Assembly (NCBI RefSeq): GCF_004137795.1
Contig: NZ_NWTM01000002.1
Span: forward strand, 186,001 to 250,000
DNA length: 64,000 nt
Reading direction: 5' to 3'
Source: Pectobacterium zantedeschiae
GTDB lineage: Bacteria > Pseudomonadota > Gammaproteobacteria > Enterobacterales > Enterobacteriaceae
The notes below the pieces were generated by a model. It ran no database searches and was not told the DNA's origin. It saw nothing but the letters and a program-made list of their open reading frames with translations. The position numbers and the translations under genes were made by a program. Position 1 is the first letter of the stretch, and every line of letters starts with the position of its first letter. Positions 1 through 64,000 of this stretch are shown in pieces.

Positions 1-31
1 TAATCACGCCTCGTTAACTTCCTATATGAGA

Positions 32-62
32 AGCCGTCAGCTAATGCTGGCGGCTTTTTTTT
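32..62 (+). terminator. Rho-independent terminator of the gene upstream of the window
   Basis: A 10-bp stem AGCCGTCAGC / GCTGGCGGCT (one T-G wobble) with a TAAT loop is followed by eight T residues. It must end a plus-strand gene lying left of the window. In E. coli-type order that gene would be the transketolase tkt, but none of its coding sequence can be confirmed here. Confidence 0.88.
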
Positions 63-198
63 ATCTCTAATTTGTCCTGCCGCTCAACATACTTTGTCAG
101 ATCCCCAAGCCCTGCTTTTTTATTTTTATGACGCAGGTCACTCTTCTGGCGTGTGCCAGACGAGAATATTTCTTTTATACGTTAATTCGTTTATGCTA

Positions 199-213
199 GC
201 TGAAGCGTTTCAG
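199..213. promoter_or_regulatory. Cra (FruR) operator upstream of epd
   Basis: GCTGAAGCGTTTCAG contains the perfect palindrome CTGAA-GCGT-TTCAG and fits the Cra operator pattern (GCTGAAnCGnTTCA). It lies about 105 bp before epd. In E. coli the epd-pgk-fbaA region is Cra-controlled, so this site probably ties these enzymes to fructose-1-phosphate signalling. A TATATT hexamer at 264-269 could be the -10 box, but no good -35 box goes with it. Confidence 0.72.
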
Positions 214-318
214 TTGTTGTGTTCGCGGCGTTTCGCCAGGGGTTCTCTGGTGTCTAAGAAGGGTATATTCTATGCGCTAGGTATACCTGCCATGACATAA
301 GGAATCACAAGGAACGCC

Positions 319-1335
319 ATGACGATCCGTATTGCGATAAACGGTTTTGGCCGCATAGGCCGCAGTGTTTTACGTGCGTTGTATGAATCGGGCCGCCGAG
401 CCGAGATTACCGTGGTGGCTATTAACGAGTTGGCGAGCGCGGAAGGTATGGCGCATTTGCTCAAGTACGACTCCAGTCACGGCCGTTTTTCGTGGGATGT
501 TCGTCAAGAGTGCGATCAGCTTTATGTTGGTGATGATTGTATTCGTCTGTTGCATCAGGCAGAGATTCAGCAATTACCCTGGCGAGAACTCGGTGTCGAT
601 ATCGTACTGGATTGCAGTGGTGTCTACGGTAGCCGGGAAGATGGGGAAGCCCATCTGGCGGCAGGTGCGAAGAAAGTGCTGTTTTCTCATCCGGGAACGA
701 CGGATTTGGATGCCACGGTAGTGTTTGGCGTCAATCACGATCGGTTGGAAAGCGGGCATCGGATTGTTTCCAATGCGTCTTGCACAACCAACTGCATTAT
801 TCCGGTGATCAAACTGTTGGATGATGCTTTCGGTATCGAGAATGGTACGGTGACAACGATTCACTCATCGATGAACGATCAACCGGTGATCGATGCTTAT
901 CACCACGATCTGCGGCGCACACGCGCAGCCAGTCAGTCGATCATTCCGGTAGATACTAAACTGTCGGCGGGGATCACCCGTATTTTTCCACAGTTTGTCG
1001 ATCGCTTTGAGGCGATATCGGTGCGAGTACCGACGATTAACGTTACGGCAATTGACCTGAGCGTCAGCGTGAAGAAGGCCGTAAACGTGAATGAAATTAA
1101 TGCACTATTGCAAAAATCAGCGCATGAGTCGTTTCGTGGTATAGTTGATTATACTGAATTGCCATTAGTGTCAGCTGATTTTAACCACGATCCGCACAGT
1201 GCCATTGTCGACGGCACGCAGACAAGGGTCAGTGGTCAGCATCTGATTAAAACATTGGTCTGGTGCGATAACGAATGGGGCTTTGCCAACCGGATGTTGG
1301 ATACAACACGGGCGATGGCGGCCTGCGGTTTCTAG
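319..1335 (+). CDS. epd: D-erythrose-4-phosphate dehydrogenase
   Basis: This cytosolic enzyme oxidises erythrose-4-phosphate to 4-phosphoerythronate with NAD, the first step of the DXP-dependent pyridoxal-5-phosphate route. The protein has 338 residues (E. coli Epd 339). The GAPDH fold is clear: an N-terminal Rossmann motif NGFGRIGR at residues 8-15, the catalytic SCTTN with Cys155, and His182 in TTIHS. Small GAPDH-family differences ([16 protein letters not shown]) and position ahead of pgk favour Epd over GapA. AAGGAA at 309-314 is the ribosome site. It is first in the epd-pgk-fbaA cluster. Confidence 0.95.
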
Positions 1336-1343
1336 TACGACGG

Positions 1344-1362
1344 TAGCGATCAGGGGTCGCTA
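1344..1362 (+). other. Intergenic hairpin between epd and pgk
   Basis: TAGCGA-N7-TCGCTA forms a 6-bp stem nine bases after the epd stop. There is no T tract, so it is more likely a processing or stability element in the epd-pgk transcript than a terminator. Confidence 0.4.
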
Positions 1363-1407
1363 TCTCGCTCAAGCAACTTTAAAAGAGAATCAACAAGAGG
1401 ATTCACC

Positions 1408-2571
1408 ATGTCTGTAATTAAGATGACCGATCTGGATCTGGCTGGTAAACGTGTTCTTATTCGTGCGGATCTGAACGTACCAGTAAAAGAAGGGAAAGTG
1501 ACGTCTGATGCGCGCATCCGTGCCTCTCTGCCGACCATCGAAATCGCTCTGAAACAAGGCGCTCGCGTTATGGTCACTTCCCACCTGGGACGCCCGACCG
1601 AAGGCGAGTACAACGAAGAGTTTTCTTTGCTGCCTGTAGTTGATTACCTGAAAGAGAAACTTTCTTCTCCTGTACGCCTGGCGAAAGACTATCTGGATGG
1701 TGTTGATGTCGCCGAAGGCGAGCTGGTTGTACTGGAAAACGTCCGCTTTAACAAAGGCGAGAAGAAAGACGACGAAGTCCTGTCCAAGAAATACGCGGCA
1801 CTGTGTGATGTGTTCGTGATGGACGCCTTCGGTACGGCACACCGTGCGCAGGCTTCAACTCACGGCGTGGGTAAATTTGCCACTATCGCCTGTGCGGGCC
1901 CACTGCTGTCTGGGGAACTGGAAGCGCTGGGTAAAGCATTGAGCAAACCTGAACGTCCGATGGTTGCCATTGTTGGTGGTTCTAAAGTATCCACGAAACT
2001 GACCGTACTGGATTCCCTGTCTAAAATCGCCGATCAACTGATCGTCGGTGGTGGTATCGCCAACACCTTCGTTGCAGCACAAGGCCACAACGTGGGTAAA
2101 TCCTTGTACGAGGCAGACCTGATTCCTGAAGCGAAAAAGCTGCTGGAAACGTGTGATATTCCTGTACCGAGCGATGTGCGCGTGGCGTCAGAATTCTCTG
2201 AAACTGCAGCTGCAACGCTGAAGTCTGTTACAGCAATTAAAGACGAAGAGCAGATTCTGGATCTGGGTGATGTTTCCGCTGAGCGTCTGGCTGAAATTCT
2301 GAAGAATGCCAAAACCATCCTGTGGAATGGCCCGGTTGGTGTCTTCGAATTCCCGAATTTCCGTAAAGGAACCGAGACCATCGCTCGCGCTATCGCGGAT
2401 AGCGACGCATTCTCTATCGCAGGTGGCGGTGATACGCTGGCTGCGATCGATCTGTTTGGTATTGCAGATAAGATCTCCTACATTTCTACCGGTGGTGGCG
2501 CATTCCTGGAATTTGTTGAAGGGAAAAAACTGCCAGCTGTCGTTATGCTGGAAGAACGCGCCAAGCAGTAA
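1408..2571 (+). CDS. pgk: Phosphoglycerate kinase
   Basis: It transfers phosphate between 1,3-bisphosphoglycerate and ADP in cytosolic glycolysis and gluconeogenesis. Its 387 residues equal the E. coli length. Diagnostic motifs are RADLNVPV at residues 19-26 (3PG binding), HLGRP at 59-63, and the C-terminal nucleotide-binding GGGDT at about 339-343. AGAGGA at 1396-1401 places the ATG firmly. Codon use is strongly biased, as expected for a very abundant enzyme. It lies 72 nt after epd. Confidence 0.98.
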
Positions 2572-2608
2572 TTTAAGGTAAGGGCTGCTTTTCCCCTTTC
2601 CTATGGGT

Positions 2609-2666
2609 GTCTCGACAGGTAGTTATCACAATATCATGTCGGGACAACCTGTCGATGCAACATCGA
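2609..2666 (+). other. Mutually exclusive inverted repeats between pgk and fbaA
   Basis: GTCTCGACA (2609-2617) can pair with TGTCGGGAC (2637-2645, one T-G wobble), while the overlapping TCGACAGGT (2612-2620) can pair perfectly with ACCTGTCGA (2647-2655). TCGATG (2652-2657) can also pair with CATCGA (2661-2666). The first two stems share bases, so only one can form at a time. No T tract follows. The element lies 43-100 nt before the fbaA start. Confidence 0.55.
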
Positions 2667-2708
2667 TTTCTCTAACCCCTCCACGGCCAACGAAACGGGA
2701 CACGTAAC

Positions 2709-3785
2709 ATGTCTAAAATTTTTGATTTCGTAAAACCCGGTGTCATCACTGGTGATGACGTTCAGAAAGTTTTCGCAGTAGCAAAAGAAAACAAATTCGC
2801 TTTGCCAGCAGTGAACTGTGTCGGTACCGACTCAATCAATGCTGTGCTGGAAGCCGCAGCCAAAGTGCGCGCGCCGGTAATCGTTCAGTTCTCTAACGGC
2901 GGCGCAGCATTTACTGCGGGTAAAGGTCTGAAAGCGGAAGGTCAGCAGGCGGCAATTTTGGGTGCGATTTCTGGCGCTCATCATGTTCACCAAATGGCTG
3001 AGCACTACGGTATTCCAGTAATTCTGCACACTGACCACTGTGCGAAAAAATTGCTGCCGTGGATTGATGGCCTGCTGGACGCGGGTGAAAAACACTTTGC
3101 AGCTACCGGCAAACCGCTGTTCTCTTCTCACATGATTGACCTGTCTGAAGAGTCTCTGGAAGAGAACATCGAGATCTGCTCTAAATATTTGGCACGTATG
3201 GCCAAAATCGACATGACCCTGGAAATCGAACTGGGTTGCACCGGTGGTGAAGAAGACGGTGTGGATAACAGCCACATGGATGCTTCTGCTCTGTACACCC
3301 AGCCAGCAGACGTTGACTACGCGTACACCAAACTGAACGCGATCAGCCCACGTTTCACCATCGCGGCCTCTTTCGGTAACGTGCATGGCGTATACAAGCC
3401 AGGCAACGTGAAGCTGACCCCGACCATCCTGCGTGATTCTCAGGAATATGTTTCCAAGAAACATAACCTGCCACACAACAGCCTGGACTTCGTGTTCCAC
3501 GGTGGTTCTGGTTCCAGCGCTCAGGAAATCAAAGATTCTGTTAGCTACGGCGTAGTGAAAATGAATATCGACACCGACACCCAGTGGGCAACGTGGGAAG
3601 GTATTCTGAAATACTACAAAGATAACGAAGCGTATCTGCAAGGCCAATTGGGCAACCCGAAAGGCGAAGATCAGCCGAACAAGAAATACTATGACCCACG
3701 TGTATGGCTGCGTTCCGCTCAGACAAGCATGGTTGCTCGTTTAGAACAGGCTTTCAAAGAACTTAATGCTGTTGACGTGCTCTAA
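2709..3785 (+). CDS. fbaA: Class II fructose-bisphosphate aldolase
   Basis: This zinc-dependent aldolase interconverts fructose-1,6-bisphosphate with dihydroxyacetone phosphate and glyceraldehyde-3-phosphate. It has 358 residues (E. coli 359). Catalytic Asp109 and zinc ligand His110 lie in HTDHC; further metal ligands are Glu174, His226 (NVHG) and His264 (FHGGSG). The EEDGVDNS loop is typical of class IIA enzymes. The ribosome site is weak, while codon use is that of a highly expressed gene. A terminator follows directly, closing the cluster. Confidence 0.98.
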   Translation: MSKIFDFVKPGVITGDDVQKVFAVAKENKFALPAVNCVGTDSINAVLEAAAKVRAPVIVQFSNGGAAFTAGKGLKAEGQQAAILGAISGAHHVHQMAEHYGIPVILHTDHCAKKLLPWIDGLLDAGEKHFAATGKPLFSSHMIDLSEESLEENIEICSKYLARMAKIDMTLEIELGCTGGEEDGVDNSHMDASALYTQPADVDYAYTKLNAISPRFTIAASFGNVHGVYKPGNVKLTPTILRDSQEYVSKKHNLPHNSLDFVFHGGSGSSAQEIKDSVSYGVVKMNIDTDTQWATWEGILKYYKDNEAYLQGQLGNPKGEDQPNKKYYDPRVWLRSAQTSMVARLEQAFKELNAVDVL

Positions 3786-3810
3786 GTAAATGACAGACAT
3801 AGTTTGACGC

Positions 3811-3838
3811 TAAGGCTCCTACGGGAGCCTTAATTTTT
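3811..3838 (+). terminator. Rho-independent terminator after fbaA
   Basis: TAAGGCTCC-TACG-GGAGCCTTA forms a 9-bp stem followed by TTTTT. It starts 25 nt after the fbaA stop codon. Confidence 0.88.
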
Positions 3839-3908
3839 GGGGCCAATGTTGCGGTTTTAGATGCGGACGTTATGCTTTCCCAGTGATTAAGAAAACAGGA
3901 GCTTTTAA

Positions 3909-4760
3909 ATGGAAGAACTTAATACGGGTTTGGATCAGGCAGGGAACTGGTTGGTGACACATCAGAACTTGTTTTTGCAGTATGCCGTGAATATTGTTGC
4001 AGCATTAGTGATCCTTATCGTTGGTCTGTTGATCGCGCGGATCGTCTCCGGCACTATCAATAAGCTGATGATTAAACGTTCTATCGATTCAACCGTGGCA
4101 GATTTCCTGTCTGCGCTGGTTCGCTATGGCATTATCGCGTTCACGTTGATTGCGGTATTGAGCCGGGTTGGTGTACAGACGGCATCGGTGATTGCCGTGC
4201 TGGGTGCGGCTGGCTTGGCTGTTGGCCTGGCATTGCAGGGGTCGCTAGCCAACTTTGCTGCGGGCGTTTTGCTGGTAATTTTCCGGCCTTTCCGTACTGG
4301 CGAATGGGTGGATTTGGGCGGCGTGTCTGGTTCCGTCACTCAGGTACAGATCTTCTCGACGACGCTGCGCACCTCTGACGGCAAAATTATCGTGGTGCCG
4401 AATGGCAAGATCATCGCGGGCAACATCATCAACAGCTCGCGTGAGCCGGATCGCCGTACCGAAATTATTGTCGGCGTGGCTTATGATGCCGATATTGACG
4501 TGGTGAAAAAGCTACTGGGCGATATTGTCGCCGCTGACGATCGTATTCAACATGACAAAGGCGTCACGATCCGCTTGAATGAGATGGCCGCGTCATCGCT
4601 GAATTTTGTGGTGTGGGTATGGACGACTAACGGCAACGCACAGGCGGTGTACTGGGATCTGCTGGAAAGCTTTAAACGTGTGCTTGATGAGCACCGTATT
4701 GGTATTCCTTATCCGCAGATGGATGTGCACCTGCACAAGGTTCAGGAACGCGCTGAATAA
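3909..4760 (+). CDS. mscS: Small-conductance mechanosensitive channel
   Basis: This inner-membrane heptameric channel opens under membrane tension and releases solutes during osmotic downshock. It has 283 residues (E. coli 286). Three N-terminal membrane segments lie at about residues 27-50, 62-85 and 95-128. The third is the Gly/Ala-rich pore helix containing [19 protein letters not shown], followed by the [10 protein letters not shown] linker and the cytoplasmic beta/alpha vestibule. AGGAG at 3897-3901 supports the ATG. In E. coli argO is the next gene; here a 13 kb catabolic insertion intervenes. Confidence 0.96.
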
Positions 4761-4772
4761 TATGCTGTACCA

Positions 4773-4792
4773 CAGGGGCCGAACGGCCCCTG
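4773..4792. terminator. Stem-loop between convergent mscS and sgbE
   Basis: CAGGGGCC-GAAC-GGCCCCTG is a perfect 8-bp GC-rich stem 12 nt after the mscS stop and 14 nt beyond the sgbE stop. Neither side has a proper T tract, so termination efficiency is uncertain. Confidence 0.6.
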
Positions 4793-4806
4793 ATTGATCC
4801 CTGCTT

Positions 4807-5508
4807 CTACTGTCCGTAATAGGCGTCTTTCCCATGCTTACGCAGGTAGTGCTTATCCAGCAGAACTTGCTGCATAGTGGTAATACCTGGCGTTAACTGG
4901 CGTGAAAAAATTCCCATATAGGCTATCTCTTCCAACACCACCGCATTATGCACTGCATTGTGTGCGTCTTTGCCCCAGGCGAATGGGCCGTGTGCATTGA
5001 CCAACACGGCAGGGATGTCTGTCGGGCTGATACCGCGCTTGCGGAACGTTTCTATAATAACGTTGCCTGTTTCCTGCTCATAGTGCTGCGCAATTTCGTC
5101 CTGTGTCATCAATCGCGTGCAGGGGATGGTTCCGTAGAAATAGTCTGCATGCGTGGTGCCCCAGGCGGGGAGATCCAGCCCCGCCTGGGCCCAGATGGTT
5201 GCGTGGCGCGAGTGCGTATGGACGATACCGCCTATTTCGGTAAAAGCACGGTATAACGCCAGATGCGTCGCCGTATCTGAAGAGGGTTTTTTGTTACCTT
5301 CGAGGATCTGTCCAGAGGCAAGATCGACCACGACCATATCCTCTACGCCCATATGTTCGTACTCCACGCCTGATGGTTTGATGACCACCAGACCGCGGTC
5401 GCGATCTACGACGCTGACGTTACCCCAGGTGAAAGTCACCAGGTGGTGACGCGGTAAATCCAGATTCGCTTCCAGAACCTGTTGCTTAAGTTGTTGTAAC
5501 GTTAGCAT
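4807..5508 (-). CDS. sgbE: L-ribulose-5-phosphate 4-epimerase
   Basis: It converts L-ribulose-5-phosphate to D-xylulose-5-phosphate, the last step that feeds this pathway into the pentose-phosphate cycle. It has 233 residues of the class II aldolase/adducin family. Motifs are WGNVS at 28-32, KPSSDT at 74-79, and the zinc ligands His97, His99 (HTHSRHAT) and His173 (NAHGPFAWG); the C terminus is DAYYGQ. AraD, UlaF and SgbE are paralogues with the same reaction. The surrounding yia genes decide for SgbE. Its start overlaps the sgbU stop by 7 nt, indicating translational coupling. It ends the operon. Confidence 0.9.
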
Positions 5509-6362
5509 GGCATTCCCCCTTGTTGCATTTTTTGCTCGATCCAGCGGCGCGCCTGAACGATCTCAGCGACCGGTTCATCAGCCTTCTCCGTCCACATTTC
5601 AATCAGGAAAGCGCCACGATAGTTGAGTGCTTTCAACGTGCTAAAAACGGAAACAAAATCCACACAGCCCTCGCCGAATGGTACGTCGCGGAACTGTCCG
5701 GGTGAGGTTGCAGTAACCGCTAAGGTGTCTTTCAGATGGATAGCGGCGATGCGATCGATACCCAGTTGCAATTCTTGCGTGACATTGTTGCCCCAGGCAC
5801 TGAGGTTGCCGACGTCTGGGTAGACGGTAAACCACGGTGAAGCCAGGCAGGTATCCCAGGCTTTCCACTTACTGATAGAGTTCATAAAAGCGGTGTCCAT
5901 GATCTCCACGGACAGCATCACCTGTGCGGCGGCGGCGCGTTCCACCGCCCATTGCATACCTTCGGTAAAGCGTGCAAGCGTGCCTTCATCCTGCTGCTCG
6001 TAATAGACGTCATATCCAGCTAACTGAATGGTGCGGATACCCACGTCTTTGGCTAGCTGAATGGCCTGCTCCATGATCGTAAAGGCACGTTGACGCAGTG
6101 CATCATCATGGCTGCCGAACGGAAAACGCCGATGCCCGGATAAGCACATCGAAGGGATACGAATGCCGGTTTCCAGCATCGCGTTAACCAGCGAAAGCCG
6201 CTGTTCCTTACTCCATAACAGGCGTGCCAGACGTTCATCGCTTTCGTCTATCGACATTTCAACAAAGTCAAAACCACAGGCTTTTGCTAGCGCTAAGCGC
6301 TCTGGCCAGGTCAGGTGTTTCGGCAGAGCTTTTTCATAAATACCTAATGGGTGTTGGCGCAT
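5502..6362 (-). CDS. sgbU: L-xylulose-5-phosphate 3-epimerase
   Basis: It converts L-xylulose-5-phosphate to L-ribulose-5-phosphate. It is a TIM-barrel sugar epimerase of 286 residues. Putative metal ligands by family comparison are Glu153 (SVEIMD), Asp183 (YPDVGN), His209 (IHLKD) and Glu255 (IEMW). The ATG at 6362 is preferred because GGAGG (6374-6370) stands seven bases before it and the product then starts [13 protein letters not shown], as in SgbU/UlaE. A longer frame from 6386 would overlap sgbH. Wording around residues 160-190 and the C terminus resembles E. coli SgbU more than UlaE. Confidence 0.9.
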
Positions 6363-6363
6363 A

Positions 6364-7020
6364 TTAAGGCCTCCAGATGGCGTCAACGGCGGCGCGAAAT
6401 TGGCGAGCCGAGTTTACTGGGTCAGGTGCATCCGCCAGCGCTCGTCCGGCAATGAATGCCGTGACGGCGATATCGCTGAATAGCGGTAGATCTGAGGGGG
6501 TAATTCCTCCGGTAATAGAGAGCTCGATGCCGAGGTCAGAAAGGGCTTTCATCGTGTCCAGATCCTGCTTGCCCCAGGTTTGGCCACTGGCCTGCGCATC
6601 GCGGCCACGGTGGTAAATCGCTTGTTTGATGCCCAGTGCGCGCCACGCTTTGGCATCTTCCAGCGTCCAGCGACCGAATAGCTCAATCTGGATCTCTCCC
6701 CGATGACGATCTGCCACTTCCAGTGCGCTGGCCATCGTGGGCAACGGCGCGGCGCAGATCACGGTCATCCAGTTTGCGCCGTGGGAAAAGGCTTGCTCTG
6801 CCAGCGTGGCGCCCGCGTCAGCGACTTTCAGATCGGCTACCAGCACATGGTGAGGGCAGCGCTCACGCAATTGGCTGACGCTCTGGATACCTGCGCTGAT
6901 ACACAAAATGGTGCCCGCTTCGATGATGTCGACGTAGGGGTGGAGCAGTTCCACAGTGGTGAGTGCGGCATCCAGTCGGGTGTGGTCGAGCGCCAGTTGC
7001 AGGCGGGGTTGCGTTGTCAT
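6364..7020 (-). CDS. sgbH: 3-keto-L-gulonate-6-phosphate decarboxylase
   Basis: It decarboxylates 3-keto-L-gulonate-6-phosphate to L-xylulose-5-phosphate. It belongs to the orotidine-5'-phosphate decarboxylase suprafamily; 218 residues. Active-site positions are visible: Asp12 (LALDH), Glu34 (EAGT), and Asp63, Lys65, Asp68 in DLKVADAG. The [12 protein letters not shown] and ITGGI segments near the C terminus are family signatures. Its ATG overlaps the lyxK stop (ATGA), and sgbU starts 1 nt after it, so lyxK-sgbH-sgbU are translationally linked. The name UlaD is the alternative for this family. Confidence 0.92.
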
Positions 7021-8525
7021 GGTTTCTCCTTACCGGCGGGTTGCAGCGCTTTTAACGCGTCGACGAGCGCCTGATAGTGTTGGTATTTTTTGTCGTAGGC
7101 CGTGCGAGCGTGTTCATCTGGGGTAAGGCGGGTAATCCGTGGTGAGAGTGCTCGCTGAGCGGCGGTGACATCGCTAAAAGCACCGCTGCCGACCATCGCC
7201 GCCATCGCTGCACCCAGACAGCCGGTTTCTTCTACCTGTGGAAGTTCGACAGGCAGGCCGCTGACGTCCGCAAACATCTGCATCCAGGGAACCGACTTGG
7301 CAGGGCCGCCGGTGATGCGCAACGCGTCCACGTGAGGGAAACGCTGACGCATACGATTCAGGTGCGCCATGTGGCTGAACACCACGCCTTCGTAAATGGC
7401 CTGAACAAGATGCTCGCGTCGGTGGAACGCTTGCAGGCCGTAGAAGTTGGCACTGAGCCCTAACCCGGCATTGGAACCATACAAGAACGGAACAAATAGC
7501 AGGGTGCTGGCTGCTTTAGGCAGATCCGAAACCCAGCAGTTGAGCTGGGCATAATCGACCCCTAAACCGTCACTCAGTCCCCATTGTTGGCAGAACCATT
7601 CAAGATTGGCAGCAGACGTCGGGCTGGCTTCATGCACGATGTAGCGTCCTGCTTCCGCATGGCGGCCATAAACGAAGGGATGGTCGTAGCCATCGGCGAG
7701 GGTGTCGGTGATGCCGCTGGTGACAGACCATGTTCCCATCACGGCATTGAGTCGAGTCTCGTCCTGAAGGCCTGCGCACAGGGCGGTGGAAACCACGTCG
7801 AATAGCCCACCGACGACGGGGGTTCCCGCCCGCAGCCCGGTTAGCTGTGCCGCTTCTGGAGTAATACGGCCTGCGATATCCGTAGAGCCGATGATCGGCG
7901 GTAAGGCGCTGATGATTTCCGCGATCCCGAGCTGTTCTGCTAGTGCTGGATCGTAGCGGCCTGTGTCCATGTTGTAGAGGTTGGATTCGGAGATATTGGT
8001 TTCTTCACAAGCCCGTTCTCCGGTCAGGCAGAAACGCAGGTAGTCGTGTGCCATGAAGAGCGTACCGATTTGCGCATAGCGTGTTGGCTGGTGGTCTTTG
8101 AGCCACCGCAGTAGCGAAACCGGATGACCTGTCCACAGCGTCTGACGGGTCTGAGGATAAAGCACTTGTGGTATTCCCGCCTGCTGCCATGCCAGAACCT
8201 GTTCACGCGCCCGCTGATCGGACGACAGCATCGCATTGCCTAGCGGCTGGTCATGCTTATCCAGCAGAAATAGCCCTTTGCCCTGCGCAGAGATCCCAAT
8301 GCCGGAAAGAGCGCTGGCGGGGATCGCCGTTTTGTCCAACAGTTCACGAATCACCTCAGCAGCGGTCTGCCACAGGCTGTGCATATCGCGCTCTGCCCAA
8401 CCGGGTTGCGGTGTGGTAATCGGCAGGTTGCGGCGTGCGATGCCGTACTCTGTTCCGGTGACGTCATAGATCCCGGCTTTGATAAAGGTGCCGCCGCAGT
8501 CGAGCCCCAGAAAATAGTCCGTCAT
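7017..8525 (-). CDS. lyxK: L-xylulose / 3-keto-L-gulonate kinase (FGGY family)
   Basis: A carbohydrate kinase of 502 residues (E. coli LyxK 498). The N-terminal phosphate loop GLDCGGTFIKAG is at about residues 7-18, and the catalytic base is Asp243 in GGLFDVV. Segments such as ISAQGKGLFLLDK, RQTLWTGHPVSLLRWLK and NISESNLYNM are close to E. coli LyxK. In this pathway it should phosphorylate 3-keto-L-gulonate, the product of YiaK, to the substrate of SgbH. Start and stop overlap both neighbours by 4 nt (ATGA). Confidence 0.92.
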   Translation of the reverse strand: MTDYFLGLDCGGTFIKAGIYDVTGTEYGIARRNLPITTPQPGWAERDMHSLWQTAAEVIRELLDKTAIPASALSGIGISAQGKGLFLLDKHDQPLGNAMLSSDQRAREQVLAWQQAGIPQVLYPQTRQTLWTGHPVSLLRWLKDHQPTRYAQIGTLFMAHDYLRFCLTGERACEETNISESNLYNMDTGRYDPALAEQLGIAEIISALPPIIGSTDIAGRITPEAAQLTGLRAGTPVVGGLFDVVSTALCAGLQDETRLNAVMGTWSVTSGITDTLADGYDHPFVYGRHAEAGRYIVHEASPTSAANLEWFCQQWGLSDGLGVDYAQLNCWVSDLPKAASTLLFVPFLYGSNAGLGLSANFYGLQAFHRREHLVQAIYEGVVFSHMAHLNRMRQRFPHVDALRITGGPAKSVPWMQMFADVSGLPVELPQVEETGCLGAAMAAMVGSGAFSDVTAAQRALSPRITRLTPDEHARTAYDKKYQHYQALVDALKALQPAGKEKP

Positions 8526-9823
8526 GCTGCCTCCGTGGACTCATCGCAACGCGGTGGCAGCATCATGGCCAGTACGGCGGCAATCGCCAGTGAGATAGCC
8601 AGGCTGTAGACGCCAACGTCTTTGTTAAAGGCTGAAATCAGCACGCCGACCATATAAGGGCCGCAGAAGCCACCGAGGTTGCCGAGCGCATTAATGACAC
8701 CGCGAGCGCCACCCGCGACTTCGGCATCAAACAACTTGGGAGGAATGGTCCAGAACACACCCGCGGCGGCCTGAATGAAGACGCCGCAGCCGACCAGCGC
8801 GGCATAGGACCACCAGATATGGCTTTTGAGCAAGACGGACAGTGCCATGCAAATGGCGAAACAGGCGAGTGGTAACGCGACGAAGACCTTACGTTTTCCT
8901 GAGTTATCGGACAGGTAGGAGATGGTGAACATGCCGACGATCGCCCCGATATAAGGCAAAATAGCCAGCATGCCGACCTGTTCCATGTTACCGTTGGTCA
9001 GCCCTTTCAGGATGGTGGGCAACCACAAGGTGTAACCGTAAATACCTGTCTGGTAAAAGAAATTCACCAAGATTAACTGCCACATCAACTTTTCGCGTAA
9101 TACCCGGCTTAGGGAGGCATTACGAACGGTTTTGCCTTGCAGTGCCGCTTGCTCTTCCTGCAACGTGTTGATCAGATACTCTTTTTCTGCCTGTGAAATC
9201 CATTTCGCTTCCTGTGGACGGTTACTGATGGTCAACCACCACAGCAGCATAACTGCCAGCGAGAACCCTCCCTCAACCAGAAACAGCATGCGCCAATCCC
9301 AGGTTGTGATGATCCAGCCAGAAAGCGGGGCGGTCAAAATTCCGGCGATGGGTACAAACATGATGACAATCGCGTTGGCGCGGCCACGTTCCTTATCTGG
9401 GAACCAGTTGCTGATCATCGTGAGTACCACTGGGAGCATACCGCCTTCAGATACCCCGAGCGCAAAGCGCAAAAACAGCAACTGATACTGATTGGTTACC
9501 AGACCGGTTAACACCGAAATGACGGCCCAGGCCAGCAGTGACCAGCCGATAAACTTTTTACCGTTGCCGTGCACGGCGAGTTTGCCGCCCGGCACTTGTA
9601 AAAACAGATAGCCGATAAAGAAGATCCCGCCTGCGAGTCCGGCCATTGATGCCGTAATACCCAGTTCGTCATCCATGCCGCCCGGCATCGCGAAGGCAAT
9701 ATTGACGCGATCCATATAGGAAATAATGCAGGTAATCAAAATGGGCGGTACGATCCGCAACCAGCGTAATCGAGGAATGTTTGCCGCTGTGCGCTGGCTA
9801 GAAGAAACCGTGGCTGTATTCAT
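8522..9823 (-). CDS. MFS permease of the anion:cation symporter family (YiaX2-like)
   Basis: A 433-residue inner-membrane transporter with about 12 hydrophobic segments in two halves. ISYMDRVNIAFAMPG near residue 35, RFALGVSEGGMLPVV near 120 and WFPDKERGRANA near 140 are marks of the ACS family (hexuronate/phthalate-type transporters). In E. coli this operon position holds the yiaMNO TRAP importer for 2,3-diketo-L-gulonate; in Klebsiella the yia operon carries the MFS gene yiaX2. By position it should import diketogulonate or a related sugar acid. It is 121 nt from yiaL and overlaps lyxK by 4 nt. Confidence 0.85.
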   Translation of the reverse strand: MNTATVSSSQRTAANIPRLRWLRIVPPILITCIISYMDRVNIAFAMPGGMDDELGITASMAGLAGGIFFIGYLFLQVPGGKLAVHGNGKKFIGWSLLAWAVISVLTGLVTNQYQLLFLRFALGVSEGGMLPVVLTMISNWFPDKERGRANAIVIMFVPIAGILTAPLSGWIITTWDWRMLFLVEGGFSLAVMLLWWLTISNRPQEAKWISQAEKEYLINTLQEEQAALQGKTVRNASLSRVLREKLMWQLILVNFFYQTGIYGYTLWLPTILKGLTNGNMEQVGMLAILPYIGAIVGMFTISYLSDNSGKRKVFVALPLACFAICMALSVLLKSHIWWSYAALVGCGVFIQAAAGVFWTIPPKLFDAEVAGGARGVINALGNLGGFCGPYMVGVLISAFNKDVGVYSLAISLAIAAVLAMMLPPRCDESTEAA

Positions 9824-9896
9824 ATCACTTTATCCTTCAACATGTTGCGTGCATGACGTGCTTCATTTTGGGCTTTTTCGCGCGTAGCAATCCCCG

Positions 9897-9916
9897 CACA
9901 TGCCCGCAGGCATGTG
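9897..9916. other. Perfect hairpin between yiaL and the MFS gene
   Basis: CACATGCC-CGCA-GGCATGTG is an 8-bp perfect stem in the only sizeable gap (121 nt) inside the yiaK-sgbE operon. No T tract follows on the minus strand. It may be an RNase-stabilising or processing element that sets the ratio of yiaKL to downstream mRNA. Confidence 0.5.
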
Positions 9917-9944
9917 TCGCGTTACATGGCAAAATCAGAAACGA

Positions 9945-11431
<1,487 letters not shown>

Positions 11432-11475
11432 AACGCGTCTCCGTGACGATGGTTGGATTGCTTTTTGTTCGTCAT

Positions 11476-11535
11476 ATTTCATTATGCGAAATTGCATTTC
11501 AAATAAATGCTATACCTGTGCTTGCATGAAGTCAA
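11476..11535 (-). promoter_or_regulatory. yiaK promoter with YiaJ/PlaR-type operator (module A)
   Basis: On the minus strand a -35 TTGACT (11535-11530) and -10 TAGCAT (11512-11507) are separated by 17 bp. Six bases further is the operator 11476-11500, read on the plus strand as ATTTC-N7-GAAAT-N3-ATTTC with central TATGCGAAATT. It would cover about +1 to +25 of the transcript, a classic repression position. Nearly the same element recurs at 16560-16584. GAAAT/ATTTC inverted halves fit operators of IclR-family regulators such as KdgR and YiaJ. Nothing else stands out between here and the terminator at 11645. Confidence 0.75.
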
Positions 11536-11644
11536 AACGAGGGAGGGTTAAATTTTATTTAAAAAACAAGTGGTTATTTTAATATGATGACTTTGTGATC
11601 GGTGCCGCATTTTGGGCGGTACACGGAATACAGACGTGAGAAAG

Positions 11645-11665
11645 CAGGGGGAGAGGCTCCCCCTG
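11645..11665 (-). terminator. Stem-loop terminator of operon B
   Basis: CAGGGGGAG-AGG-CTCCCCCTG is a perfect 9-bp GC-rich stem 24 nt past the lactonase stop on the minus strand, followed there by CTTTCTC. The tail is weak but the stem is very stable. It would separate the ABC/lactonase operon from the yiaK promoter. Confidence 0.65.
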
Positions 11666-11688
11666 TTAATTACCCCACACGCGCGGTT

Positions 11689-12534
11689 TTACCGGTACGA
11701 CTCTACCCCAATACGGTAAAGCGACGTCGTGGCCGTGATGTACAGTTCATTCCCTTCTGGCCCTCCGATAGTGCAGTTGGACACGCACTCCGGTACGTCT
11801 ATTTTGCCGATCTGATGGCCATCAGGGCTAAAAACCAGGACGCCGTCAGCGCAACTGCAAAATAGGTTGCCAGTACGATCAACACAGAAGCCATCGGGAA
11901 CGCCCGGCTCTACGTGGGCAAAAAACTGTCCCGCCCCCAGATGCTTTCCCTCAACCGGATAAATTCGCAGATCGCGGCGACCCAGCGTTGGGAAATCAAT
12001 AATCGACATGTCTGCAACATATAAATGTGTTTCATCTGGCGAAAATGCCAACCCGTTCGGGCGCTGGAGATCGCTGGCCGCGATGCTGAGTGAGCCATCG
12101 CGCGGATCGAAACAGTAGACATAGCAGCCAATGACCTGGCTTTCTGATTTGTAGCCTTCGTCATCGCTGGTAATGCCGTAGGGCGGATCGGTAAACCAGA
12201 TCGTGCCATCGCTACGGATCGCCACATCGTTTGGCGAGTTGAAGCGTTTCCCGTCAATGCGGTCGACCAGGACGTGAATATCACCATTATTCTCACGACG
12301 ACTGATACCACGCCGACCATGCTCGCAGCTCACGACGCGTCCTTGCGCATCAAGTGCATTGCCGTTTGCGTAGTGGGATGGAAAGCGCCAGAGAGTGACG
12401 TCGCCATTACGCGACCAGATAAACATCCGGTTTCCTTTTACATCGCTAAAGACCACAGCATCCTGCTGCGGCAACCATACTGGGCCTTCGGCCCAGATGG
12501 CGGGAGAACACAGACGCTCAAGTTGTTGTGTCAT
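11689..12534 (-). CDS. SMP-30/gluconolactonase family sugar lactonase
   Basis: A 281-residue six-bladed beta-propeller lactonase without signal peptide, so cytosolic. Metal-ligand positions of the SMP-30 family are present: Glu16 (AEGPVW), Asn102 (NSPNDV), Asn160 (RPNGLAF) and Asp214 (PDGFCVD). Family members hydrolyse aldonolactones with Ca or Zn. It is the last gene of the ABC importer operon, 14 nt after the binding-protein gene, so it probably opens a lactone brought in by that importer. Dehydroascorbate or an ascorbate-derived lactone is an attractive guess given the neighbouring diketogulonate pathway, but substrate cannot be read from sequence. Confidence 0.85.
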   Translation of the reverse strand: MTQQLERLCSPAIWAEGPVWLPQQDAVVFSDVKGNRMFIWSRNGDVTLWRFPSHYANGNALDAQGRVVSCEHGRRGISRRENNGDIHVLVDRIDGKRFNSPNDVAIRSDGTIWFTDPPYGITSDDEGYKSESQVIGCYVYCFDPRDGSLSIAASDLQRPNGLAFSPDETHLYVADMSIIDFPTLGRRDLRIYPVEGKHLGAGQFFAHVEPGVPDGFCVDRTGNLFCSCADGVLVFSPDGHQIGKIDVPECVSNCTIGGPEGNELYITATTSLYRIGVESYR

Positions 12535-12548
12535 GCGAGGCTCTCCAC

Positions 12549-13649
12549 TTATTTCACACCCCAGATTGCCCGGTAATGGCCTTGATAATCATTTTTTGGG
12601 TCATACAGGTTGTTATTACCGCCATCGTTCGCGACGTTTTCGGCTGTCACCAAATGCGCTGGGGTGACATAGCCAGAAGGCGGTTGCTTGGCAAAGGCGC
12701 GGTTAAACTCATCCAGTAACTGCCAGCCGTGCAGCTTCAGAGGCTCGGGCACGGTGGCGGATTGGCTATCGCCAGAGCGAATACGTTGATAGGCAGAGAT
12801 GGAACCATCGCCAGCCGAAATGTTGTACGGTGCATTTTTACCGCCTTTCTCGGCCGTTTTTAACGACGGAGCCATGAAATCAAAATACAGGTCGTTAATT
12901 GCCAGCGAATACTGGAAGCTGTCGCCATATTTCTGCAACAGACTAAACGTCATGGCAGGCATGCGGTTTGCGGTATCGGCGAGCGGTGTGTCGATGAATT
13001 CCACTACCTTGCAACCACTGCATTTACCGATTTCGTCTTTCATGACGTTGGCTTTATCAAGAGCGATTTGATAAAGGGAATCGGTAAAGATTAAGACATT
13101 GGCTTTTCCACCTGATTTTACGACGGCGTATTGCGCGGCGATGCGGGCAACATCATTCGAATCGGATGTCACGTTGTAGAAAATATCGTATTTAGGCAGG
13201 GGGCCTGGCTCGGGTACGGCATGCCATGCCGTCAGAATAATGCCTTGTTGAATGGCTTTCTTCAGCGGGATTTTGGCGACATTCGGGTTCCAACCACCAA
13301 TAACAATACCATCTGGCTTCTGAGCGATCGCCTGATTGAGCGAGGCCAACTGATCTTTGACCGAGCCGCCGCCGTCCAGCGTTTCCAGCTTCCAGCCTGC
13401 GGCTTTGGCTGCCTCACTCAACCCTTGCTGCACGCCTTGAACGCCGCCATTTTTCATATCGGAAGCAATAAAAATAATCTTCTTATTCGGCTGTAACTGC
13501 GGCCCCTGAGTCGGGCCGTCCCACTGCGTGCTGCTGGCGGTCGCTTTTGCAACGGCTGCCGTTGCCTGATCGAGATAGCTGTCAGCCCATGTTGGCTGGC
13601 TGCTTAATAACACGGTGGTCAGTCCTGATAACAGCAAAAAACGTTTCAT
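12549..13649 (-). CDS. Periplasmic sugar-binding protein of an ABC importer
   Basis: A 366-residue protein with a Sec signal peptide (MKRFLLLSGLTTVLLSSQP, likely cleavage after WA at about residue 22). The rest fits a type I periplasmic binding protein of the ribose/galactose group: KKIIFIASDMKNGG opens the first lobe, and DGIVIGGWNP near residue 113 is the sugar-binding loop after strand four. Trp and Asp residues around the cleft suggest a sugar or sugar-acid ligand. It is third in the operon, after ATPase and permease genes, an unusual place for a protein normally needed in excess. Confidence 0.88.
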   Translation of the reverse strand: MKRFLLLSGLTTVLLSSQPTWADSYLDQATAAVAKATASSTQWDGPTQGPQLQPNKKIIFIASDMKNGGVQGVQQGLSEAAKAAGWKLETLDGGGSVKDQLASLNQAIAQKPDGIVIGGWNPNVAKIPLKKAIQQGIILTAWHAVPEPGPLPKYDIFYNVTSDSNDVARIAAQYAVVKSGGKANVLIFTDSLYQIALDKANVMKDEIGKCSGCKVVEFIDTPLADTANRMPAMTFSLLQKYGDSFQYSLAINDLYFDFMAPSLKTAEKGGKNAPYNISAGDGSISAYQRIRSGDSQSATVPEPLKLHGWQLLDEFNRAFAKQPPSGYVTPAHLVTAENVANDGGNNNLYDPKNDYQGHYRAIWGVK

Positions 13650-13663
13650 AGGGTGTGCTCCTG

Positions 13664-14794
13664 TTAGGGATGTGTCACGTTATGGTTATTGTTTTCTGGT
13701 GGCGTGTTTTTCTGGTGAGAAGACTCCTGGTGGTGGCGCTGGGGTGTGTCTGCCTGACGGCGTTGTACGGCTTTTTGATTCAGTAAACGGCGGCGCTGGG
13801 CATAGCCTGCCAACGTGATGGAGAGCAGCAGCGTGGCTCCGTTAAATAACGGTTCAACCCAGAATTCGCCGCCAAATTGCTGGATACCAGCGATGCCAAT
13901 CGCAAGAATGGCGATACCGATAACCGTTCCCCAGACGTTCACTCGGCCGGGGCGAAGCGTGGTACTACCAAGGAATGCACCCACCAGCGCAGGTAAGAGA
14001 TAATCCATACCGACGCTTGCCTGTCCGACCCCTTGTTCTGCGGCGATCAACACGCCGCTAAAGCCAGTCAATACGCTGGAGGTGATGAAGGCACCGATAG
14101 TAAAACGATTAACGGAAATCCCATTGAGCCGTGCTGCGGCCGGATTGCCCCCAACGGCATACATGCAGCGGCCGAGCGGCGTATGTTCAGTGACGAGCCA
14201 TAAGACAATGGCGACAAGCAGGACATAGAAGGCCACGATAGGGATTCCGCCGATCTCAGTATGATGCAGAGCAATGAATGCATCAGGTAGATCGCCGACG
14301 ATTTGGCGGCCGCCTGAATGCCACAGGGCTACGGCGTACAGTACGGTGCCGGAGCCCAGCGTGGCGACGAAGCTATCGATATCGGCCAATGCCACCAGAA
14401 TGCCGTTGAGCAAGCCATATAGCGCTGAAATGACCAGTACCGTCAGCACCGCCATCTGCCATGAGAAGCCGTATTCCACCTGAAGCGTAATCGCCAGAAT
14501 GTGCCAGAGCACGATGCCGAAACCGACGTTGAGATCGATTTTTCCGACGATCATAGGAATCGTTGCGGCCAGTGCCAGCAGGGCGATTTTGGCTTTGCTG
14601 GAGAGGATTGCCTGTAGCGTCAACATGGACGCGAATGACGGTGTCGCGAGTGAAAAGAGAATAACCAGCGCGATGCACAGTAGCAGCAGGCCATAGCGGG
14701 TCAGAATTTGCATCAGCCAGGGACCAGCCCCATCCTGTGCCAGACTCACTCGTTGCTCTAGCGCCGTTGATTTTACTGATGTTTTATTAGACAT
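13664..14794 (-). CDS. ABC transporter permease, RbsC/BPD2 type
   Basis: A 376-residue inner-membrane permease with eight to ten hydrophobic segments over residues 30-335. The conserved cytoplasmic loop GRCMYAVGGNPAAARLNGI near residue 208 couples to the ATPase and is characteristic of ribose/xylose permeases. Residues about 338-376 form an extra polar tail rich in Gln, His, Arg and Asn that RbsC-type permeases (about 320-330 residues) lack. AAGGAAG precedes the ATG. The stop is 14 nt from the binding-protein gene. Confidence 0.9.
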   Translation of the reverse strand: MSNKTSVKSTALEQRVSLAQDGAGPWLMQILTRYGLLLLCIALVILFSLATPSFASMLTLQAILSSKAKIALLALAATIPMIVGKIDLNVGFGIVLWHILAITLQVEYGFSWQMAVLTVLVISALYGLLNGILVALADIDSFVATLGSGTVLYAVALWHSGGRQIVGDLPDAFIALHHTEIGGIPIVAFYVLLVAIVLWLVTEHTPLGRCMYAVGGNPAAARLNGISVNRFTIGAFITSSVLTGFSGVLIAAEQGVGQASVGMDYLLPALVGAFLGSTTLRPGRVNVWGTVIGIAILAIGIAGIQQFGGEFWVEPLFNGATLLLSITLAGYAQRRRLLNQKAVQRRQADTPQRHHQESSHQKNTPPENNNHNVTHP

Positions 14795-14881
14795 TATTTT
14801 CTTCCTTCGAACAGGTGAGGCTGTGTGAGCGTCTGAATTTTTTTACTGTTGATTCAGTTCGCCTGTGCAATAACGTGCCAT

Positions 14882-16411
14882 TCAGGCCGAAGCCGTGGTT
14901 TCTCCCGTGCTGGCAGATGCCAGTTCCAATAAGTTGGCGAAAGAGACCTGTTGATTTTTGAGTTCGCCGACGACATTGCCCCGATTGAAAACCAGTGCGC
15001 GATTGCAAATGTGGGCGATTTCCTCGAAATCATTGGAGATCACCAGTACCGCAACACCCTCCGCCAGTGACTTATTCAATAGATGGTAAATTTCGGCACG
15101 TGCACCGACATCAACGCCTGCGGTGGGATCTTCCAGGATCAGCAGTGGTGCGCCAAGGTGCATCCAGCGTGCCATCACCACTTTCTGTTGGTTGCCGCCG
15201 GACAACGCACTGATGTCGATATTGACGTTTTTGGGGCGCACATCGAACAGTTGTACTTTCCACCAGCTTGCCCCTATCTCTTCGCGGCGGCTGTAGCGGG
15301 AAAAGAGCTTATGTCCGCTGGCGCAGGGGTTGATAAATAGGTTCTCGCGTACGCTCATCGACATCACCAGACTTTCATTGGTGCGATCGCCTGCGACCAG
15401 CGATACGCCGTGAGCCATCGCCTGTTGCGGTGAACTGGCGTGGTAAGGTGCATCACGAAACTGAATTTCTCCGCTGTCGCATTGGCGTAGCCCGAACAGT
15501 AAACGGCCTATCTCTTCCTGACCTGCGCCACGCAGACCAGCCAGTGCGAGCATTTCCCCCGGTTGCAGGTTAAAGCTGACCGGGCCGATATCGCCTACCG
15601 TGACGTTTTTTACCTGTAGAACGGGAGAGGAAGGTGCAGGTAAGGGTTCACGCTGATCGCCGGGCATGGCTTCACCCACAATCAATTGCACCAGATCGCG
15701 CAGCGAATAATCCGCCGTTTTACCGCCTGCGACATAGCGGCCATCGCGCATGACACAGACGCGATCGGCGATGTCGATCACTTCATCCAGTCGGTGAGTG
15801 ACGTAAATCATGCCCACTTTTTTCGCACGAAGTCGGTTAATAACGGAAAAAAGATGGCGGACATCATTTGCCGGAAGCGAGGCGGTGGGTTCATCCAGCA
15901 CCAGCAGCTCGGCATTCACAGCGACGGCTCGCGCGATGGCGAGTAGTGATTTTTCCGTGCGCGAGAGTTCGAACACACGGGCATCGGGATCGAGTGCGAT
16001 CCCGACATCTTGTAGCGCCTGGCTGGCACGCTGGCGGATCGCCCGCCAGTCAATTAATCCAAAACGGCGTGGAAACCCCATGACCAGTGCCATGTTTTCC
16101 GCCACGGTCATCCACTCGATCAGCCCCAGATCCTGATGAATAAACGCAATAGGCTGGAGGCCATCACTTTTTATCGCTGCGGCTGACGTTATGCTGGTTC
16201 CACGGAATTGAATGTCGCCGCTATCGCGGGGGTAGACGCCTGCGAGGACTTTAATGAGTGTCGATTTCCCCGCGCCATTTTCGCCCAGCAGTGCGAGTAC
16301 CTCGCCCGGCATAACCTGAAGACTGACATCATTAACTGCAATGTTGCCGCCAAAGCGTTTAGTGATATGGCTAAGTGCAAGTATGGGTTGATCCGCATTG
16401 ATTTGATTCAT
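14882..16411 (-). CDS. Sugar ABC transporter ATPase with two nucleotide-binding domains (RbsA/XylG type)
   Basis: A 509-residue duplicated ATPase. Domain 1 has Walker A GENGAGKST at residues 43-51, signature LSRTEKSLLAIARA and Walker B LLVLDEPTASLP. Domain 2 has the degenerate Walker A GLRGAGQEEIGR and an intact signature LSGGNQQKV, the usual asymmetric pattern of carbohydrate uptake transporter 2 ATPases. The ATG at 16411 is preferred over a GTG at 16435 because AAGGG stands before it. It is first in operon B, transcribed from module B; an 87-nt gap separates it from the permease gene. Confidence 0.9.
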   Translation of the reverse strand: MNQINADQPILALSHITKRFGGNIAVNDVSLQVMPGEVLALLGENGAGKSTLIKVLAGVYPRDSGDIQFRGTSITSAAAIKSDGLQPIAFIHQDLGLIEWMTVAENMALVMGFPRRFGLIDWRAIRQRASQALQDVGIALDPDARVFELSRTEKSLLAIARAVAVNAELLVLDEPTASLPANDVRHLFSVINRLRAKKVGMIYVTHRLDEVIDIADRVCVMRDGRYVAGGKTADYSLRDLVQLIVGEAMPGDQREPLPAPSSPVLQVKNVTVGDIGPVSFNLQPGEMLALAGLRGAGQEEIGRLLFGLRQCDSGEIQFRDAPYHASSPQQAMAHGVSLVAGDRTNESLVMSMSVRENLFINPCASGHKLFSRYSRREEIGASWWKVQLFDVRPKNVNIDISALSGGNQQKVVMARWMHLGAPLLILEDPTAGVDVGARAEIYHLLNKSLAEGVAVLVISNDFEEIAHICNRALVFNRGNVVGELKNQQVSFANLLELASASTGETTASA

Positions 16412-16559
16412 GTGATGCGCCCTTGTGTTCAGCACACGCTGCGATGCGGTGCAAAATCGGTAAGCAACCTGTTCCCGTTGATTCAGGGCGGTATAACCCC
16501 CTGAATGTGGTATGGCAGGAACGAAATCAGCAACAAATTGTCGTTTTAATAAACCATAT

Positions 16560-16618
16560 ATTTCAATATGCGAAATTCAATTTCAAAAACAATATACCGA
16601 AGATTACGCTAAAGCAAA
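16560..16618 (-). promoter_or_regulatory. Operon B promoter with YiaJ/PlaR-type operator (module B)
   Basis: On the minus strand -35 TTTGCT (16618-16613) and -10 TATATT (16596-16591) are 16 bp apart. The operator 16560-16584 starts six bases after the -10 box, exactly as at yiaK, with the same ATTTC-N7-GAAAT-N3-ATTTC geometry and the shared core TATGCGAAATT. It lies in the 466-bp gap between the ATPase gene and divergent yiaJ, so the regulator may also control itself. The rest of that gap (16619-16877) is AT-rich on its left side and shows no clear yiaJ promoter. Confidence 0.75.
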
Positions 16619-16877
16619 GGCAAAGGGATTTTTAATTTCCTTTAAAAACAATAGATTATTTTTGTTGTTTCGTATTTGTGATGTACTGCTCACTTCATGG
16701 ACAGGGGAAAGTTGCGTATTCAGGGTGTCATGCCGACAATGAAACGGCGTTCCACTTCAACTCATGCAGACCTTGCGGTAACATTGTTATTCTTAAGCGA
16801 AATGGATGGCGGCGACACACTGCGTTGCAGCGGTTTCTGCGCAAGCATTGCCTAGCCCCTTATTCTGGAGATCAGTT

Positions 16878-17696
16878 ATGAGCCCGAAAGCTGTTAATGA
16901 GAAAGACGATCAAAAAGAAAAACCGCTGGGGAGTCAGAGTCTATTTCGTGGTTTACAATTGATTGAAATTCTGAGTAATTTTCCTAACGGCTGTCCACTC
17001 GCCCATCTGTCTGAACTGGCGGGAATGAACAAAAGTACCGTACACCGATTGCTACAGGGGCTGCATACCAGTGGCTATGTCACGCAGGCACCTTCACCAG
17101 GCAGCTATCGTCTGACGACCAAATTTATCTCCATTGGGCAGAAGGCACTGTCTTCTCTGAATATTATTCACGTCGCTTCGCCTCATCTGGTGCAGTTGAA
17201 TCTGGAAGTGGGTGAAACGGTGAACTTTTCCAGCCGTGAAGACGATCACGTCATCCTGATCTACAAGTTGGAGCCGACGACGGGCATGATGCGCACCCGC
17301 GCTTACATCGGTCAGCATATGCCGCTTTATTGCTCCGCCATGGGCAAAATTTTTATGGCGTATGGTAACAGCGACTACCCTGCGTACTATTGGCAAACTC
17401 ATCAGAGTGATATTCAGCCCCTCACGCGGAATACCATCACAGAGCTGCCGAAGATGTATGAAGAGCTGGAAGATATTCGTCAGAAAGGATTGGCGATGGA
17501 TCGCGAGGAAAATGAGCTCGGCGTATCCTGCATTGCTGCACCGGTATTTGATATTCAGCAGCGCGTTCCTTATGCGGTATCGGTATCGCTGCCTACCGCC
17601 AAGCTACAGCAAATCGGTATGAAATCGCTGGTTAAGCCGGTTATCGCTACCGCCCAGCGTATTTCTCTGGAACTGGGATTTGTCACCCCCGATTGA
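16878..17696 (+). CDS. yiaJ: IclR-family transcriptional regulator YiaJ (PlaR)
   Basis: A 272-residue DNA-binding repressor. An N-terminal winged helix-turn-helix (residues about 22-80; SLFRGLQLIEIL, HLSELAGMNKSTVHRLLQGL) is followed by an IclR effector domain with ETVNFSSREDDHVILIYKLEPTTGMMRTRAYIGQ-type sequence near 116-150 and GVSCIAAPVFD near 222. Sequence follows E. coli YiaJ (renamed PlaR), repressor of the yiaK-S operon, almost throughout. The ATG at 16878 is preferred to a start at 16806: TGGAGA precedes it. Divergent from operon B, it most likely binds both module operators. Confidence 0.93.
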   Translation: MSPKAVNEKDDQKEKPLGSQSLFRGLQLIEILSNFPNGCPLAHLSELAGMNKSTVHRLLQGLHTSGYVTQAPSPGSYRLTTKFISIGQKALSSLNIIHVASPHLVQLNLEVGETVNFSSREDDHVILIYKLEPTTGMMRTRAYIGQHMPLYCSAMGKIFMAYGNSDYPAYYWQTHQSDIQPLTRNTITELPKMYEELEDIRQKGLAMDREENELGVSCIAAPVFDIQQRVPYAVSVSLPTAKLQQIGMKSLVKPVIATAQRISLELGFVTPD

Positions 17697-17715
17697 GCAT
17701 TAGACTGACTAATGC
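17697..17715 (+). other. Hairpin after yiaJ
   Basis: GCATTAG-ACTGA-CTAATGC is a perfect 7-bp stem beginning directly after the yiaJ stop codon. It lacks a T tract, so termination is doubtful; it may protect the mRNA end. Confidence 0.4.
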
Positions 17716-17760
17716 CTGATTAGAAATATCCATTTCATCTAATGATTTTCCCTTCGTATG

Positions 17761-17798
17761 ATGCGCGTGTGAAATCGCGCATGCGCCGCTACTGGCGC
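17761..17798 (+). other. Tandem hairpins in the argO leader
   Basis: ATGCGCG-N8-CGCGCAT (17761-17782) is followed at once by GCGCC-N6-GGCGC (17783-17798), ending 19 nt before the argO start and just upstream of its GAGGAAAG ribosome site. They could affect transcription clearance or translation of argO. Confidence 0.45.
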
Positions 17799-17817
17799 TT
17801 TATTTACGAGGAAAGTC

Positions 17818-18432
17818 ATGTTTGCTGTTTTTCTGCAAGGCGCTCTATTAGGGGCGGCAATGATTCTGCCACTGGGTCCACAGAATGCATTCGTAATGAA
17901 TCAGGGAATTCGCCGACAGTATCACCTGATGGTGGCGCTGCTATGTGCTGTGAGTGACATGGTGTTGATTAGCGCGGGTATTTTTGGCGGTAGCGCGTTG
18001 CTCAGCCAGTCTTCGTTGTTATTGGGGGCAGTGACCTGGGGTGGTGTCGCATTTCTACTCTGGTTCGGCTGGGGGGCGATGAAAACGGCTTTCAGCAAGA
18101 ATATTGTGCTAGCCAGCGCTGACGTGATGAAGCAGAGCCGCTGGCGGATTATTGCCACTATGCTGGCTGTGACCTGGCTTAATCCCCATGTCTATCTGGA
18201 TACCTTTGTGGTGTTGGGGAGCCTGGGGAGCCAGTTTACGGATGATGATCGAAGCTGGTTTGCACTGGGCACGATAACGGCTTCCTTTACCTGGTTCTTT
18301 GCGCTGGCGTTATTGGCAGCCTGGCTGGCTCCGTGGCTGAATACACCGCGGGTACAGCGAGGTATCAACTTTTGTGTCGGTGTGGTGATGTGGGGAATTG
18401 CTTTGCAGTTAGCACGTCATGGCTGGCAATAA
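17818..18432 (+). CDS. argO: Arginine exporter ArgO (LysE family)
   Basis: A 204-residue inner-membrane exporter of L-arginine (E. coli ArgO 211). [19 protein letters not shown] near residue 15 is the LysE/ArgO signature, and five to six hydrophobic segments follow, including [19 protein letters not shown] near residue 120. GAGGAAAG upstream supports the ATG. In E. coli its transcription needs ArgP with arginine as co-effector; argP is present here at 19449-20342. Confidence 0.95.
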
Positions 18433-18609
18433 ATGACATCGTTTTACGCTACGTTTCAGAAATTCACCTATATTGTGTGGAGTCGGTAATACGTTATGTT
18501 GTCTGGTAAAAGATACCCTTCTTGTATCTTTCATTCTGGAACGTGCTGTGCTGAGGCAGTAAAAATCTGCTGAGCCACATGCGTGACGAAACATCAGTAA
18601 GGAGAGAGT

Positions 18610-19350
18610 GTGAAGCGAGGTATGATGAAGCTAAATGCACTGGCGCTGGCCGCCGCAGTAGGATTTGGCGGCGTGTCGATGGCTGTACAGGCTGCGGAAC
18701 TGCCGGATGGTCCGCATATCGTGACGTCGGGGACATCCAGCGTAGACGCGACACCAGATATTGCGCGTTTGGCAATTGAAGTGAGTGTGTCATCAAAGGA
18801 TGCGGCGGATGCGAAAAAGCAGGTTGATGCTCGCGTTGCACAATATTTTGATTTTCTGGGTAAAAATGGCATTGAGAAAAAAGACATTAATGCCGCTAAT
18901 TTACGTACGCAGCCAGAATATGACTATCTGAAAACAGGCGGTTCGGTGCTGAAAGGCTATCGTGCGGTGCGTCAGGTGGAAGTGACGCTGCGTCAGTTAG
19001 ATAAACTGAACGAACTGCTGGATGGTGCGCTGAAGTCGGGGCTGAATGAAATTCGCACGGTAGAATTAGGCGTTGCTAATCCAGAAACGTATCGTGACGA
19101 AGCGCGTAAGAAAGCCATCGAGCAGGCGACAAATCAGGCTGCTGCGCTGGCGCAGGGCTTCAACGCCAAACTGGGGCCGATCTACAGCGTTCGCTACCAT
19201 GTTGCCAACTATCAGCCTATGCCAATGGCCCGGATGTTTAAAGCGGCAGATGCGGCGGTGCAAAGTGAAGCGGCGCAAACCTATGAACAACAAACCATTC
19301 ACTTTGACGATCAGGTGGATGTCGTGTTTGAGTTGCAGCGCGCGCAATAA
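18610..19350 (+). CDS. yggE: SIMPL-domain periplasmic protein YggE
   Basis: A 246-residue exported protein with a Sec signal peptide ending VQAAE near residue 29 and a SIMPL domain (PF04402) over the rest. The ELPDGPHIVTSG start of the mature part, SANLRTQPEYDY-like region and C-terminal FDDQVDVVFEL follow E. coli YggE (246 aa), associated with oxidative-stress tolerance. GTG at 18610 has AAGGAG at a good distance; ATG codons at 18622 and 18625 are alternatives with poorer spacing. It keeps the E. coli position between argO and argP. Confidence 0.9.
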   Translation: MKRGMMKLNALALAAAVGFGGVSMAVQAAELPDGPHIVTSGTSSVDATPDIARLAIEVSVSSKDAADAKKQVDARVAQYFDFLGKNGIEKKDINAANLRTQPEYDYLKTGGSVLKGYRAVRQVEVTLRQLDKLNELLDGALKSGLNEIRTVELGVANPETYRDEARKKAIEQATNQAAALAQGFNAKLGPIYSVRYHVANYQPMPMARMFKAADAAVQSEAAQTYEQQTIHFDDQVDVVFELQRAQ

Positions 19351-19379
19351 ATAAGGGATGTGTTAGCGCGTTGTTCGTA

Positions 19380-19407
19380 CAACAGGCCTGCTCAGACAGG
19401 CCTGTTG
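19380..19407. terminator. Terminator between convergent yggE and argP
   Basis: CAACAGGCCTG-CTCAGA-CAGGCCTGTTG is a perfect 11-bp stem, followed on the plus strand by CTCTTTATC. It ends yggE and perhaps also argP. Confidence 0.7.
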
Positions 19408-19448
19408 CTCTTTATCACGATCGCGACGCCAGTATCATCTTCAGTACG

Positions 19449-20342
19449 TTACGATTGCCTCAGTACCTGATGGCCGTGTGAGAGCAGGGCATCTGTCACT
19501 TTCCTCATCATCCGACTCTCTGGTGCAAAGCGATGCCAGTAGAGCATCCGACGCTGAAACAGCCCCGGCGTCAGGTCGACTAATTCGTTGTTGGCGAGTT
19601 CTCTCTCGATTTGCAGATGCGGGATCATGCAGCAGGTCGTGCCCTGGCGGGCTAGCTGTACAAACGCTTCCGACGAATTCACGATATGGCAGGGAACGCT
19701 GCCCGGTGACAAATCAAAGTTCTGCTGTAAAAAAGCCTGATGCATATCGTCCAGATGGTCGAAGGCGACGGCGGGTGCGCGTAGCAGCGCCGAGCGCGTC
19801 ACGCCATTCGGGAAATAGCGAGCGGCAAAGGTGGGTGATGCGACAAACAGATAATCCAGTGCGCCCAGCTTATCCACCAGACAGCTTGGCAGCGGCTGAG
19901 ACTGAATACTCACCGCACCGACCACTTCACCCCGACGTAGCCTTTCCTGCGTGCGCGTTTCATCTTCTACCTGCAAATTAAGGCGAATCGGTGAATCTAC
20001 CAGCACCGGCTGTAACGCGGGCAGCAACCAGGTTGCCAAACTGTCGGCGTTCACCGCCAGCGATAGCAGCAGTGGAATATCGCTGTTAGTTTCATTTCCC
20101 AGCCACTCTTCTTCCAGCAACTCTACCTGATGAAGCAGAGCCAGGAGCTTCTGCCCTTGTTCCGTAGGGCGAGGGGGAATGGTTCTGACCAACAGCGGCT
20201 GGCCGAACAAGTTTTCTAACTGTTTGATACGCTGCGAAACGGCAGATTGGGTAATACACAATTTTTGGGCAGCGCGTTCAAAACCACGTTCGCGGATGAC
20301 GGCATCCAGAGCCTGAAGCGTTCGATAGTCCGGGCGTTTCAT
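19449..20342 (-). CDS. argP: LysR-type regulator ArgP (IciA)
   Basis: A 297-residue LysR regulator, the same length as E. coli ArgP. The start at 20342 gives [16 protein letters not shown] and the HTH with [21 protein letters not shown] at about residues 18-40; a longer frame from 20432 has no ribosome site. It senses lysine and arginine and activates argO, dapB and others. It is divergent from rpiA with 239 bp between them. Confidence 0.95.
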
Positions 20343-20530
20343 GAAAGTCAAAATCCCCTGAATGAGTCTGTTTTTTTTCACTATGCCACATTTTGCTGAT
20401 TTGCCATGCAGAAATCTTATTTCGACTGTCATGTGAAATCACGATTCAGCACTGTGCGAGTGAAATTGCGTGTGTGAAATAATGCATCGATGGTGAGGCG
20501 AATTGCACGCTTTCCTCAACGCGCATGTTC

Positions 20531-20536
20531 TATAAT
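20531..20536 (+). promoter_or_regulatory. rpiA -10 box
   Basis: A perfect TATAAT lies 45 bp before the rpiA start. No convincing -35 hexamer is found at 16-18 bp, so activity may rely on an activator or an upstream element. Start of transcription would be near 20543. Confidence 0.5.
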
Positions 20537-20581
20537 ACGCACACGTTTTCGTATATCGATTCTACAGGCCAAAAGCAGATT

Positions 20582-21241
20582 ATGACGCAAGATGAACTGA
20601 AAAAAGCAGTGGGATGGGCAGCGCTTGACTACGTTCGCCCTGACACCATTGTGGGAGTAGGAACCGGATCGACGGCAGCACATTTTATTGATGCGCTGGG
20701 TTCGATAAAACATCAAATCAAAGGTGCGGTTTCCAGCTCGGATGCCTCAACGGAAAAATTGAAAAGTCTGGGTATCCCCGTCTTTGACGCCAATGAGGTC
20801 GATTCGCTGGATGTCTACGTCGATGGTGCCGATGAGATCAACGGCCATATGCAGATGATCAAAGGCGGTGGTGCGGCGTTAACGCGTGAGAAAATCATTT
20901 CGGCACTGTCACGCCAGTTCATTTGCATTGTTGATGCATCAAAGCAGGTGGATGTGCTAGGTAAATTCCCATTGCCGGTTGAAGTTATTCCGATGGCGCG
21001 GTCTTACGTGGCGCGTGAACTGGTGAAGCTGGGTGGTCAGCCTGAATATCGTCAGGGGGTGGTGACGGATAACGGCAACGTCATTTTGGACGTACACAAC
21101 CTGAATATCATGGATGCGGTTGCGGTAGAAAACCACATTAATGGTATCCCAGGTGTCGTGACCGTTGGGTTGTTTGCTAACCGCGGTGCGGATGTGGCGT
21201 TAGTCGGCACGGCTGATGGCGTAAAAACCGTCGTTAAATGA
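20582..21241 (+). CDS. rpiA: Ribose-5-phosphate isomerase A
   Basis: It interconverts ribose-5-phosphate and ribulose-5-phosphate in the pentose-phosphate pathway. 219 residues, as in E. coli. The start is ATG 20582 ([18 protein letters not shown]). The phosphate loop [12 protein letters not shown] begins near residue 25; Asp81 and Asp84 (DGADEI), Lys94 ([11 protein letters not shown]) and Glu103 are catalytic. The neighbouring yia pathway delivers D-xylulose-5-phosphate to the same cycle. Confidence 0.97.
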
Positions 21242-21252
21242 GTGCATCATCG

Positions 21253-21288
21253 TTCTGACGTGGTTGACGTCCACGTCAGAAATTTTTT
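21253..21288 (+). terminator. Rho-independent terminator after rpiA
   Basis: TTCTGACGTGG-N7-CCACGTCAGAA is a perfect 11-bp stem followed by ATTTTTT. It starts 12 nt after the rpiA stop. The remaining 247 bp to serA are AT-rich and show no further clear element. Confidence 0.93.
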
Positions 21289-21535
21289 AGCTAAAAAAAT
21301 CTATTTAGTTAACAGCTCATTTTTGGTACTTAATATCACATTTTCTTATTTTGTTTATCGCCGATATGGCGATGCACATCTTTGGCAATATTTTTTGCCG
21401 TAAATCAGGTGCGCTTCTCTGTGGCGCGATTCGGGCGAAGCAATCGTTTGTATTGCTGACTGCGTAATTTTTGTTATGTTGGCAGAGGCTATTTAGCACT
21501 CTGTCACATTTGAAGTCTGAAAATAAGGTCGGGAA

Positions 21536-22768
21536 ATGGCAAAGGTATCACTGGAAAAAGACAAGATTAAGTTTCTGTTAGTGGAAGGCGTGCATCAGAG
21601 CGCGCTGGATAACCTGCGTGCAGCGGGTTACACCAACATCGAGTTCCACAAAGGCGCGCTGGATCCTGAAGCATTAAAAGCTTCTATCCGCGATGCGCAT
21701 TTTGTGGGTATCCGCTCGCGTACCCATCTGACAGAAGAGATTTTTGCTGCTGCGGAAAAACTGATCGCGGTAGGGTGTTTCTGTATCGGGACTAATCAGG
21801 TTGAACTGTCGGCCGCGACCAAACGCGGTATCCCAGTGTTTAATGCACCTTTTTCCAATACCCGATCTGTGGCAGAAATGGTGATCGGCGAAATGTTGCT
21901 GATGCTGCGTGGTATCCCAGCGGCGAACGCGAAAGCACACCGTGGTATTTGGCACAAACTGGCTGTGGGATCGTTTGAAGCTCGCGGCAAAAAGCTCGGG
22001 ATCATCGGCTACGGCCATATTGGTATGCAGTTGGGTATTTTGGCTGAAAGCCTGGGTATGCACGTTTACTTCTATGATATCGAAAGTAAATTGCCGCTGG
22101 GCAATGCTCAACAGGTGCGCCACCTGTCTGATTTGCTGAATATGAGCGACGTGGTGAGCCTGCACGTGCCGGAAAATGAAAGCACGCAGGATATGATGGG
22201 CGCGGAAGAACTGGCGCTGATGAAGCCGGGTGCAATTCTGATTAATGCCGCTCGCGGTACGGTGGTTGATATTCCTGCACTGTGCGAAGCGTTGAGCAGC
22301 AAGCATCTGTCCGGTGCGGCAATTGACGTATTCCCACAGGAACCGGCAACCAACAGCGATCCTTTCCTGTCGCCGCTGTGTGAGTTTGACAACGTGCTGC
22401 TGACGCCACATATCGGCGGATCCACGCAGGAAGCACAGGAAAATATCGGTGATGAAGTCGCTGGAAAACTGGCGAAATATTCAGATAACGGTTCTACGCT
22501 GTCTGCGGTGAATTTCCCGGAAGTGTCATTGCCTGTTCATGGCGCACGCGCGAGCCGTCTGCTGCACATCCATGAAAATCGTCCTGGTATTATTACCAAA
22601 ATTAACCAGATCTTTGCTGAGCAGGGCATTAACATCGCCGCCCAGTATCTGCAAACGACACCGGAAATTGGTTATGTGGTGATTGACGTCGAAACCGACG
22701 GTGCGCAAACGGCACTGCAATTAATGAAGGCGATTCCAGGCACCATTCGTGCCCGTCTGCTGTTCTGA
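21536..22768 (+). CDS. serA: D-3-phosphoglycerate dehydrogenase
   Basis: It oxidises 3-phosphoglycerate to 3-phosphohydroxypyruvate, the committed step of serine synthesis; serine inhibits it through the ACT domain. 410 residues, as in E. coli. The NAD fold shows GIIGYGHIGMQLG near residue 155, catalytic Arg in NAARGTVVD near 240 and His in LTPHIGGSTQEAQ near 292. The C-terminal ACT domain starts near 339 (LLHIHENRPGIITKIN). AGGTCGGG precedes the ATG. Confidence 0.97.
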   Translation: MAKVSLEKDKIKFLLVEGVHQSALDNLRAAGYTNIEFHKGALDPEALKASIRDAHFVGIRSRTHLTEEIFAAAEKLIAVGCFCIGTNQVELSAATKRGIPVFNAPFSNTRSVAEMVIGEMLLMLRGIPAANAKAHRGIWHKLAVGSFEARGKKLGIIGYGHIGMQLGILAESLGMHVYFYDIESKLPLGNAQQVRHLSDLLNMSDVVSLHVPENESTQDMMGAEELALMKPGAILINAARGTVVDIPALCEALSSKHLSGAAIDVFPQEPATNSDPFLSPLCEFDNVLLTPHIGGSTQEAQENIGDEVAGKLAKYSDNGSTLSAVNFPEVSLPVHGARASRLLHIHENRPGIITKINQIFAEQGINIAAQYLQTTPEIGYVVIDVETDGAQTALQLMKAIPGTIRARLLF

Positions 22769-22804
22769 TGTCTGATTGAACAGTGAGTGAATTGCTCTGT
22801 AAAT

Positions 22805-22828
22805 AATCAGCCCCGAAAGGGGCTGATT
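22805..22828. terminator. Bidirectional terminator between serA and the oxidoreductase gene
   Basis: AATCAGCCCC-GAAA-GGGGCTGATT is a perfect 10-bp stem with a stable tetraloop between two convergent genes. The minus strand continues with TTATTTAC; the plus strand has GCGTTATT. Confidence 0.8.
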
Positions 22829-22834
22829 GCGTTA

Positions 22835-23836
22835 TTAAAGCGCGATAACGATCTTGCCGCGCATGTGCCCTTCCAGCACTTTATCGTGAGCCTGCTTCAA
22901 CGTTTCTACCGTTAACCCTTGTAGCGTTTCGCTAGCGGTACCCTGAAGTTTTCCTGCATCAACCAACTGCGCGACTTCGTGCAAAATGTTCCCCTGTTCC
23001 GCAATATCTGGCGTGGTGAACATGCTGCGAGTAAACATGAGTTCCCAATGTAGCGCTGCACTTTTGAGTTTTAGCGCCGTTTGGTCGAGCGGGTTTTTGT
23101 TTTCCACGATGGTACAGATGTGTCCCATTGGCGCGATCAGCTTACTAATGGCATCCCAGTGGCCGTCGGTGTCGTTCAGGCAGAAAATATAATCGACCTG
23201 CTTGATTCCTTCCTTTGCCAGTTCCTCGACCAGATTGCGGTAATTCACGACCTTATGTGCGCCGCGCTGGCGGCACCACTCCGCCGAATCCGGCTGCGAC
23301 GCGGTGGCGATGATGTTCACCGAGCTGCGTAATGCCGCCAGAGAAATTGCGAGGGAGCCTACGCCGCCCGCGCCGCCGATAATCAGCAGTGTTTTCTCGC
23401 TATCCGCCTGCTGTATTTTCAGGTGCTCGAACAACCCTTCCCATGCGGTCAGCGCCGTGAGCGGTAGTGCAGCCGCAGCCGGCCAATCCAGAGATACGGG
23501 CTTGCGTGCCACGATACGTGAATCGATCAACTGATGTGTGGTATTGCTGCCGGGGCGTGTGATATCGCCTGCGTACCAGACTTCATCGCCTACCTGAAGG
23601 TGGCTAACGGCGCTGCCGGTTTTCAGCACAATACCGCTGGCATCCCAGCCGAGAATTCTTGGCTGCTGTAACCCATTTTGACGCAATCCGGCATGAACCT
23701 TGGTATCCACCGGGTTAACGGAAATAGCTTGTACGCCGATCAACAAATCGTATTCACCGGGCTCAGGGATGTCCTGCGTGATGGCGATGAAATTCTCTGG
23801 CTGTTGTGGATCAACGGCTATTGCATGAGCGGTCAT
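22835..23836 (-). CDS. Zinc-type alcohol dehydrogenase-like oxidoreductase (MDR superfamily)
   Basis: A 333-residue medium-chain reductase. The nucleotide-binding motif IIGGAGGVGSLAISLA is near residue 155; ILGWDASGIVLKTG near 60 belongs to the quinone-oxidoreductase branch. The structural zinc cysteine cluster is absent, so it is probably an NADPH-dependent, zinc-free reductase of quinones or enones. ATG 23836 has GAGG upstream; the longer frame to 23953 overlaps the LysR gene and is unlikely. It is divergent from that regulator, its probable controller. Confidence 0.85.
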   Translation of the reverse strand: MTAHAIAVDPQQPENFIAITQDIPEPGEYDLLIGVQAISVNPVDTKVHAGLRQNGLQQPRILGWDASGIVLKTGSAVSHLQVGDEVWYAGDITRPGSNTTHQLIDSRIVARKPVSLDWPAAAALPLTALTAWEGLFEHLKIQQADSEKTLLIIGGAGGVGSLAISLAALRSSVNIIATASQPDSAEWCRQRGAHKVVNYRNLVEELAKEGIKQVDYIFCLNDTDGHWDAISKLIAPMGHICTIVENKNPLDQTALKLKSAALHWELMFTRSMFTTPDIAEQGNILHEVAQLVDAGKLQGTASETLQGLTVETLKQAHDKVLEGHMRGKIVIAL

Positions 23837-23952
23837 AGTGTTTTCCTCATTATTTTCAGAATGCGGTCTTGTGAATAGAGCAAAGTGTAGAACACGGAGA
23901 TAGGACTGATAAGATGGACAATAAATAATGAAGTGTTCGTCTATGGTGAACA

Positions 23953-24861
23953 ATGATGTTTAAACAATTGCAGGATATGGCGCTGTTTGCGCTGGTGGCC
24001 GAGTGCGGCAGCTTTACACAGGCGGCGCGAAAAGCCGGGCTGGCAAAGTCCAGCCTGAGTCTGCGTATTAGCCAGCTCGAACAGCAGATTGGCCTGCGAC
24101 TGCTTAACCGAACGACGCGCCAGCTAAATCTGACGTTTGCTGGTGAACGTTATCTGATTCACTGTCAGGAGATGCTGCAAGCCAGTGAACGTGCCGATCT
24201 CGCCGTACAGCACTTGCGTGATAATCCGAGCGGGCGGCTACGCATTACCAGCCCGGCAGGATTAGGTTCTACGCTGCTTGCACAGCTCACCGCCGAATTT
24301 CAGCAGCGCTTTCCGGCGGTGTCGCTGGATGTTCTGATTTCAGATGCGGTAACCGATCTGGTACAGGAAGGTTTTGATGTCGCTTTTCGTACTGGTAAAC
24401 CGCACGATTCTTCGCTTATTGGACGTTCGCTTGGGCAGACTCCGCGATATTTGCTGGCATCGCCTGACTATCTTGCACGGCATCCGGCATTGCTTCATCC
24501 ACAGCAGCTCCAGCAACATCGCTGCATTGCGCATCATGCCTGGACAGAGTGGCTCCTTCACCGCGGTTCAGAGTTCTATCGTTGGTTACTGCCTGAAGCG
24601 CATATTACGGATAACCTGCTTTATGCCCGCGAGTGCGCTATTGCGGGCGCAGGGATTACGCTATTGCCGGATTTTCTCTGCCGCGATGAGGCCGTTTCTG
24701 GCAAGTTGGTCAGGGTCTTGCCGGATTGGCAGGCAGAAGCCAATGAGCTTTATCTGGTGTACCCCAGCCGCAAGTTAAATTCGCCAGCTTTAGCGTGTTT
24801 TATCGACTTCGTTTTACAGCATCGTGCGTTGGATGATTACTCAATACTTTTGAAAAAGTAA
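23953..24861 (+). CDS. LysR-family transcriptional regulator
   Basis: A 302-residue LysR protein. The HTH (FALVAECGSFTQAARKAGLAKSSLS in the first 40 residues, split by the usual turn) is followed by RISQLEQQIGLRLLNRTTRQL, typical of the DsdC/YafC-like subgroup, and a substrate-binding domain. It is divergent from the MDR oxidoreductase gene with 116 bp between starts, the standard arrangement for a local LysR regulator. The effector is unknown. Confidence 0.88.
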   Translation: MMFKQLQDMALFALVAECGSFTQAARKAGLAKSSLSLRISQLEQQIGLRLLNRTTRQLNLTFAGERYLIHCQEMLQASERADLAVQHLRDNPSGRLRITSPAGLGSTLLAQLTAEFQQRFPAVSLDVLISDAVTDLVQEGFDVAFRTGKPHDSSLIGRSLGQTPRYLLASPDYLARHPALLHPQQLQQHRCIAHHAWTEWLLHRGSEFYRWLLPEAHITDNLLYARECAIAGAGITLLPDFLCRDEAVSGKLVRVLPDWQAEANELYLVYPSRKLNSPALACFIDFVLQHRALDDYSILLKK

Positions 24862-24950
24862 CAGTGATATATTGCGCAGAGATTTTTGTTTCATTTTTAT
24901 GTTCAATTATAAATTTTTATTGAAACGTGATTTCTGTCAACTTATTTTAG

Positions 24951-24978
24951 ATACGTTTTAGACTTGGAATGCCGATAA
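24951..24978 (+). promoter_or_regulatory. Sigma-28 (FliA)-type promoter of the chemoreceptor gene
   Basis: GCCGATAA at 24971-24978 is a perfect sigma-28 -10 element. ATACGTTT at 24951-24958 is a partial match (5 of 8) to the TAAAGTTT -35 element, with a 12-bp spacer. Transcription would start near 24985 and leave a leader of about 120 nt before the MCP start. Confidence 0.65.
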
Positions 24979-25107
24979 CAATCTTGGTTCCTTTTGACTT
25001 TTTATGAAAGGCGTGTCCTGCGTGGCGTTGTTGTCACGGTGATATTCGGGCTCTGTCACACTGATTAGTGATAGAGATAATGTATACCAGTGATGGTGAA
25101 AATGAGA

Positions 25108-26820
25108 ATGCAATCGATGTCTGTTCAAAAAGAGAAGTTGAGTTACATCAACAATATACGTCTCGTATCGTTATTTATTACTCTTTTTTCAATTATCCTG
25201 ATTCTCTTTGCGCTTTCTATTGGCACAGCGAGCTATTTCTTAAAGCAGAGTAATGATTCACTGGATAAGGCTAATGAGCTGTCTGATATTCGGGCTGGTG
25301 TCAGCAGTAGCCTCGATCAGTTACGTGTTGCCAGATTACTGCTTATTCAGGCGGGTGCGGCGAACCGTATTAGCGATCATGAGGTATTTAAAGCGGCTTC
25401 AGATCAGGCTGCTGGTCGAGTCAGAGCCTCACAGAAACGCCTTGATGAATATCTCGCGCGTCCAGACAGACTGGAGAGTGAAAAGGCCTTGGACGACGAT
25501 ATCCTCAAGGCTTATAACAACTATCGTGATAATGCGATTGCTGTGATGCAGAAAGCCACGAGTGATGGTGAATTTGAAGATCTGGTGTCGTTGGAAAGTA
25601 CGCTGGCGCGCACGCTAGATGAAGCGTTTAGCGTTCCAGTGCGTAAAAAAGTGACTGAGCTGACAAAAGCTGCACAGGATATCAATCTGCGGGCGGAACA
25701 GAACGCTCAACTGGGATACTGGATGATGGCAGGTTCGTTTGCGTTATCCATCATTATGGCAATCATGGCGTACATCATGGTGCGCAATGTGATCCTTGCG
25801 CCAATCAATAGACTGGTTGAGCGTATTCAGAAAATTGCAGCGGGTGACCTGACACTGCCGCCCATGGCGATGGGGCGTAATGAGATCGGTATTCTGGGCA
25901 CGAACATCCAGAATATGCAGGCAGAATTGACAGATACGGTGACGATCGTGCGTGAAGGCGCGGATTCGATCTATCAAGGATCGTCAGAAATTACAGCGGG
26001 CAACGTCGATCTCTCTTCGCGCACTGAGCAGCAGGCCGCCGCTCTGGAAGAAACCGCCGCGAGCATGGAACAGCTGACCGCAACCGTGAAACAGAACTCT
26101 GACAATGCTCATCACGCCAGCCAGTTGGCAAAAAATGCCTCTGAAAAAGCGGAGAAGGGCGGACAAATTGTGCAAGGCGTGGTGGACACCATGCAGGATA
26201 TTTCCACTAGCTCAAAACGTATTTCCGAGATCACGTCCGTGATTAACAGCATCGCCTTCCAGACCAATATTCTGGCGCTGAACGCCGCAGTAGAAGCGGC
26301 GCGGGCAGGCGAACAAGGGCGTGGTTTTGCCGTCGTAGCGGGTGAAGTTCGCAATCTGGCGCAACGTAGTGCGCAGGCGGCGAAAGAAATCGAAACGCTG
26401 ATTGGCGAATCAGGCAGGCTGGTGGATACCGGCTCTGGGCTGGTGGCGCAAGCTGGCACAACGATGGGCGAGATTGTTCGTGCGGTCGTCAGCGTGACTG
26501 ACATCATGGGGGAAATTGCTTCCGCTTCTGATGAGCAGAGCCGTGGCATCGGACAAGTGAGTCAGGCCGTGTCTGAAATGGATAGTGCAACGCAGCAAAA
26601 TGCGGCATTAGTACAGGAAGCATCGGCAGCAGCAGTTTCACTTGAAGAACAGGCGGCGCGTTTGACGCAGGCTGTTGCGGTATTCAAACTGTCCGGTGTG
26701 GTCCAGCAAGTGAGATCGTCATTGCCAAAAGCTGCGCCTCAGCCGCGCTTAGCGCCTGCGATGGCAATCGCCGGAGCCAGCAAAAAAGGCAGCGATAATC
26801 AAAACTGGGAAACGTTCTGA
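25108..26820 (+). CDS. Methyl-accepting chemotaxis protein
   Basis: A chemoreceptor of about 570 residues. Membrane segments at about 18-41 and 204-227 flank a mostly helical periplasmic ligand domain, then HAMP ([19 protein letters not shown]) and the cytoplasmic signalling hairpin with tip [20 protein letters not shown]. The last five residues, NWETF, are the docking site for CheR and CheB, so it is a high-abundance type receptor. The start is ambiguous: 25108 has GGTGA eight bases upstream, but GTG 25090 and ATG 25093, 25102 and 25117 are in frame. The ligand cannot be inferred. Confidence 0.92.
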
Positions 26821-26887
26821 TTCCCTCAAGTAAGTGAGCGAAGCCAACACCTCTGCAACTTGAAGTATGACGTGTATGACTGGAAAA

Positions 26888-26912
26888 AAATGGCCCGCAT
26901 TGCGGGCCATTT
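26888..26912. terminator. Bidirectional terminator between the MCP gene and ettA
   Basis: AAATGGCCCGC-ATT-GCGGGCCATTT is a perfect 11-bp stem. A run of seven A on its left gives a T tract for minus-strand ettA transcripts, and TTTGTTT follows on the plus strand. Confidence 0.88.
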
Positions 26913-26934
26913 GTTTATGACGTTTGATGACGGC

Positions 26935-28602
26935 TTATTTAGCGATCTTCTTGTATTTGATACGGTGAGGTTCCAGCGCCTCGGCACCCAGCGTACGCTT
27001 CTTGTACTCTTCGTATTCGGTAAAGTTACCTTCGAAGAATTCCACTTTACCTTCATCCTGATAATCCAGAATGTGCGTTGCGATACGGTCGAGGAACCAA
27101 CGGTCATGCGAGATCACCATGGCACAGCCAGGGAATTCCAGCAGGGCGTTTTCCAACGCACGCAGGGTTTCAATATCCAGGTCGTTGGTTGGTTCATCGA
27201 GCAGCAGTACGTTGCCGCCTACCTGCAATAGCTTCGCCAGATGCAGACGACCGCGCTCACCACCGGATAGTTCACCAACGCGTTTACCCTGATCAACGCC
27301 TTTGAAGTTGAAACGGCCAACATAGGCGCGGCTAGGCATTTCGGTGTTGCCGATACGCATGATGTCTTGCCCGCCAGAGACTTCTTCCCAGACGGTTTTG
27401 CTGTTGTCCATCGCGTCGCGGAACTGGTCGACGGATGCCAGTTTTACGGTTTCACCCAGCTCAATCGCGCCGCTATCTGGCTGTTCCTGACCGGACATCA
27501 TGCGGAACAGGGTCGATTTACCGGCACCGTTCGGGCCGATAATGCCGACAATCGCACCTTTCGGTACGGAGAAAGACAGCCCATCGATGAGCTGACGCTC
27601 ACCGTAAGACTTACTGAGGTTGGTGACTTCCACCACTTTATCGCCAAGGCGGGCACCAGGCGGAATAAACAGTTCGTTGGTTTCGTTACGTTTCTGGTAT
27701 TCCGTGTTGTTCAGTTCTTCAAAGCGTGCCAGACGAGCCTTACCTTTGGACTGACGGCCTTTAGCGCCTTGACGCACCCACTCCAGCTCTTTCTCAATGG
27801 ATTTACGGCGTGCCGCTTCCTGAGAGGCTTCCTGTGCCAGACGCTGATCTTTCTGCTCCAGCCAGGAAGAGTAGTTACCTTCCCATGGAATGCCTTCACC
27901 ACGGTCCAGTTCCAGAATCCAGCCCGCAACGTTATCGAGGAAGTAACGGTCGTGGGTAATCGCCACCACGGTGCCCTCGAAGTCGTGCAGGAAGCGTTCC
28001 AGCCAGGCTACCGACTCGGCATCCAGGTGGTTGGTTGGTTCGTCGAGCAGCAGCATGTCTGGTTTTTCCAGCAGCAGGCGACACAGCGCCACACGGCGGC
28101 GTTCACCCCCAGACAGGGTTGCGATTTTCGCATCCCACTCCGGCAGACGCAGGGCATCCGCCGCGCGCTCTAACTGGTTATTCAAGTTATGGCCGTCGTG
28201 CGCCTGAATGACTTCTTCCAAACGACCTTGCTCGGCAGCCAGTTTATCGAAGTCTGCATCCGGGTCGGCATACAGCGCATAGACTTCATCGAGGCGCTTC
28301 AACGCCGTCACGACTTCAGACACCGCTTCTTCCACAGACTCACGTACAGTGTGTTCCGTGTTTAACTGTGGTTCCTGCGGCAAATAGCCGATTTTGATTC
28401 CTGGTTGTGGGCGAGCTTCGCCCTCGATGTCCGTATCAATGCCAGCCATAATACGCAACAGCGTTGATTTACCGGCTCCGTTCAGACCCAGCACGCCGAT
28501 CTTGGCACCGGGGAAAAAACTGAGGGAGATGTTTTTCAGAATGTGACGCTTCGGCGGAACGACCTTACCGACGCGATGCATGGTATAAACATATTGAGCC
28601 AC
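26935..28602 (-). CDS. ettA: Energy-dependent translational throttle protein EttA (ABC-F)
   Basis: A soluble ABC-F ATPase that binds the ribosomal E site and gates entry into elongation according to ADP/ATP ratio. 555 residues, as in E. coli. Two ABC domains are visible: GLNGAGKSTLL and GPNGAGKSTLF Walker A motifs, LSGGERRRVALCRLL and LSGGERGRLHLAKLL signatures, and LLLDEPTNHLD and LLLDEPTNDLD Walker B motifs, joined by the charged P-site tRNA interaction linker. The start codon is GTG at 28602, giving MAQYVYTMHRVGKVV. Confidence 0.97.
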   Translation of the reverse strand: MAQYVYTMHRVGKVVPPKRHILKNISLSFFPGAKIGVLGLNGAGKSTLLRIMAGIDTDIEGEARPQPGIKIGYLPQEPQLNTEHTVRESVEEAVSEVVTALKRLDEVYALYADPDADFDKLAAEQGRLEEVIQAHDGHNLNNQLERAADALRLPEWDAKIATLSGGERRRVALCRLLLEKPDMLLLDEPTNHLDAESVAWLERFLHDFEGTVVAITHDRYFLDNVAGWILELDRGEGIPWEGNYSSWLEQKDQRLAQEASQEAARRKSIEKELEWVRQGAKGRQSKGKARLARFEELNNTEYQKRNETNELFIPPGARLGDKVVEVTNLSKSYGERQLIDGLSFSVPKGAIVGIIGPNGAGKSTLFRMMSGQEQPDSGAIELGETVKLASVDQFRDAMDNSKTVWEEVSGGQDIMRIGNTEMPSRAYVGRFNFKGVDQGKRVGELSGGERGRLHLAKLLQVGGNVLLLDEPTNDLDIETLRALENALLEFPGCAMVISHDRWFLDRIATHILDYQDEGKVEFFEGNFTEYEEYKKRTLGAEALEPHRIKYKKIAK

Positions 28603-28939
28603 GTTGCGACTTCGCCTCTCTCTTATCTCTATGATTTGTCACACCTAAGCGGGTGACGATGTGTAGCACTGTGCTACTGAATACTACTCATGCTGCCAAG
28701 GGAACGCTTTGGCAGCGGATCGATTATTCTAAGTATGAAGTGTAGCGGGTTTCAGCCCGCGATCCCAGCTATCCGGCGATTTGCCATGGCCGATCTGAGA
28801 CGTAGACCCGCCTGATGAATTTCAGAATCGGTTTGCGGATCGGCGTATCGTTGTCTGGCATGATGTGCCACACTGGATCTGCCCGATAGGATAGGGGTAT
28901 CGATACGATGAAGGATGCCGATAGCAAGTTCGATAACGG
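28603..28939. other. Intergenic region between ettA and slt with three small hairpins
   Basis: This 337-bp divergent gap contains GTAGCAC-T-GTGCTAC (28663-28677), GCTGCCAA-N9-TTGGCAGC (28692-28716) and GCGGG-N6-CCCGC (28745-28760). None has a T tract and none resembles a tRNA. Promoters for both genes must lie here, but no strong sigma-70 pair is obvious. Confidence 0.4.
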
Positions 28940-30883
28940 ATGAGGTTAATGCAGGTGATGAAAGCGGGTCATTGGTGGTACGCCGTTGCGGCGATATGTC
29001 TGGCTGGGGCTTCCGGTCATGTGCTGGCAGATTCTCTGGACGAACAACGTCAGCGCTATCAGCAGGTTAAGCAAGCATGGGACAGCAGCCAAATGGACAC
29101 GGTGGCGCAGCTGATGCCGACGCTGCGCAGTTACCCGCTTTATCCTTATCTTGAATACCGCTCGCTCACGCAGGATCTGAGCCAAGTCAGCGCGACGCAG
29201 GTGAAGCAGTTTATGGCAACGCATCCGACGTTGCCGCCAGCCCGTAATCTCAATACCAGCTTTGTGAATGAACTTGCCCGTCGTCAGGACTGGATCGGGC
29301 TGCTGGCATTTAGCCCACAGCCGCCGAAGCCAGTTAGCGCTCGCTGTAATTTCTATTACGCCCAATGGGCAACAGGCCAGCGTCAGGGCGTGTGGGAAGC
29401 CACGCGTGATATCTGGCTGACTGGGCGTTCTCTCCCTACCGTGTGCGATAAACTCTTCTCTGCCTGGCAGCAAGCGGGCGAACAGACGCCGCTGACGACG
29501 CTCGAACGCGCTCGTCTGGCGATGGATGAAAGCAGTCCTAGTTTGGTGAGTTACCTCATCAAGCAGTTACCCGCCGACTATAAAACGATGGGTGATGCGC
29601 TGCTGAAACTTCAGAACGATCCGAATTCGCTGGAGAGCTTCGCTCGTACTGTCGGGCCAACGGGTTTCACCCGTAAAGTGACGCTATCAGCCTTTACGCG
29701 CACGGCGCGTCAGGATACGGATAATGCCCGTTCGATGCTGCCGGTCATTGCTCGTTTGCAGAAAATGAGCGCGGCAGAACGTCAGGATATGGAAGAAACC
29801 ATTGCCTGGCGTCTGATGGGTAACGACGCCACACCGGAGCAGGCACAGTGGCGGGATGACGTGGTACGGCGGAGTACGTCGACTACGCTGCTGGAACGTC
29901 GGGTGCGCATGGCGTTGGGCGCAGGCGATCGTCAGGGGCTGACAAGCTGGATGGCGCGCTTACCAGCGGATGCGTTACAAAAAGACGAATGGCGTTACTG
30001 GCGCGCTGCGGCGCTGTTGGATCAGGGCAAACGTCAGGAAGGTGAGGCGATATTACGTGGCCTGATGCAGGAACGCGGGTTCTACCCCATGGCGGCGGCG
30101 CAGAAATTGAACGAGCGCTATCCCATAACCATCATGACGGCGGTGAAGCCCGATCCTTCTTTGTCTCAGTTGCCGGAAGTCACACGCGTACGGGAATTGA
30201 TGTTCTGGCAAATGGATAATCTGGCGCGCAGCGAGTGGGTTGGGCTGGTGGCTAATCGCAGCAAACCGCAGCAGGAAGCGCTGGCTCGCTATGCGTTTGA
30301 GCAGCGTTGGGCGGATTTGAGCGTGCAGGCGACGATTGTTGCGAAACTGTGGGATCACCTGGAAGAGCGTTTCCCGCTGGCCTGGAATGACGAATTCCGC
30401 CGTGAAACACAGGGGAAAGGCATTAGCCAGAGTTATGCAATGGCGATTGCCCGTCAGGAGAGTGCCTGGAACCCGAAAGCGCGCTCGCCCGTTGGTGCAT
30501 CGGGCCTGATGCAACTGATGCCCGCGACGGCGCAGCATACCGCTAAAATGAGCAATATCGCGTTCTACACGAACAGCAGTCAGCTGTTGGATCCTGAGAC
30601 GAATATTCTGTTGGGAACAAGCTACCTGGAGTACGTGTATCAGACATTTGGCCGTAACCGTATTCTCTCTTCCGCGGCCTACAACGCCGGGCCGTCGCGC
30701 GTGAATACCTGGTTGAGAAACAGCGCGGGACGCATCGATCCCGTTGCGTTTATCGAAAGTATTCCGTTTTCGGAAACACGGGGTTACGTGAAAAATGTGC
30801 TGGCCTACGACGTCTTCTACCGCTACTTCCTGCATCAGCCAGCCAATGTGCTGACGGATGCAGAATGGCAACGGCGTTATTGA
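28940..30883 (+). CDS. slt: Soluble lytic murein transglycosylase Slt70
   Basis: A periplasmic enzyme that cleaves peptidoglycan glycan strands with formation of 1,6-anhydromuropeptides. 647 residues (E. coli 645) with a signal peptide cleaved near VLA|DSLDEQ at about residue 30. The long helical U/L superhelix fills residues 30-475. The C-terminal lysozyme-like domain holds catalytic Glu507 in ARQESAWNPKA, then SPVGASGLMQLMPATA and SSAAYNAGPSRVNTWL. The exact start is unsure: ATG codons at 28940, 28949 and 28958 are in frame and none has a strong ribosome site. Confidence 0.95.
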   Translation: MRLMQVMKAGHWWYAVAAICLAGASGHVLADSLDEQRQRYQQVKQAWDSSQMDTVAQLMPTLRSYPLYPYLEYRSLTQDLSQVSATQVKQFMATHPTLPPARNLNTSFVNELARRQDWIGLLAFSPQPPKPVSARCNFYYAQWATGQRQGVWEATRDIWLTGRSLPTVCDKLFSAWQQAGEQTPLTTLERARLAMDESSPSLVSYLIKQLPADYKTMGDALLKLQNDPNSLESFARTVGPTGFTRKVTLSAFTRTARQDTDNARSMLPVIARLQKMSAAERQDMEETIAWRLMGNDATPEQAQWRDDVVRRSTSTTLLERRVRMALGAGDRQGLTSWMARLPADALQKDEWRYWRAAALLDQGKRQEGEAILRGLMQERGFYPMAAAQKLNERYPITIMTAVKPDPSLSQLPEVTRVRELMFWQMDNLARSEWVGLVANRSKPQQEALARYAFEQRWADLSVQATIVAKLWDHLEERFPLAWNDEFRRETQGKGISQSYAMAIARQESAWNPKARSPVGASGLMQLMPATAQHTAKMSNIAFYTNSSQLLDPETNILLGTSYLEYVYQTFGRNRILSSAAYNAGPSRVNTWLRNSAGRIDPVAFIESIPFSETRGYVKNVLAYDVFYRYFLHQPANVLTDAEWQRRY

Positions 30884-30892
30884 GACGAGGCG

Positions 30893-30950
30893 TTGCGATC
30901 GCACCCTGAAATTGTGCTATGCTGCCGTACTAGTTAAATAGTATGGCAGC
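30893..30950 (+). promoter_or_regulatory. trpR promoter and TrpR operator
   Basis: A -35 TTGCGA (30893-30898) and -10 TGCTAT (30915-30920) are 16 bp apart. The operator GTACTAGTTAAATAGTAT (30927-30944) follows at the predicted start point and matches the trp operator core ACTAGTTAACTAGT with one change. Flanking GCTGCC and GGCAGC extend the dyad to 30 bp (30921-30950). Autoregulation by TrpR-tryptophan is expected. Confidence 0.85.
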
Positions 30951-30955
30951 CCGTT

Positions 30956-31303
30956 ATGACTCCGTTATCGCTTATCGACCCCGCACTTTCTGAACAAGAC
31001 AATGAGCACTGGTTACGCTTTGTCGCGCTATTGCAGCAGGCTATTACGGAGGATCTCCAATTGCCGCTGCTTCAACTATTGCTGACGCCAGATGAGCGTA
31101 CCGCGTTGGGAACGCGGGTGCGAATTGTACAGGAGCTAATGCGGGGGGAAATGAGCCAACGTGAGCTGAAAAGCGAGCTAGGTGCGGGAATTGCCACGAT
31201 CACGCGTGGTTCAAATAGCCTGAAAGCCGCGCCCCCCGCGTTAAAAAGCTGGCTGGAAGCGCAGTTGCTGTCGGTAGATAAACCGTTGAGTGACGACGCG
31301 TAA
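30956..31303 (+). CDS. trpR: Trp operon repressor
   Basis: A 115-residue all-helical dimeric repressor that binds tryptophan and then the operators of trp, aroH, mtr and trpR itself. E. coli TrpR has 108 residues; the extra ones are mainly C-terminal. The core [21 protein letters not shown] and the HTH region [20 protein letters not shown] are nearly invariant. The dyad operator overlaps its short leader. Its stop is only 3 nt from the stop of convergent yjjX. Confidence 0.97.
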
Positions 31304-31306
31304 CCG

Positions 31307-31846
31307 TTACGGTTTCGCTGCCTGAACGGGAATCTGATAGATCGGATTATGGAACGGCACCAGTGCCAGCAGCAGTGCCTGATGATATACGCTAGTACGT
31401 GACAGTTTGCCGTCGGTGAAGACGCCGATGGCACCACCTTTATGTTTGATATTCTGAACGCCCGTCAAACGCTCCATTTCATCACCTAATTCCCGCCCTT
31501 CACGAATACCATGTAATATACTTTCTGGAAGGACCAGGCTTGCAGAACGTGATTCGCCACGTAGATGGGCATTTTCGATCACCATCCAGGCGAACGTCAT
31601 ACTTTCTTCAATGCCTGCTTCGACGCCGACCCAAAAATCGGCTTCTGGTCGCACCTGACGCGCCATCATGACGCGGTTTCTGGCGCCAGTACGGGTTTCG
31701 ATAGAGCCGAGAGGCTGACGCGGGACGCCGCTATCGACGTCAACGCCTTCGATGCGGCAATTTTCTGCACCAAAGACATCGGTGAATGCCAGACTAATAG
31801 CCTTAATTTTTGCCGGGTTGGTAGTTGCAGCGACAACGTGATACAT
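31307..31846 (-). CDS. yjjX: Inosine/xanthosine triphosphatase
   Basis: A 179-residue cytosolic house-cleaning NTPase that hydrolyses ITP and XTP and so keeps deaminated purines from nucleic acids. E. coli YjjX has 170 residues. [13 protein letters not shown] at the N terminus and the [12 protein letters not shown] loop near residue 70 are family marks. Gene order trpR-yjjX-gpmB follows E. coli. Divergent gpmB starts 50 bp away. Confidence 0.93.
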
Positions 31847-31896
31847 AACAGTTTCGTACCTTTAGTTAATTTGACGCAGTATAACGGAAAATAACC

Positions 31897-32547
31897 ATGT
31901 TACAGGTATATCTTGTTCGCCACGGCGAAACAGAATGGAATGTGGCTCGACGTATTCAGGGTCAATCGGACAGTGCTCTGACGTCAAGAGGTGAGCAACA
32001 AGCACAACAGGTTGCTGAACGAATCGGGACGTTAGGAATTACGCATATTTTTACCAGCGATCTCGGGAGAACGCGCCAGACGACAGAAATCATCGCTAAA
32101 TATTGTGGTGATTGCCAGATAATCCTTGAGCCCGGTTTACGCGAATTGAACATGGGCGTACTGGAAGCTCGCGATCTGGATACGCTGGCCGCCGAGGAAG
32201 AAGGGTGGCGTAAACGGTTGGTGGATGGCACACCTAATGGGCGAATTCCAGAAGGTGAATCGATGGCGGATGTGGCATCACGTATGCACGGAGTCTTAGA
32301 GCGTTGTCTGGCATTGCCTGCGGGGAGTCGCCCGCTGTTGGTTAGCCACGGTATGGCGCTAGGGTGTTTACTCAGTACAGTTCTGGGGCTACCTGCATCG
32401 GCTGAGCGCCGTCTGCGACTACGCAACTGTTCCTTGTCGCGCATTGATTATCAGCAAAGTCCGTGGCTGGCATCTGGTTGGGTGGTGGAAACGGCCGGAG
32501 ATATTTCTCATCTGGATATTCCGGCACTGGATGAGTTACAGCGCTGA
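31897..32547 (+). CDS. gpmB: Phosphoglycerate mutase-like histidine phosphatase GpmB
   Basis: A 216-residue member of the histidine phosphatase superfamily. LVRHGETEWN holds the phosphorylated His9; a second active-site His lies in VSHGMALG near residue 150. Despite the name, E. coli GpmB has little phosphoglycerate mutase activity and is considered a phosphatase. No strong ribosome site precedes the ATG. The last 12 nt overlap the 3' end of convergent rob. Confidence 0.93.
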   Translation: MLQVYLVRHGETEWNVARRIQGQSDSALTSRGEQQAQQVAERIGTLGITHIFTSDLGRTRQTTEIIAKYCGDCQIILEPGLRELNMGVLEARDLDTLAAEEEGWRKRLVDGTPNGRIPEGESMADVASRMHGVLERCLALPAGSRPLLVSHGMALGCLLSTVLGLPASAERRLRLRNCSLSRIDYQQSPWLASGWVVETAGDISHLDIPALDELQR

Positions 32548-33423
32548 GAGCGGCTCTGCATGTTGGATGGGGATGAAGTACTCGCAACGGATGATGTCAG
32601 GAATATCATCGCGCTTTGTGCCGTCTGGATGGAAGCGCTCAGCATCGAATCCTTTGCGGCGTGTGAGTTGGAAGGTCGGCAGACAGGTGTCATACAGTGT
32701 GATAATAAAATCCTGTAGATCGTCTTTCGGCCCTTCAAAAACAAACATGGCATAGTCTCCGCCCGGTAGCGTAATAGGTTCGCCAGTGTGGACATCATCG
32801 GGCAGATACTGCGGTTCTAGCGCGGTGGTGTAGAGCACTTCGTGTTCGTCGTCTTTCTCTTTACTTGGGCGTGAATGATGCAGCCCGTAAAGCACTGGCG
32901 GAACGGAACAGGTTTCACCTAAAAATTGGCGCCAGTAGTGGACGCGAATTTCCGTACGGAAGTTACAAATTTGCTCCAGGCGGCAGTTATAGGTTTGCGT
33001 TAGCCCAAGAAGCTGCGTTTCTGGAAGGGCGACAAACTGCGGCTGTGGCAAGGTAAACTCACCGAGCCGGATCGGCGGACGAATGCCGAAAGTGTTCCAA
33101 TTATCAGAACGGCGATAAGACGCTGGCGTTTGGGTAAACTGCTTTTTGAACGCGCGAGTAAAAGTCTGTTGTGAATCAAAACGGTATTGCAGGGCAATAT
33201 CAAGGATAGGACGGCTGGTCAGGCAGAGTGCAACCGCCGCTTTGGTCAATCTCCGCGCTCGGATATATGAACCAATGGCATGGCCTGTCACATCTTTGAA
33301 CATTCTTTGTAGATGCCACTTGGAATAACCTGCTTTTGCCGCCACATTATCAAGAGATAGCGGTTGGTCGAGATGGCTTTCTAGCCAGTTAAGCAAGTCA
33401 CGTATGATACCGGCTTGATCCAT
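32536..33423 (-). CDS. rob: AraC-family regulator Rob
   Basis: A 295-residue activator of the MarA/SoxS/Rob regulon (multidrug, superoxide and solvent resistance). The start at 33423 (MDQAGIIRDLLNWLESHLDQ) has GAGGAAG upstream. The N-terminal double HTH (residues about 8-105; YSKWHLQRMFKDVTGHAIG and DSQQTFTRAFKKQF) is followed by a GyrI-like effector domain. Length is close to E. coli Rob (289). It converges on gpmB with a 12-nt overlap. Confidence 0.95.
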   Translation of the reverse strand: MDQAGIIRDLLNWLESHLDQPLSLDNVAAKAGYSKWHLQRMFKDVTGHAIGSYIRARRLTKAAVALCLTSRPILDIALQYRFDSQQTFTRAFKKQFTQTPASYRRSDNWNTFGIRPPIRLGEFTLPQPQFVALPETQLLGLTQTYNCRLEQICNFRTEIRVHYWRQFLGETCSVPPVLYGLHHSRPSKEKDDEHEVLYTTALEPQYLPDDVHTGEPITLPGGDYAMFVFEGPKDDLQDFIITLYDTCLPTFQLTRRKGFDAERFHPDGTKRDDIPDIIRCEYFIPIQHAEPLSAL

Positions 33424-33628
33424 AATCTTCCTCATCAAACACATTGAGCGCGAGCGTATTGAGATCCCGCATCATAGCAATATTTTCACTTTGGTACTGC
33501 CGAAGATTTTTGAAAATATTCCGCAGGTAATTTGGATAAGGAGGATTATCGAAGTCGTTTATTTTGTACATCCTCTTTTTGATTGTGGTTATTAATTGTT
33601 TGTTATGAATTATCACAGAGCCTGAAAT

Positions 33629-34111
33629 ATGAACATAAAGCGAATCATGAGTGTGGGTCTGCTAGTACTCGCAGCCGTAGGCACCGCGAGTGCGGAAGAG
33701 GTTGGGTCTGTCGATACGGCCTTTAAATTGCTGGGGCCGGACCATAAGATCGTGGTCGAAGCGTTTGACGATCCTGATGTATCAAATGTGACCTGTTACA
33801 TTAGCCGAGCCAAAACAGGCGGAATCAAAGGAGGGTTAGGTCTGGCGGAAGACACGTCGGATGCTGCAATCTCCTGTCAGCAGGTGGGGCCGATTACGCT
33901 GTCGGATAAGATCAAAAGCGCTGGTGACCGTGGATCGGTAGTATTCCAGAAAAGAACGTCGCTGGTTTTTAAGAAGTTGCAGGTTGTTCGGTTTTACGAT
34001 CAAAAACGTAACTCTCTGATCTATCTTGCTTACTCTGATCGGCTGGTCGATGGTTCGCCGAAGAACGCGTTAAGCGCGGTACCGGTTATGCCGTGGGGAA
34101 AGAGTGAATAA
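33629..34111 (+). CDS. creA: Periplasmic CreA family protein
   Basis: A 160-residue protein with a signal peptide ([22 protein letters not shown], cleavage near residue 22) and a CreA domain (PF05981). [22 protein letters not shown] and PLSD-like ITLSDKI segments are family signatures; two cysteines (TCYI, ISCQQ) may form a disulphide. Its molecular role is unknown. In E. coli creB, creC and creD follow; here arcA converges directly, so creA stands alone. Confidence 0.93.
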
Positions 34112-34131
34112 CGTGTGGTAAGAAGGGGAAA

Positions 34132-34159
34132 CAGCCGGAACAGAAGCCTGCTCCGGCTG
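34132..34159. terminator. Terminator between convergent creA and arcA
   Basis: CAGCCGGAACAG-AAGC-CTGCTCCGGCTG forms a 12-bp stem with one A-C mismatch. A pyrimidine-rich TTTCCCCTTCTT follows on the minus strand; the plus strand lacks a direct T run. It is placed to stop both genes. Confidence 0.75.
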
Positions 34160-34166
34160 AGTGGGA

Positions 34167-34883
34167 TTAATTTTCCAGATCGCCGCAGAAGCGGTAGCCT
34201 TCACCGTGGATCGTTGCGATGATTTCCGGCGTATCTGCTGTCGATTCAAAGTGCTTACGGATACGGCGGATGGTGACGTCAACGGTACGGTCATGTGGCT
34301 TAAGCTCACGGCCGGTCATTTTCTTCAGCAGTTCTGCGCGAGACTGAATCTTGCCTGGGTTTTCGCAGAAGTGCAGCATCGCGCGGAATTCACTGCGTGG
34401 CAGCTTGTATTGCTCACCAGCCGGGCTGATCAGAGAACGGCTATTGATGTCCAGTTCCCAGCCGTTAAAGCGATAGCTTTCCACCAGACGACGTTCTTCT
34501 GTGCCACTGCCCAGATTCATGGTACGTGACAGCAGGTTACGTGCGCGGATCGTCAATTCACGTGGGTTAAACGGCTTGGTGATGTAGTCATCCGCACCGA
34601 TTTCCAGACCGAGAATCTTATCGACTTCATTGTCGCGGCCGGTGAGGAACATCAAGGCAACGGTGGCTTGCTCGCGCAGTTCACGTGCCAGCAATAGACC
34701 ATTTTTCCCTGGCAGGTTGATGTCCATGATCACCAGATTAATGTCATTCTCGGACAAAATATGGTGCATTTCTGCGCCATCGGTGGCTTCGTGAACAACG
34801 TACCCTTCTGCCTCAAAAATGCTCTTGAGGGTGTTACGGGTTACCAACTCGTCTTCAACAATAAGAATGTGCGGCGTCTGCAT
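34167..34883 (-). CDS. arcA: Response regulator ArcA
   Basis: The DNA-binding partner of the ArcB redox sensor; represses aerobic respiration genes under low oxygen. 238 residues, equal to E. coli. The receiver domain has acidic Glu10/Asp11, phospho-acceptor Asp54 ([12 protein letters not shown]) and Lys in [10 protein letters not shown]. An OmpR-type winged helix forms the C terminus ([31 protein letters not shown]). A long 5' region with an FNR-like box precedes it. Confidence 0.98.
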
Positions 34884-35208
34884 GTTTGCTACCTAAAATT
34901 GCCAACTTAAATTATAGAAATCGGAAGTACAGAAGTCGCTGTCATACCCTGCTGGCCCGCTGGCTACAACGCCAGTTATTCCGGGTATTTCCCTGGAGCT
35001 TATCGAGGTAAATATACGCTCTCGCTCAACATCAGACTCAAGTACGTAAATGCGTTACTGGTGTTCATTCTCTACCCGCTTAGAGGTACTGCTAGTGGGT
35101 GAGCGTGGCGCTAATTTAACTGCGCTCAAAGTGGCGCACAGTTTAACCTTATTAACAGCAACATAACAGTAAGCACTGATTTTGCCTGCTGATAAATCTA
35201 CGGTTCTG

Positions 35209-35222
35209 TTGACATATATCAA
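35209..35222. promoter_or_regulatory. FNR-like site upstream of arcA
   Basis: TTGAC-ATAT-ATCAA matches the FNR consensus TTGAT-N4-ATCAA at nine of ten positions. It lies about 330 bp before arcA. In E. coli the most distal arcA promoter is FNR-activated, so position and sequence agree. The whole gap 34884-35617 (734 bp) is very AT-rich toward its right side and holds no convincing gene; the small E. coli yjjY is not recognised. Confidence 0.65.
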
Positions 35223-35617
35223 ATTTCATTTTAGCACGTTAACTATTTTGTGATAAACACTTATAGGATTGCTAGTTTACGTCACAATTTAGCACTTTTT
35301 ATGAACGATTTAGCATAGCAAATGCCAATGATCATAATTGATGCTACACAGTCGTTGATATTTTTATAACTTATTGAAATAAAATAATTTACCTTGTTTT
35401 TGTTAGGGTTTTTCCTCCTCGCTCATTTTTTTGGGACTCATTGATGCTTCCTGACAACGGCGTAGATGACAGAAACTCTGTTGGGTTATTGTTAATTTTC
35501 CGCAGTTGTTATCAACAAATTGTCTTTATCAATAAATCGTTATCGATTACATGGTCGTGTTGTTTGGCGATCAGAATAAATATTGCCAAAACGCATGTAA
35601 TCCATACTGAGGACGCT

Positions 35618-36304
35618 ATGCAGTTTCATATTATTTTGGTTGAGCCCGCTCGGGCAGAGAACGTTGGGGCGGCGGCCCGTGCGATGAAAACAATGGGGTT
35701 CAGTAGTTTACGTATTGTCGGTAGCACGGTGTATCAAGAACCAGCGGCTCGTTGGGTAGCGCATGCTTCGGGGGATATTCTGGATAATGTGCAGGTATTT
35801 TCCACGCTGGCTGAAGCGTTGGCAGATGTTGACTTTACGGTGGCGACTACCGCACGCAGCCGAGCTAAATATCATTACTATTGCACGCCAGCAGAGTTGA
35901 CCGGCGTATTGCAGGAGAAGACGCAATGGATGGTGTCTGCGGCGCTGGTGTTTGGTCGGGAAGATGTTGGCCTGACGAATGAGGAACTTGAACTGGCGGA
36001 TGTGTTGACCGGCGTGCCGATGAAAGCAGATTACCCCTCGCTGAATCTTGGCCAGGCGGTGATGGTATATTGTTATCAGTTAGCTGAACTCATGCAGGTC
36101 AAGCCGGAAGTGGCACAGCCGGCGGCGGTGGGACAATTGTCGGCGCTGCATGAGCGCCTGGATCGGCTACTGGTTAATTTGGCGGTTGAAGATGATGAAA
36201 AACTGCGGGACTGGCTGCATCAGCGGCTGGGGCGTTTAGAGCAGCGTGATACGGCAATGCTCCATCGGTTGCTACACGACATTGAAAAAAGACTACCGAA
36301 ATAA
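35618..36304 (+). CDS. yjtD: Putative SPOUT-family tRNA/rRNA methyltransferase YjtD (LasT)
   Basis: A 228-residue paralogue of TrmJ, probably 2'-O-methylating RNA with SAM; its target is not established. ATG 35618 is chosen because GAGG precedes it, it gives MQFHIILVEPARAENVGAAA, and the length equals E. coli YjtD. The knotted SPOUT core shows ALVFGREDVGLTNEEL near residue 112 and PSLNLGQAVMVYCYQL near 142. The frame is open further upstream (to 35441), but that part is AT-rich and without homology known to me. Confidence 0.88.
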   Translation: MQFHIILVEPARAENVGAAARAMKTMGFSSLRIVGSTVYQEPAARWVAHASGDILDNVQVFSTLAEALADVDFTVATTARSRAKYHYYCTPAELTGVLQEKTQWMVSAALVFGREDVGLTNEELELADVLTGVPMKADYPSLNLGQAVMVYCYQLAELMQVKPEVAQPAAVGQLSALHERLDRLLVNLAVEDDEKLRDWLHQRLGRLEQRDTAMLHRLLHDIEKRLPK

Positions 36305-36444
36305 GATAGTAGAGATGGCTTTTTTGGCAGTAGAACATCTTGAGCTGTGTATTTTGACAATGGTTTGTCCGGCTTATTCCCATTTAGGCAGTGAGTTTAG
36401 CGGCAGGCGTTTTTGGTTCGGCGAGAAGAAAAAAAAGAAATCCG

Positions 36445-36473
36445 TTGACTTCAAAGGGCGATTGGCCTAACTA
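36445..36473 (+). promoter_or_regulatory. thr operon promoter
   Basis: TTGACT (36445-36450) and TAACTA (36468-36473) are separated by 17 bp. Transcription would start near 36480, about 36 nt before thrL. The -35 hexamer is the same as in E. coli thrLp. Confidence 0.75.
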
Positions 36474-36515
36474 ATAGGGCAGATAACTCTACTTCTAATG
36501 AGATTCGATTTTAGC

Positions 36516-36584
36516 ATGCGCACTATCAGCCTGATCACCACGATTATTACCATCACCGATACAACCAGTAACGGTGCGGGCTGA
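36516..36584 (+). CDS. thrL: thr operon leader peptide
   Basis: A 22-residue peptide, [20 protein letters not shown] plus Ala-Gly, with seven Thr and five Ile codons. E. coli ThrL is 21 residues and likewise ends NGAG. Stalling at Thr or Ile codons when the charged tRNAs are scarce would prevent formation of the attenuator at 36606. An in-frame ATG at 36498 would add six residues. The ribosome site is weak for either start. Confidence 0.88.
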
Positions 36585-36605
36585 CGCATATAAAGATTCC
36601 AGAAA

Positions 36606-36638
36606 AAGCCCGCACCGAACAGTGCGGGCTTTTTTTTT
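36606..36638 (+). terminator. Transcription attenuator of the thr operon
   Basis: AAGCCCGCAC-CGAACA-GTGCGGGCTT is a perfect 10-bp GC-rich stem that runs into a tract of nine T (36630-36638). It starts 22 nt after the thrL stop and 93 nt before thrA, the arrangement of the E. coli thr attenuator. Confidence 0.95.
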
Positions 36639-36730
36639 ATGGCAGGTTATCCCTCAACGCCGTCTGCGAACGGCATACAAAAAACGCTTTTAGTGTTTTG
36701 GTTGGCAGAAATTCAGGAGAACAGATAAAA

Positions 36731-39190
36731 ATGCGAGTGTTGAAATTTGGCGGGACTTCAGTAGCGAATGCGGAGCGTTTTGCACGCGTTGCCGACATTA
36801 TCGAAAATAACGCGCGCCAGGGACAAGTGGCTACCGTATTGTCCGCGCCGGCGAAAATTACCAACCATCTGGTTGCCATGATTGAGAAAACCGTCGCCGG
36901 ACAAGATATCCTGCCTCATTTAAACGATGCCGAAACTATCTTCTCTTCGCTGCTGCAAGGTCTTGCCACATCACAGCCGGGCTTTGATCATGCTCGCCTG
37001 AAAGCATTCGTGGATCAGGAATTCGCACAGCTGAAACACGTTCTACATGGCATCGCTCTGCTGGGGCAGTGCCCTGATAGCGTGAACGCCGCGATTATCT
37101 GCCGGGGGGAAAAACTGTCTATCGCCATCATGGAAGCGGTCTTTCAGGCACGCGGCTATGGGGTATCTGTTATTAATCCTGTCGAGAAACTGCTGGCGCA
37201 GGGACACTATCTCGAATCTACCGTGGATATTACTGAGTCGACCCGGCGTATTGCTGAAAGCGCGATCCCAAAAGATCATGTGATCCTGATGGCGGGCTTT
37301 ACTGCTGGCAACGACAAAGGCGAATTGGTGGTGTTAGGCCGTAACGGTTCAGACTATTCTGCTGCGGTGCTGGCTGCGTGTCTGCGTGCCGACTGTTGTG
37401 AGATCTGGACCGATGTTGACGGCGTGTATACCTGCGATCCGCGTCAGGTGCCGGATGCCCGGTTATTGAAATCGATGTCCTATCAGGAGGCGATGGAGCT
37501 GTCCTATTTCGGCGCCAAAGTCCTCCACCCTCGCACCATTGCTCCTATCGCCCAGTTCCAGATTCCCTGCCTTATCAAAAACACCGAAAATCCTCAGGCT
37601 CCCGGTACGCTCATCGGCATGGACAGCACGGATACGCAGTATCCGGTGAAAGGCATCACCAACCTGAACAACATGGCGATGATTAACGTATCCGGCCCAG
37701 GCATGAAAGGCATGGTCGGCATGGCCGCGCGCGTGTTTGCCGCGATGTCGCGTGCGGGTATCTCAGTGGTGCTGATCACACAGTCATCTTCTGAATACAG
37801 CATCAGCTTCTGCGTATCGCAAAACGAGCTGGCGCGTGCCAGAAAAACGCTGGAAGACGAATTCTATCTGGAACTGAAAGAAGGCGTGCTGGAACCGTTG
37901 GATGTGATGGAACGTCTGGCGATCCTCTCTGTCGTAGGCGATGGCATGCGCACTCTGCGTGGCCTGTCTGCCCGTCTGTTCTCGGCGCTGGCGACGGCAA
38001 ACATTAATATCGTGGCTATCGCCCAGGGCTCATCCGAACGCTCTATCTCCGTTGTCGTGAACAATGATGTCGCGACGACTGGCGTACGCGTTGCACACCA
38101 GATGCTGTTTAACACCGATCAGGTGATCGACGTGTTTGTTATCGGCGTGGGTGGCGTGGGTGGCGCATTGCTGGAGCAGATTCATCGCCAGCAGCCATGG
38201 CTGAAAGACAAGCATATCGACCTACGTGTATGTGGGATCGCCAATTCTAAAGCGATGCTGACCAACATTAATGGCGTTTCGATGGATAACTGGCGCGAGG
38301 AACTGGCAAAAGCTCGCGAGCCGTTCAATCTGGGCCGTCTGATTCGTCTGGTTAAAGAGTACCATCTGCTGAACCCGGTGATTGTCGACTGTACGTCGAA
38401 TCAGGCTGTGGCCGATCAGTACGTAGATTTTCTAGCCGATGGTTTCCACGTGGTGACGCCAAACAAGAAAGCCAACACGGGGTCGATGAATTATTATCAC
38501 CAACTGCGCAGCGCTGCGGCGAAATCCCGCCGTCGTTTCCTGTATGACACTAACGTCGGTGCTGGTTTACCGGTGATTGAAAACCTGCAAAATCTGCTGA
38601 ATGCGGGTGATGAGCTGATTCGCTTTACCGGTATTCTCTCTGGCTCGCTGTCCTTTATTTTCGGTAAACTCGATGAGGGCATGTCACTGTCCGAAGCGAC
38701 CACGCAGGCGAAAGAAAAAAGTTATACCGAACCCGATCCGCGTGACGACCTGTCCGGTATGGACGTGGCGCGTAAGCTGCTGATTCTGGCGCGTGAAGCG
38801 GGTTATCAGCTGGAGCTGGGTGATATTGAGGTGGAATCCGTTCTGCCTGCCAGCTTCGATGCCTCCGGCGATGTCGCCAGCTTTATGCAGCGTCTGCCGT
38901 CGGTAGATGACGAGTTTGCCAGCCGTGTTGCACAAGCGCGTGATGAAGGTAAAGTGTTGCGCTATGTCGGCGTCATTGAAGAAGGTCGCTGTAAGGTCAA
39001 GATCAGTGCTGTTGGCGGCAACGACCCACTGTTTAAAGTCAAAGATGGCGAGAATGCGCTGGCGTTCTACAGCCGTTATTATCAGCCACTGCCGCTTGTA
39101 TTGCGCGGTTATGGCGCGGGTAACGATGTTACCGCTGCTGGTGTGTTCGCAGATCTGCTGCGCACCTTGTCATGGAAGTTGGGAGCATAA
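36731..39190 (+). CDS. thrA: Bifunctional aspartokinase I / homoserine dehydrogenase I
   Basis: It catalyses the first and third steps from aspartate to threonine and is inhibited by threonine. 819 residues (E. coli 820). The kinase domain starts [17 protein letters not shown]; two ACT-type regulatory domains lie at about 315-455; the dehydrogenase domain opens with [14 protein letters not shown] near residue 465 and contains PNKKANTGS near 578. AGGAG at 36714-36718 supports the ATG at 36731; an upstream in-frame start at 36698 is unlikely. Confidence 0.98.
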
Positions 39191-39192
39191 TT

Positions 39193-40122
39193 ATGGTTAA
39201 GGTGTATGCACCTGCATCAATCGGTAACGTCAGCGTCGGGTTTGATGTGCTGGGTGCGGCCGTTTCGCCTGTAGACGGTTCATTGCTGGGAGATTGCGTC
39301 TCTGTTGAGGCCGCCGATCTGTTCAGTCTACGTAATGAAGGACGTTTTGTTAGCAAACTGCCGGACAACCCGAAAGAAAACATTGTGTATCAATGTTGGG
39401 AACTGTTCTGTCAGGAAATTGGCAAAACTGTACCTGTAGCGATGACGCTCGAAAAGAACATGCCGATCGGTTCGGGGTTAGGCTCCAGTGCCTGTTCTGT
39501 CGTTGCCGGGCTGATGGCGATGAACGAATTTTGTGGCAAACCATTGGATGATACGCGTCTGCTAACGCTGATGGGCGAGCTGGAAGGGCGCATTTCTGGT
39601 AGCGTTCACTACGATAACGTTGCCCCGTGTTTCCTCGGTGGCGTCCAACTGATGCTGGAAGAAAACGGCATTATCAGCCAGCCTGTGCCGTCGTTTGATG
39701 ACTGGCTGTGGGTTATGGCGTATCCAGGAATTAAAGTATCAACCGCAGAAGCGCGCGCGATTCTGCCTGCGCAATACCGTCGTCAGGATTGCATTAGCCA
39801 CGGTCGCTATCTGGCGGGCTTTATCCACGCCAGCCACACCGGACAAGCTGAGTTGGCGGCGAAACTGATGAAGGATGTCATCGCGGAACCTTATCGCACT
39901 AAACTGCTGCCTGGCTTTGCTGCCGCTCGTCAGGCCGCTGAGGATATCGGGGCGCTGGCCTGCGGTATTTCTGGCTCTGGCCCAACGTTATTCTCTGTTT
40001 GCAACGATATGGCGAGCGCGCAGCGTCTGGCCGACTGGCTACAGGATAACTATTTGCAGAACGATGAAGGTTTTGTTCATATTTGCCGTCTTGATACGAC
40101 TGGCGCACGACAACTGGGATAA
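39193..40122 (+). CDS. thrB: Homoserine kinase
   Basis: It phosphorylates homoserine with ATP. 309 residues of the GHMP kinase family (E. coli 310). The ATP loop [11 protein letters not shown] is at residues 91-101; the N-terminal [18 protein letters not shown] and C-terminal [12 protein letters not shown] motifs are typical. ATG 39193 lies 2 nt after the thrA stop, with GGAG inside the end of thrA, so translation is coupled. Confidence 0.98.
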
Positions 40123-40125
40123 TGC

Positions 40126-41415
40126 ATGAAACTGTACAACCTTAAAGATCATAACGAGCAGGTCAGTTTTGCTCAGGCAATCAAGCAAGGGTTGGGGAGC
40201 CAGCAGGGGCTGTTCTTCCCGTTGGAACTGCCTGAGTTCGAACGCACTGAAATTGATGTTCTGCTGGATCTGGATTTTGTAACCCGTAGCAGCCGTATTC
40301 TGTCCGCCTATATCGGCGATGAAATTGCGACTGAAACCGTGTTTGAACGCGTAAAAGCGGCCTTTGCGTTTCCTGCTCCTATCGCGCCGGTTGAGGAAGA
40401 TGTCGCGGCGCTCGAGCTGTTCCACGGCCCGACGCTGGCTTTTAAAGACTTCGGCGGCCGCTTTATGGCGCAAATGCTGACAGAAGTATCTGGCGACGAG
40501 AAAATTACTATTCTGACGGCGACGTCTGGCGACACGGGTGCCGCTGTAGCGCATGCCTTTTACGGTCTGAAAAATGTCCGTGTCGTAATTCTATATCCGC
40601 AGGGTAAGATCAGCCCATTGCAGGAAAAACTGTTCTGTACGCTGGGTGGCAACATTCACACCATCGCTATCGACAGCGATTTCGATGCCTGTCAGGCGTT
40701 GGTGAAAAAGGCGTTTGATGATGAGGAACTGAAAAAGGCAATTGGCCTGAATTCAGCGAACTCCATCAACATCAGCCGTCTGTTGGCGCAAATTTGCTAT
40801 TACTTTGAAGCTGTTGCACAACTGCCGCAGGAAGCCCGTAACCAACTGGTAGTTTCTGTACCGAGCGGTAACTTCGGCGATCTGACCGCAGGTCTGCTGG
40901 CGAAATCGCTGGGTCTGCCGATTAAGCGTTTCATTGCGGCGACGAATGCCAATGACACCGTGCCGCGCTTCCTGAGCAATGGTAACTGGGAACCGCATAA
41001 AACGGTGGCAACGTTATCCAACGCGATGGATGTAAGCCAGCCGAACAACTGGCCGCGGGTGGAAGAGCTGTTCCGCCGTAAGAACTGGCAGTTGAAAACG
41101 CTGGGCTTTGGTGCGGTGAGCGATGACACCACGAAAGAAACCATGCATCAGTTGGATGCGTTAGGCTATGTCTCTGAACCGCACGCTGCGATTGCTTACC
41201 GTCTGCTGCGCGATCAGCTACAAGCTGGCGAGTTCGGCCTGTTTCTGGGGACGGCGCACCCGGCGAAATTCAAAGAAAGCGTAGAAGAAATTCTGGGCAA
41301 AGAACTGGATCTGCCTGAAGCGCTGGCTGAACGTGCCGATCTGGATCTGCTGTCGCACAACTTCCCGGATGACTTTGCGAAGCTGCGTGAATTCCTGATG
41401 TCCCTGCCTGAATAA
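40126..41415 (+). CDS. thrC: Threonine synthase
   Basis: A pyridoxal-phosphate enzyme that converts O-phosphohomoserine to threonine. 429 residues (E. coli 428). The PLP lysine is Lys107 in TLAFKDFGGRF; TATSGDTGAAVAHAF near residue 135 and SVPSGNFGDLTAGL near 246 contribute the phosphate-binding loops. It starts 3 nt after the thrB stop and completes the operon. Confidence 0.98.
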   Translation: MKLYNLKDHNEQVSFAQAIKQGLGSQQGLFFPLELPEFERTEIDVLLDLDFVTRSSRILSAYIGDEIATETVFERVKAAFAFPAPIAPVEEDVAALELFHGPTLAFKDFGGRFMAQMLTEVSGDEKITILTATSGDTGAAVAHAFYGLKNVRVVILYPQGKISPLQEKLFCTLGGNIHTIAIDSDFDACQALVKKAFDDEELKKAIGLNSANSINISRLLAQICYYFEAVAQLPQEARNQLVVSVPSGNFGDLTAGLLAKSLGLPIKRFIAATNANDTVPRFLSNGNWEPHKTVATLSNAMDVSQPNNWPRVEELFRRKNWQLKTLGFGAVSDDTTKETMHQLDALGYVSEPHAAIAYRLLRDQLQAGEFGLFLGTAHPAKFKESVEEILGKELDLPEALAERADLDLLSHNFPDDFAKLREFLMSLPE

Positions 41416-41451
41416 TCGTGTTGTAAGGGATAGTGGTAAAGGCTGAATGAT

Positions 41452-41476
41452 AGGGGCGGAAAATTCCGCCCTTTTT
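41452..41476 (+). terminator. Rho-independent terminator of the thr operon
   Basis: GGGCGG-AAAATT-CCGCCC with an outer A-T and G-T pair is followed by TTTTT. It ends 11 nt before the 3' end of convergent yaaA and may serve both genes. Confidence 0.85.
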
Positions 41477-41487
41477 ACGTTTTCGAC

Positions 41488-42261
41488 TTACTGTTCGTGG
41501 CGCTTAAACACCAGCTCATCAGTCGAAGAATCTGCTGCTTCAAAGGCGTAACCTTCCAGATTAAACGCTTTCAACTGCTCCGGTTGAGTCAGGCGATTTT
41601 GAATAATGAAACGGCTCATCAGGCCGCGTGCTTTCTTCGCGTAGAAACTGATCACCTTAAATTTACCGTTTTTCTCATCCAAAAAAACGGGTTTGATTAG
41701 ACGGGCATTCAGCTTTTTTGGTTTGACGGCTTTGAAATATTCATCAGATGCCAGATTAATCAGCACGTCGTCGCCTTGATCGCGCAACGCTTGATTCAGT
41801 TTTTCGGTGATGGTGTCGCCCCAGAAACTGTAGAGGTCTTTACCTGCTTTATTTTCCAGTCTGGTGCCCATTTCCAGCCGATACGGCTGCATCAAATCCA
41901 GCGGGCGTAACACGCCGTACAGACCCGATAGCATTCGCAGATGCTGCTGGGCGAAATCGAAGTCATCTTCGCTAAAATCTTCTGCCGCTAATCCGGTATA
42001 AACATCGCCCTTAAACGCGAGCAGTGCCTGACGCGCATTCTCTGGCGTGAAATCGGGGTGCCAATCGCTAAAGCGGCCTGCGTTCAGGTCAGCCAGTTTA
42101 TCGCTGATGCTCATCAGAGAAGCGATTTGTGCTGGCGTCAGTTTTTTACATACACCAATCAGCTTGCTGGAATAGTCGAGAAGCTCTGGCTGGGTATAGC
42201 GCGTTGTTGCCAACGGACTGGTGTAGTCGAGCGTTTTTGCGGGGGAGATAGTGATAAGCAT
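41488..42261 (-). CDS. yaaA: Peroxide stress protein YaaA
   Basis: A 257-residue DUF328/UPF0246 protein (E. coli 258) that binds DNA and lowers intracellular iron damage during peroxide stress in E. coli. ATG 42261 is chosen because AGGACA precedes it and the product starts [13 protein letters not shown]. Conserved [15 protein letters not shown] and the [14 protein letters not shown] stretch are family marks. Gene order thrC-yaaA-talB follows E. coli with yaaX and yaaJ missing. Confidence 0.94.
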
Positions 42262-42429
42262 GCGCCATGTCCTGTCGGTCTGATTTTTGATGCACCTACT
42301 ATAGCAAGAACCCGATAAGAAAGCGGCGATGGCTACAATAGCTTCATCTTTCAAGACGCTTCAATTTTCAAGCGCAATAATTTCAGTTGGTTAAAAGATA
42401 GGGTGGTGCTGACAGGATTAACAGCTGGC

Positions 42430-42457
42430 TTGCGCGGGAAAGTGCGCGTGTTATTAT
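42430..42457 (+). promoter_or_regulatory. Candidate talB promoter
   Basis: TTGCGC (42430-42435) and TATTAT (42452-42457) are 16 bp apart, placing the start near 42464, about 107 nt before talB. The rest of the 309-bp gap from yaaA shows no other element. Confidence 0.6.
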
Positions 42458-42570
42458 CAGATTTCGGCGCAAAACAGATGGCCACCAGATTAGATAACAA
42501 GTCGATTCATATACGAGTACAAGCTATTTTCATTCACGAGCACCACGTATAAACAACGAGACATGCCAAC

Positions 42571-43524
42571 ATGACGGATAAACTGACTTCCCTACGCCAA
42601 TTTACCACGGTTGTAGCTGATACCGGCGATATTGCGGCAATGAAACTGTACCAACCGCAAGATGCGACCACCAACCCCTCACTGATTCTGAATGCTGCGC
42701 AAATTCCTGAATATCGCAAGCTGATCGACGAGGCGATTGCCTGGGCGCGCGAGCAGAGCAGCGATCGCAAGCAGCAGGTGGTGGATGCCACGGATAAACT
42801 GGCGGTCAATATCGGTCTCGAAATCTTAAAATTGATCCCAGGCCGTATCTCTACAGAAGTGGATGCGCGTTTGTCTTATGACACCGAAGCTAGCGTGGCG
42901 AAGGCAAAACACCTAATCAAGCTGTATAACGACGCGGGCATCAGCAACGAGCGTATCCTGATTAAGCTGGCTTCAACCTGGCAGGGTATCCGCGCGGCGG
43001 AGCAGCTGGAAAAAGAAGGCATCAACTGTAACCTGACGCTGCTGTTCTCCTTTGCGCAGGCGCGTGCCTGTGCTGAAGCTGGCGTGTTTCTGATTTCGCC
43101 GTTCGTTGGCCGTATTCTTGACTGGTACAAAGCCAACGGCGATAAGAAAGAATTTGCGCCGCATGAAGATCCGGGCGTGGTTTCCGTTAGCGAAATCTAT
43201 GACTACTACAAAGAACACGGCTATGAAACTGTCGTGATGGGTGCGAGCTTCCGTAACGTCGGTGAAATTCTGGAACTGGCAGGATGTGACCGCCTGACGA
43301 TCGCACCAGCCCTGCTGAAAGAGCTGTCAGAAAGCGAAGGTGAAGTGGTTCGTAAGCTGTCTTACGTTGGTGACGTGAAAGTTCGCCCAGCGAAAATGAC
43401 GGAAGCTGAGTTCTACTGGCAGCATAACCAGGACCCAATGGCGATTGATAAACTGGCTGATGGGATCCGTAAATTTGCTATCGACCAGGAAAAACTGGAA
43501 AAGATGATTGCAGATTTACTGTAA
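42571..43524 (+). CDS. talB: Transaldolase
   Basis: It moves a dihydroxyacetone unit between sugar phosphates in the non-oxidative pentose-phosphate pathway. 317 residues, as in E. coli TalB. The Schiff-base lysine is Lys132 in RILIKLAST; Asp17 (VVADTGD) is the acid-base residue; [10 protein letters not shown] near residue 31 is the family signature. It helps absorb D-xylulose-5-phosphate from the yia pathway at the left of the window. Confidence 0.97.
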
Positions 43525-43540
43525 GTATTCTGCTAATAAA

Positions 43541-43568
43541 AATAGCCGGGATTCCCGGCTATTTTTTT
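43541..43568 (+). terminator. Rho-independent terminator after talB
   Basis: AATAGCCGGG-ATT-CCCGGCTATT is a perfect 10-bp stem followed by a run of T through 43568. It also faces the 3' end of the minus-strand diguanylate cyclase gene. Confidence 0.93.
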
Positions 43569-43601
43569 GTCTGTGATTTGGTATCACAGGGTGGAATAAG
43601 C

Positions 43602-44690
43602 CTATTTCGCCGTCGCGTTACGGGTTTTCTTCGCGGTATAAAGATTGTCATCGGCACGCTTCATCACTTCGATCAGATCTTCTTTAGCGACATGGTATTC
43701 AACCAGTCCAATACTGACCGTTAGCCTGATTGTCCCTGCAGCGGTTTCACAAGGTGTATTGCTAACGCGTTCTCTTGCTCTATCCACGATGATATACGCA
43801 TCATCTATTCCGGTATTCGGTAAAACGATTGCGAACTCATCGCCGCCAATACGACCAAAAATATCTTCTCGGCGAAAGGATTTTTTGAAGGTGTCGGCAA
43901 CAAACTTCAAAGCATCATCACCGACGCTATGACCAAAGCTATCATTCACCTGTTTAAAGTAGTCGATGTCGATCAGAATGACGCTAACGGGCCGCTTATT
44001 CAGATTCGCGATACTAAAAGCTTTATTGGCCGCCAGAAAGAACGCGTCTCGCCGTAAATAGCCAGTGAGATCGTCATATCTGGCAATAATGGGTAATTCT
44101 ATCAGGTATTTTTTCGCCAGAAGCGACAGCAAACTGCCTAAGATGGCAGAAAGTATTACCACGCTTAGAATGATCGTCGCGGAGCCAAGAGACGTCAGCG
44201 TATACAAAAACGAAGGCGGAGGTGTTTCGGACGTGGTTCTAATCCGAATGCCCAATAATTCATCTGTGGGCGATAGCACCGGAAATATGATGGTAAGGGT
44301 GCCTTTACCTGCATACTCACCAATTGATGGCAGTTTATTCTGACAGATACGGATAATCGCCATATCATTAAATGTCAGGTCGGATGACGATAATCGATTA
44401 ATACATTCGCTACGAACGTCGCGCGTATTAAATACCCATGTTCTCATCCGTGCAGAGACATAGGAGCCTGTTTTCCGAGTAACGTCAGTCTCCGTTACCT
44501 CTCCACCCGTATTATAGGATTCATATGTCTTGATGGTGATGTCCAGATTTTGCCGTTCTACTTTCCAAGCGTTTCTGCTTGCTTCATGAGTAAGAAAGAT
44601 AGTGATAAAAAAGGAAATAAATCCAAACAGGAAGAAGGCCGAGGTAGGGTGTGAAAATAGCTTTAATATCTTATATTTAAGGTCGTTCAT
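43602..44690 (-). CDS. Membrane-bound diguanylate cyclase (GGDEF)
   Basis: A 362-residue protein predicted to make cyclic di-GMP. Membrane helices at about 15-34 and 162-190 enclose a periplasmic sensor domain of about 125 residues with two cysteines (Cys96 and Cys116). The GGDEF domain has an intact active site GGDEF at 282-286 and a product-inhibition site RRED at 273-276, exactly five residues before. No EAL domain is present. In E. coli talB and mog are adjacent, so this gene is an insertion flanked on its 5' side by very AT-rich DNA. The signal it senses is unknown. Confidence 0.92.
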   Translation of the reverse strand: MNDLKYKILKLFSHPTSAFFLFGFISFFITIFLTHEASRNAWKVERQNLDITIKTYESYNTGGEVTETDVTRKTGSYVSARMRTWVFNTRDVRSECINRLSSSDLTFNDMAIIRICQNKLPSIGEYAGKGTLTIIFPVLSPTDELLGIRIRTTSETPPPSFLYTLTSLGSATIILSVVILSAILGSLLSLLAKKYLIELPIIARYDDLTGYLRRDAFFLAANKAFSIANLNKRPVSVILIDIDYFKQVNDSFGHSVGDDALKFVADTFKKSFRREDIFGRIGGDEFAIVLPNTGIDDAYIIVDRARERVSNTPCETAAGTIRLTVSIGLVEYHVAKEDLIEVMKRADDNLYTAKKTRNATAK

Positions 44691-45079
44691 GGCGACTTCC
44701 TTGATAGGGCTTTTTTACTTATTGTGATACTAAAGAAGTGCTTTAATTTTATCATATTATTCGATTTTACGTGATGTTCTGTCGTGGCGGATTTAATCCT
44801 TTTTCTCTTTAACATATCGGCTTATTTCATTCGCTCTTAATGGGTAAGAGATTTTTTTTATACGTCTGCTATTTTTAAATTTTAATTGCGCTGCGGTATT
44901 ACTAATCCAAGTGATTTTTTTACTTTTTTGAGACGCTATTTAATAATTATTATCAAGTGTAGTAATGAACACGGTGTGAAATAACGGATATCGCGTGAAT
45001 TTCCTCATGAGATCTAATTGTTTGTTAAAAGCCTTCAATATCCTGATAAAATTGGTGTTTTGTTTAAACTGAGGTGCTT
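44691..45079. other. AT-rich intergenic region between the GGDEF gene and mog
   Basis: A 389-bp divergent gap, far richer in A and T than its surroundings, with T tracts and no open frame of note. It must hold the promoters of both genes. Its composition would suit silencing by H-NS. No tRNA or clear operator was seen. Confidence 0.4.
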
Positions 45080-45667
45080 ATGAACGTATTGCGTATTGGT
45101 TTGGTTTCCGTATCCGATCGCGCTTCCAGCGGGATTTATCAGGACAGAGGCATCCCAGAACTGGAATCCTGGCTCCGTAGCGCCTTGAGTACGCCTTTTG
45201 AAGTGGAGACTCGGCTCGTGCCGGATGAACAGCCGATGATTGAGCAAGCGCTGTGTGAGCTGGTGGATGAGCGCGGTTGTCATTTGGTGTTAACGACGGG
45301 AGGCACGGGGCCTGCGCGTCGTGATGTGACGCCGGATGCTACACTGGCCGTTGCCGATCGAGAAATGCCGGGGTTTGGTGAGCAAATGCGGCAAATTAGC
45401 CTGCGTTTTGTTCCTACAGCAATCCTCTCCCGTCAGGTTGGCGTGCTGCGCAAACAGGCGCTGATTCTCAATCTGCCAGGGCAGCCCAAGTCGATTAAGG
45501 AAACGCTGGAAGGCTTAAAAGATGCTGATGGCAAGGTAATTGTGGCCGGTATTTTTGCCAGCGTACCGTATTGTATCCAACTGCTGGAAGGTCCTTACAT
45601 TGAAACCAATGCGGATGTTGTAGCAGCTTTTCGCCCTAAAAATGCCGTGCGCGAAATAAAAGACTGA
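45080..45667 (+). CDS. mog: Molybdopterin adenylyltransferase
   Basis: It adenylates molybdopterin before molybdenum insertion. 195 residues, the same as E. coli Mog. The MoaB/Mog core shows GLVSVSDRASSG at the N terminus and LTTGGTGPARRDVTPDAT near residue 72. GAGG at 45071-45074 sets the ATG at 45080 rather than the GTG two codons earlier. Confidence 0.96.
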   Translation: MNVLRIGLVSVSDRASSGIYQDRGIPELESWLRSALSTPFEVETRLVPDEQPMIEQALCELVDERGCHLVLTTGGTGPARRDVTPDATLAVADREMPGFGEQMRQISLRFVPTAILSRQVGVLRKQALILNLPGQPKSIKETLEGLKDADGKVIVAGIFASVPYCIQLLEGPYIETNADVVAAFRPKNAVREIKD

Positions 45668-45795
45668 AGTTGGACGATTTGAAACATAAGATTCAGCTTT
45701 GCTGGTGTATAAAAATTTTGCCGTTATAGTAATTTCTACTTTACACACTGCTGTGACGTTTTTCTTTTTTTCACTCTGGCAATGCACGGTAACTT

Positions 45796-47133
45796 ATGAA
45801 TCAGGATCAACACGCACATCCTCGCCGATTGAATCGGCAGGACTATAAAACGTTGTCTCTGGCTGCGCTGGGTGGCGCGTTAGAGTTTTACGATTTTATT
45901 ATTTTCGTCTTCTTTGCTGCCGTGATTGGCGATCTTTTCTTTCCGCCGGATATTCCTGAATGGCTGCGGCAGGTACAGACATTCGGTATTTTTGCCGCAG
46001 GCTATCTGGCTCGCCCGCTTGGGGGCATCATCATGGCGCACTTTGGCGACAAGAGTGGGCGTAAGAAAATGTTCAGTTTGAGCATATTGCTGATGGCGTT
46101 ACCGACGCTGGCAATGGGCCTGCTGCCGACTTATGAAGCCATTGGTATTGCTGCTCCACTTTTACTGCTGTTAATGCGCGTGCTGCAAGGTGCGGCAATC
46201 GGCGGGGAAGTCCCCGGTGCATGGGTCTTCGTTGCTGAGCATGTGCCTCGTGCCCGTATTGGATTTGCCTGCGGTACGCTGACTGCTGGCTTGACCATGG
46301 GGATTCTGCTGGGCTCTCTGATCGCGACATTGCTGAATACGGTGCTGACACCAGCGCAGATGTCGGGCGGCGGCTGGCGTCTGCCGTTCTTCATCGGCGG
46401 GGTATTTGGCCTTGTGGCGATGTACCTGCGTCGTTGGTTACAGGAAACGCCCATTTTTATGGAAATGCAGACGCAGAAAAAACTGGCAGAAGAGTTGCCG
46501 TTGAAATCGGTCGTCTTAAATCACAAACGTGCAGTTGTGGTTTCAATGCTGCTGACCTGGCTGCTGTCTGCGTGCATCGTCGTCGTTATTCTGATGGCGC
46601 CGACCTACCTGCAAAAAGTCCACGGCATTCCTGCCGCGCTGGCATTGCAGGCGAACTGTCTGGCAACGATTGCTCTGATGGTGGGTTGCGTCGGTTCAGG
46701 GCTGTTGGTTGATCGTTTTGGCGCCAGTAAACTATTTATTGTGGGTAGCCTGATACTGGCGGCATGTAGCTGGTTCTTTTACAGCTCGGCGGCAAGTAGT
46801 ACGACGTTGCTCTTTGTCAGCTATGCGATCGTAGGGCTCAGCGTTGGTGTCGTTGGTGGCGTGCCTTATGTCATGGTGCGGGCGTTTCCGGCTGCTGTAC
46901 GGTTCTCGGGGATTTCTTTTTCCTACAACGTTTCCTATGCCATCTTCGGTGGCCTTACGCCCGTCTTTGTTACGCTGATTATGAAGGCGACGCCGATGGC
47001 TCCGGCATTCTATGTCCTGACGCTGGCCGCGGTGGGATTGCTGTTGGGCGTTTATTTGCAACGCGATCTGGATGCTGACTCGCGTGCTTTTGCTGAGAGC
47101 AACGCGCGCGATCGTTCACCCGTCGAAGTTTAA
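45796..47133 (+). CDS. MFS transporter of the metabolite:H+ symporter (MHS) family
   Basis: A 445-residue inner-membrane transporter with 12 predicted helices. LGGALEFYDFIIFVFFA at about residue 25, LARPLGGIIMAHFGDKSGRKK near 78 and RVLQGAAIGGEVPGAWVFVAEH near 128 are MHS signatures shared with CitA, ProP and ShiA. A large loop lies between helices six and seven. The substrate, likely a carboxylate, osmolyte or similar, cannot be told. It is not at this place in E. coli and is followed by a strong terminator. Confidence 0.88.
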   Translation: MNQDQHAHPRRLNRQDYKTLSLAALGGALEFYDFIIFVFFAAVIGDLFFPPDIPEWLRQVQTFGIFAAGYLARPLGGIIMAHFGDKSGRKKMFSLSILLMALPTLAMGLLPTYEAIGIAAPLLLLLMRVLQGAAIGGEVPGAWVFVAEHVPRARIGFACGTLTAGLTMGILLGSLIATLLNTVLTPAQMSGGGWRLPFFIGGVFGLVAMYLRRWLQETPIFMEMQTQKKLAEELPLKSVVLNHKRAVVVSMLLTWLLSACIVVVILMAPTYLQKVHGIPAALALQANCLATIALMVGCVGSGLLVDRFGASKLFIVGSLILAACSWFFYSSAASSTTLLFVSYAIVGLSVGVVGGVPYVMVRAFPAAVRFSGISFSYNVSYAIFGGLTPVFVTLIMKATPMAPAFYVLTLAAVGLLLGVYLQRDLDADSRAFAESNARDRSPVEV

Positions 47134-47158
47134 GTACGCTTTATCTTTATCAAAAACA

Positions 47159-47189
47159 AACGAGCCCTGTCAGGTTGACAGGGCTCGTT
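47159..47189. terminator. Bidirectional terminator between the MHS transporter and satP
   Basis: AACGAGCCCTGTCA-GGT-TGACAGGGCTCGTT is a perfect 14-bp stem between convergent genes. The minus strand continues with TGTTTTTG; the plus strand has AGCATTT. Confidence 0.88.
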
Positions 47190-47254
47190 AGCATTTAACG
47201 CGTGAGTGCTTATAGGCAGTATCTATCGCGTCGGTACTTATCGTGCGTTAGAAC

Positions 47255-47830
47255 TTAGTGGGACGCGCCACGTGCACCAATTGGCAGTACGGTACGACCA
47301 AACTTCTCGTTCAGCACTTCAGCCATTGCCAGATAAATTGCGCTAGCGCCACAAATGATGCCTTCGTAACCTGCAAAGGTCAGCAGTGCGTGGTTGCCGG
47401 TAAAGTTACCTATGGCTAACAGAGCAAACAGCACGGTCAGGCTGCCGAAAACAAACTGCAGAGCGCGGTTGGTACCGAATGTGCCGAAGAACATAAACAG
47501 CGTGAAGACGCCCCACAGGCCAAGGAATACGCCGAGGAACTGAGCGTCGCTGGCTTCCGCCAGACCCATTTTTGGCAGTACGAGAATGGCAACCAGCGTC
47601 AGCCAGAACGCGCCATAAGACGTAAATGCGGTCACGCCAAATGTATTCCCTTTTTTATATTCCAGCAGGCCAGCCAGGATCTGGGCAATACCGCCGTAGA
47701 AGATACCCATGCTAAGAATGATGGAAGAAAGTGGGAAAAAGCCTGCGTTGTGCAGGTTCAACAGAATAGTGGTCATCCCGAAGCCCATCAGTCCTAATGG
47801 ACCAGGATTTGCCAACGTGTTCGTGCTCAT
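47255..47830 (-). CDS. satP: Succinate-acetate/proton symporter SatP (YaaH)
   Basis: A 191-residue six-helix inner-membrane protein of the GPR1/FUN34/YaaH family that takes up acetate and succinate with protons (E. coli 188). NPGPLGLMGFGMTT near residue 8 is the family signature. ATG 47830 has AGAGG upstream; the longer frame to 47908 is AT-poor noncoding leader. It keeps its place near dnaK. Confidence 0.95.
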   Translation of the reverse strand: MSTNTLANPGPLGLMGFGMTTILLNLHNAGFFPLSSIILSMGIFYGGIAQILAGLLEYKKGNTFGVTAFTSYGAFWLTLVAILVLPKMGLAEASDAQFLGVFLGLWGVFTLFMFFGTFGTNRALQFVFGSLTVLFALLAIGNFTGNHALLTFAGYEGIICGASAIYLAMAEVLNEKFGRTVLPIGARGASH

Positions 47831-47937
47831 AAATCCTCTGCAATAACAGATTATTAATAGTCCCTTCGCGTCGGGCGCGGCATTAAGGTTAGCGAATGCG
47901 CCAATCACGTTGGGATAGGAGTCGTTTAGGTGTTATT

Positions 47938-47980
47938 GCCCGCCATTGTGTAGGGAAATGTTCCCATTTCTGTGGCGGGC
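47938..47980. other. Nested inverted repeat upstream of satP
   Basis: Outer arms GCCCGCCA (47938-47945) and TGGCGGGC (47973-47980) enclose an inner hairpin GGGAA-ATG-TTCCC (47953-47965). It lies between divergent satP and dnaK, about 110 bp before the satP start, and has no T tract. It may be a protein-binding site or a structured leader of satP. Confidence 0.45.
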
Positions 47981-48078
47981 GCGGCATCATATCGGGCGTT
48001 TGGAATGGACACAACATGGGGAAGGCAGAATAGTTTGATCGTACGAGGGATAAAGGTCATTTTTTTTCATCTTCCCCC

Positions 48079-48106
48079 CTTGATGATAGAAATGTTGGCC
48101 CCATCT
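48079..48106 (+). promoter_or_regulatory. dnaK heat-shock promoter P1 (sigma-32)
   Basis: CTTGATG (48079-48085), a 13-bp spacer and CCCCATCT (48099-48106) match the sigma-32 consensus CTTGAAA / CCCCATnT and resemble E. coli dnaK P1, including the preceding run of C. The start would be near 48113, leaving a 200-nt leader. Confidence 0.88.
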
Positions 48107-48236
48107 TATTTCCAACCGAAACAGTTTGACCTGCCGCAAAGGCGTGTGTCGGGCCGTTACATCGGTGGTTAGCATGAAAATGAAACGTGTGCTGCTGATG
48201 AAAACGAGGGTGTGTTGTTGGAAAACGAGAAATCTT

Positions 48237-48263
48237 GTTGAAAAACGACATTTCGCCCGCACA
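48237..48263 (+). promoter_or_regulatory. dnaK heat-shock promoter P2 (sigma-32)
   Basis: GTTGAAA (48237-48243), a 12-bp spacer and CCCGCACA (48256-48263) form a second, weaker sigma-32 promoter. The ATTTCG before the -10 box parallels the E. coli P2 region. Its transcript would begin about 45 nt before dnaK. Confidence 0.7.
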
Positions 48264-48312
48264 GTAGGTTTAACCACCATACCGAATATGACTTTTTAGT
48301 GGAGATGTTTAG

Positions 48313-50220
48313 ATGGGTAAGATTATTGGTATCGACCTGGGTACAACCAACTCTTGTGTCGCGATTATTGACGGTACTCAGGTAAAAGTACTGGAAAATA
48401 GCGAAGGCGATCGCACCACGCCTTCAATCATTGCTTATACGCAAGACGGCGAAACTCTGGTTGGCCAACCGGCTAAACGTCAGGCAGTGACCAACCCGAA
48501 AAATACACTGTTTGCTATCAAGCGTCTGATTGGCCGTCGTTTCAAAGACGAAGAAGTTCAGCGTGATGCCAACATCATGCCGTACAAAATCATCGCGGCA
48601 GATAATGGCGATGCATGGCTGGAAGTGAAAGATCAGAAAATGGCTCCGCCGCAGATTTCAGCAGAAGTGCTGAAAAAAATGAAGAAAACGGCGGAAGATT
48701 ATCTGGGTGAGACCATCTCCGAAGCGGTTATCACCGTACCGGCCTATTTCAACGATGCGCAGCGTCAGGCAACCAAAGATGCTGGCCGTATCGCGGGTCT
48801 GGAAGTCAAACGTATCATCAACGAACCAACAGCGGCAGCGCTGGCGTACGGTCTGGATAAAGAAGTCGGCAACCGGACTATCGCGGTTTACGACCTGGGC
48901 GGCGGTACCTTCGATATTTCTATTATCGAAATTGACGAAGTTGATGGCGAAAAAACCTTCGAAGTTCTGGCAACCAACGGTGACACGCACCTGGGTGGTG
49001 AAGACTTCGATAGCCGCATGATCAACTACCTGGTTGACGAATTTAAGAAAGAGCAAGGTTTCGACCTGCGCAACGATCCGCTGGCAATGCAGCGTCTGAA
49101 AGAAGCTGCAGAAAAAGCCAAGATCGAGCTGTCTTCTGCGCAGCAGACCGACGTTAACCTGCCGTACATCACGGCGGACGCTACCGGTCCTAAGCACCTG
49201 AACATCAAAGTGACGCGTGCGAAACTGGAATCACTGGTAGAAGAGCTGGTGAACCGTTCTCTGGAACCGCTGAAAGTGGCGTTGCAGGATGCTGGCCTGT
49301 CCGTTTCTGAAATTCAGGACGTGATTTTGGTTGGTGGCCAGACACGTATGCCTCTGGTACAGAAGAAAGTCGCTGACTTCTTCGGTAAAGAGCCACGTAA
49401 AGACGTGAACCCAGACGAAGCGGTTGCCATCGGTGCTGCGGTTCAGGGCGGTGTTCTGTCTGGTGACGTGAAAGACGTTCTGCTGCTGGACGTAAGCCCG
49501 CTGTCTCTGGGTATCGAAACCATGGGCGGCGTCATGACCGCGCTGATCGCCAAGAACACCACAATCCCGACGAAACACAGTCAGGTGTTCTCAACGGCGG
49601 AAGACAACCAGTCTGCGGTAACGATTCATGTTCTGCAGGGTGAGCGTAAGCGCGCGCACGACAACAAATCTCTGGGTCAGTTTAACCTGGATGGTATTCA
49701 GGCTGCACCGCGCGGTATGCCACAGATCGAAGTCACTTTCGACATCGATGCGGATGGTATCCTGCACGTTTCCGCGAAAGACAAAAACAGCGGTCGCGAG
49801 CAGAAGATCACTATCAAGGCATCTTCTGGTCTGAACGAAGAAGAAATTCAGAAAATGGTACGCGATGCAGAAGCGAATGCTGAAGCTGACCGTAAGTTTG
49901 AAGAGCTGGTTCAGGCCCGCAACCAGGGCGATCACTTGCTGCACAGCACGCGTAAGCAGCTGGAAGAAGTGGGCGATAAACTGGCCGCTGATGACAAAAC
50001 TGCCATTGACGACGCACTGAAAGCGCTGGAAAGCGCGCTGAAAGGCGAAGACAAAGCAGAAATCGAAGCGAAAATTCAGGCGCTGGTTCAGGTTTCCGGT
50101 AAGCTGCTGGAAGCGTCTCAGCCACAGCCTGGTGCCGAAGGTGCCGCTGATGATGCCTCTGCTCGTCGCGACGACGATGTCGTTGATGCTGAGTTTGAAG
50201 AAGTAAAAGATAAAAAGTAA
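48313..50220 (+). CDS. dnaK: Hsp70 chaperone DnaK
   Basis: An ATP-driven folding chaperone that works with DnaJ and GrpE and restrains sigma-32. 635 residues (E. coli 638). The nucleotide domain has [13 protein letters not shown] at residues 4-16, [12 protein letters not shown] near 193 and [13 protein letters not shown] near 337; the linker [13 protein letters not shown] near 388 leads to the substrate domain. The C terminus ends in EFEEVKDKK. Codon use is that of a highly expressed gene. Two sigma-32 promoters precede it. Confidence 0.99.
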
Positions 50221-50270
50221 TCGCCCTTGAGCGGGCGCAGTAGCAGCCACAAGGCTATTGCTGGCAATCA

Positions 50271-50302
50271 GCACGGGCGTCGAGGAAACTCTGCGCCCGT
50301 GC
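50271..50302 (+). other. Stable hairpin in the dnaK-dnaJ gap
   Basis: GCACGGGCG (50271-50279) pairs perfectly with CGCCCGTGC (50294-50302); inside, GAG-GAAA-CTC adds three pairs and a GNRA tetraloop. There is no T tract. It ends 26 nt before dnaJ and probably affects mRNA processing or partial termination, lowering dnaJ relative to dnaK. Confidence 0.6.
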
Positions 50303-50328
50303 ACGCATGTTGAGGGGCAGGAAAAGAA

Positions 50329-51465
50329 ATGGCGAAGCAAGATTATTATGAAAGCCTGGGCGTTGCTAAAAACGCGGATGAGCGCGAGATAAAGAAAGCG
50401 TACAAGCGTCTGGCGATGAAGTACCACCCGGATCGCAATCAGGGTGATAGCGAGGCAGAAGCCAAGTTCAAAGAGATCAAAGAAGCCTACGAGATCCTTA
50501 CTGACGCGCAGAAACGTGCAGCCTACGATCAGTACGGTCACGCGGCGTTTGAGCAAGGTGGTATGGGCGGAGGCGGCGGTGGCTTTGGCGGCGGCGGTGC
50601 CGATTTTGGTGATATTTTTGGCGACGTGTTCGGTGATATTTTTGGCGGTGGTCGCCGTCAGCGCGCGAGCCGTGGATCCGATTTACGCTACAACATGGAG
50701 TTGACGCTGGAAGAAGCGGTACGTGGCGTCACCAAAGAGATCCGCATTCCCGCGTTGGAAGAGTGTGATGTGTGCCACGGCAACGGTGCGAAGCCGGGTA
50801 GCTCGCCGATCACCTGTCCAACCTGTCATGGTAACGGCCAGGTACAGATGCGTCAGGGCTTCTTTACTGTGCAGCAGGCATGTCCGCACTGTCATGGCCG
50901 CGGCAAGATCATTAAAGATCCGTGCGTCAAGTGTCACGGCCATGGTCGCGTAGAGAAGAGCAAAACGCTGTCGGTGAAAATTCCGGCTGGCGTGGACACG
51001 GGTGACCGTATCCGCTTGTCCGGCGAGGGTGAAGCGGGCGAGCATGGCGCACCATCAGGTGATTTGTACGTTCAGGTACAAGTAAAAACGCACCCGATCT
51101 TCCAACGTGAAGAAAACAATCTGTACTGCGAAGTGCCGATCAACTTTGCGATGGCAGCATTAGGCGGAGAGATTGAAGTCCCAACGCTGGATGGCCGTGT
51201 GAAGCTGAAAGTGCCTGCGGAAACGCAAACCGGGAAACTGTTCCGTATGCGTGGCAAAGGTGTGAAATCGGTTCGTGGTGGTGCGCAGGGCGATCTGCTG
51301 TGCCGTGTGGTTGTGGAAACGCCAGTTAATCTGAACGAGCGTCAGAGACAACTGCTGCAAGAACTTGACGAGAGTTTTGGTGGCCCGTCTGGCGAAAGAA
51401 ACAGCCCACGTTCAAAAAACTTTTTCGATGGTGTGAAGAAGTTTTTCGACGATTTGACCCGTTAA
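50329..51465 (+). CDS. dnaJ: Hsp40 co-chaperone DnaJ
   Basis: It delivers clients to DnaK and stimulates its ATPase. 378 residues (E. coli 376). The J domain has HPD at residues 33-35; a Gly/Phe-rich linker spans about 75-110; four CxxCxGxG zinc motifs follow ([32 protein letters not shown]), making it a full type I DnaJ. AGGAAAAG precedes the ATG. It is cotranscribed with dnaK. Confidence 0.99.
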
Positions 51466-51493
51466 TTGCTTATCGTTAACGTGTGATAGAAAG

Positions 51494-51523
51494 ACCGGTG
51501 GGGTAAACCTGCCGGTTTTTTTT
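51494..51523 (+). terminator. Rho-independent terminator after dnaJ
   Basis: ACCGG pairs with CCGGT, extended inward by two G-T wobbles and two G-C pairs, and a run of eight T follows. It lies 28 nt past the dnaJ stop. The next 230 bp before nhaA are AT-rich without a clear promoter. Confidence 0.88.
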
Positions 51524-51752
51524 ATGGCGGACATCCTTGTCCTCCACCCTACGGCCATTGCTACGGGACATTGAAAAATGCGCCCGACGTTTTTTACGCC
51601 TTCCTTTACACGATCTCAACCTTATAGATCGATTTTTTCGAATATTAAGCCAGTTTTAATCTACTTTTAACGAGTTATTGGATTGCGTAATCTTGCCAGC
51701 AAGAAAGCGGACGTTTGGTATTGACGTTCGTACCTGATTGGAGATTAAGTGA

Positions 51753-52949
51753 ATGATAACAATGATTCGGCGCTTTATTCGATTGGATGCAGCCGCTGGC
51801 GTGATGCTAATGGTGGCAACGGTTTTGGCGATCGTACTTGCCAATTGGTCTGCTACTGCTTTGGGCTATCAGCAATTCCTGATGATGCCAGTGGAAATGC
51901 GGTTTGGCGCACTGGAAATCAATAAGAACCTGCTGCTGTGGATTAATGATGGTCTGATGGCGATTTTCTTCCTGCTGATTGGCTTGGAAGTGAAACGTGA
52001 GTTAGTCGAAGGTACGTTAGCCAGTCGCCAGCAGGCGATGCTGCCATTGGCGGCCGCAGTTGGTGGAATGCTTTTTCCTGCTCTATTCTTTCTGCTTTTT
52101 AACGCAAATGATGAGGTGACGCGCGCTGGCTGGGCTATTCCCGCCGCGACAGATATCGCGTTCGCCATTGGTGTGTTGACGTTATTGGGCAAGCGTGTCC
52201 CCGCAGGATTAAAGGTTTTCCTGCTCGCGTTGGCGATCATTGACGATCTAGGGGCGATCCTGATCATCGCCCTGTTTTATACACAACAGATCTTCTGGCC
52301 TGCGCTGGGTGGTGCGGTGCTGGCGATTGCGGTGCTGGCCTATTTGAACCGGCAACAGGTCAGAAAAACGTCCGCCTATTTACTGGTTGGGGGCGTCTTG
52401 TGGGTCTGCATTCTGAAATGTGGCGTTCATGCGACGCTGGCCGGGGTGATTGTCGGGTTCTTTATTCCGTTGCGCTCGTCCGCTGGGGAACCTTCTCCAG
52501 CAATCACGCTGGAACATGGCTTGCAAACGTGGGTTGCGTTTCTGATCATTCCTCTGTTTGCCTTCGCTAATGCAGGTATTGTCTTGCAGGGTGTTGTACT
52601 GGAAAAACTGTTTTCCCCTTTGACTCTGGGTATCGCCGCCGGGTTATTACTTGGTAAACCGCTGGGCATTACCCTGCTCAGTTGGCTAACCATACGGCTG
52701 GGCTATGCCCGATTACCTGTTGGCGTCCATTTTAGCCAGATCGTGGCGGTCTCTGTGCTGTGTGGTATCGGCTTTACCATGTCGATATTCATTACGCTGC
52801 TGGCATTCTCTGGTGGCGATGCGGAATTGATTACCTACGCCAAGCTGGGAATCTTGCTGGCGTCGGGGCTGGCAGCACTGCTGGGCTATCTGGCATTGCG
52901 TGGGGTGTTGCCAGCGCTGGACAAGGCGGTTCAGCCGTGTAAGGGTTGA
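51753..52949 (+). CDS. nhaA: Na+/H+ antiporter NhaA
   Basis: An inner-membrane antiporter that exchanges two protons for one sodium ion, important for salt and alkaline pH tolerance. 398 residues (E. coli 388) and about 12 helices. The transport aspartates Asp164 and Asp165 lie in AIIDDLGAI and Asp134 in [11 protein letters not shown]; a conserved His follows in [13 protein letters not shown] upstream supports the ATG. nhaR follows closely, as in E. coli. Confidence 0.96.
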
Positions 52950-52981
52950 CGCTATGCCGGAGGCGCGAAGAGGAGGCGGGT

Positions 52982-53902
52982 GTGTCTCATTTGAATTTTA
53001 ATCATCTCTATTATTTCTGGCAGGTTTATAAGTCGGGCTCCGTTGCCAGTGCGGCAGAAACGCTGTTTTTAACGCCGCAGACGATCACCGGACAAATCAA
53101 ATGTTTGGAAGAGCGTTTGCAGGGCAAACTTTTTAAGCGTAAAGGACGAGGGTTGGAACCGACGGAGTTGGGGCAGCTTGTTTTTCGCTATGCGGATAAC
53201 ATGTTCCAGCTCAGCCAGGAAATGTTGGATATTGTGAACTACCGCAAAGAATCGAACCTGCTATTCGACGTTGGCGTGGCAGATGCGTTGTCTAAACGGC
53301 TGGTAAGCAGGGTGTTGGAAACGGTCGTGACGGAGCAGGAACATATCCATTTGCGCTGTTTTGAGTCGACTCACGAAATGCTATTAGAGCAACTGAGCCA
53401 GCATAAGCTGGATATGATTCTGTCGGATTGTCCGGTGGATTCAACGCAGCAGGAAGGGCTCTTTTCACTCAAGCTGGGCGAATGTGGCGTCAGTTTTTAC
53501 TGTAAGCGTCCGCACCCTGAACAACCTTTCCCGGCTTGCCTTGAACAACGTAAACTACTGATTCCCGGACGGAGAACCATGCTGGGACGAAAGCTATTGA
53601 ATTGGTTTACTGCGCAGAATATTCAGGCGAACATCTTGGGTGAATTTGATGATGCGGCGCTGATGACAGCGTTCGGCATCAACAACGATGCGATTTTCGT
53701 TGCACCATCGCTCTATGCTAATGAAATCTACCAGCAGGGTGATATCGTCGAAATCGGCAGGATCGAGAACATTCAGGACGAGTACTATGCGATTTTTGCG
53801 GCCAGAATGATCCAGCATCCTGCGGTTCAGCGCGTTTGTAACGCAGATTTTTCCGCGCTCTTTTGTGATAGAGCAGAAGGTCTGTCGCGGGCTGGTGGGT
53901 AA
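52982..53902 (+). CDS. nhaR: LysR-type transcriptional activator NhaR
   Basis: A 306-residue LysR activator of nhaA that responds to sodium. The GTG at 52982 is preferred because AGGAGG (52971-52976) stands five bases before it and the product then starts like E. coli NhaR ([14 protein letters not shown]). The HTH region shows [20 protein letters not shown] near residue 31. A TTG-started longer frame would overlap the nhaA stop. It is probably cotranscribed with nhaA. Confidence 0.95.
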
Positions 53903-53927
53903 CGGCTTGTCGTGAAGTAGCAGACGC

Positions 53928-53955
53928 AAAAAAACCGGCCTGAGCCGGTTTTTTT
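53928..53955. terminator. Bidirectional terminator between nhaR and rpsT
   Basis: AAAAAAACCGGC-CTGA-GCCGGTTTTTTT is a perfect stem with T tracts readable on both strands. It serves convergent nhaR and rpsT. Confidence 0.93.
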
Positions 53956-53978
53956 AGCAACTACACGCAGATGCGTGA

Positions 53979-54242
53979 TTATTGCATGGCGTTGATGCGC
54001 GCTACCAGATTGGATTTATGACGTGCAGCTTTGTTCTTGTGAATCAGACCTTTACCAGCCTGACGATCCACAATTGGTTGCATGTCATTAAATGCTTTCT
54101 GTGCCACTTCTTTATCGCCAGTAGCGATCGCCGCGTATACTTTCTTGATGAAAGTACGCATCATTGAGCGACGGCTTGCGTTATGCTTACGGCGCTTCTC
54201 AGATTGTACGGCGCGTTTCTTAGCTGATTTGATATTAGCCAA
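53979..54242 (-). CDS. rpsT: 30S ribosomal protein S20
   Basis: An 87-residue basic ribosomal protein that binds 16S rRNA early in 30S assembly. It begins at TTG (54242), giving [21 protein letters not shown], the same unusual start as E. coli rpsT, with GGGAG upstream. The weak start is linked to translational autoregulation by S20 in E. coli. The frame stays open to 54332, but that part is leader, not protein. Confidence 0.97.
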
Positions 54243-54290
54243 GGTCCAACTCCCAAATATATTCAATCGAGGACAATTCAAAGGCCGTGG

Positions 54291-54319
54291 AATATGCTCG
54301 TTTAGCCTTCGTTTGTCAA
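54291..54319 (-). promoter_or_regulatory. rpsT promoter P2
   Basis: On the minus strand a perfect -35 TTGACA (54319-54314) and -10 CATATT (54296-54291) are 17 bp apart. Transcription would start near 54284, about 42 nt before the TTG start. It corresponds in place and sequence to E. coli rpsT P2. Confidence 0.85.
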
Positions 54320-54348
54320 TGGATTTGTGCAAATAAGCGTCGTTTGTA

Positions 54349-54408
54349 CGTCGACACTTGTTACGTTGTGATGGCGCAGGATTTTAGCAGCTTCACGCGG
54401 TGGAATAC
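54349..54408. promoter_or_regulatory. rpsT promoter P1 region overlapping a broken yaaY-like frame
   Basis: On the minus strand -10 TAAAAT (54386-54381) is followed by the GC-rich discriminator CCTGCGCC, typical of stringently controlled ribosomal promoters; the -35 box is poor. The plus strand reads [12 protein letters not shown]-stop-QLHAVEYS, clearly like the start of E. coli YaaY (recalled CRHSLRSDGAGFYQL) but with TAG at 54385-54387 and no start codon. The similarity is best explained by the promoter. The 54420-54667 remainder up to ribF shows nothing else supported. Confidence 0.65.
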
Positions 54409-54667
54409 AGCCTTTCGCATCATAAATTCATTCTGAATTTGATAAAGCCCTGTCAGCTATCGGTAAAGTCGTATTGTATAGGACATCCGCTACCTGGATA
54501 TTCTACTTGTGCGCGTCATCCATCGATGATTCAGCTAAAAAACATGAAAATACTGGCACGATTTACAGGGTGGCTGCAAAAGGCGCGAATCGCGGGTTAA
54601 CCTTACTCGCTGTACAAGGTATAATCCGCCGATTTCCATAATTTTAACCCTTTGTTCTGGGCCAGCC

Positions 54668-55609
54668 ATGCAGCTAATTCGCGGTATACACAATCTTCGG
54701 GCACACCATTACGGCTGTGTGCTCACTATTGGTAATTTTGACGGCGTGCACCTCGGACACCAAATGCTGCTTGAACGACTGAAGCAGGAAGGTCGCGCTC
54801 GTGGGCTGCCGGTGATGGTCATGATTTTTGAACCACAGCCGCTGGAACTCTTTGCTGCGGAAAAAGCGCCCGCACGTTTGACGCGTCTGCGTGACAAGGT
54901 GAAATACCTGGCGCAGGCTGGTGTGGACTATCTGCTGTGCGTCAGATTCGACGCGCGTTTTGCCGCCAATGATGCCGAGACGTTCGTTTCTTCTCTGCTG
55001 GTGAAGAAATTGGGCGTGAAGTTTCTGGTTGTCGGAGATGACTTCCGCTTCGGGGCTGGTCGTCAGGGAGATTTCCTGTTATTACAGAAGGCTGGGCGTG
55101 AATCGGGGTTTGATGTCATTAGCACCGATTCGTTCTGTAATGGCGGTAAGCGCGTCAGCAGCACTGCGGTACGTGAAGCACTTAGTCGTGATGAACTGGC
55201 ACTGGCGGAAAACTTGCTGGGCCATCCTTACTGCATTTCTGGACGTGTGGAACATGGTAAAGCATTGGGGCGAACCATTGGGTTCCCGACTGCCAACCTC
55301 CCGTTGAAACGTCAGGTTTCGCCTGTCAGCGGCGTGTATGCCGTCAGTGTTTATGGGCTGGGTCAAGAACCGCTGCCGGGCGTCGCCAATATTGGTACGC
55401 GTCCAACCGTAAACGGTGACAAACGCCAGCAGCTTGAAGTGCATTTGCTGGACGTGACGATAGATCTCTATGGTCGTCATATTGAAGTCGTACTGCGTAA
55501 AAAAATCCGTAATGAACAGCGTTTTGCTTCGCTCGATGCGTTAAAACAGCAAATCGCCGATGATGTGGTGACAGCCCGGACATTCTTCGGGTTAAAGACA
55601 CCGGTTTAA
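54668..55609 (+). CDS. ribF: Bifunctional riboflavin kinase / FAD synthetase
   Basis: It phosphorylates riboflavin to FMN and adenylates FMN to FAD. 313 residues, as in E. coli. The N-terminal nucleotidyltransferase domain has [14 protein letters not shown] near residue 20 and [12 protein letters not shown] near 160; the C-terminal kinase domain has [11 protein letters not shown] near 202 and [12 protein letters not shown] near 238. It heads the ribF-ileS-lspA-fkpB-ispH operon, 31 nt before ileS. The ribosome site is weak. Confidence 0.97.
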
Positions 55610-55640
55610 TTTTTCTAGCCGAAACGAAATCGAGAATCTA

Positions 55641-58454
55641 ATGAGTGACTATAAGACTACCCTGAACTTGCCGGAAACAGGGTTCCCGATGCGTGGCGAT
55701 CTGGCCAAGCGCGAACCTGACATGCTGAAACGTTGGTATGAGCAGGATCTGTACGGGATTATTCGCAATGCGAAGAAGGGAAAGAAGACCTTCATTCTGC
55801 ACGATGGCCCTCCGTATGCGAACGGCAGCATTCACATTGGTCACTCAGTTAACAAGATTCTGAAAGATATTATCGTTAAATCGAAAGGCCTGTCTGGCTA
55901 CGATTCCCCTTATGTGCCGGGCTGGGACTGCCATGGTCTGCCGATTGAACTGAAAGTCGAACAGCTGATTGGTAAGCCGGGCGAGAAAGTCAGTGCGGCA
56001 GAATTCCGTGCTGAGTGCCGTAAATATGCGGCAGAGCAGGTTGCTGGCCAGAAAGCTGACTTTATCCGTCTCGGCGTGCTGGGTGACTGGGATCGTCCTT
56101 ACCTGACGATGGATTTCAAAACTGAAGCGAACATCATTCGCGCGCTGGGTCGCATCATTGAAAACGGCCACTTGCACAAGGGTGCCAAGCCAGTTCACTG
56201 GTGTGCTGACTGTGGTTCCGCGCTGGCGGAAGCAGAAGTTGAATATTACGACAAAACGTCCCCATCCATCGATGTGGCGTTTAACGCCAGCGATGTGGCG
56301 GCGGTATTAGCCAAGTTTGGTGTGAGTAGCGTAGACGGCCCCGTTTCTCTGGTGATCTGGACGACGACGCCGTGGACGCTGCCAGCAAACCGCGCGATCT
56401 CGTTGAACGCAGAGTTCGATTATCAACTGGTGCAAATTGACGGTCAGGCACTGATTCTGGCGGCCGATCTGGTTGAAAGCGTGATGAAACGCGTGGGTGT
56501 GACCCAGTGGACAGTACTTGGCGACTGCAAAGGCGCCGATCTTGAGTTGTTGCGTTTCAAGCATCCGTTCCTGGGCTTCGACGTACCGGCAATTCTGGGC
56601 GACCACGTAACGCTGGATGCGGGTACAGGTGCGGTACATACCGCTGGTGGCCACGGTCCTGACGACTACGTGATCAGCCAAAAATACAATTTGGAAATTG
56701 CTAATCCGGTTGGGCCGAATGGCTGCTACCTGAGCGGTACCTATCCTGAGCTGGATGGTAAATTTGTTTTCAAAGCCAACGATCTTATCGTCGAAATCCT
56801 GCGTGAAAAAGGCATGTTGCTGCACGTAGAGAAATTACAGCACAGCTATCCGTGCTGCTGGCGTCATAAGTCACCGATCATTTTCCGTGCGACGCCACAA
56901 TGGTTTGTCAGCATGGATCAGAAAGGTCTGCGTAAGCAGTCGCTGTCTGAAATCAAAGGTGTGCAGTGGATCCCAGATTGGGGCCAGGCGCGTATCGAAG
57001 CGATGGTCGCCAACCGTCCTGACTGGTGTATCTCCCGTCAGCGTACCTGGGGTGTGCCGATGTCGCTGTTTGTCCACAAAGAGACGGAAGAGCTGCACCC
57101 GCGTACTGCTGAGCTGATTGAAGCTGTGGCGAAACGTGTTGAAGCGGACGGCATTCAGGCATGGTGGGATCTCGATCCTGCTGATGTGTTGGGTGCAGAT
57201 GCGGATAACTACGTCAAAGTGCCGGATACGCTGGACGTCTGGTTCGATTCTGGATCGACGCACGCGTCCGTGGTGGATGTTCGTCCTGAATTCGGCGGTC
57301 ACGCCGCGGATATGTATCTGGAAGGTTCTGACCAGCATCGTGGCTGGTTCATGTCTTCTCTGATGATTTCCACTGCGATCAAAGGCAAAGCGCCTTACCG
57401 TCAGGTGCTGACCCACGGTTTCACCGTTGATGGTCAGGGCCGCAAGATGTCCAAGTCGATCGGTAATACCGTTAGCCCGCAGGATGTGATGAACAAACTC
57501 GGTGCTGACATTCTGCGTCTGTGGATCGGTTCAACGGATTACTCCGGTGAAATCGCCGTATCCGATGAAATCCTCAAGCGCTCTGCCGATGCCTATCGTC
57601 GCATTCGTAACACCGCGCGCTTCCTGTTGGCGAACCTGAACGGGTTTGATCCACAGAAAGATAGTGTGAAGCCAGAAGACATGGTGGTACTGGATCGCTG
57701 GGCGGTTGGCTGTGCGAAAGCCGCACAGGACGAGATCCTCGAAGCGTATGAAAGCTATGATTTCCACCGTGTCGTACAGCGCCTGATGCAGTTCTGTTCG
57801 ATCGAGATGGGATCCTTCTATCTGGATATCATTAAGGATCGTCAGTACACGGCCAAAAGCGACAGCGTTGCACGCCGTAGCTGCCAGACTGCGCTATACC
57901 ATATCTCAGAAGCGCTGGTGCGCTGGATGGCACCAATTATGTCCTTCACAGCGGATGAGATCTGGAGCTACCTGCCGGGCGAGCGTGCACAGTATGTGTT
58001 TACCGAAGAGTGGTATGACGGCCTGTTTGCGCTGGATGCCGCTGAAACGATGAACGATGAGTTCTGGGCTGATATCCTGAAAGTACGTAGCGAAGTGAAC
58101 AAAGTGATTGAACAGGCGCGTAATGACAAGCGCATTGGTGGATCGTTGGAAGCTTCCGTCACGCTGTACGCCGATGCCAATCTGGCGGGCAAGTTGAACC
58201 AGCTACGTCAGGAACTGCACTTCGCGCTGTTGACGTCAAAAGCGCGGGTGGAACGTTATGAAAATGCGCCGGATAGCGCGCAGGCAACGGAACTCACTGG
58301 ACTGAAAATTGCCTTAAGTGAGGCAGAAGGGCACAAGTGTCCACGCTGCTGGCATTACGAGACGGATATCGGTAGTAATACCGAACATCCTGAAGTGTGT
58401 GGTCGCTGTGCGACTAACGTGGGCGGTAACGGTGAAGAGCGTAAATTTGTCTGA
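55641..58454 (+). CDS. ileS: Isoleucyl-tRNA synthetase
   Basis: A class I synthetase that charges tRNA-Ile and edits valine. 937 residues (E. coli 938). The HIGH motif is at residues 65-68 and KMSKS at 602-606. The CP1 editing domain ([15 protein letters not shown] near 238) and the C-terminal zinc site CPRC/CGRC are intact, so it is the bacterial-type enzyme. Its TGA stop overlaps the lspA ATG by one base. Confidence 0.99.
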
Positions 58455-58966
58455 TGAATAAGATCTGTTCGAGTGGACTGCGCTGGCTTTGGCTGGCGAT
58501 ACTGGTTTTAGTTATCGATCTTGGCAGCAAGCAGTGGATCCTTGCCCACTTTGCGCTGGGGGATACGGTGCCAGTGATGCCTTCTCTGAATCTGCATTAC
58601 GCCCGTAACTATGGCGCAGCATTCAGCTTCCTGGCGGATAAAGGCGGCTGGCAACGCTGGTTCTTTGCTGGCATCGCGATCGCTATTGTGGTTGCTCTGC
58701 TGGTGATGATGTACCGTGGCAGCGTCAAACAGAGGCTAAATAACATTGCGTATTCGCTGATTATTGGCGGCGCATTGGGCAATCTGTTTGACCGCACATG
58801 GCACGGATTTGTCGTCGACTTCATCGATTTCTATGTCGGTAACTGGCACTTCGCCACGTTTAACCTGGCCGATACTGCTATCTGTATTGGTGCGGCGCTC
58901 ATCGTACTGGAAGGGTTTTTCAGTACGCATGATGATACTGATACCGTTAAGCAAAAGGGTCACTGA
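58454..58966 (+). CDS. lspA: Lipoprotein signal peptidase
   Basis: An inner-membrane aspartyl peptidase that removes the signal peptide of prolipoproteins. 170 residues (E. coli 164) with four membrane helices. Conserved [11 protein letters not shown] near residue 52, and the two catalytic aspartates, Asp122 (VVDFID) and Asp140 (FNLADTA). It shares one base with the ileS stop and one with the fkpB start, so all three are translationally coupled. Confidence 0.97.
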
Positions 58967-59439
58967 TGTCCGAGACTGTGCAGCACAACAGCGCGCTGCT
59001 GGTGCATTTTATTCTGACGCTGGAGGATGGCTCTGCGGCCGAATCCACGCGTGAGCGCGGTAAGCCTGCCCTGTTTCGCCTTGGCGACGGCAGCCTGTCT
59101 GATGCATTGGAAAAAAACCTGTTGGGGTTAAAGCGTGGCGATAAACGCAAGTTTACGCTGCCGCCGGAGTCGGCCTTCGGGCCGACTAACCCGAATCTGA
59201 TCCAGTTCTTCTTACGTCGGGATTTTGCTCAGACTGGCGTGCCGGATGTTGGCACCATCATGCTGTTCAGCGGTGTTGCCGGGAATGATATGCCGGGGAT
59301 TATCCGCGATGTGACTGAAGAGTCGGTCACCGTGGATTTCAACCACCCTTTATCTGGTCAGGCGATTACCTTCGACCTCGAAGTGTTGGAGATCGATCCC
59401 GTACAACAGGAGGTGTCCCATGCAGATCCTGCTGGCTAA
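58966..59439 (+). CDS. fkpB: FKBP-type peptidyl-prolyl cis-trans isomerase SlpA
   Basis: A 157-residue FKBP with an inserted-flap domain (E. coli 149), a cytosolic prolyl isomerase and weak chaperone. [27 protein letters not shown] near residues 40-65 and the [17 protein letters not shown] end are typical of SlyD/SlpA. The SlyD metal-binding His-rich tail is missing, which favours SlpA. Its 3' end overlaps ispH by 20 nt. Confidence 0.95.
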
Positions 59440-60370
59440 CCCACGCGGCTTTTGTGCTGGTGTCGATCGTGCTATCAGCATAGTGGAACGTGCTCTCGAG
59501 CTTTTTGGTACGCCGATCTACGTCCGCCATGAAGTGGTGCATAATCGCTATGTGGTTAACGGGTTACGCGAACGTGGCGCGATTTTTATTGAGCAGATTG
59601 AAGATGTGCCGGATGGTGCGATTCTGATTTTCTCTGCACATGGCGTTTCGCAAGCGGTTCGTAATGAAGCAAAGAACCGTGATCTGACGGTATTCGATGC
59701 GACCTGTCCGCTGGTAACCAAGGTGCATATGGAAGTTGCCAGAGCCAGTAAGAAAGGCGTGGAAGCGATTCTTATTGGGCATGCCGGACACCCTGAAGTT
59801 GAAGGGACGATGGGGCAATACAGCAATGCAGATGGCGGTATGTATCTGGTGGAATCCCCTGAGGATGTCTGGCAGCTACAGGTAAAAGATGAACACAATC
59901 TGTGCTTTATGACGCAAACCACGCTTTCTGTTGATGATACCTATGCGGTGATTGATGCGCTGCGTGAGCGTTTCCCGCAGATTGTCGGTCCGCGTAAAGA
60001 TGACATTTGTTATGCAACGACCAATCGTCAGGAAGCCGTTCGCCATTTGTCGGATAAGGCGGATGTCGTTTTTGTCGTGGGCTCTAAAAACTCCTCAAAC
60101 TCCAACCGCCTTGCTGAATTGGCACAGAGAGCGGGGAAAGCCGCTTATCTGATTGATGCTGCCGAAGATATTCAGGAGTCATGGCTAACGGGCGCTTCTC
60201 ATGTTGGCGTTACCGCAGGCGCATCGGCACCGGATATTTTGGTTCAACAGGTGATTCAACGCCTGAAAGAATTAGGTGGTAAGGTTGCGGTTGAAATGCA
60301 GGGGCGTGAAGAAAATATCGTTTTTGAAGTGCCGAAAGAACTGCGTGTTGAAGTCAAACAGATCGATTAG
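59420..60370 (+). CDS. ispH: 4-hydroxy-3-methylbut-2-enyl diphosphate reductase
   Basis: The last enzyme of the MEP isoprenoid pathway; a [4Fe-4S] reductase that yields isopentenyl and dimethylallyl diphosphate. 316 residues, as in E. coli. Cluster ligands are Cys12 ([12 protein letters not shown]), Cys96 (DATCPLV) and Cys197 ([10 protein letters not shown]). AGGAGGT directly upstream lies within the end of fkpB. It closes the operon and is followed by a hairpin. Confidence 0.97.
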
Positions 60371-60379
60371 TCTGTTTCT

Positions 60380-60403
60380 GCGGTAGGGCTTCGGCCCTAT
60401 CGC
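60380..60403 (+). terminator. Terminator after ispH
   Basis: GCGGTAGGGC-TTCG-GCCCTATCGC forms a 10-bp stem with one G-T wobble and an extra-stable TTCG tetraloop. The tail TATTATTCTC is only moderately T-rich. Confidence 0.75.
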
Positions 60404-60450
60404 TATTATTCTCGTTCATCTTCCCCTTCGTTATTCATTCATGAAAATGT

Positions 60451-60480
60451 TAACGCATAAAAATGAATTTTTATGCGTTA
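60451..60480. repeat. Perfect 30-bp palindrome between ispH and dapB
   Basis: TAACGCATAAAAAT-GA-ATTTTTATGCGTTA has two perfect 14-bp arms around a 2-bp centre. It lies in the 336-bp gap where E. coli carries rihC. No T tract follows, and AT-rich arms suit a protein-binding dyad or cruciform better than a terminator. The rest of the gap to dapB shows no clear promoter. Confidence 0.7.
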
Positions 60481-60643
60481 TGCCCTGTGGTTTATTTTTG
60501 ACCTTTTCTACTGCCCTTCAAATGCCTCACGGTTTTTCTGCGATTTAGGGTGCCAAGCTGATTCCCGCTATGTGACAGTTTTGCTGATTTTCTGCGGCTT
60601 CAAACAGTATTTTCTAATCTGCCGGTAAATCCGCTGGCGATAG

Positions 60644-61528
<885 letters not shown>

Positions 61529-61734
61529 TATTTTATTTTTTTATAAAAATCACATATGATTGAAAAAGGTGGGTATTTTAATGTTCACCTTTATTTTTAT
61601 CTTGTCTGTTTATATTTAACTTCATTATGCGTTTTTGTTTGTGTTTTATTGCCTTTTTTGGTGATGATTACCCCTCAGTACCCCCTAAATGTCCTTTGTT
61701 GATGCTTTATTACTCTTATTTTAACAATATTGCC

Positions 61735-61750
61735 TCGCAACCGTTTACTT
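61735..61750. promoter_or_regulatory. PurR-type operator upstream of carAB
   Basis: TCGCAACCGTTTACTT fits the PurR consensus AnGCAAnCGnTTnCnT at ten of eleven fixed positions. It lies about 120 bp before the predicted P1 start, the same relation as in E. coli carAB, where PurR acts together with PepA and IHF on P1. Confidence 0.7.
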
Positions 61751-61834
61751 GTCTGAGTTGATAGGGCTTTTTACGTCAGTGGGCGGCTATTTATTTCGGA
61801 AAGCATAAAAATAAGAGAAAAAAAGCGGTTTGGG

Positions 61835-61863
61835 TAGACAATCGGGAAGACCATCATTAAAAT
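61835..61863 (+). promoter_or_regulatory. carAB promoter P1 (pyrimidine/purine-controlled)
   Basis: TAGACA (61835-61840) and TAAAAT (61858-61863) are 17 bp apart, with a start near 61870. Its distance from P2 (about 70 bp) equals the E. coli arrangement. The upstream region 61529-61830 is AT-rich, as expected for PepA and IHF wrapping, with no gene. Confidence 0.6.
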
Positions 61864-61906
61864 GCGCCCAATTTGCCAAAAATTGGCCTTACAGGTAGTT
61901 TTTGCA

Positions 61907-61963
61907 TTGATTTAGTGGCTCGAATCTGAATTAATATGCAAATAACGTGATTGTTTATTCCTT
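61907..61963 (+). promoter_or_regulatory. carAB promoter P2 with two ArgR boxes
   Basis: TTGATT (61907-61912) and ATTAAT (61930-61935) are 17 bp apart. Two 18-bp ArgR-like boxes overlap and follow the -10 box: TCTGAATTAATATGCAAA (61925-61942) and, 3 bp on, 61946-61963 with TGATTGTTTATTC. The first box is almost the same as in E. coli carP2. Arginine repression is expected. Confidence 0.75.
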
Positions 61964-61973
61964 GGAGGGTGTT

Positions 61974-63122
61974 TTGATTAAGTCAGCGCTATTGGTTCTG
62001 GAAGACGGAACCCAATTCCACGGTCGGGCCATTGGGGCAGAAGGGTCGGCAGTGGGGGAAGTGGTCTTCAATACGTCGATGACCGGTTATCAAGAAATCC
62101 TTACTGATCCTTCCTATTCCCGCCAGATTGTCACTCTCACTTATCCCCATATCGGTAATGTCGGCGCCAATGCCAACGATGAAGAATCCCCCTCTGTACA
62201 GGCTCAAGGTCTGGTTATTCGCGATTTACCTCTGATTGCCAGCAACTACCGTAGTGAAGAAAGCCTGTCTGAATACCTCAAACGCAACAACATCGTTGCT
62301 ATCGCCGACATCGACACCCGTAAACTGACCCGTCTGCTGCGTGAAAAAGGCGCACAGAATGGCTGCATCATCGCTGGCGATGCGCCAGATGCTGCCGTCG
62401 CACTGGAGAAAGCGAAAGCCTTCCCTGGGCTGAAGGGGATGGATCTGGCAAAAGAAGTGACGACGGCAGAAAGCTACAGCTGGTTACAGGGAAGCTGGAC
62501 GCTGGAAGGCGAATTGCCTGCGGCGAAAAACGAAAGCGAACTGCCTTACCACGTGGTGGCTTATGACTACGGTGTGAAACGCAACATTCTGCGTATGCTG
62601 GTGGATCGCGGCTGCCGCCTGACGGTCGTTCCGGCGCAGACACCTGCTGAGGACGTACTGAAGCTTAATCCAGACGGTATTTTCCTCTCTAACGGCCCAG
62701 GCGACCCGGAACCGTGTGACTACGCGATTCGCGCGATTAAAACCTTCCTGGAAACGGATATTCCAGTATTCGGTATCTGTCTGGGTCACCAGTTGCTGGC
62801 ACTGGCGAGCGGTGCGAAGACTATCAAAATGAAGCTGGGTCACCACGGTGGTAACCATCCGGTAAAAGATCTGGATAACAACTGTGTGATGATTACTGCG
62901 CAGAACCACGGTTTTGCGGTTGATGAAGATAACCTGCCTGACACGCTGCGTATCACGCACAAATCCTTGTTTGACCATACGGTTCAGGGGATTCATCGTA
63001 CCGACAAACCGGCGTTCAGCTTCCAGGGGCACCCAGAAGCCAGCCCAGGTCCGCATGATGCCGCGCCGCTGTTCGACCACTTTATTGACTTGATTCAGAC
63101 TTACCGTTCTTCAGCTAAATAA
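61974..63122 (+). CDS. carA: Carbamoyl-phosphate synthase small subunit
   Basis: The glutaminase subunit that supplies ammonia to CarB for carbamoyl phosphate (arginine and pyrimidines). It starts at TTG 61974 with TGGAGG upstream; this gives 382 residues and the start [11 protein letters not shown], as in E. coli, whose carA also uses TTG. The class I amidotransferase domain has nucleophile Cys in [12 protein letters not shown] near residue 269 and His/Glu in GHPEASPGP near 353. carB follows after 14 nt. Confidence 0.97.
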
Positions 63123-63136
63123 TCAGGAGCGAGAAA

Positions 63137-64000
63137 ATGCCAAAACGTACAGATATTAAAAGCATCCTGATTCTGGGCGCAGGCCCGATTGTCATCGGCC
63201 AGGCGTGTGAGTTTGACTACTCGGGTGCACAGGCGTGTAAAGCGCTGCGTGAAGAGGGTTACCGCGTTATTCTGGTGAACTCCAACCCGGCAACCATCAT
63301 GACCGACCCGGAAATGGCCGATGCGACCTACATCGAGCCGATTCACTGGGAAGTGGTGCGTAAGATTATTGAGAAAGAGCGCCCTGATGCGGTGCTGCCG
63401 ACGATGGGTGGCCAGACGGCACTGAACTGTGCGTTGGAACTGGAACGTCAGGGCGTGCTGGCGGAATTCGGCGTCACCATGATTGGTGCAACGGCGGATG
63501 CGATTGATAAAGCAGAAGATCGCCGTCGCTTCGACGTAGCGATGAAGAAAATCGGTCTGGATACCGCGCGTTCCGGTATTGCACACAATATGGAAGAAGC
63601 GCTGGCTGTCGCGGCTGACGTTGGCTTCCCGTGCATTATCCGTCCTTCCTTTACGATGGGCGGCACCGGTGGCGGTATCGCTTACAACCGTGAAGAGTTT
63701 GAAGAGATCTGTGAACGCGGATTGGATCTGTCTCCAACCAAAGAGCTGCTGATCGATGAATCGCTGATCGGTTGGAAAGAGTATGAGATGGAAGTGGTGC
63801 GTGATAAGAACGACAACTGCATCATCGTCTGCTCCATCGAAAACTTCGATGCTATGGGGATCCACACCGGTGACTCTATCACCGTTGCGCCAGCGCAAAC
63901 GCTGACGGATAAAGAATATCAAATCATGCGTAATGCCTCGATGGCGGTACTGCGTGAAATCGGTGTAGAAACTGGCGGCTCCAACGTTCAGTTCTCGGTA
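63137..64000 (+). CDS. carB: Carbamoyl-phosphate synthase large subunit (N-terminal part)
   Basis: The first 288 codons of CarB, cut by the window end; the full protein is about 1073 residues in E. coli. [21 protein letters not shown] near residue 12, [12 protein letters not shown] near 48 and [10 protein letters not shown] near 89 are typical; the first ATP-grasp (carboxyphosphate) domain begins near 128 with the [15 protein letters not shown] loop. AGGAG at 63124-63128 sets the ATG. It is cotranscribed with carA. Confidence 0.97.

Follow-up and report, generated by a model that had tools for sequence, protein, structure and literature searches.

Paired three-box sites before the yiaK and ABC importer/lactonase operons of Pectobacterium zantedeschiae, probable operators of YiaJ (PlaR)

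Are the yiaK operon of Pectobacterium zantedeschiae and the neighbouring operon for an ABC importer and a lactonase held by one repressor and, if so, by which? The question is raised by a 64,000-nucleotide stretch of the genome (hereafter the window), for which the original prediction proposed that the same operator module lies before both operons, that such a recurrence is unlikely by chance, and that the IclR-type YiaJ (PlaR) is the probable common repressor. A pattern scan of the window found perfect copies of ATTTC-N7-GAAAT-N3-ATTTC at 11476-11500 and 16560-16584, both of which contain TATGCGAAATT, so the shared pattern and core are as predicted. The gene map (Table 1) agrees that one site precedes yiaK, named 2,3-diketo-L-gulonate reductase in the E. 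coli record, and the other the ABC/lactonase operon adjoining yiaJ. Since yiaK starts at 11431, operator 1 is upstream of the gene and outside it.

Table 1. Features of the yiaK-yiaJ region, in window positions
Feature	Positions	Strand	Basis or remark
Remaining yiaK operon: yiaL, MFS transporter, lyxK-type kinase, ulaD/sgbH, ulaE/sgbU, ulaF/sgbE	4807..10418	-	Family matches; E. coli counterparts and order
yiaK	10433..11431	-	NCBIfam 3-dehydro-L-gulonate 2-dehydrogenase: 625.5 bits, cut-off 316, profile 1-332 of 332
Putative three-box operator 1 (GAAATGCAATTTCGCATAATGAAAT)	11476..11500	-	Upstream of yiaK; pattern match, kept in relatives
Predicted sigma-70 promoter of yiaK, TTGACT-N17-TAGCAT	11507..11535	-	Promoter scan; ends six bases before operator 1
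Terminator-like hairpin	11648..11663	- (readable on + too)	Between lactonase gene and yiaK promoter
SMP-30/gluconolactonase-type lactonase	11689..12534	-	Family match
Periplasmic substrate-binding protein, Peripla_BP_4	12549..13649	-	Family match
ABC importer permease, BPD_transp_2	13664..14794	-	Family matches
ABC sugar-importer ATPase, two ABC_tran stretches	14882..16411	-	Family matches
Putative three-box operator 2 (GAAATTGAATTTCGCATATTGAAAT)	16560..16584	-	Upstream of ABC/lactonase operon; pattern match, kept in relatives
Proposed ABC/lactonase promoter, TTGCTT-N17-TATTGT	16589..16617	-	Read from letters; ends four bases before operator 2
yiaJ (plaR), IclR-family regulator	16878..17696	+	Divergent from ABC/lactonase operon

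The two sites are identical at 22 of 25 bases, and on the minus strand each reads exactly GAAAT-N3-ATTTC-N7-GAAAT. Read with the transcript, each 25 bp site thus has three boxes whose half-sites alternate in direction. Box 2 makes one dyad with box 1 and another with box 3; the two dyads overlap and are offset by 10 bp, one helical turn, while box 3 is a direct repeat of box 1 at a distance of 20 bp. With this geometry, binding by a dimer of dimers on one face of the DNA is plausible.

Chance is indeed a poor explanation for the pair. Under a first-order Markov model, the window should contain 2.8e-4 perfect matches and the whole 5.06 Mb Pectobacterium genome 0.022; the genome has two, both at the heads of these operons. 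At three or fewer mismatches the window has no clear excess (5 found against 2.5 expected; 12 of 100 shuffles reach 5), so the signal is one of near-perfect matches. As the pattern was derived from these two sites, the fair test is provided by other genomes, and there it recurs.

YiaJ is encoded by 10 of 25 genomes of the genus, the same 10 carry the two sites, and the remaining 15 have neither; the whole cluster appears and disappears with YiaJ across the genus. Among related loci, which share descent and do not give independent rows, a match with 0-3 mismatches precedes 89 of 89 yiaK or ABC/lactonase genes with open upstream sequence, defined as at least 200 nt or no listed gene, the 200-nt limit having been fixed after the rows were seen and one split-hit lactonase row from L095 removed. 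None of five operon-internal yiaK or ABC/lactonase genes has a match, the best candidates there showing at least 4 mismatches. Outside Pectobacterium, 65 of 85 upstream regions of yiaK or the ATPase gene match at two or fewer mismatches, and 200 letter-shuffled patterns gave a mean of 0.15 matches on those 85 regions (highest 9, next 2). In 88 distinct rows, the seven spacer positions left free by the pattern carry 1.08 bits on average, more than the sequence upstream (0.49) or downstream (0.25). The GAAAT of box 3 is best kept, in 52 of 62 distinct sites compared with 31 for box 1 and 36 for box 2, absolute values that are inflated since the rows were picked by pattern match. Through rearrangements among the related loci, the sites accompany both operons.

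The best structure-chain match of the window regulator is 1ysq_A (E 3.8e-89; the next IclR-family chain has 3.9e-23). It is 74% identical to E. coli YiaJ, the recognition helices of the two proteins differ in one residue, and in an NCBIfam search it reached no equivalog cut-off. By sequence comparison, then, this protein is the orthologue of E. coli YiaJ. E. coli K-12 has one copy of the site, at yiaK (L042:1168), with one mismatch and 41 nt before the gene. Binding of purified E. coli PlaR to the yiaK promoter and derepression upon plaR deletion were reported (Shimada et al. 2019, PMC6958661), in an arrangement like the present one, with an orthologous repressor adjoining the yiaK operon and a box overlapping the yiaK promoter. 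Boxes 1+2 here match the PlaR-box printed in that report, ATnTGAAACnnnGTTCAnTT, in spacing and in GAAA/TTC. The printed box, derived from 10 targets, comprises two half-sites (PMC6958661), whereas conservation here, and likewise at E. coli yiaK, extends to a third box, N7-GAAAT. The same report gives 18 high-affinity targets for E. coli PlaR, a regulon wider than the one found here. The operon of the ABC importer and lactonase is present in the Pectobacterium locus and absent from the E. coli locus, and none of the papers listed in our literature searches deals with it.

The naming of YiaJ as probable common repressor is supported by the adjoining orthologue, by the site at E. coli yiaK and by sites that track both operons through rearrangements; it is the best fit to the evidence, with binding at this locus a prediction. 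We consider it very probable that the two sites are operators of the adjacent YiaJ, which would switch both operons together.

Three-box sites have been predicted for 32 orthologous groups of the IclR family (Suvorova and Gelfand 2021, PMC8222616). The sites described here resemble them in the alternating direction of the boxes and in an outer pair spaced as in the WTTYC-RYW3RY-GRAAW subgroup (group 1, subgroup iii), to which, by eye, operator 1 fits fully and operator 2 with one spacer mismatch. The inner pair, again by eye, agrees with TGRAACA-N1-2-TGTTYCA (group 2) in TGRAA, TTYC and spacing; it departs from that consensus at the last A and at the inner positions, C/A and T/G. The main text of that paper does not mention YiaJ/PlaR, which its supplements may list. 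Judged by the letters, the architecture is that of the published three-box operator type of the family, a point that the original prediction had missed.

Placement relative to the promoters needs a correction. Both sites had been put exactly six bases after a -10 box, which is right for site 1 (TTGACT-N17-TAGCAT) and for site 2 holds only with TATATT (16591-16596) as an alternative -10. A promoter scan at operator 2 found no consensus promoter, and the conserved upstream element TTTGCTT at 17-nt spacing selects TATTGT as the -10, four bases from the site. TTTGACT and the -10 region of the yiaK promoter are kept in the Enterobacterales rows, and TTTGCTT with a TATTAT-like -10 is kept upstream of operator 2 in relatives. 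Both sites are predicted to cover about +1 to +25 of the transcripts, and the hairpin before the yiaK promoter fits two separate transcripts.

The data show the sites, their conservation and their occurrence together with YiaJ and the operons; the model that follows adds, by inference, promoters, binding, repression, ligand and stoichiometry. Each operator would lie just downstream of a sigma-70 -10 element and cover the transcription start, and YiaJ, perhaps as two dimers, would block RNA polymerase at both promoters. YiaJ would be released by a ligand formed in ascorbate breakdown, and operon 2 (importer and lactonase) and operon 1 (the catabolic genes headed by yiaK) would then be switched on together.

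Could another regulator be responsible? KdgR, with its similar box, could bind the sites too, which the original prediction did not consider. We regard as unlikely a reading in which the sites serve KdgR, alone or jointly with YiaJ, and both operons are controlled by a pectin-derived KdgR ligand in place of an ascorbate metabolite. KdgR is encoded in the same Pectobacterium genome, and the PlaR-box resembles the KdgR-box, with shared E. coli targets proposed (PMC6958661); the likeness consists of the IclR family, an A/T-rich palindrome and similar half-sites. However, of 14 genomes tested, five, all of them among the nine Pasteurellaceae, have no match over the KdgR cut-off and still retain a yiaK match, which is perfect in one and weak in four (2-3 mismatches); the completeness of these genomes is unstated. 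In those five the sole KdgR-profile match is YiaJ itself, as the coordinates agree, although one of the five has a sister with KdgR (G169, L096). The site pair also tracks YiaJ in the genus, but so does the cluster as a whole. The KdgR consensus is not known to include a third box at N7, unlike the sites here. Elsewhere in the Pectobacterium genome the three-box form is rare, with one-mismatch extras only at two places. One, at 20399-20423, is upstream of a gene that we take to be argP-like and recurs in 25 of 25 genus genomes (at two or fewer mismatches from the window letters); 15 of these are without YiaJ, which makes a role as a YiaJ site unlikely. The other, on contig 6 (L004), falls within a presumably glpQ-like coding sequence and was rejected. 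In Dickeya, near matches at L154 precede genes that by their look are presumably pectate lyases; these speak for KdgR and, proposed as a second regulon, are more likely KdgR sites. L155 resembles L154 in sequence.

Far less probable again is a role of the element chiefly in yiaJ autoregulation or as a conserved piece of promoter, the two sites then being alike through promoter duplication and not as a shared repressor site: operator 2 does lie between the ABC operon and divergent yiaJ, and the promoter-side flanks are also conserved in Enterobacterales (1.00 bits for yiaK and 0.87 for the ATPase, against 1.48 and 1.53 for the site itself), but among 13 YiaJ loci from a family search, some of which coincide with loci of the 89-gene count, all 10 with yiaK or the ABC operon within 1.5 kb have the site at two or fewer mismatches and all three with neither lack it, two Dickeya loci with yiaJ and neither operon have no site, and L094 and L096 keep it although the ABC operon is on the opposite side of yiaJ.

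With YiaJ as the preferred regulator, what is new is, in all likelihood, the entry of the ABC/SMP-30-lactonase operon into its regulon and the extension of the published PlaR-box by a third conserved box. As an addition to the known YiaJ/PlaR regulon this is useful but conventional. In plant-associated bacteria it would link a poorly annotated importer and lactonase to the ascorbate/2,3-diketogulonate pathway and so offer a class of substrates to test, and the sharper three-box operator may help to tell YiaJ targets from KdgR-like sites. More tentatively, the importer and lactonase may form an as yet uncharacterised uptake route for an oxidised vitamin C lactone (for example, dehydroascorbate), in which the lactonase would open the ring to 2,3-diketo-L-gulonate for reduction by YiaK, all under one YiaJ switch whose three-box operator would allow two dimer registers. 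The neighbouring genes of L082, L088 and L089, with the ABC operon and no yiaK, gave no decision on the substrate. L069 has the lactonase without ABC genes, and the operator is still there; in L099 and L101-L103 the ABC genes follow yiaO inside the yiaK operon. Both arrangements agree with lactone uptake.

In the Pectobacterium genome, a refined pattern picks out no sites but these two at 0-1 mismatch, and another four at 2. Across nine genomes, a degenerate three-box pattern had 77 matches at 0-1 mismatch, against 22 for a reversed control, most of them away from these operons; two perfect ones off these operons are in Pantoea (G182) and Pasteurella (G174). A fourth box was considered and rejected for Enterobacterales, where only 0-3 of its 5 bases are present in 78 rows. 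All 5 bases are present only at two Testudinibacter loci (L094, L096), before the ABC operon; before yiaK in L098 and L100 there are 4 of 5.

The two sites of the original prediction, before the yiaK operon and before the ABC/lactonase operon, were both found exactly where they had been placed. They lie on the strand of both operons and agree in 22 of 25 bases. Read with the transcript, each has the form GAAAT-N3-ATTTC-N7-GAAAT (boxes 1, 2 and 3), and the 5.06 Mb genome holds no other perfect match to this pattern; a Markov estimate gives 0.022 expected perfect matches per genome. With up to two mismatches the whole genome has 24 matches versus 13 for the reversed control pattern, and with up to three the window alone has 5 versus 2.5 expected, which is no clear excess. 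A real pair of operators with a modest extension of the regulon is a well-supported reading.

Probable operators before the two operons
Feature	Positions	Strand	Sequence
Operator 1	11476-11500	-	GAAATGCAATTTCGCATAATGAAAT
Operator 2	16560-16584	-	GAAATTGAATTTCGCATATTGAAAT

Behind operator 1 lies yiaK, the start of which is best set at 11431 by a full-length NCBIfam equivalog match; next come yiaL, genes for an MFS transporter and a lyxK-type kinase, and homologues of ulaD, ulaE and ulaF. The operon behind operator 2 encodes an ABC ATPase, a permease, a substrate-binding protein and a lactonase of the SMP-30 type. The distance from operator 2 to the first aligned ATPase codon (16412-16559 in the window) is 147–149 nt in four Pectobacterium loci and 63–123 nt elsewhere. 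Divergent from this operon is an IclR-family gene, yiaJ (also plaR), whose product matches the E. coli YiaJ domain of known structure with an E value of 3.8e-89, against 3.9e-23 for the next-best IclR-family chain. A terminator-like hairpin between the lactonase gene and the yiaK promoter fits two transcripts. The predicted shared control with yiaK suggests, as substrate of the importer and lactonase, a lactone that may be connected with the breakdown of ascorbate; a search of the open-licence literature (YiaJ with Pectobacterium or gluconolactonase, and related terms) found no description of this operon.

Both operators had been described as starting six bases after a −10 box. This holds at operator 1, where TTGACT-N17-TAGCAT ends six bases before the site. 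The upstream element conserved at operator 2, TTTGCTT, leads at a 17-nt spacing to TATTGT as the −10, four bases before the site; the promoter scan found no consensus promoter there, and a distance of six bases is obtained only if the alternative −10 TATATT is chosen. From these predicted positions, both operators likely overlap the transcription start.

Since the pattern was derived from operators 1 and 2, the proper test lies in other genomes. YiaJ is present in 10 of 25 Pectobacterium genomes (this one counted), and the same 10 carry the substrate-binding protein and exactly two sites within two mismatches of GAAATNNNATTTCGCATANTGAAAT; the other 15 have no such site. This distribution shows co-inheritance of one cluster, not independent gain. 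It agrees with a paper that counts YiaJ and RbsC among the genes often found on genomic islands of P. aroidearum (PMC9326479). In the family, YiaJ is found in 12 of 119 genomes and the substrate-binding protein in seven, all among those 12. An intergenic look-alike with one mismatch (20399-20423), located before a gene resembling argP, hardly varies across all 25 genus genomes, those without YiaJ included.

Fifty-four loci were scanned, comprising E. coli K-12 and 53 relatives of at least 56% identity (L052-L104) among 61 loci, the eight more distant ones (L105-L112) being set apart. Starts of yiaK, the ABC ATPase or the lactonase made up 95 rows, and in 89 of them a match with up to three mismatches lay no more than 400 nt away. 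Of the six others, one came from a split lactonase hit in L095 and was dropped, leaving 94. All 89 genes whose nearest listed same-strand neighbour upstream was at least 200 nt away, or that had none listed, had a match (0 mismatches in 34, 1 in 29, 2 in 11 and 3 in 15), a gap limit that was fixed after the rows were seen; at 260 nt, eight site-bearing yiaK genes would be classed as internal. The five genes that follow another at a distance of less than 120 nt (yiaK of L068; the ATPase of L099, L101, L102 and L103) had no match better than four mismatches. The sites therefore track transcription units. Yersinia massiliensis (L068) and several Pasteurellaceae (L099, L101-L103), in which the genes run together, have a single site. 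The ABC operon of Testudinibacter (L094, L096) keeps its site even though it is found on the opposite side of yiaJ, and in Pantoea sp. 1.19 (L069), where the ABC genes were not found in the locus, the site precedes the lactonase.

Outside Pectobacterium, 65 of 85 yiaK or ATPase upstream regions, the five internal ones counted in, matched with up to two mismatches; 200 letter-shuffled patterns matched on average 0.15 regions each, the highest reaching 9 and the next 2. Among 294 upstream regions of other genes, searched on the coding strand, 243 had no match better than four mismatches, and the near matches belonged to yiaJ (50 rows, best one mismatch), with its common intergenic region, and to one lactonase (one mismatch, as in L069). 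A family search gave 13 YiaJ loci, some being the same places as in the 54-locus scan: a site within two mismatches occurred in all ten with the yiaK or ABC operon within 1.5 kb and in none of the three without. Two scanned loci, both from Dickeya (L090, yiaJ at 8001-8792; L091, yiaJ at 8001-8789), have neither operon and no three-box site within two mismatches; this yiaJ is perhaps an orphan repressor.

The mean information of the 25 site columns in 88 distinct rows is 1.34 bits, versus 0.49 upstream and 0.25 downstream; the rows were picked by box matching, which inflates the values of the box columns. Even so, the seven spacer columns left free between boxes 2 and 3 have a mean of 1.08 bits, and those between boxes 1 and 2, three in number, carry next to nothing (0.01–0.11). 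Within Enterobacterales, the upstream flank is conserved too, with 1.00 bits versus 1.48 for the site in the yiaK class, and 0.87 versus 1.53 in the ATPase class. Box 3 is the best kept, being GAAAT in 52 of 62 distinct sites; the figures for boxes 1 and 2 are 31 and 36. The published PlaR box ATnTGAAACnnnGTTCAnTT spans boxes 1 and 2 only (PMC6958661). For 32 IclR-family groups, Suvorova and Gelfand predicted sites made of three boxes in alternating direction, and suggested alternative dimerisation at them; operators 1 and 2 appear to be of the same kind, and the main text of their study does not name YiaJ or PlaR (PMC8222616). Two Testudinibacter ABC promoters (L094, 8956-8992; L096, at the corresponding position) carry a fourth box, as ATTTC-7-AAAAT-3-ATTTC-7-GAAAA. 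This is possibly the full tandem operator, and the form with three boxes may be a truncated version of it.

Evidence for YiaJ as the regulator comes from E. coli, where a site with one mismatch lies 41 nt before yiaK. Shimada et al. report binding of PlaR (YiaJ) to the yiaK promoter, with a box that overlaps the promoter mapped by experiment; yiaK-lacZ goes up on loss of plaR, and binding is lowered by ascorbate and galacturonate (PMC6958661). The recognition helices of the E. coli and Pectobacterium proteins differ in a single residue. The main rival is KdgR, another IclR-family regulator, which is encoded in this genome, has a box reported there as similar to that of PlaR (PMC6958661) and may bind together with YiaJ in Pectobacterium. 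A KdgR match over the cut-off was found in 9 of 14 genomes; in the other five the single KdgR-profile match is YiaJ itself, the coordinates agreeing. These five, all Pasteurellaceae, nevertheless keep a yiaK match (0, 3, 2, 3 and 3 mismatches). The five genomes are of unstated completeness, and KdgR is present in a near relative of one (G169, L096), so they are moderate evidence against KdgR.

A degenerate three-box pattern gave 77 matches with 0–1 mismatch in nine genomes, versus 22 for the reversed control, and these include the expected local sites in seven genomes and in neither Dickeya genome. Perfect matches away from the yiaJ cluster were seen in Pantoea (G182:C10:143201-143225, L128) and Pasteurella (G174:C1:1103049-1103073, L132). 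Outside Dickeya, the matches beyond the expected ones may include additional targets or KdgR sites. Near matches in Dickeya lie at 5143-5179 and 6658-6682 in L154 and near 5100 and 6694 in L155. Those in L154, preceding tandem genes that are presumably pectate lyases, are probably KdgR boxes.
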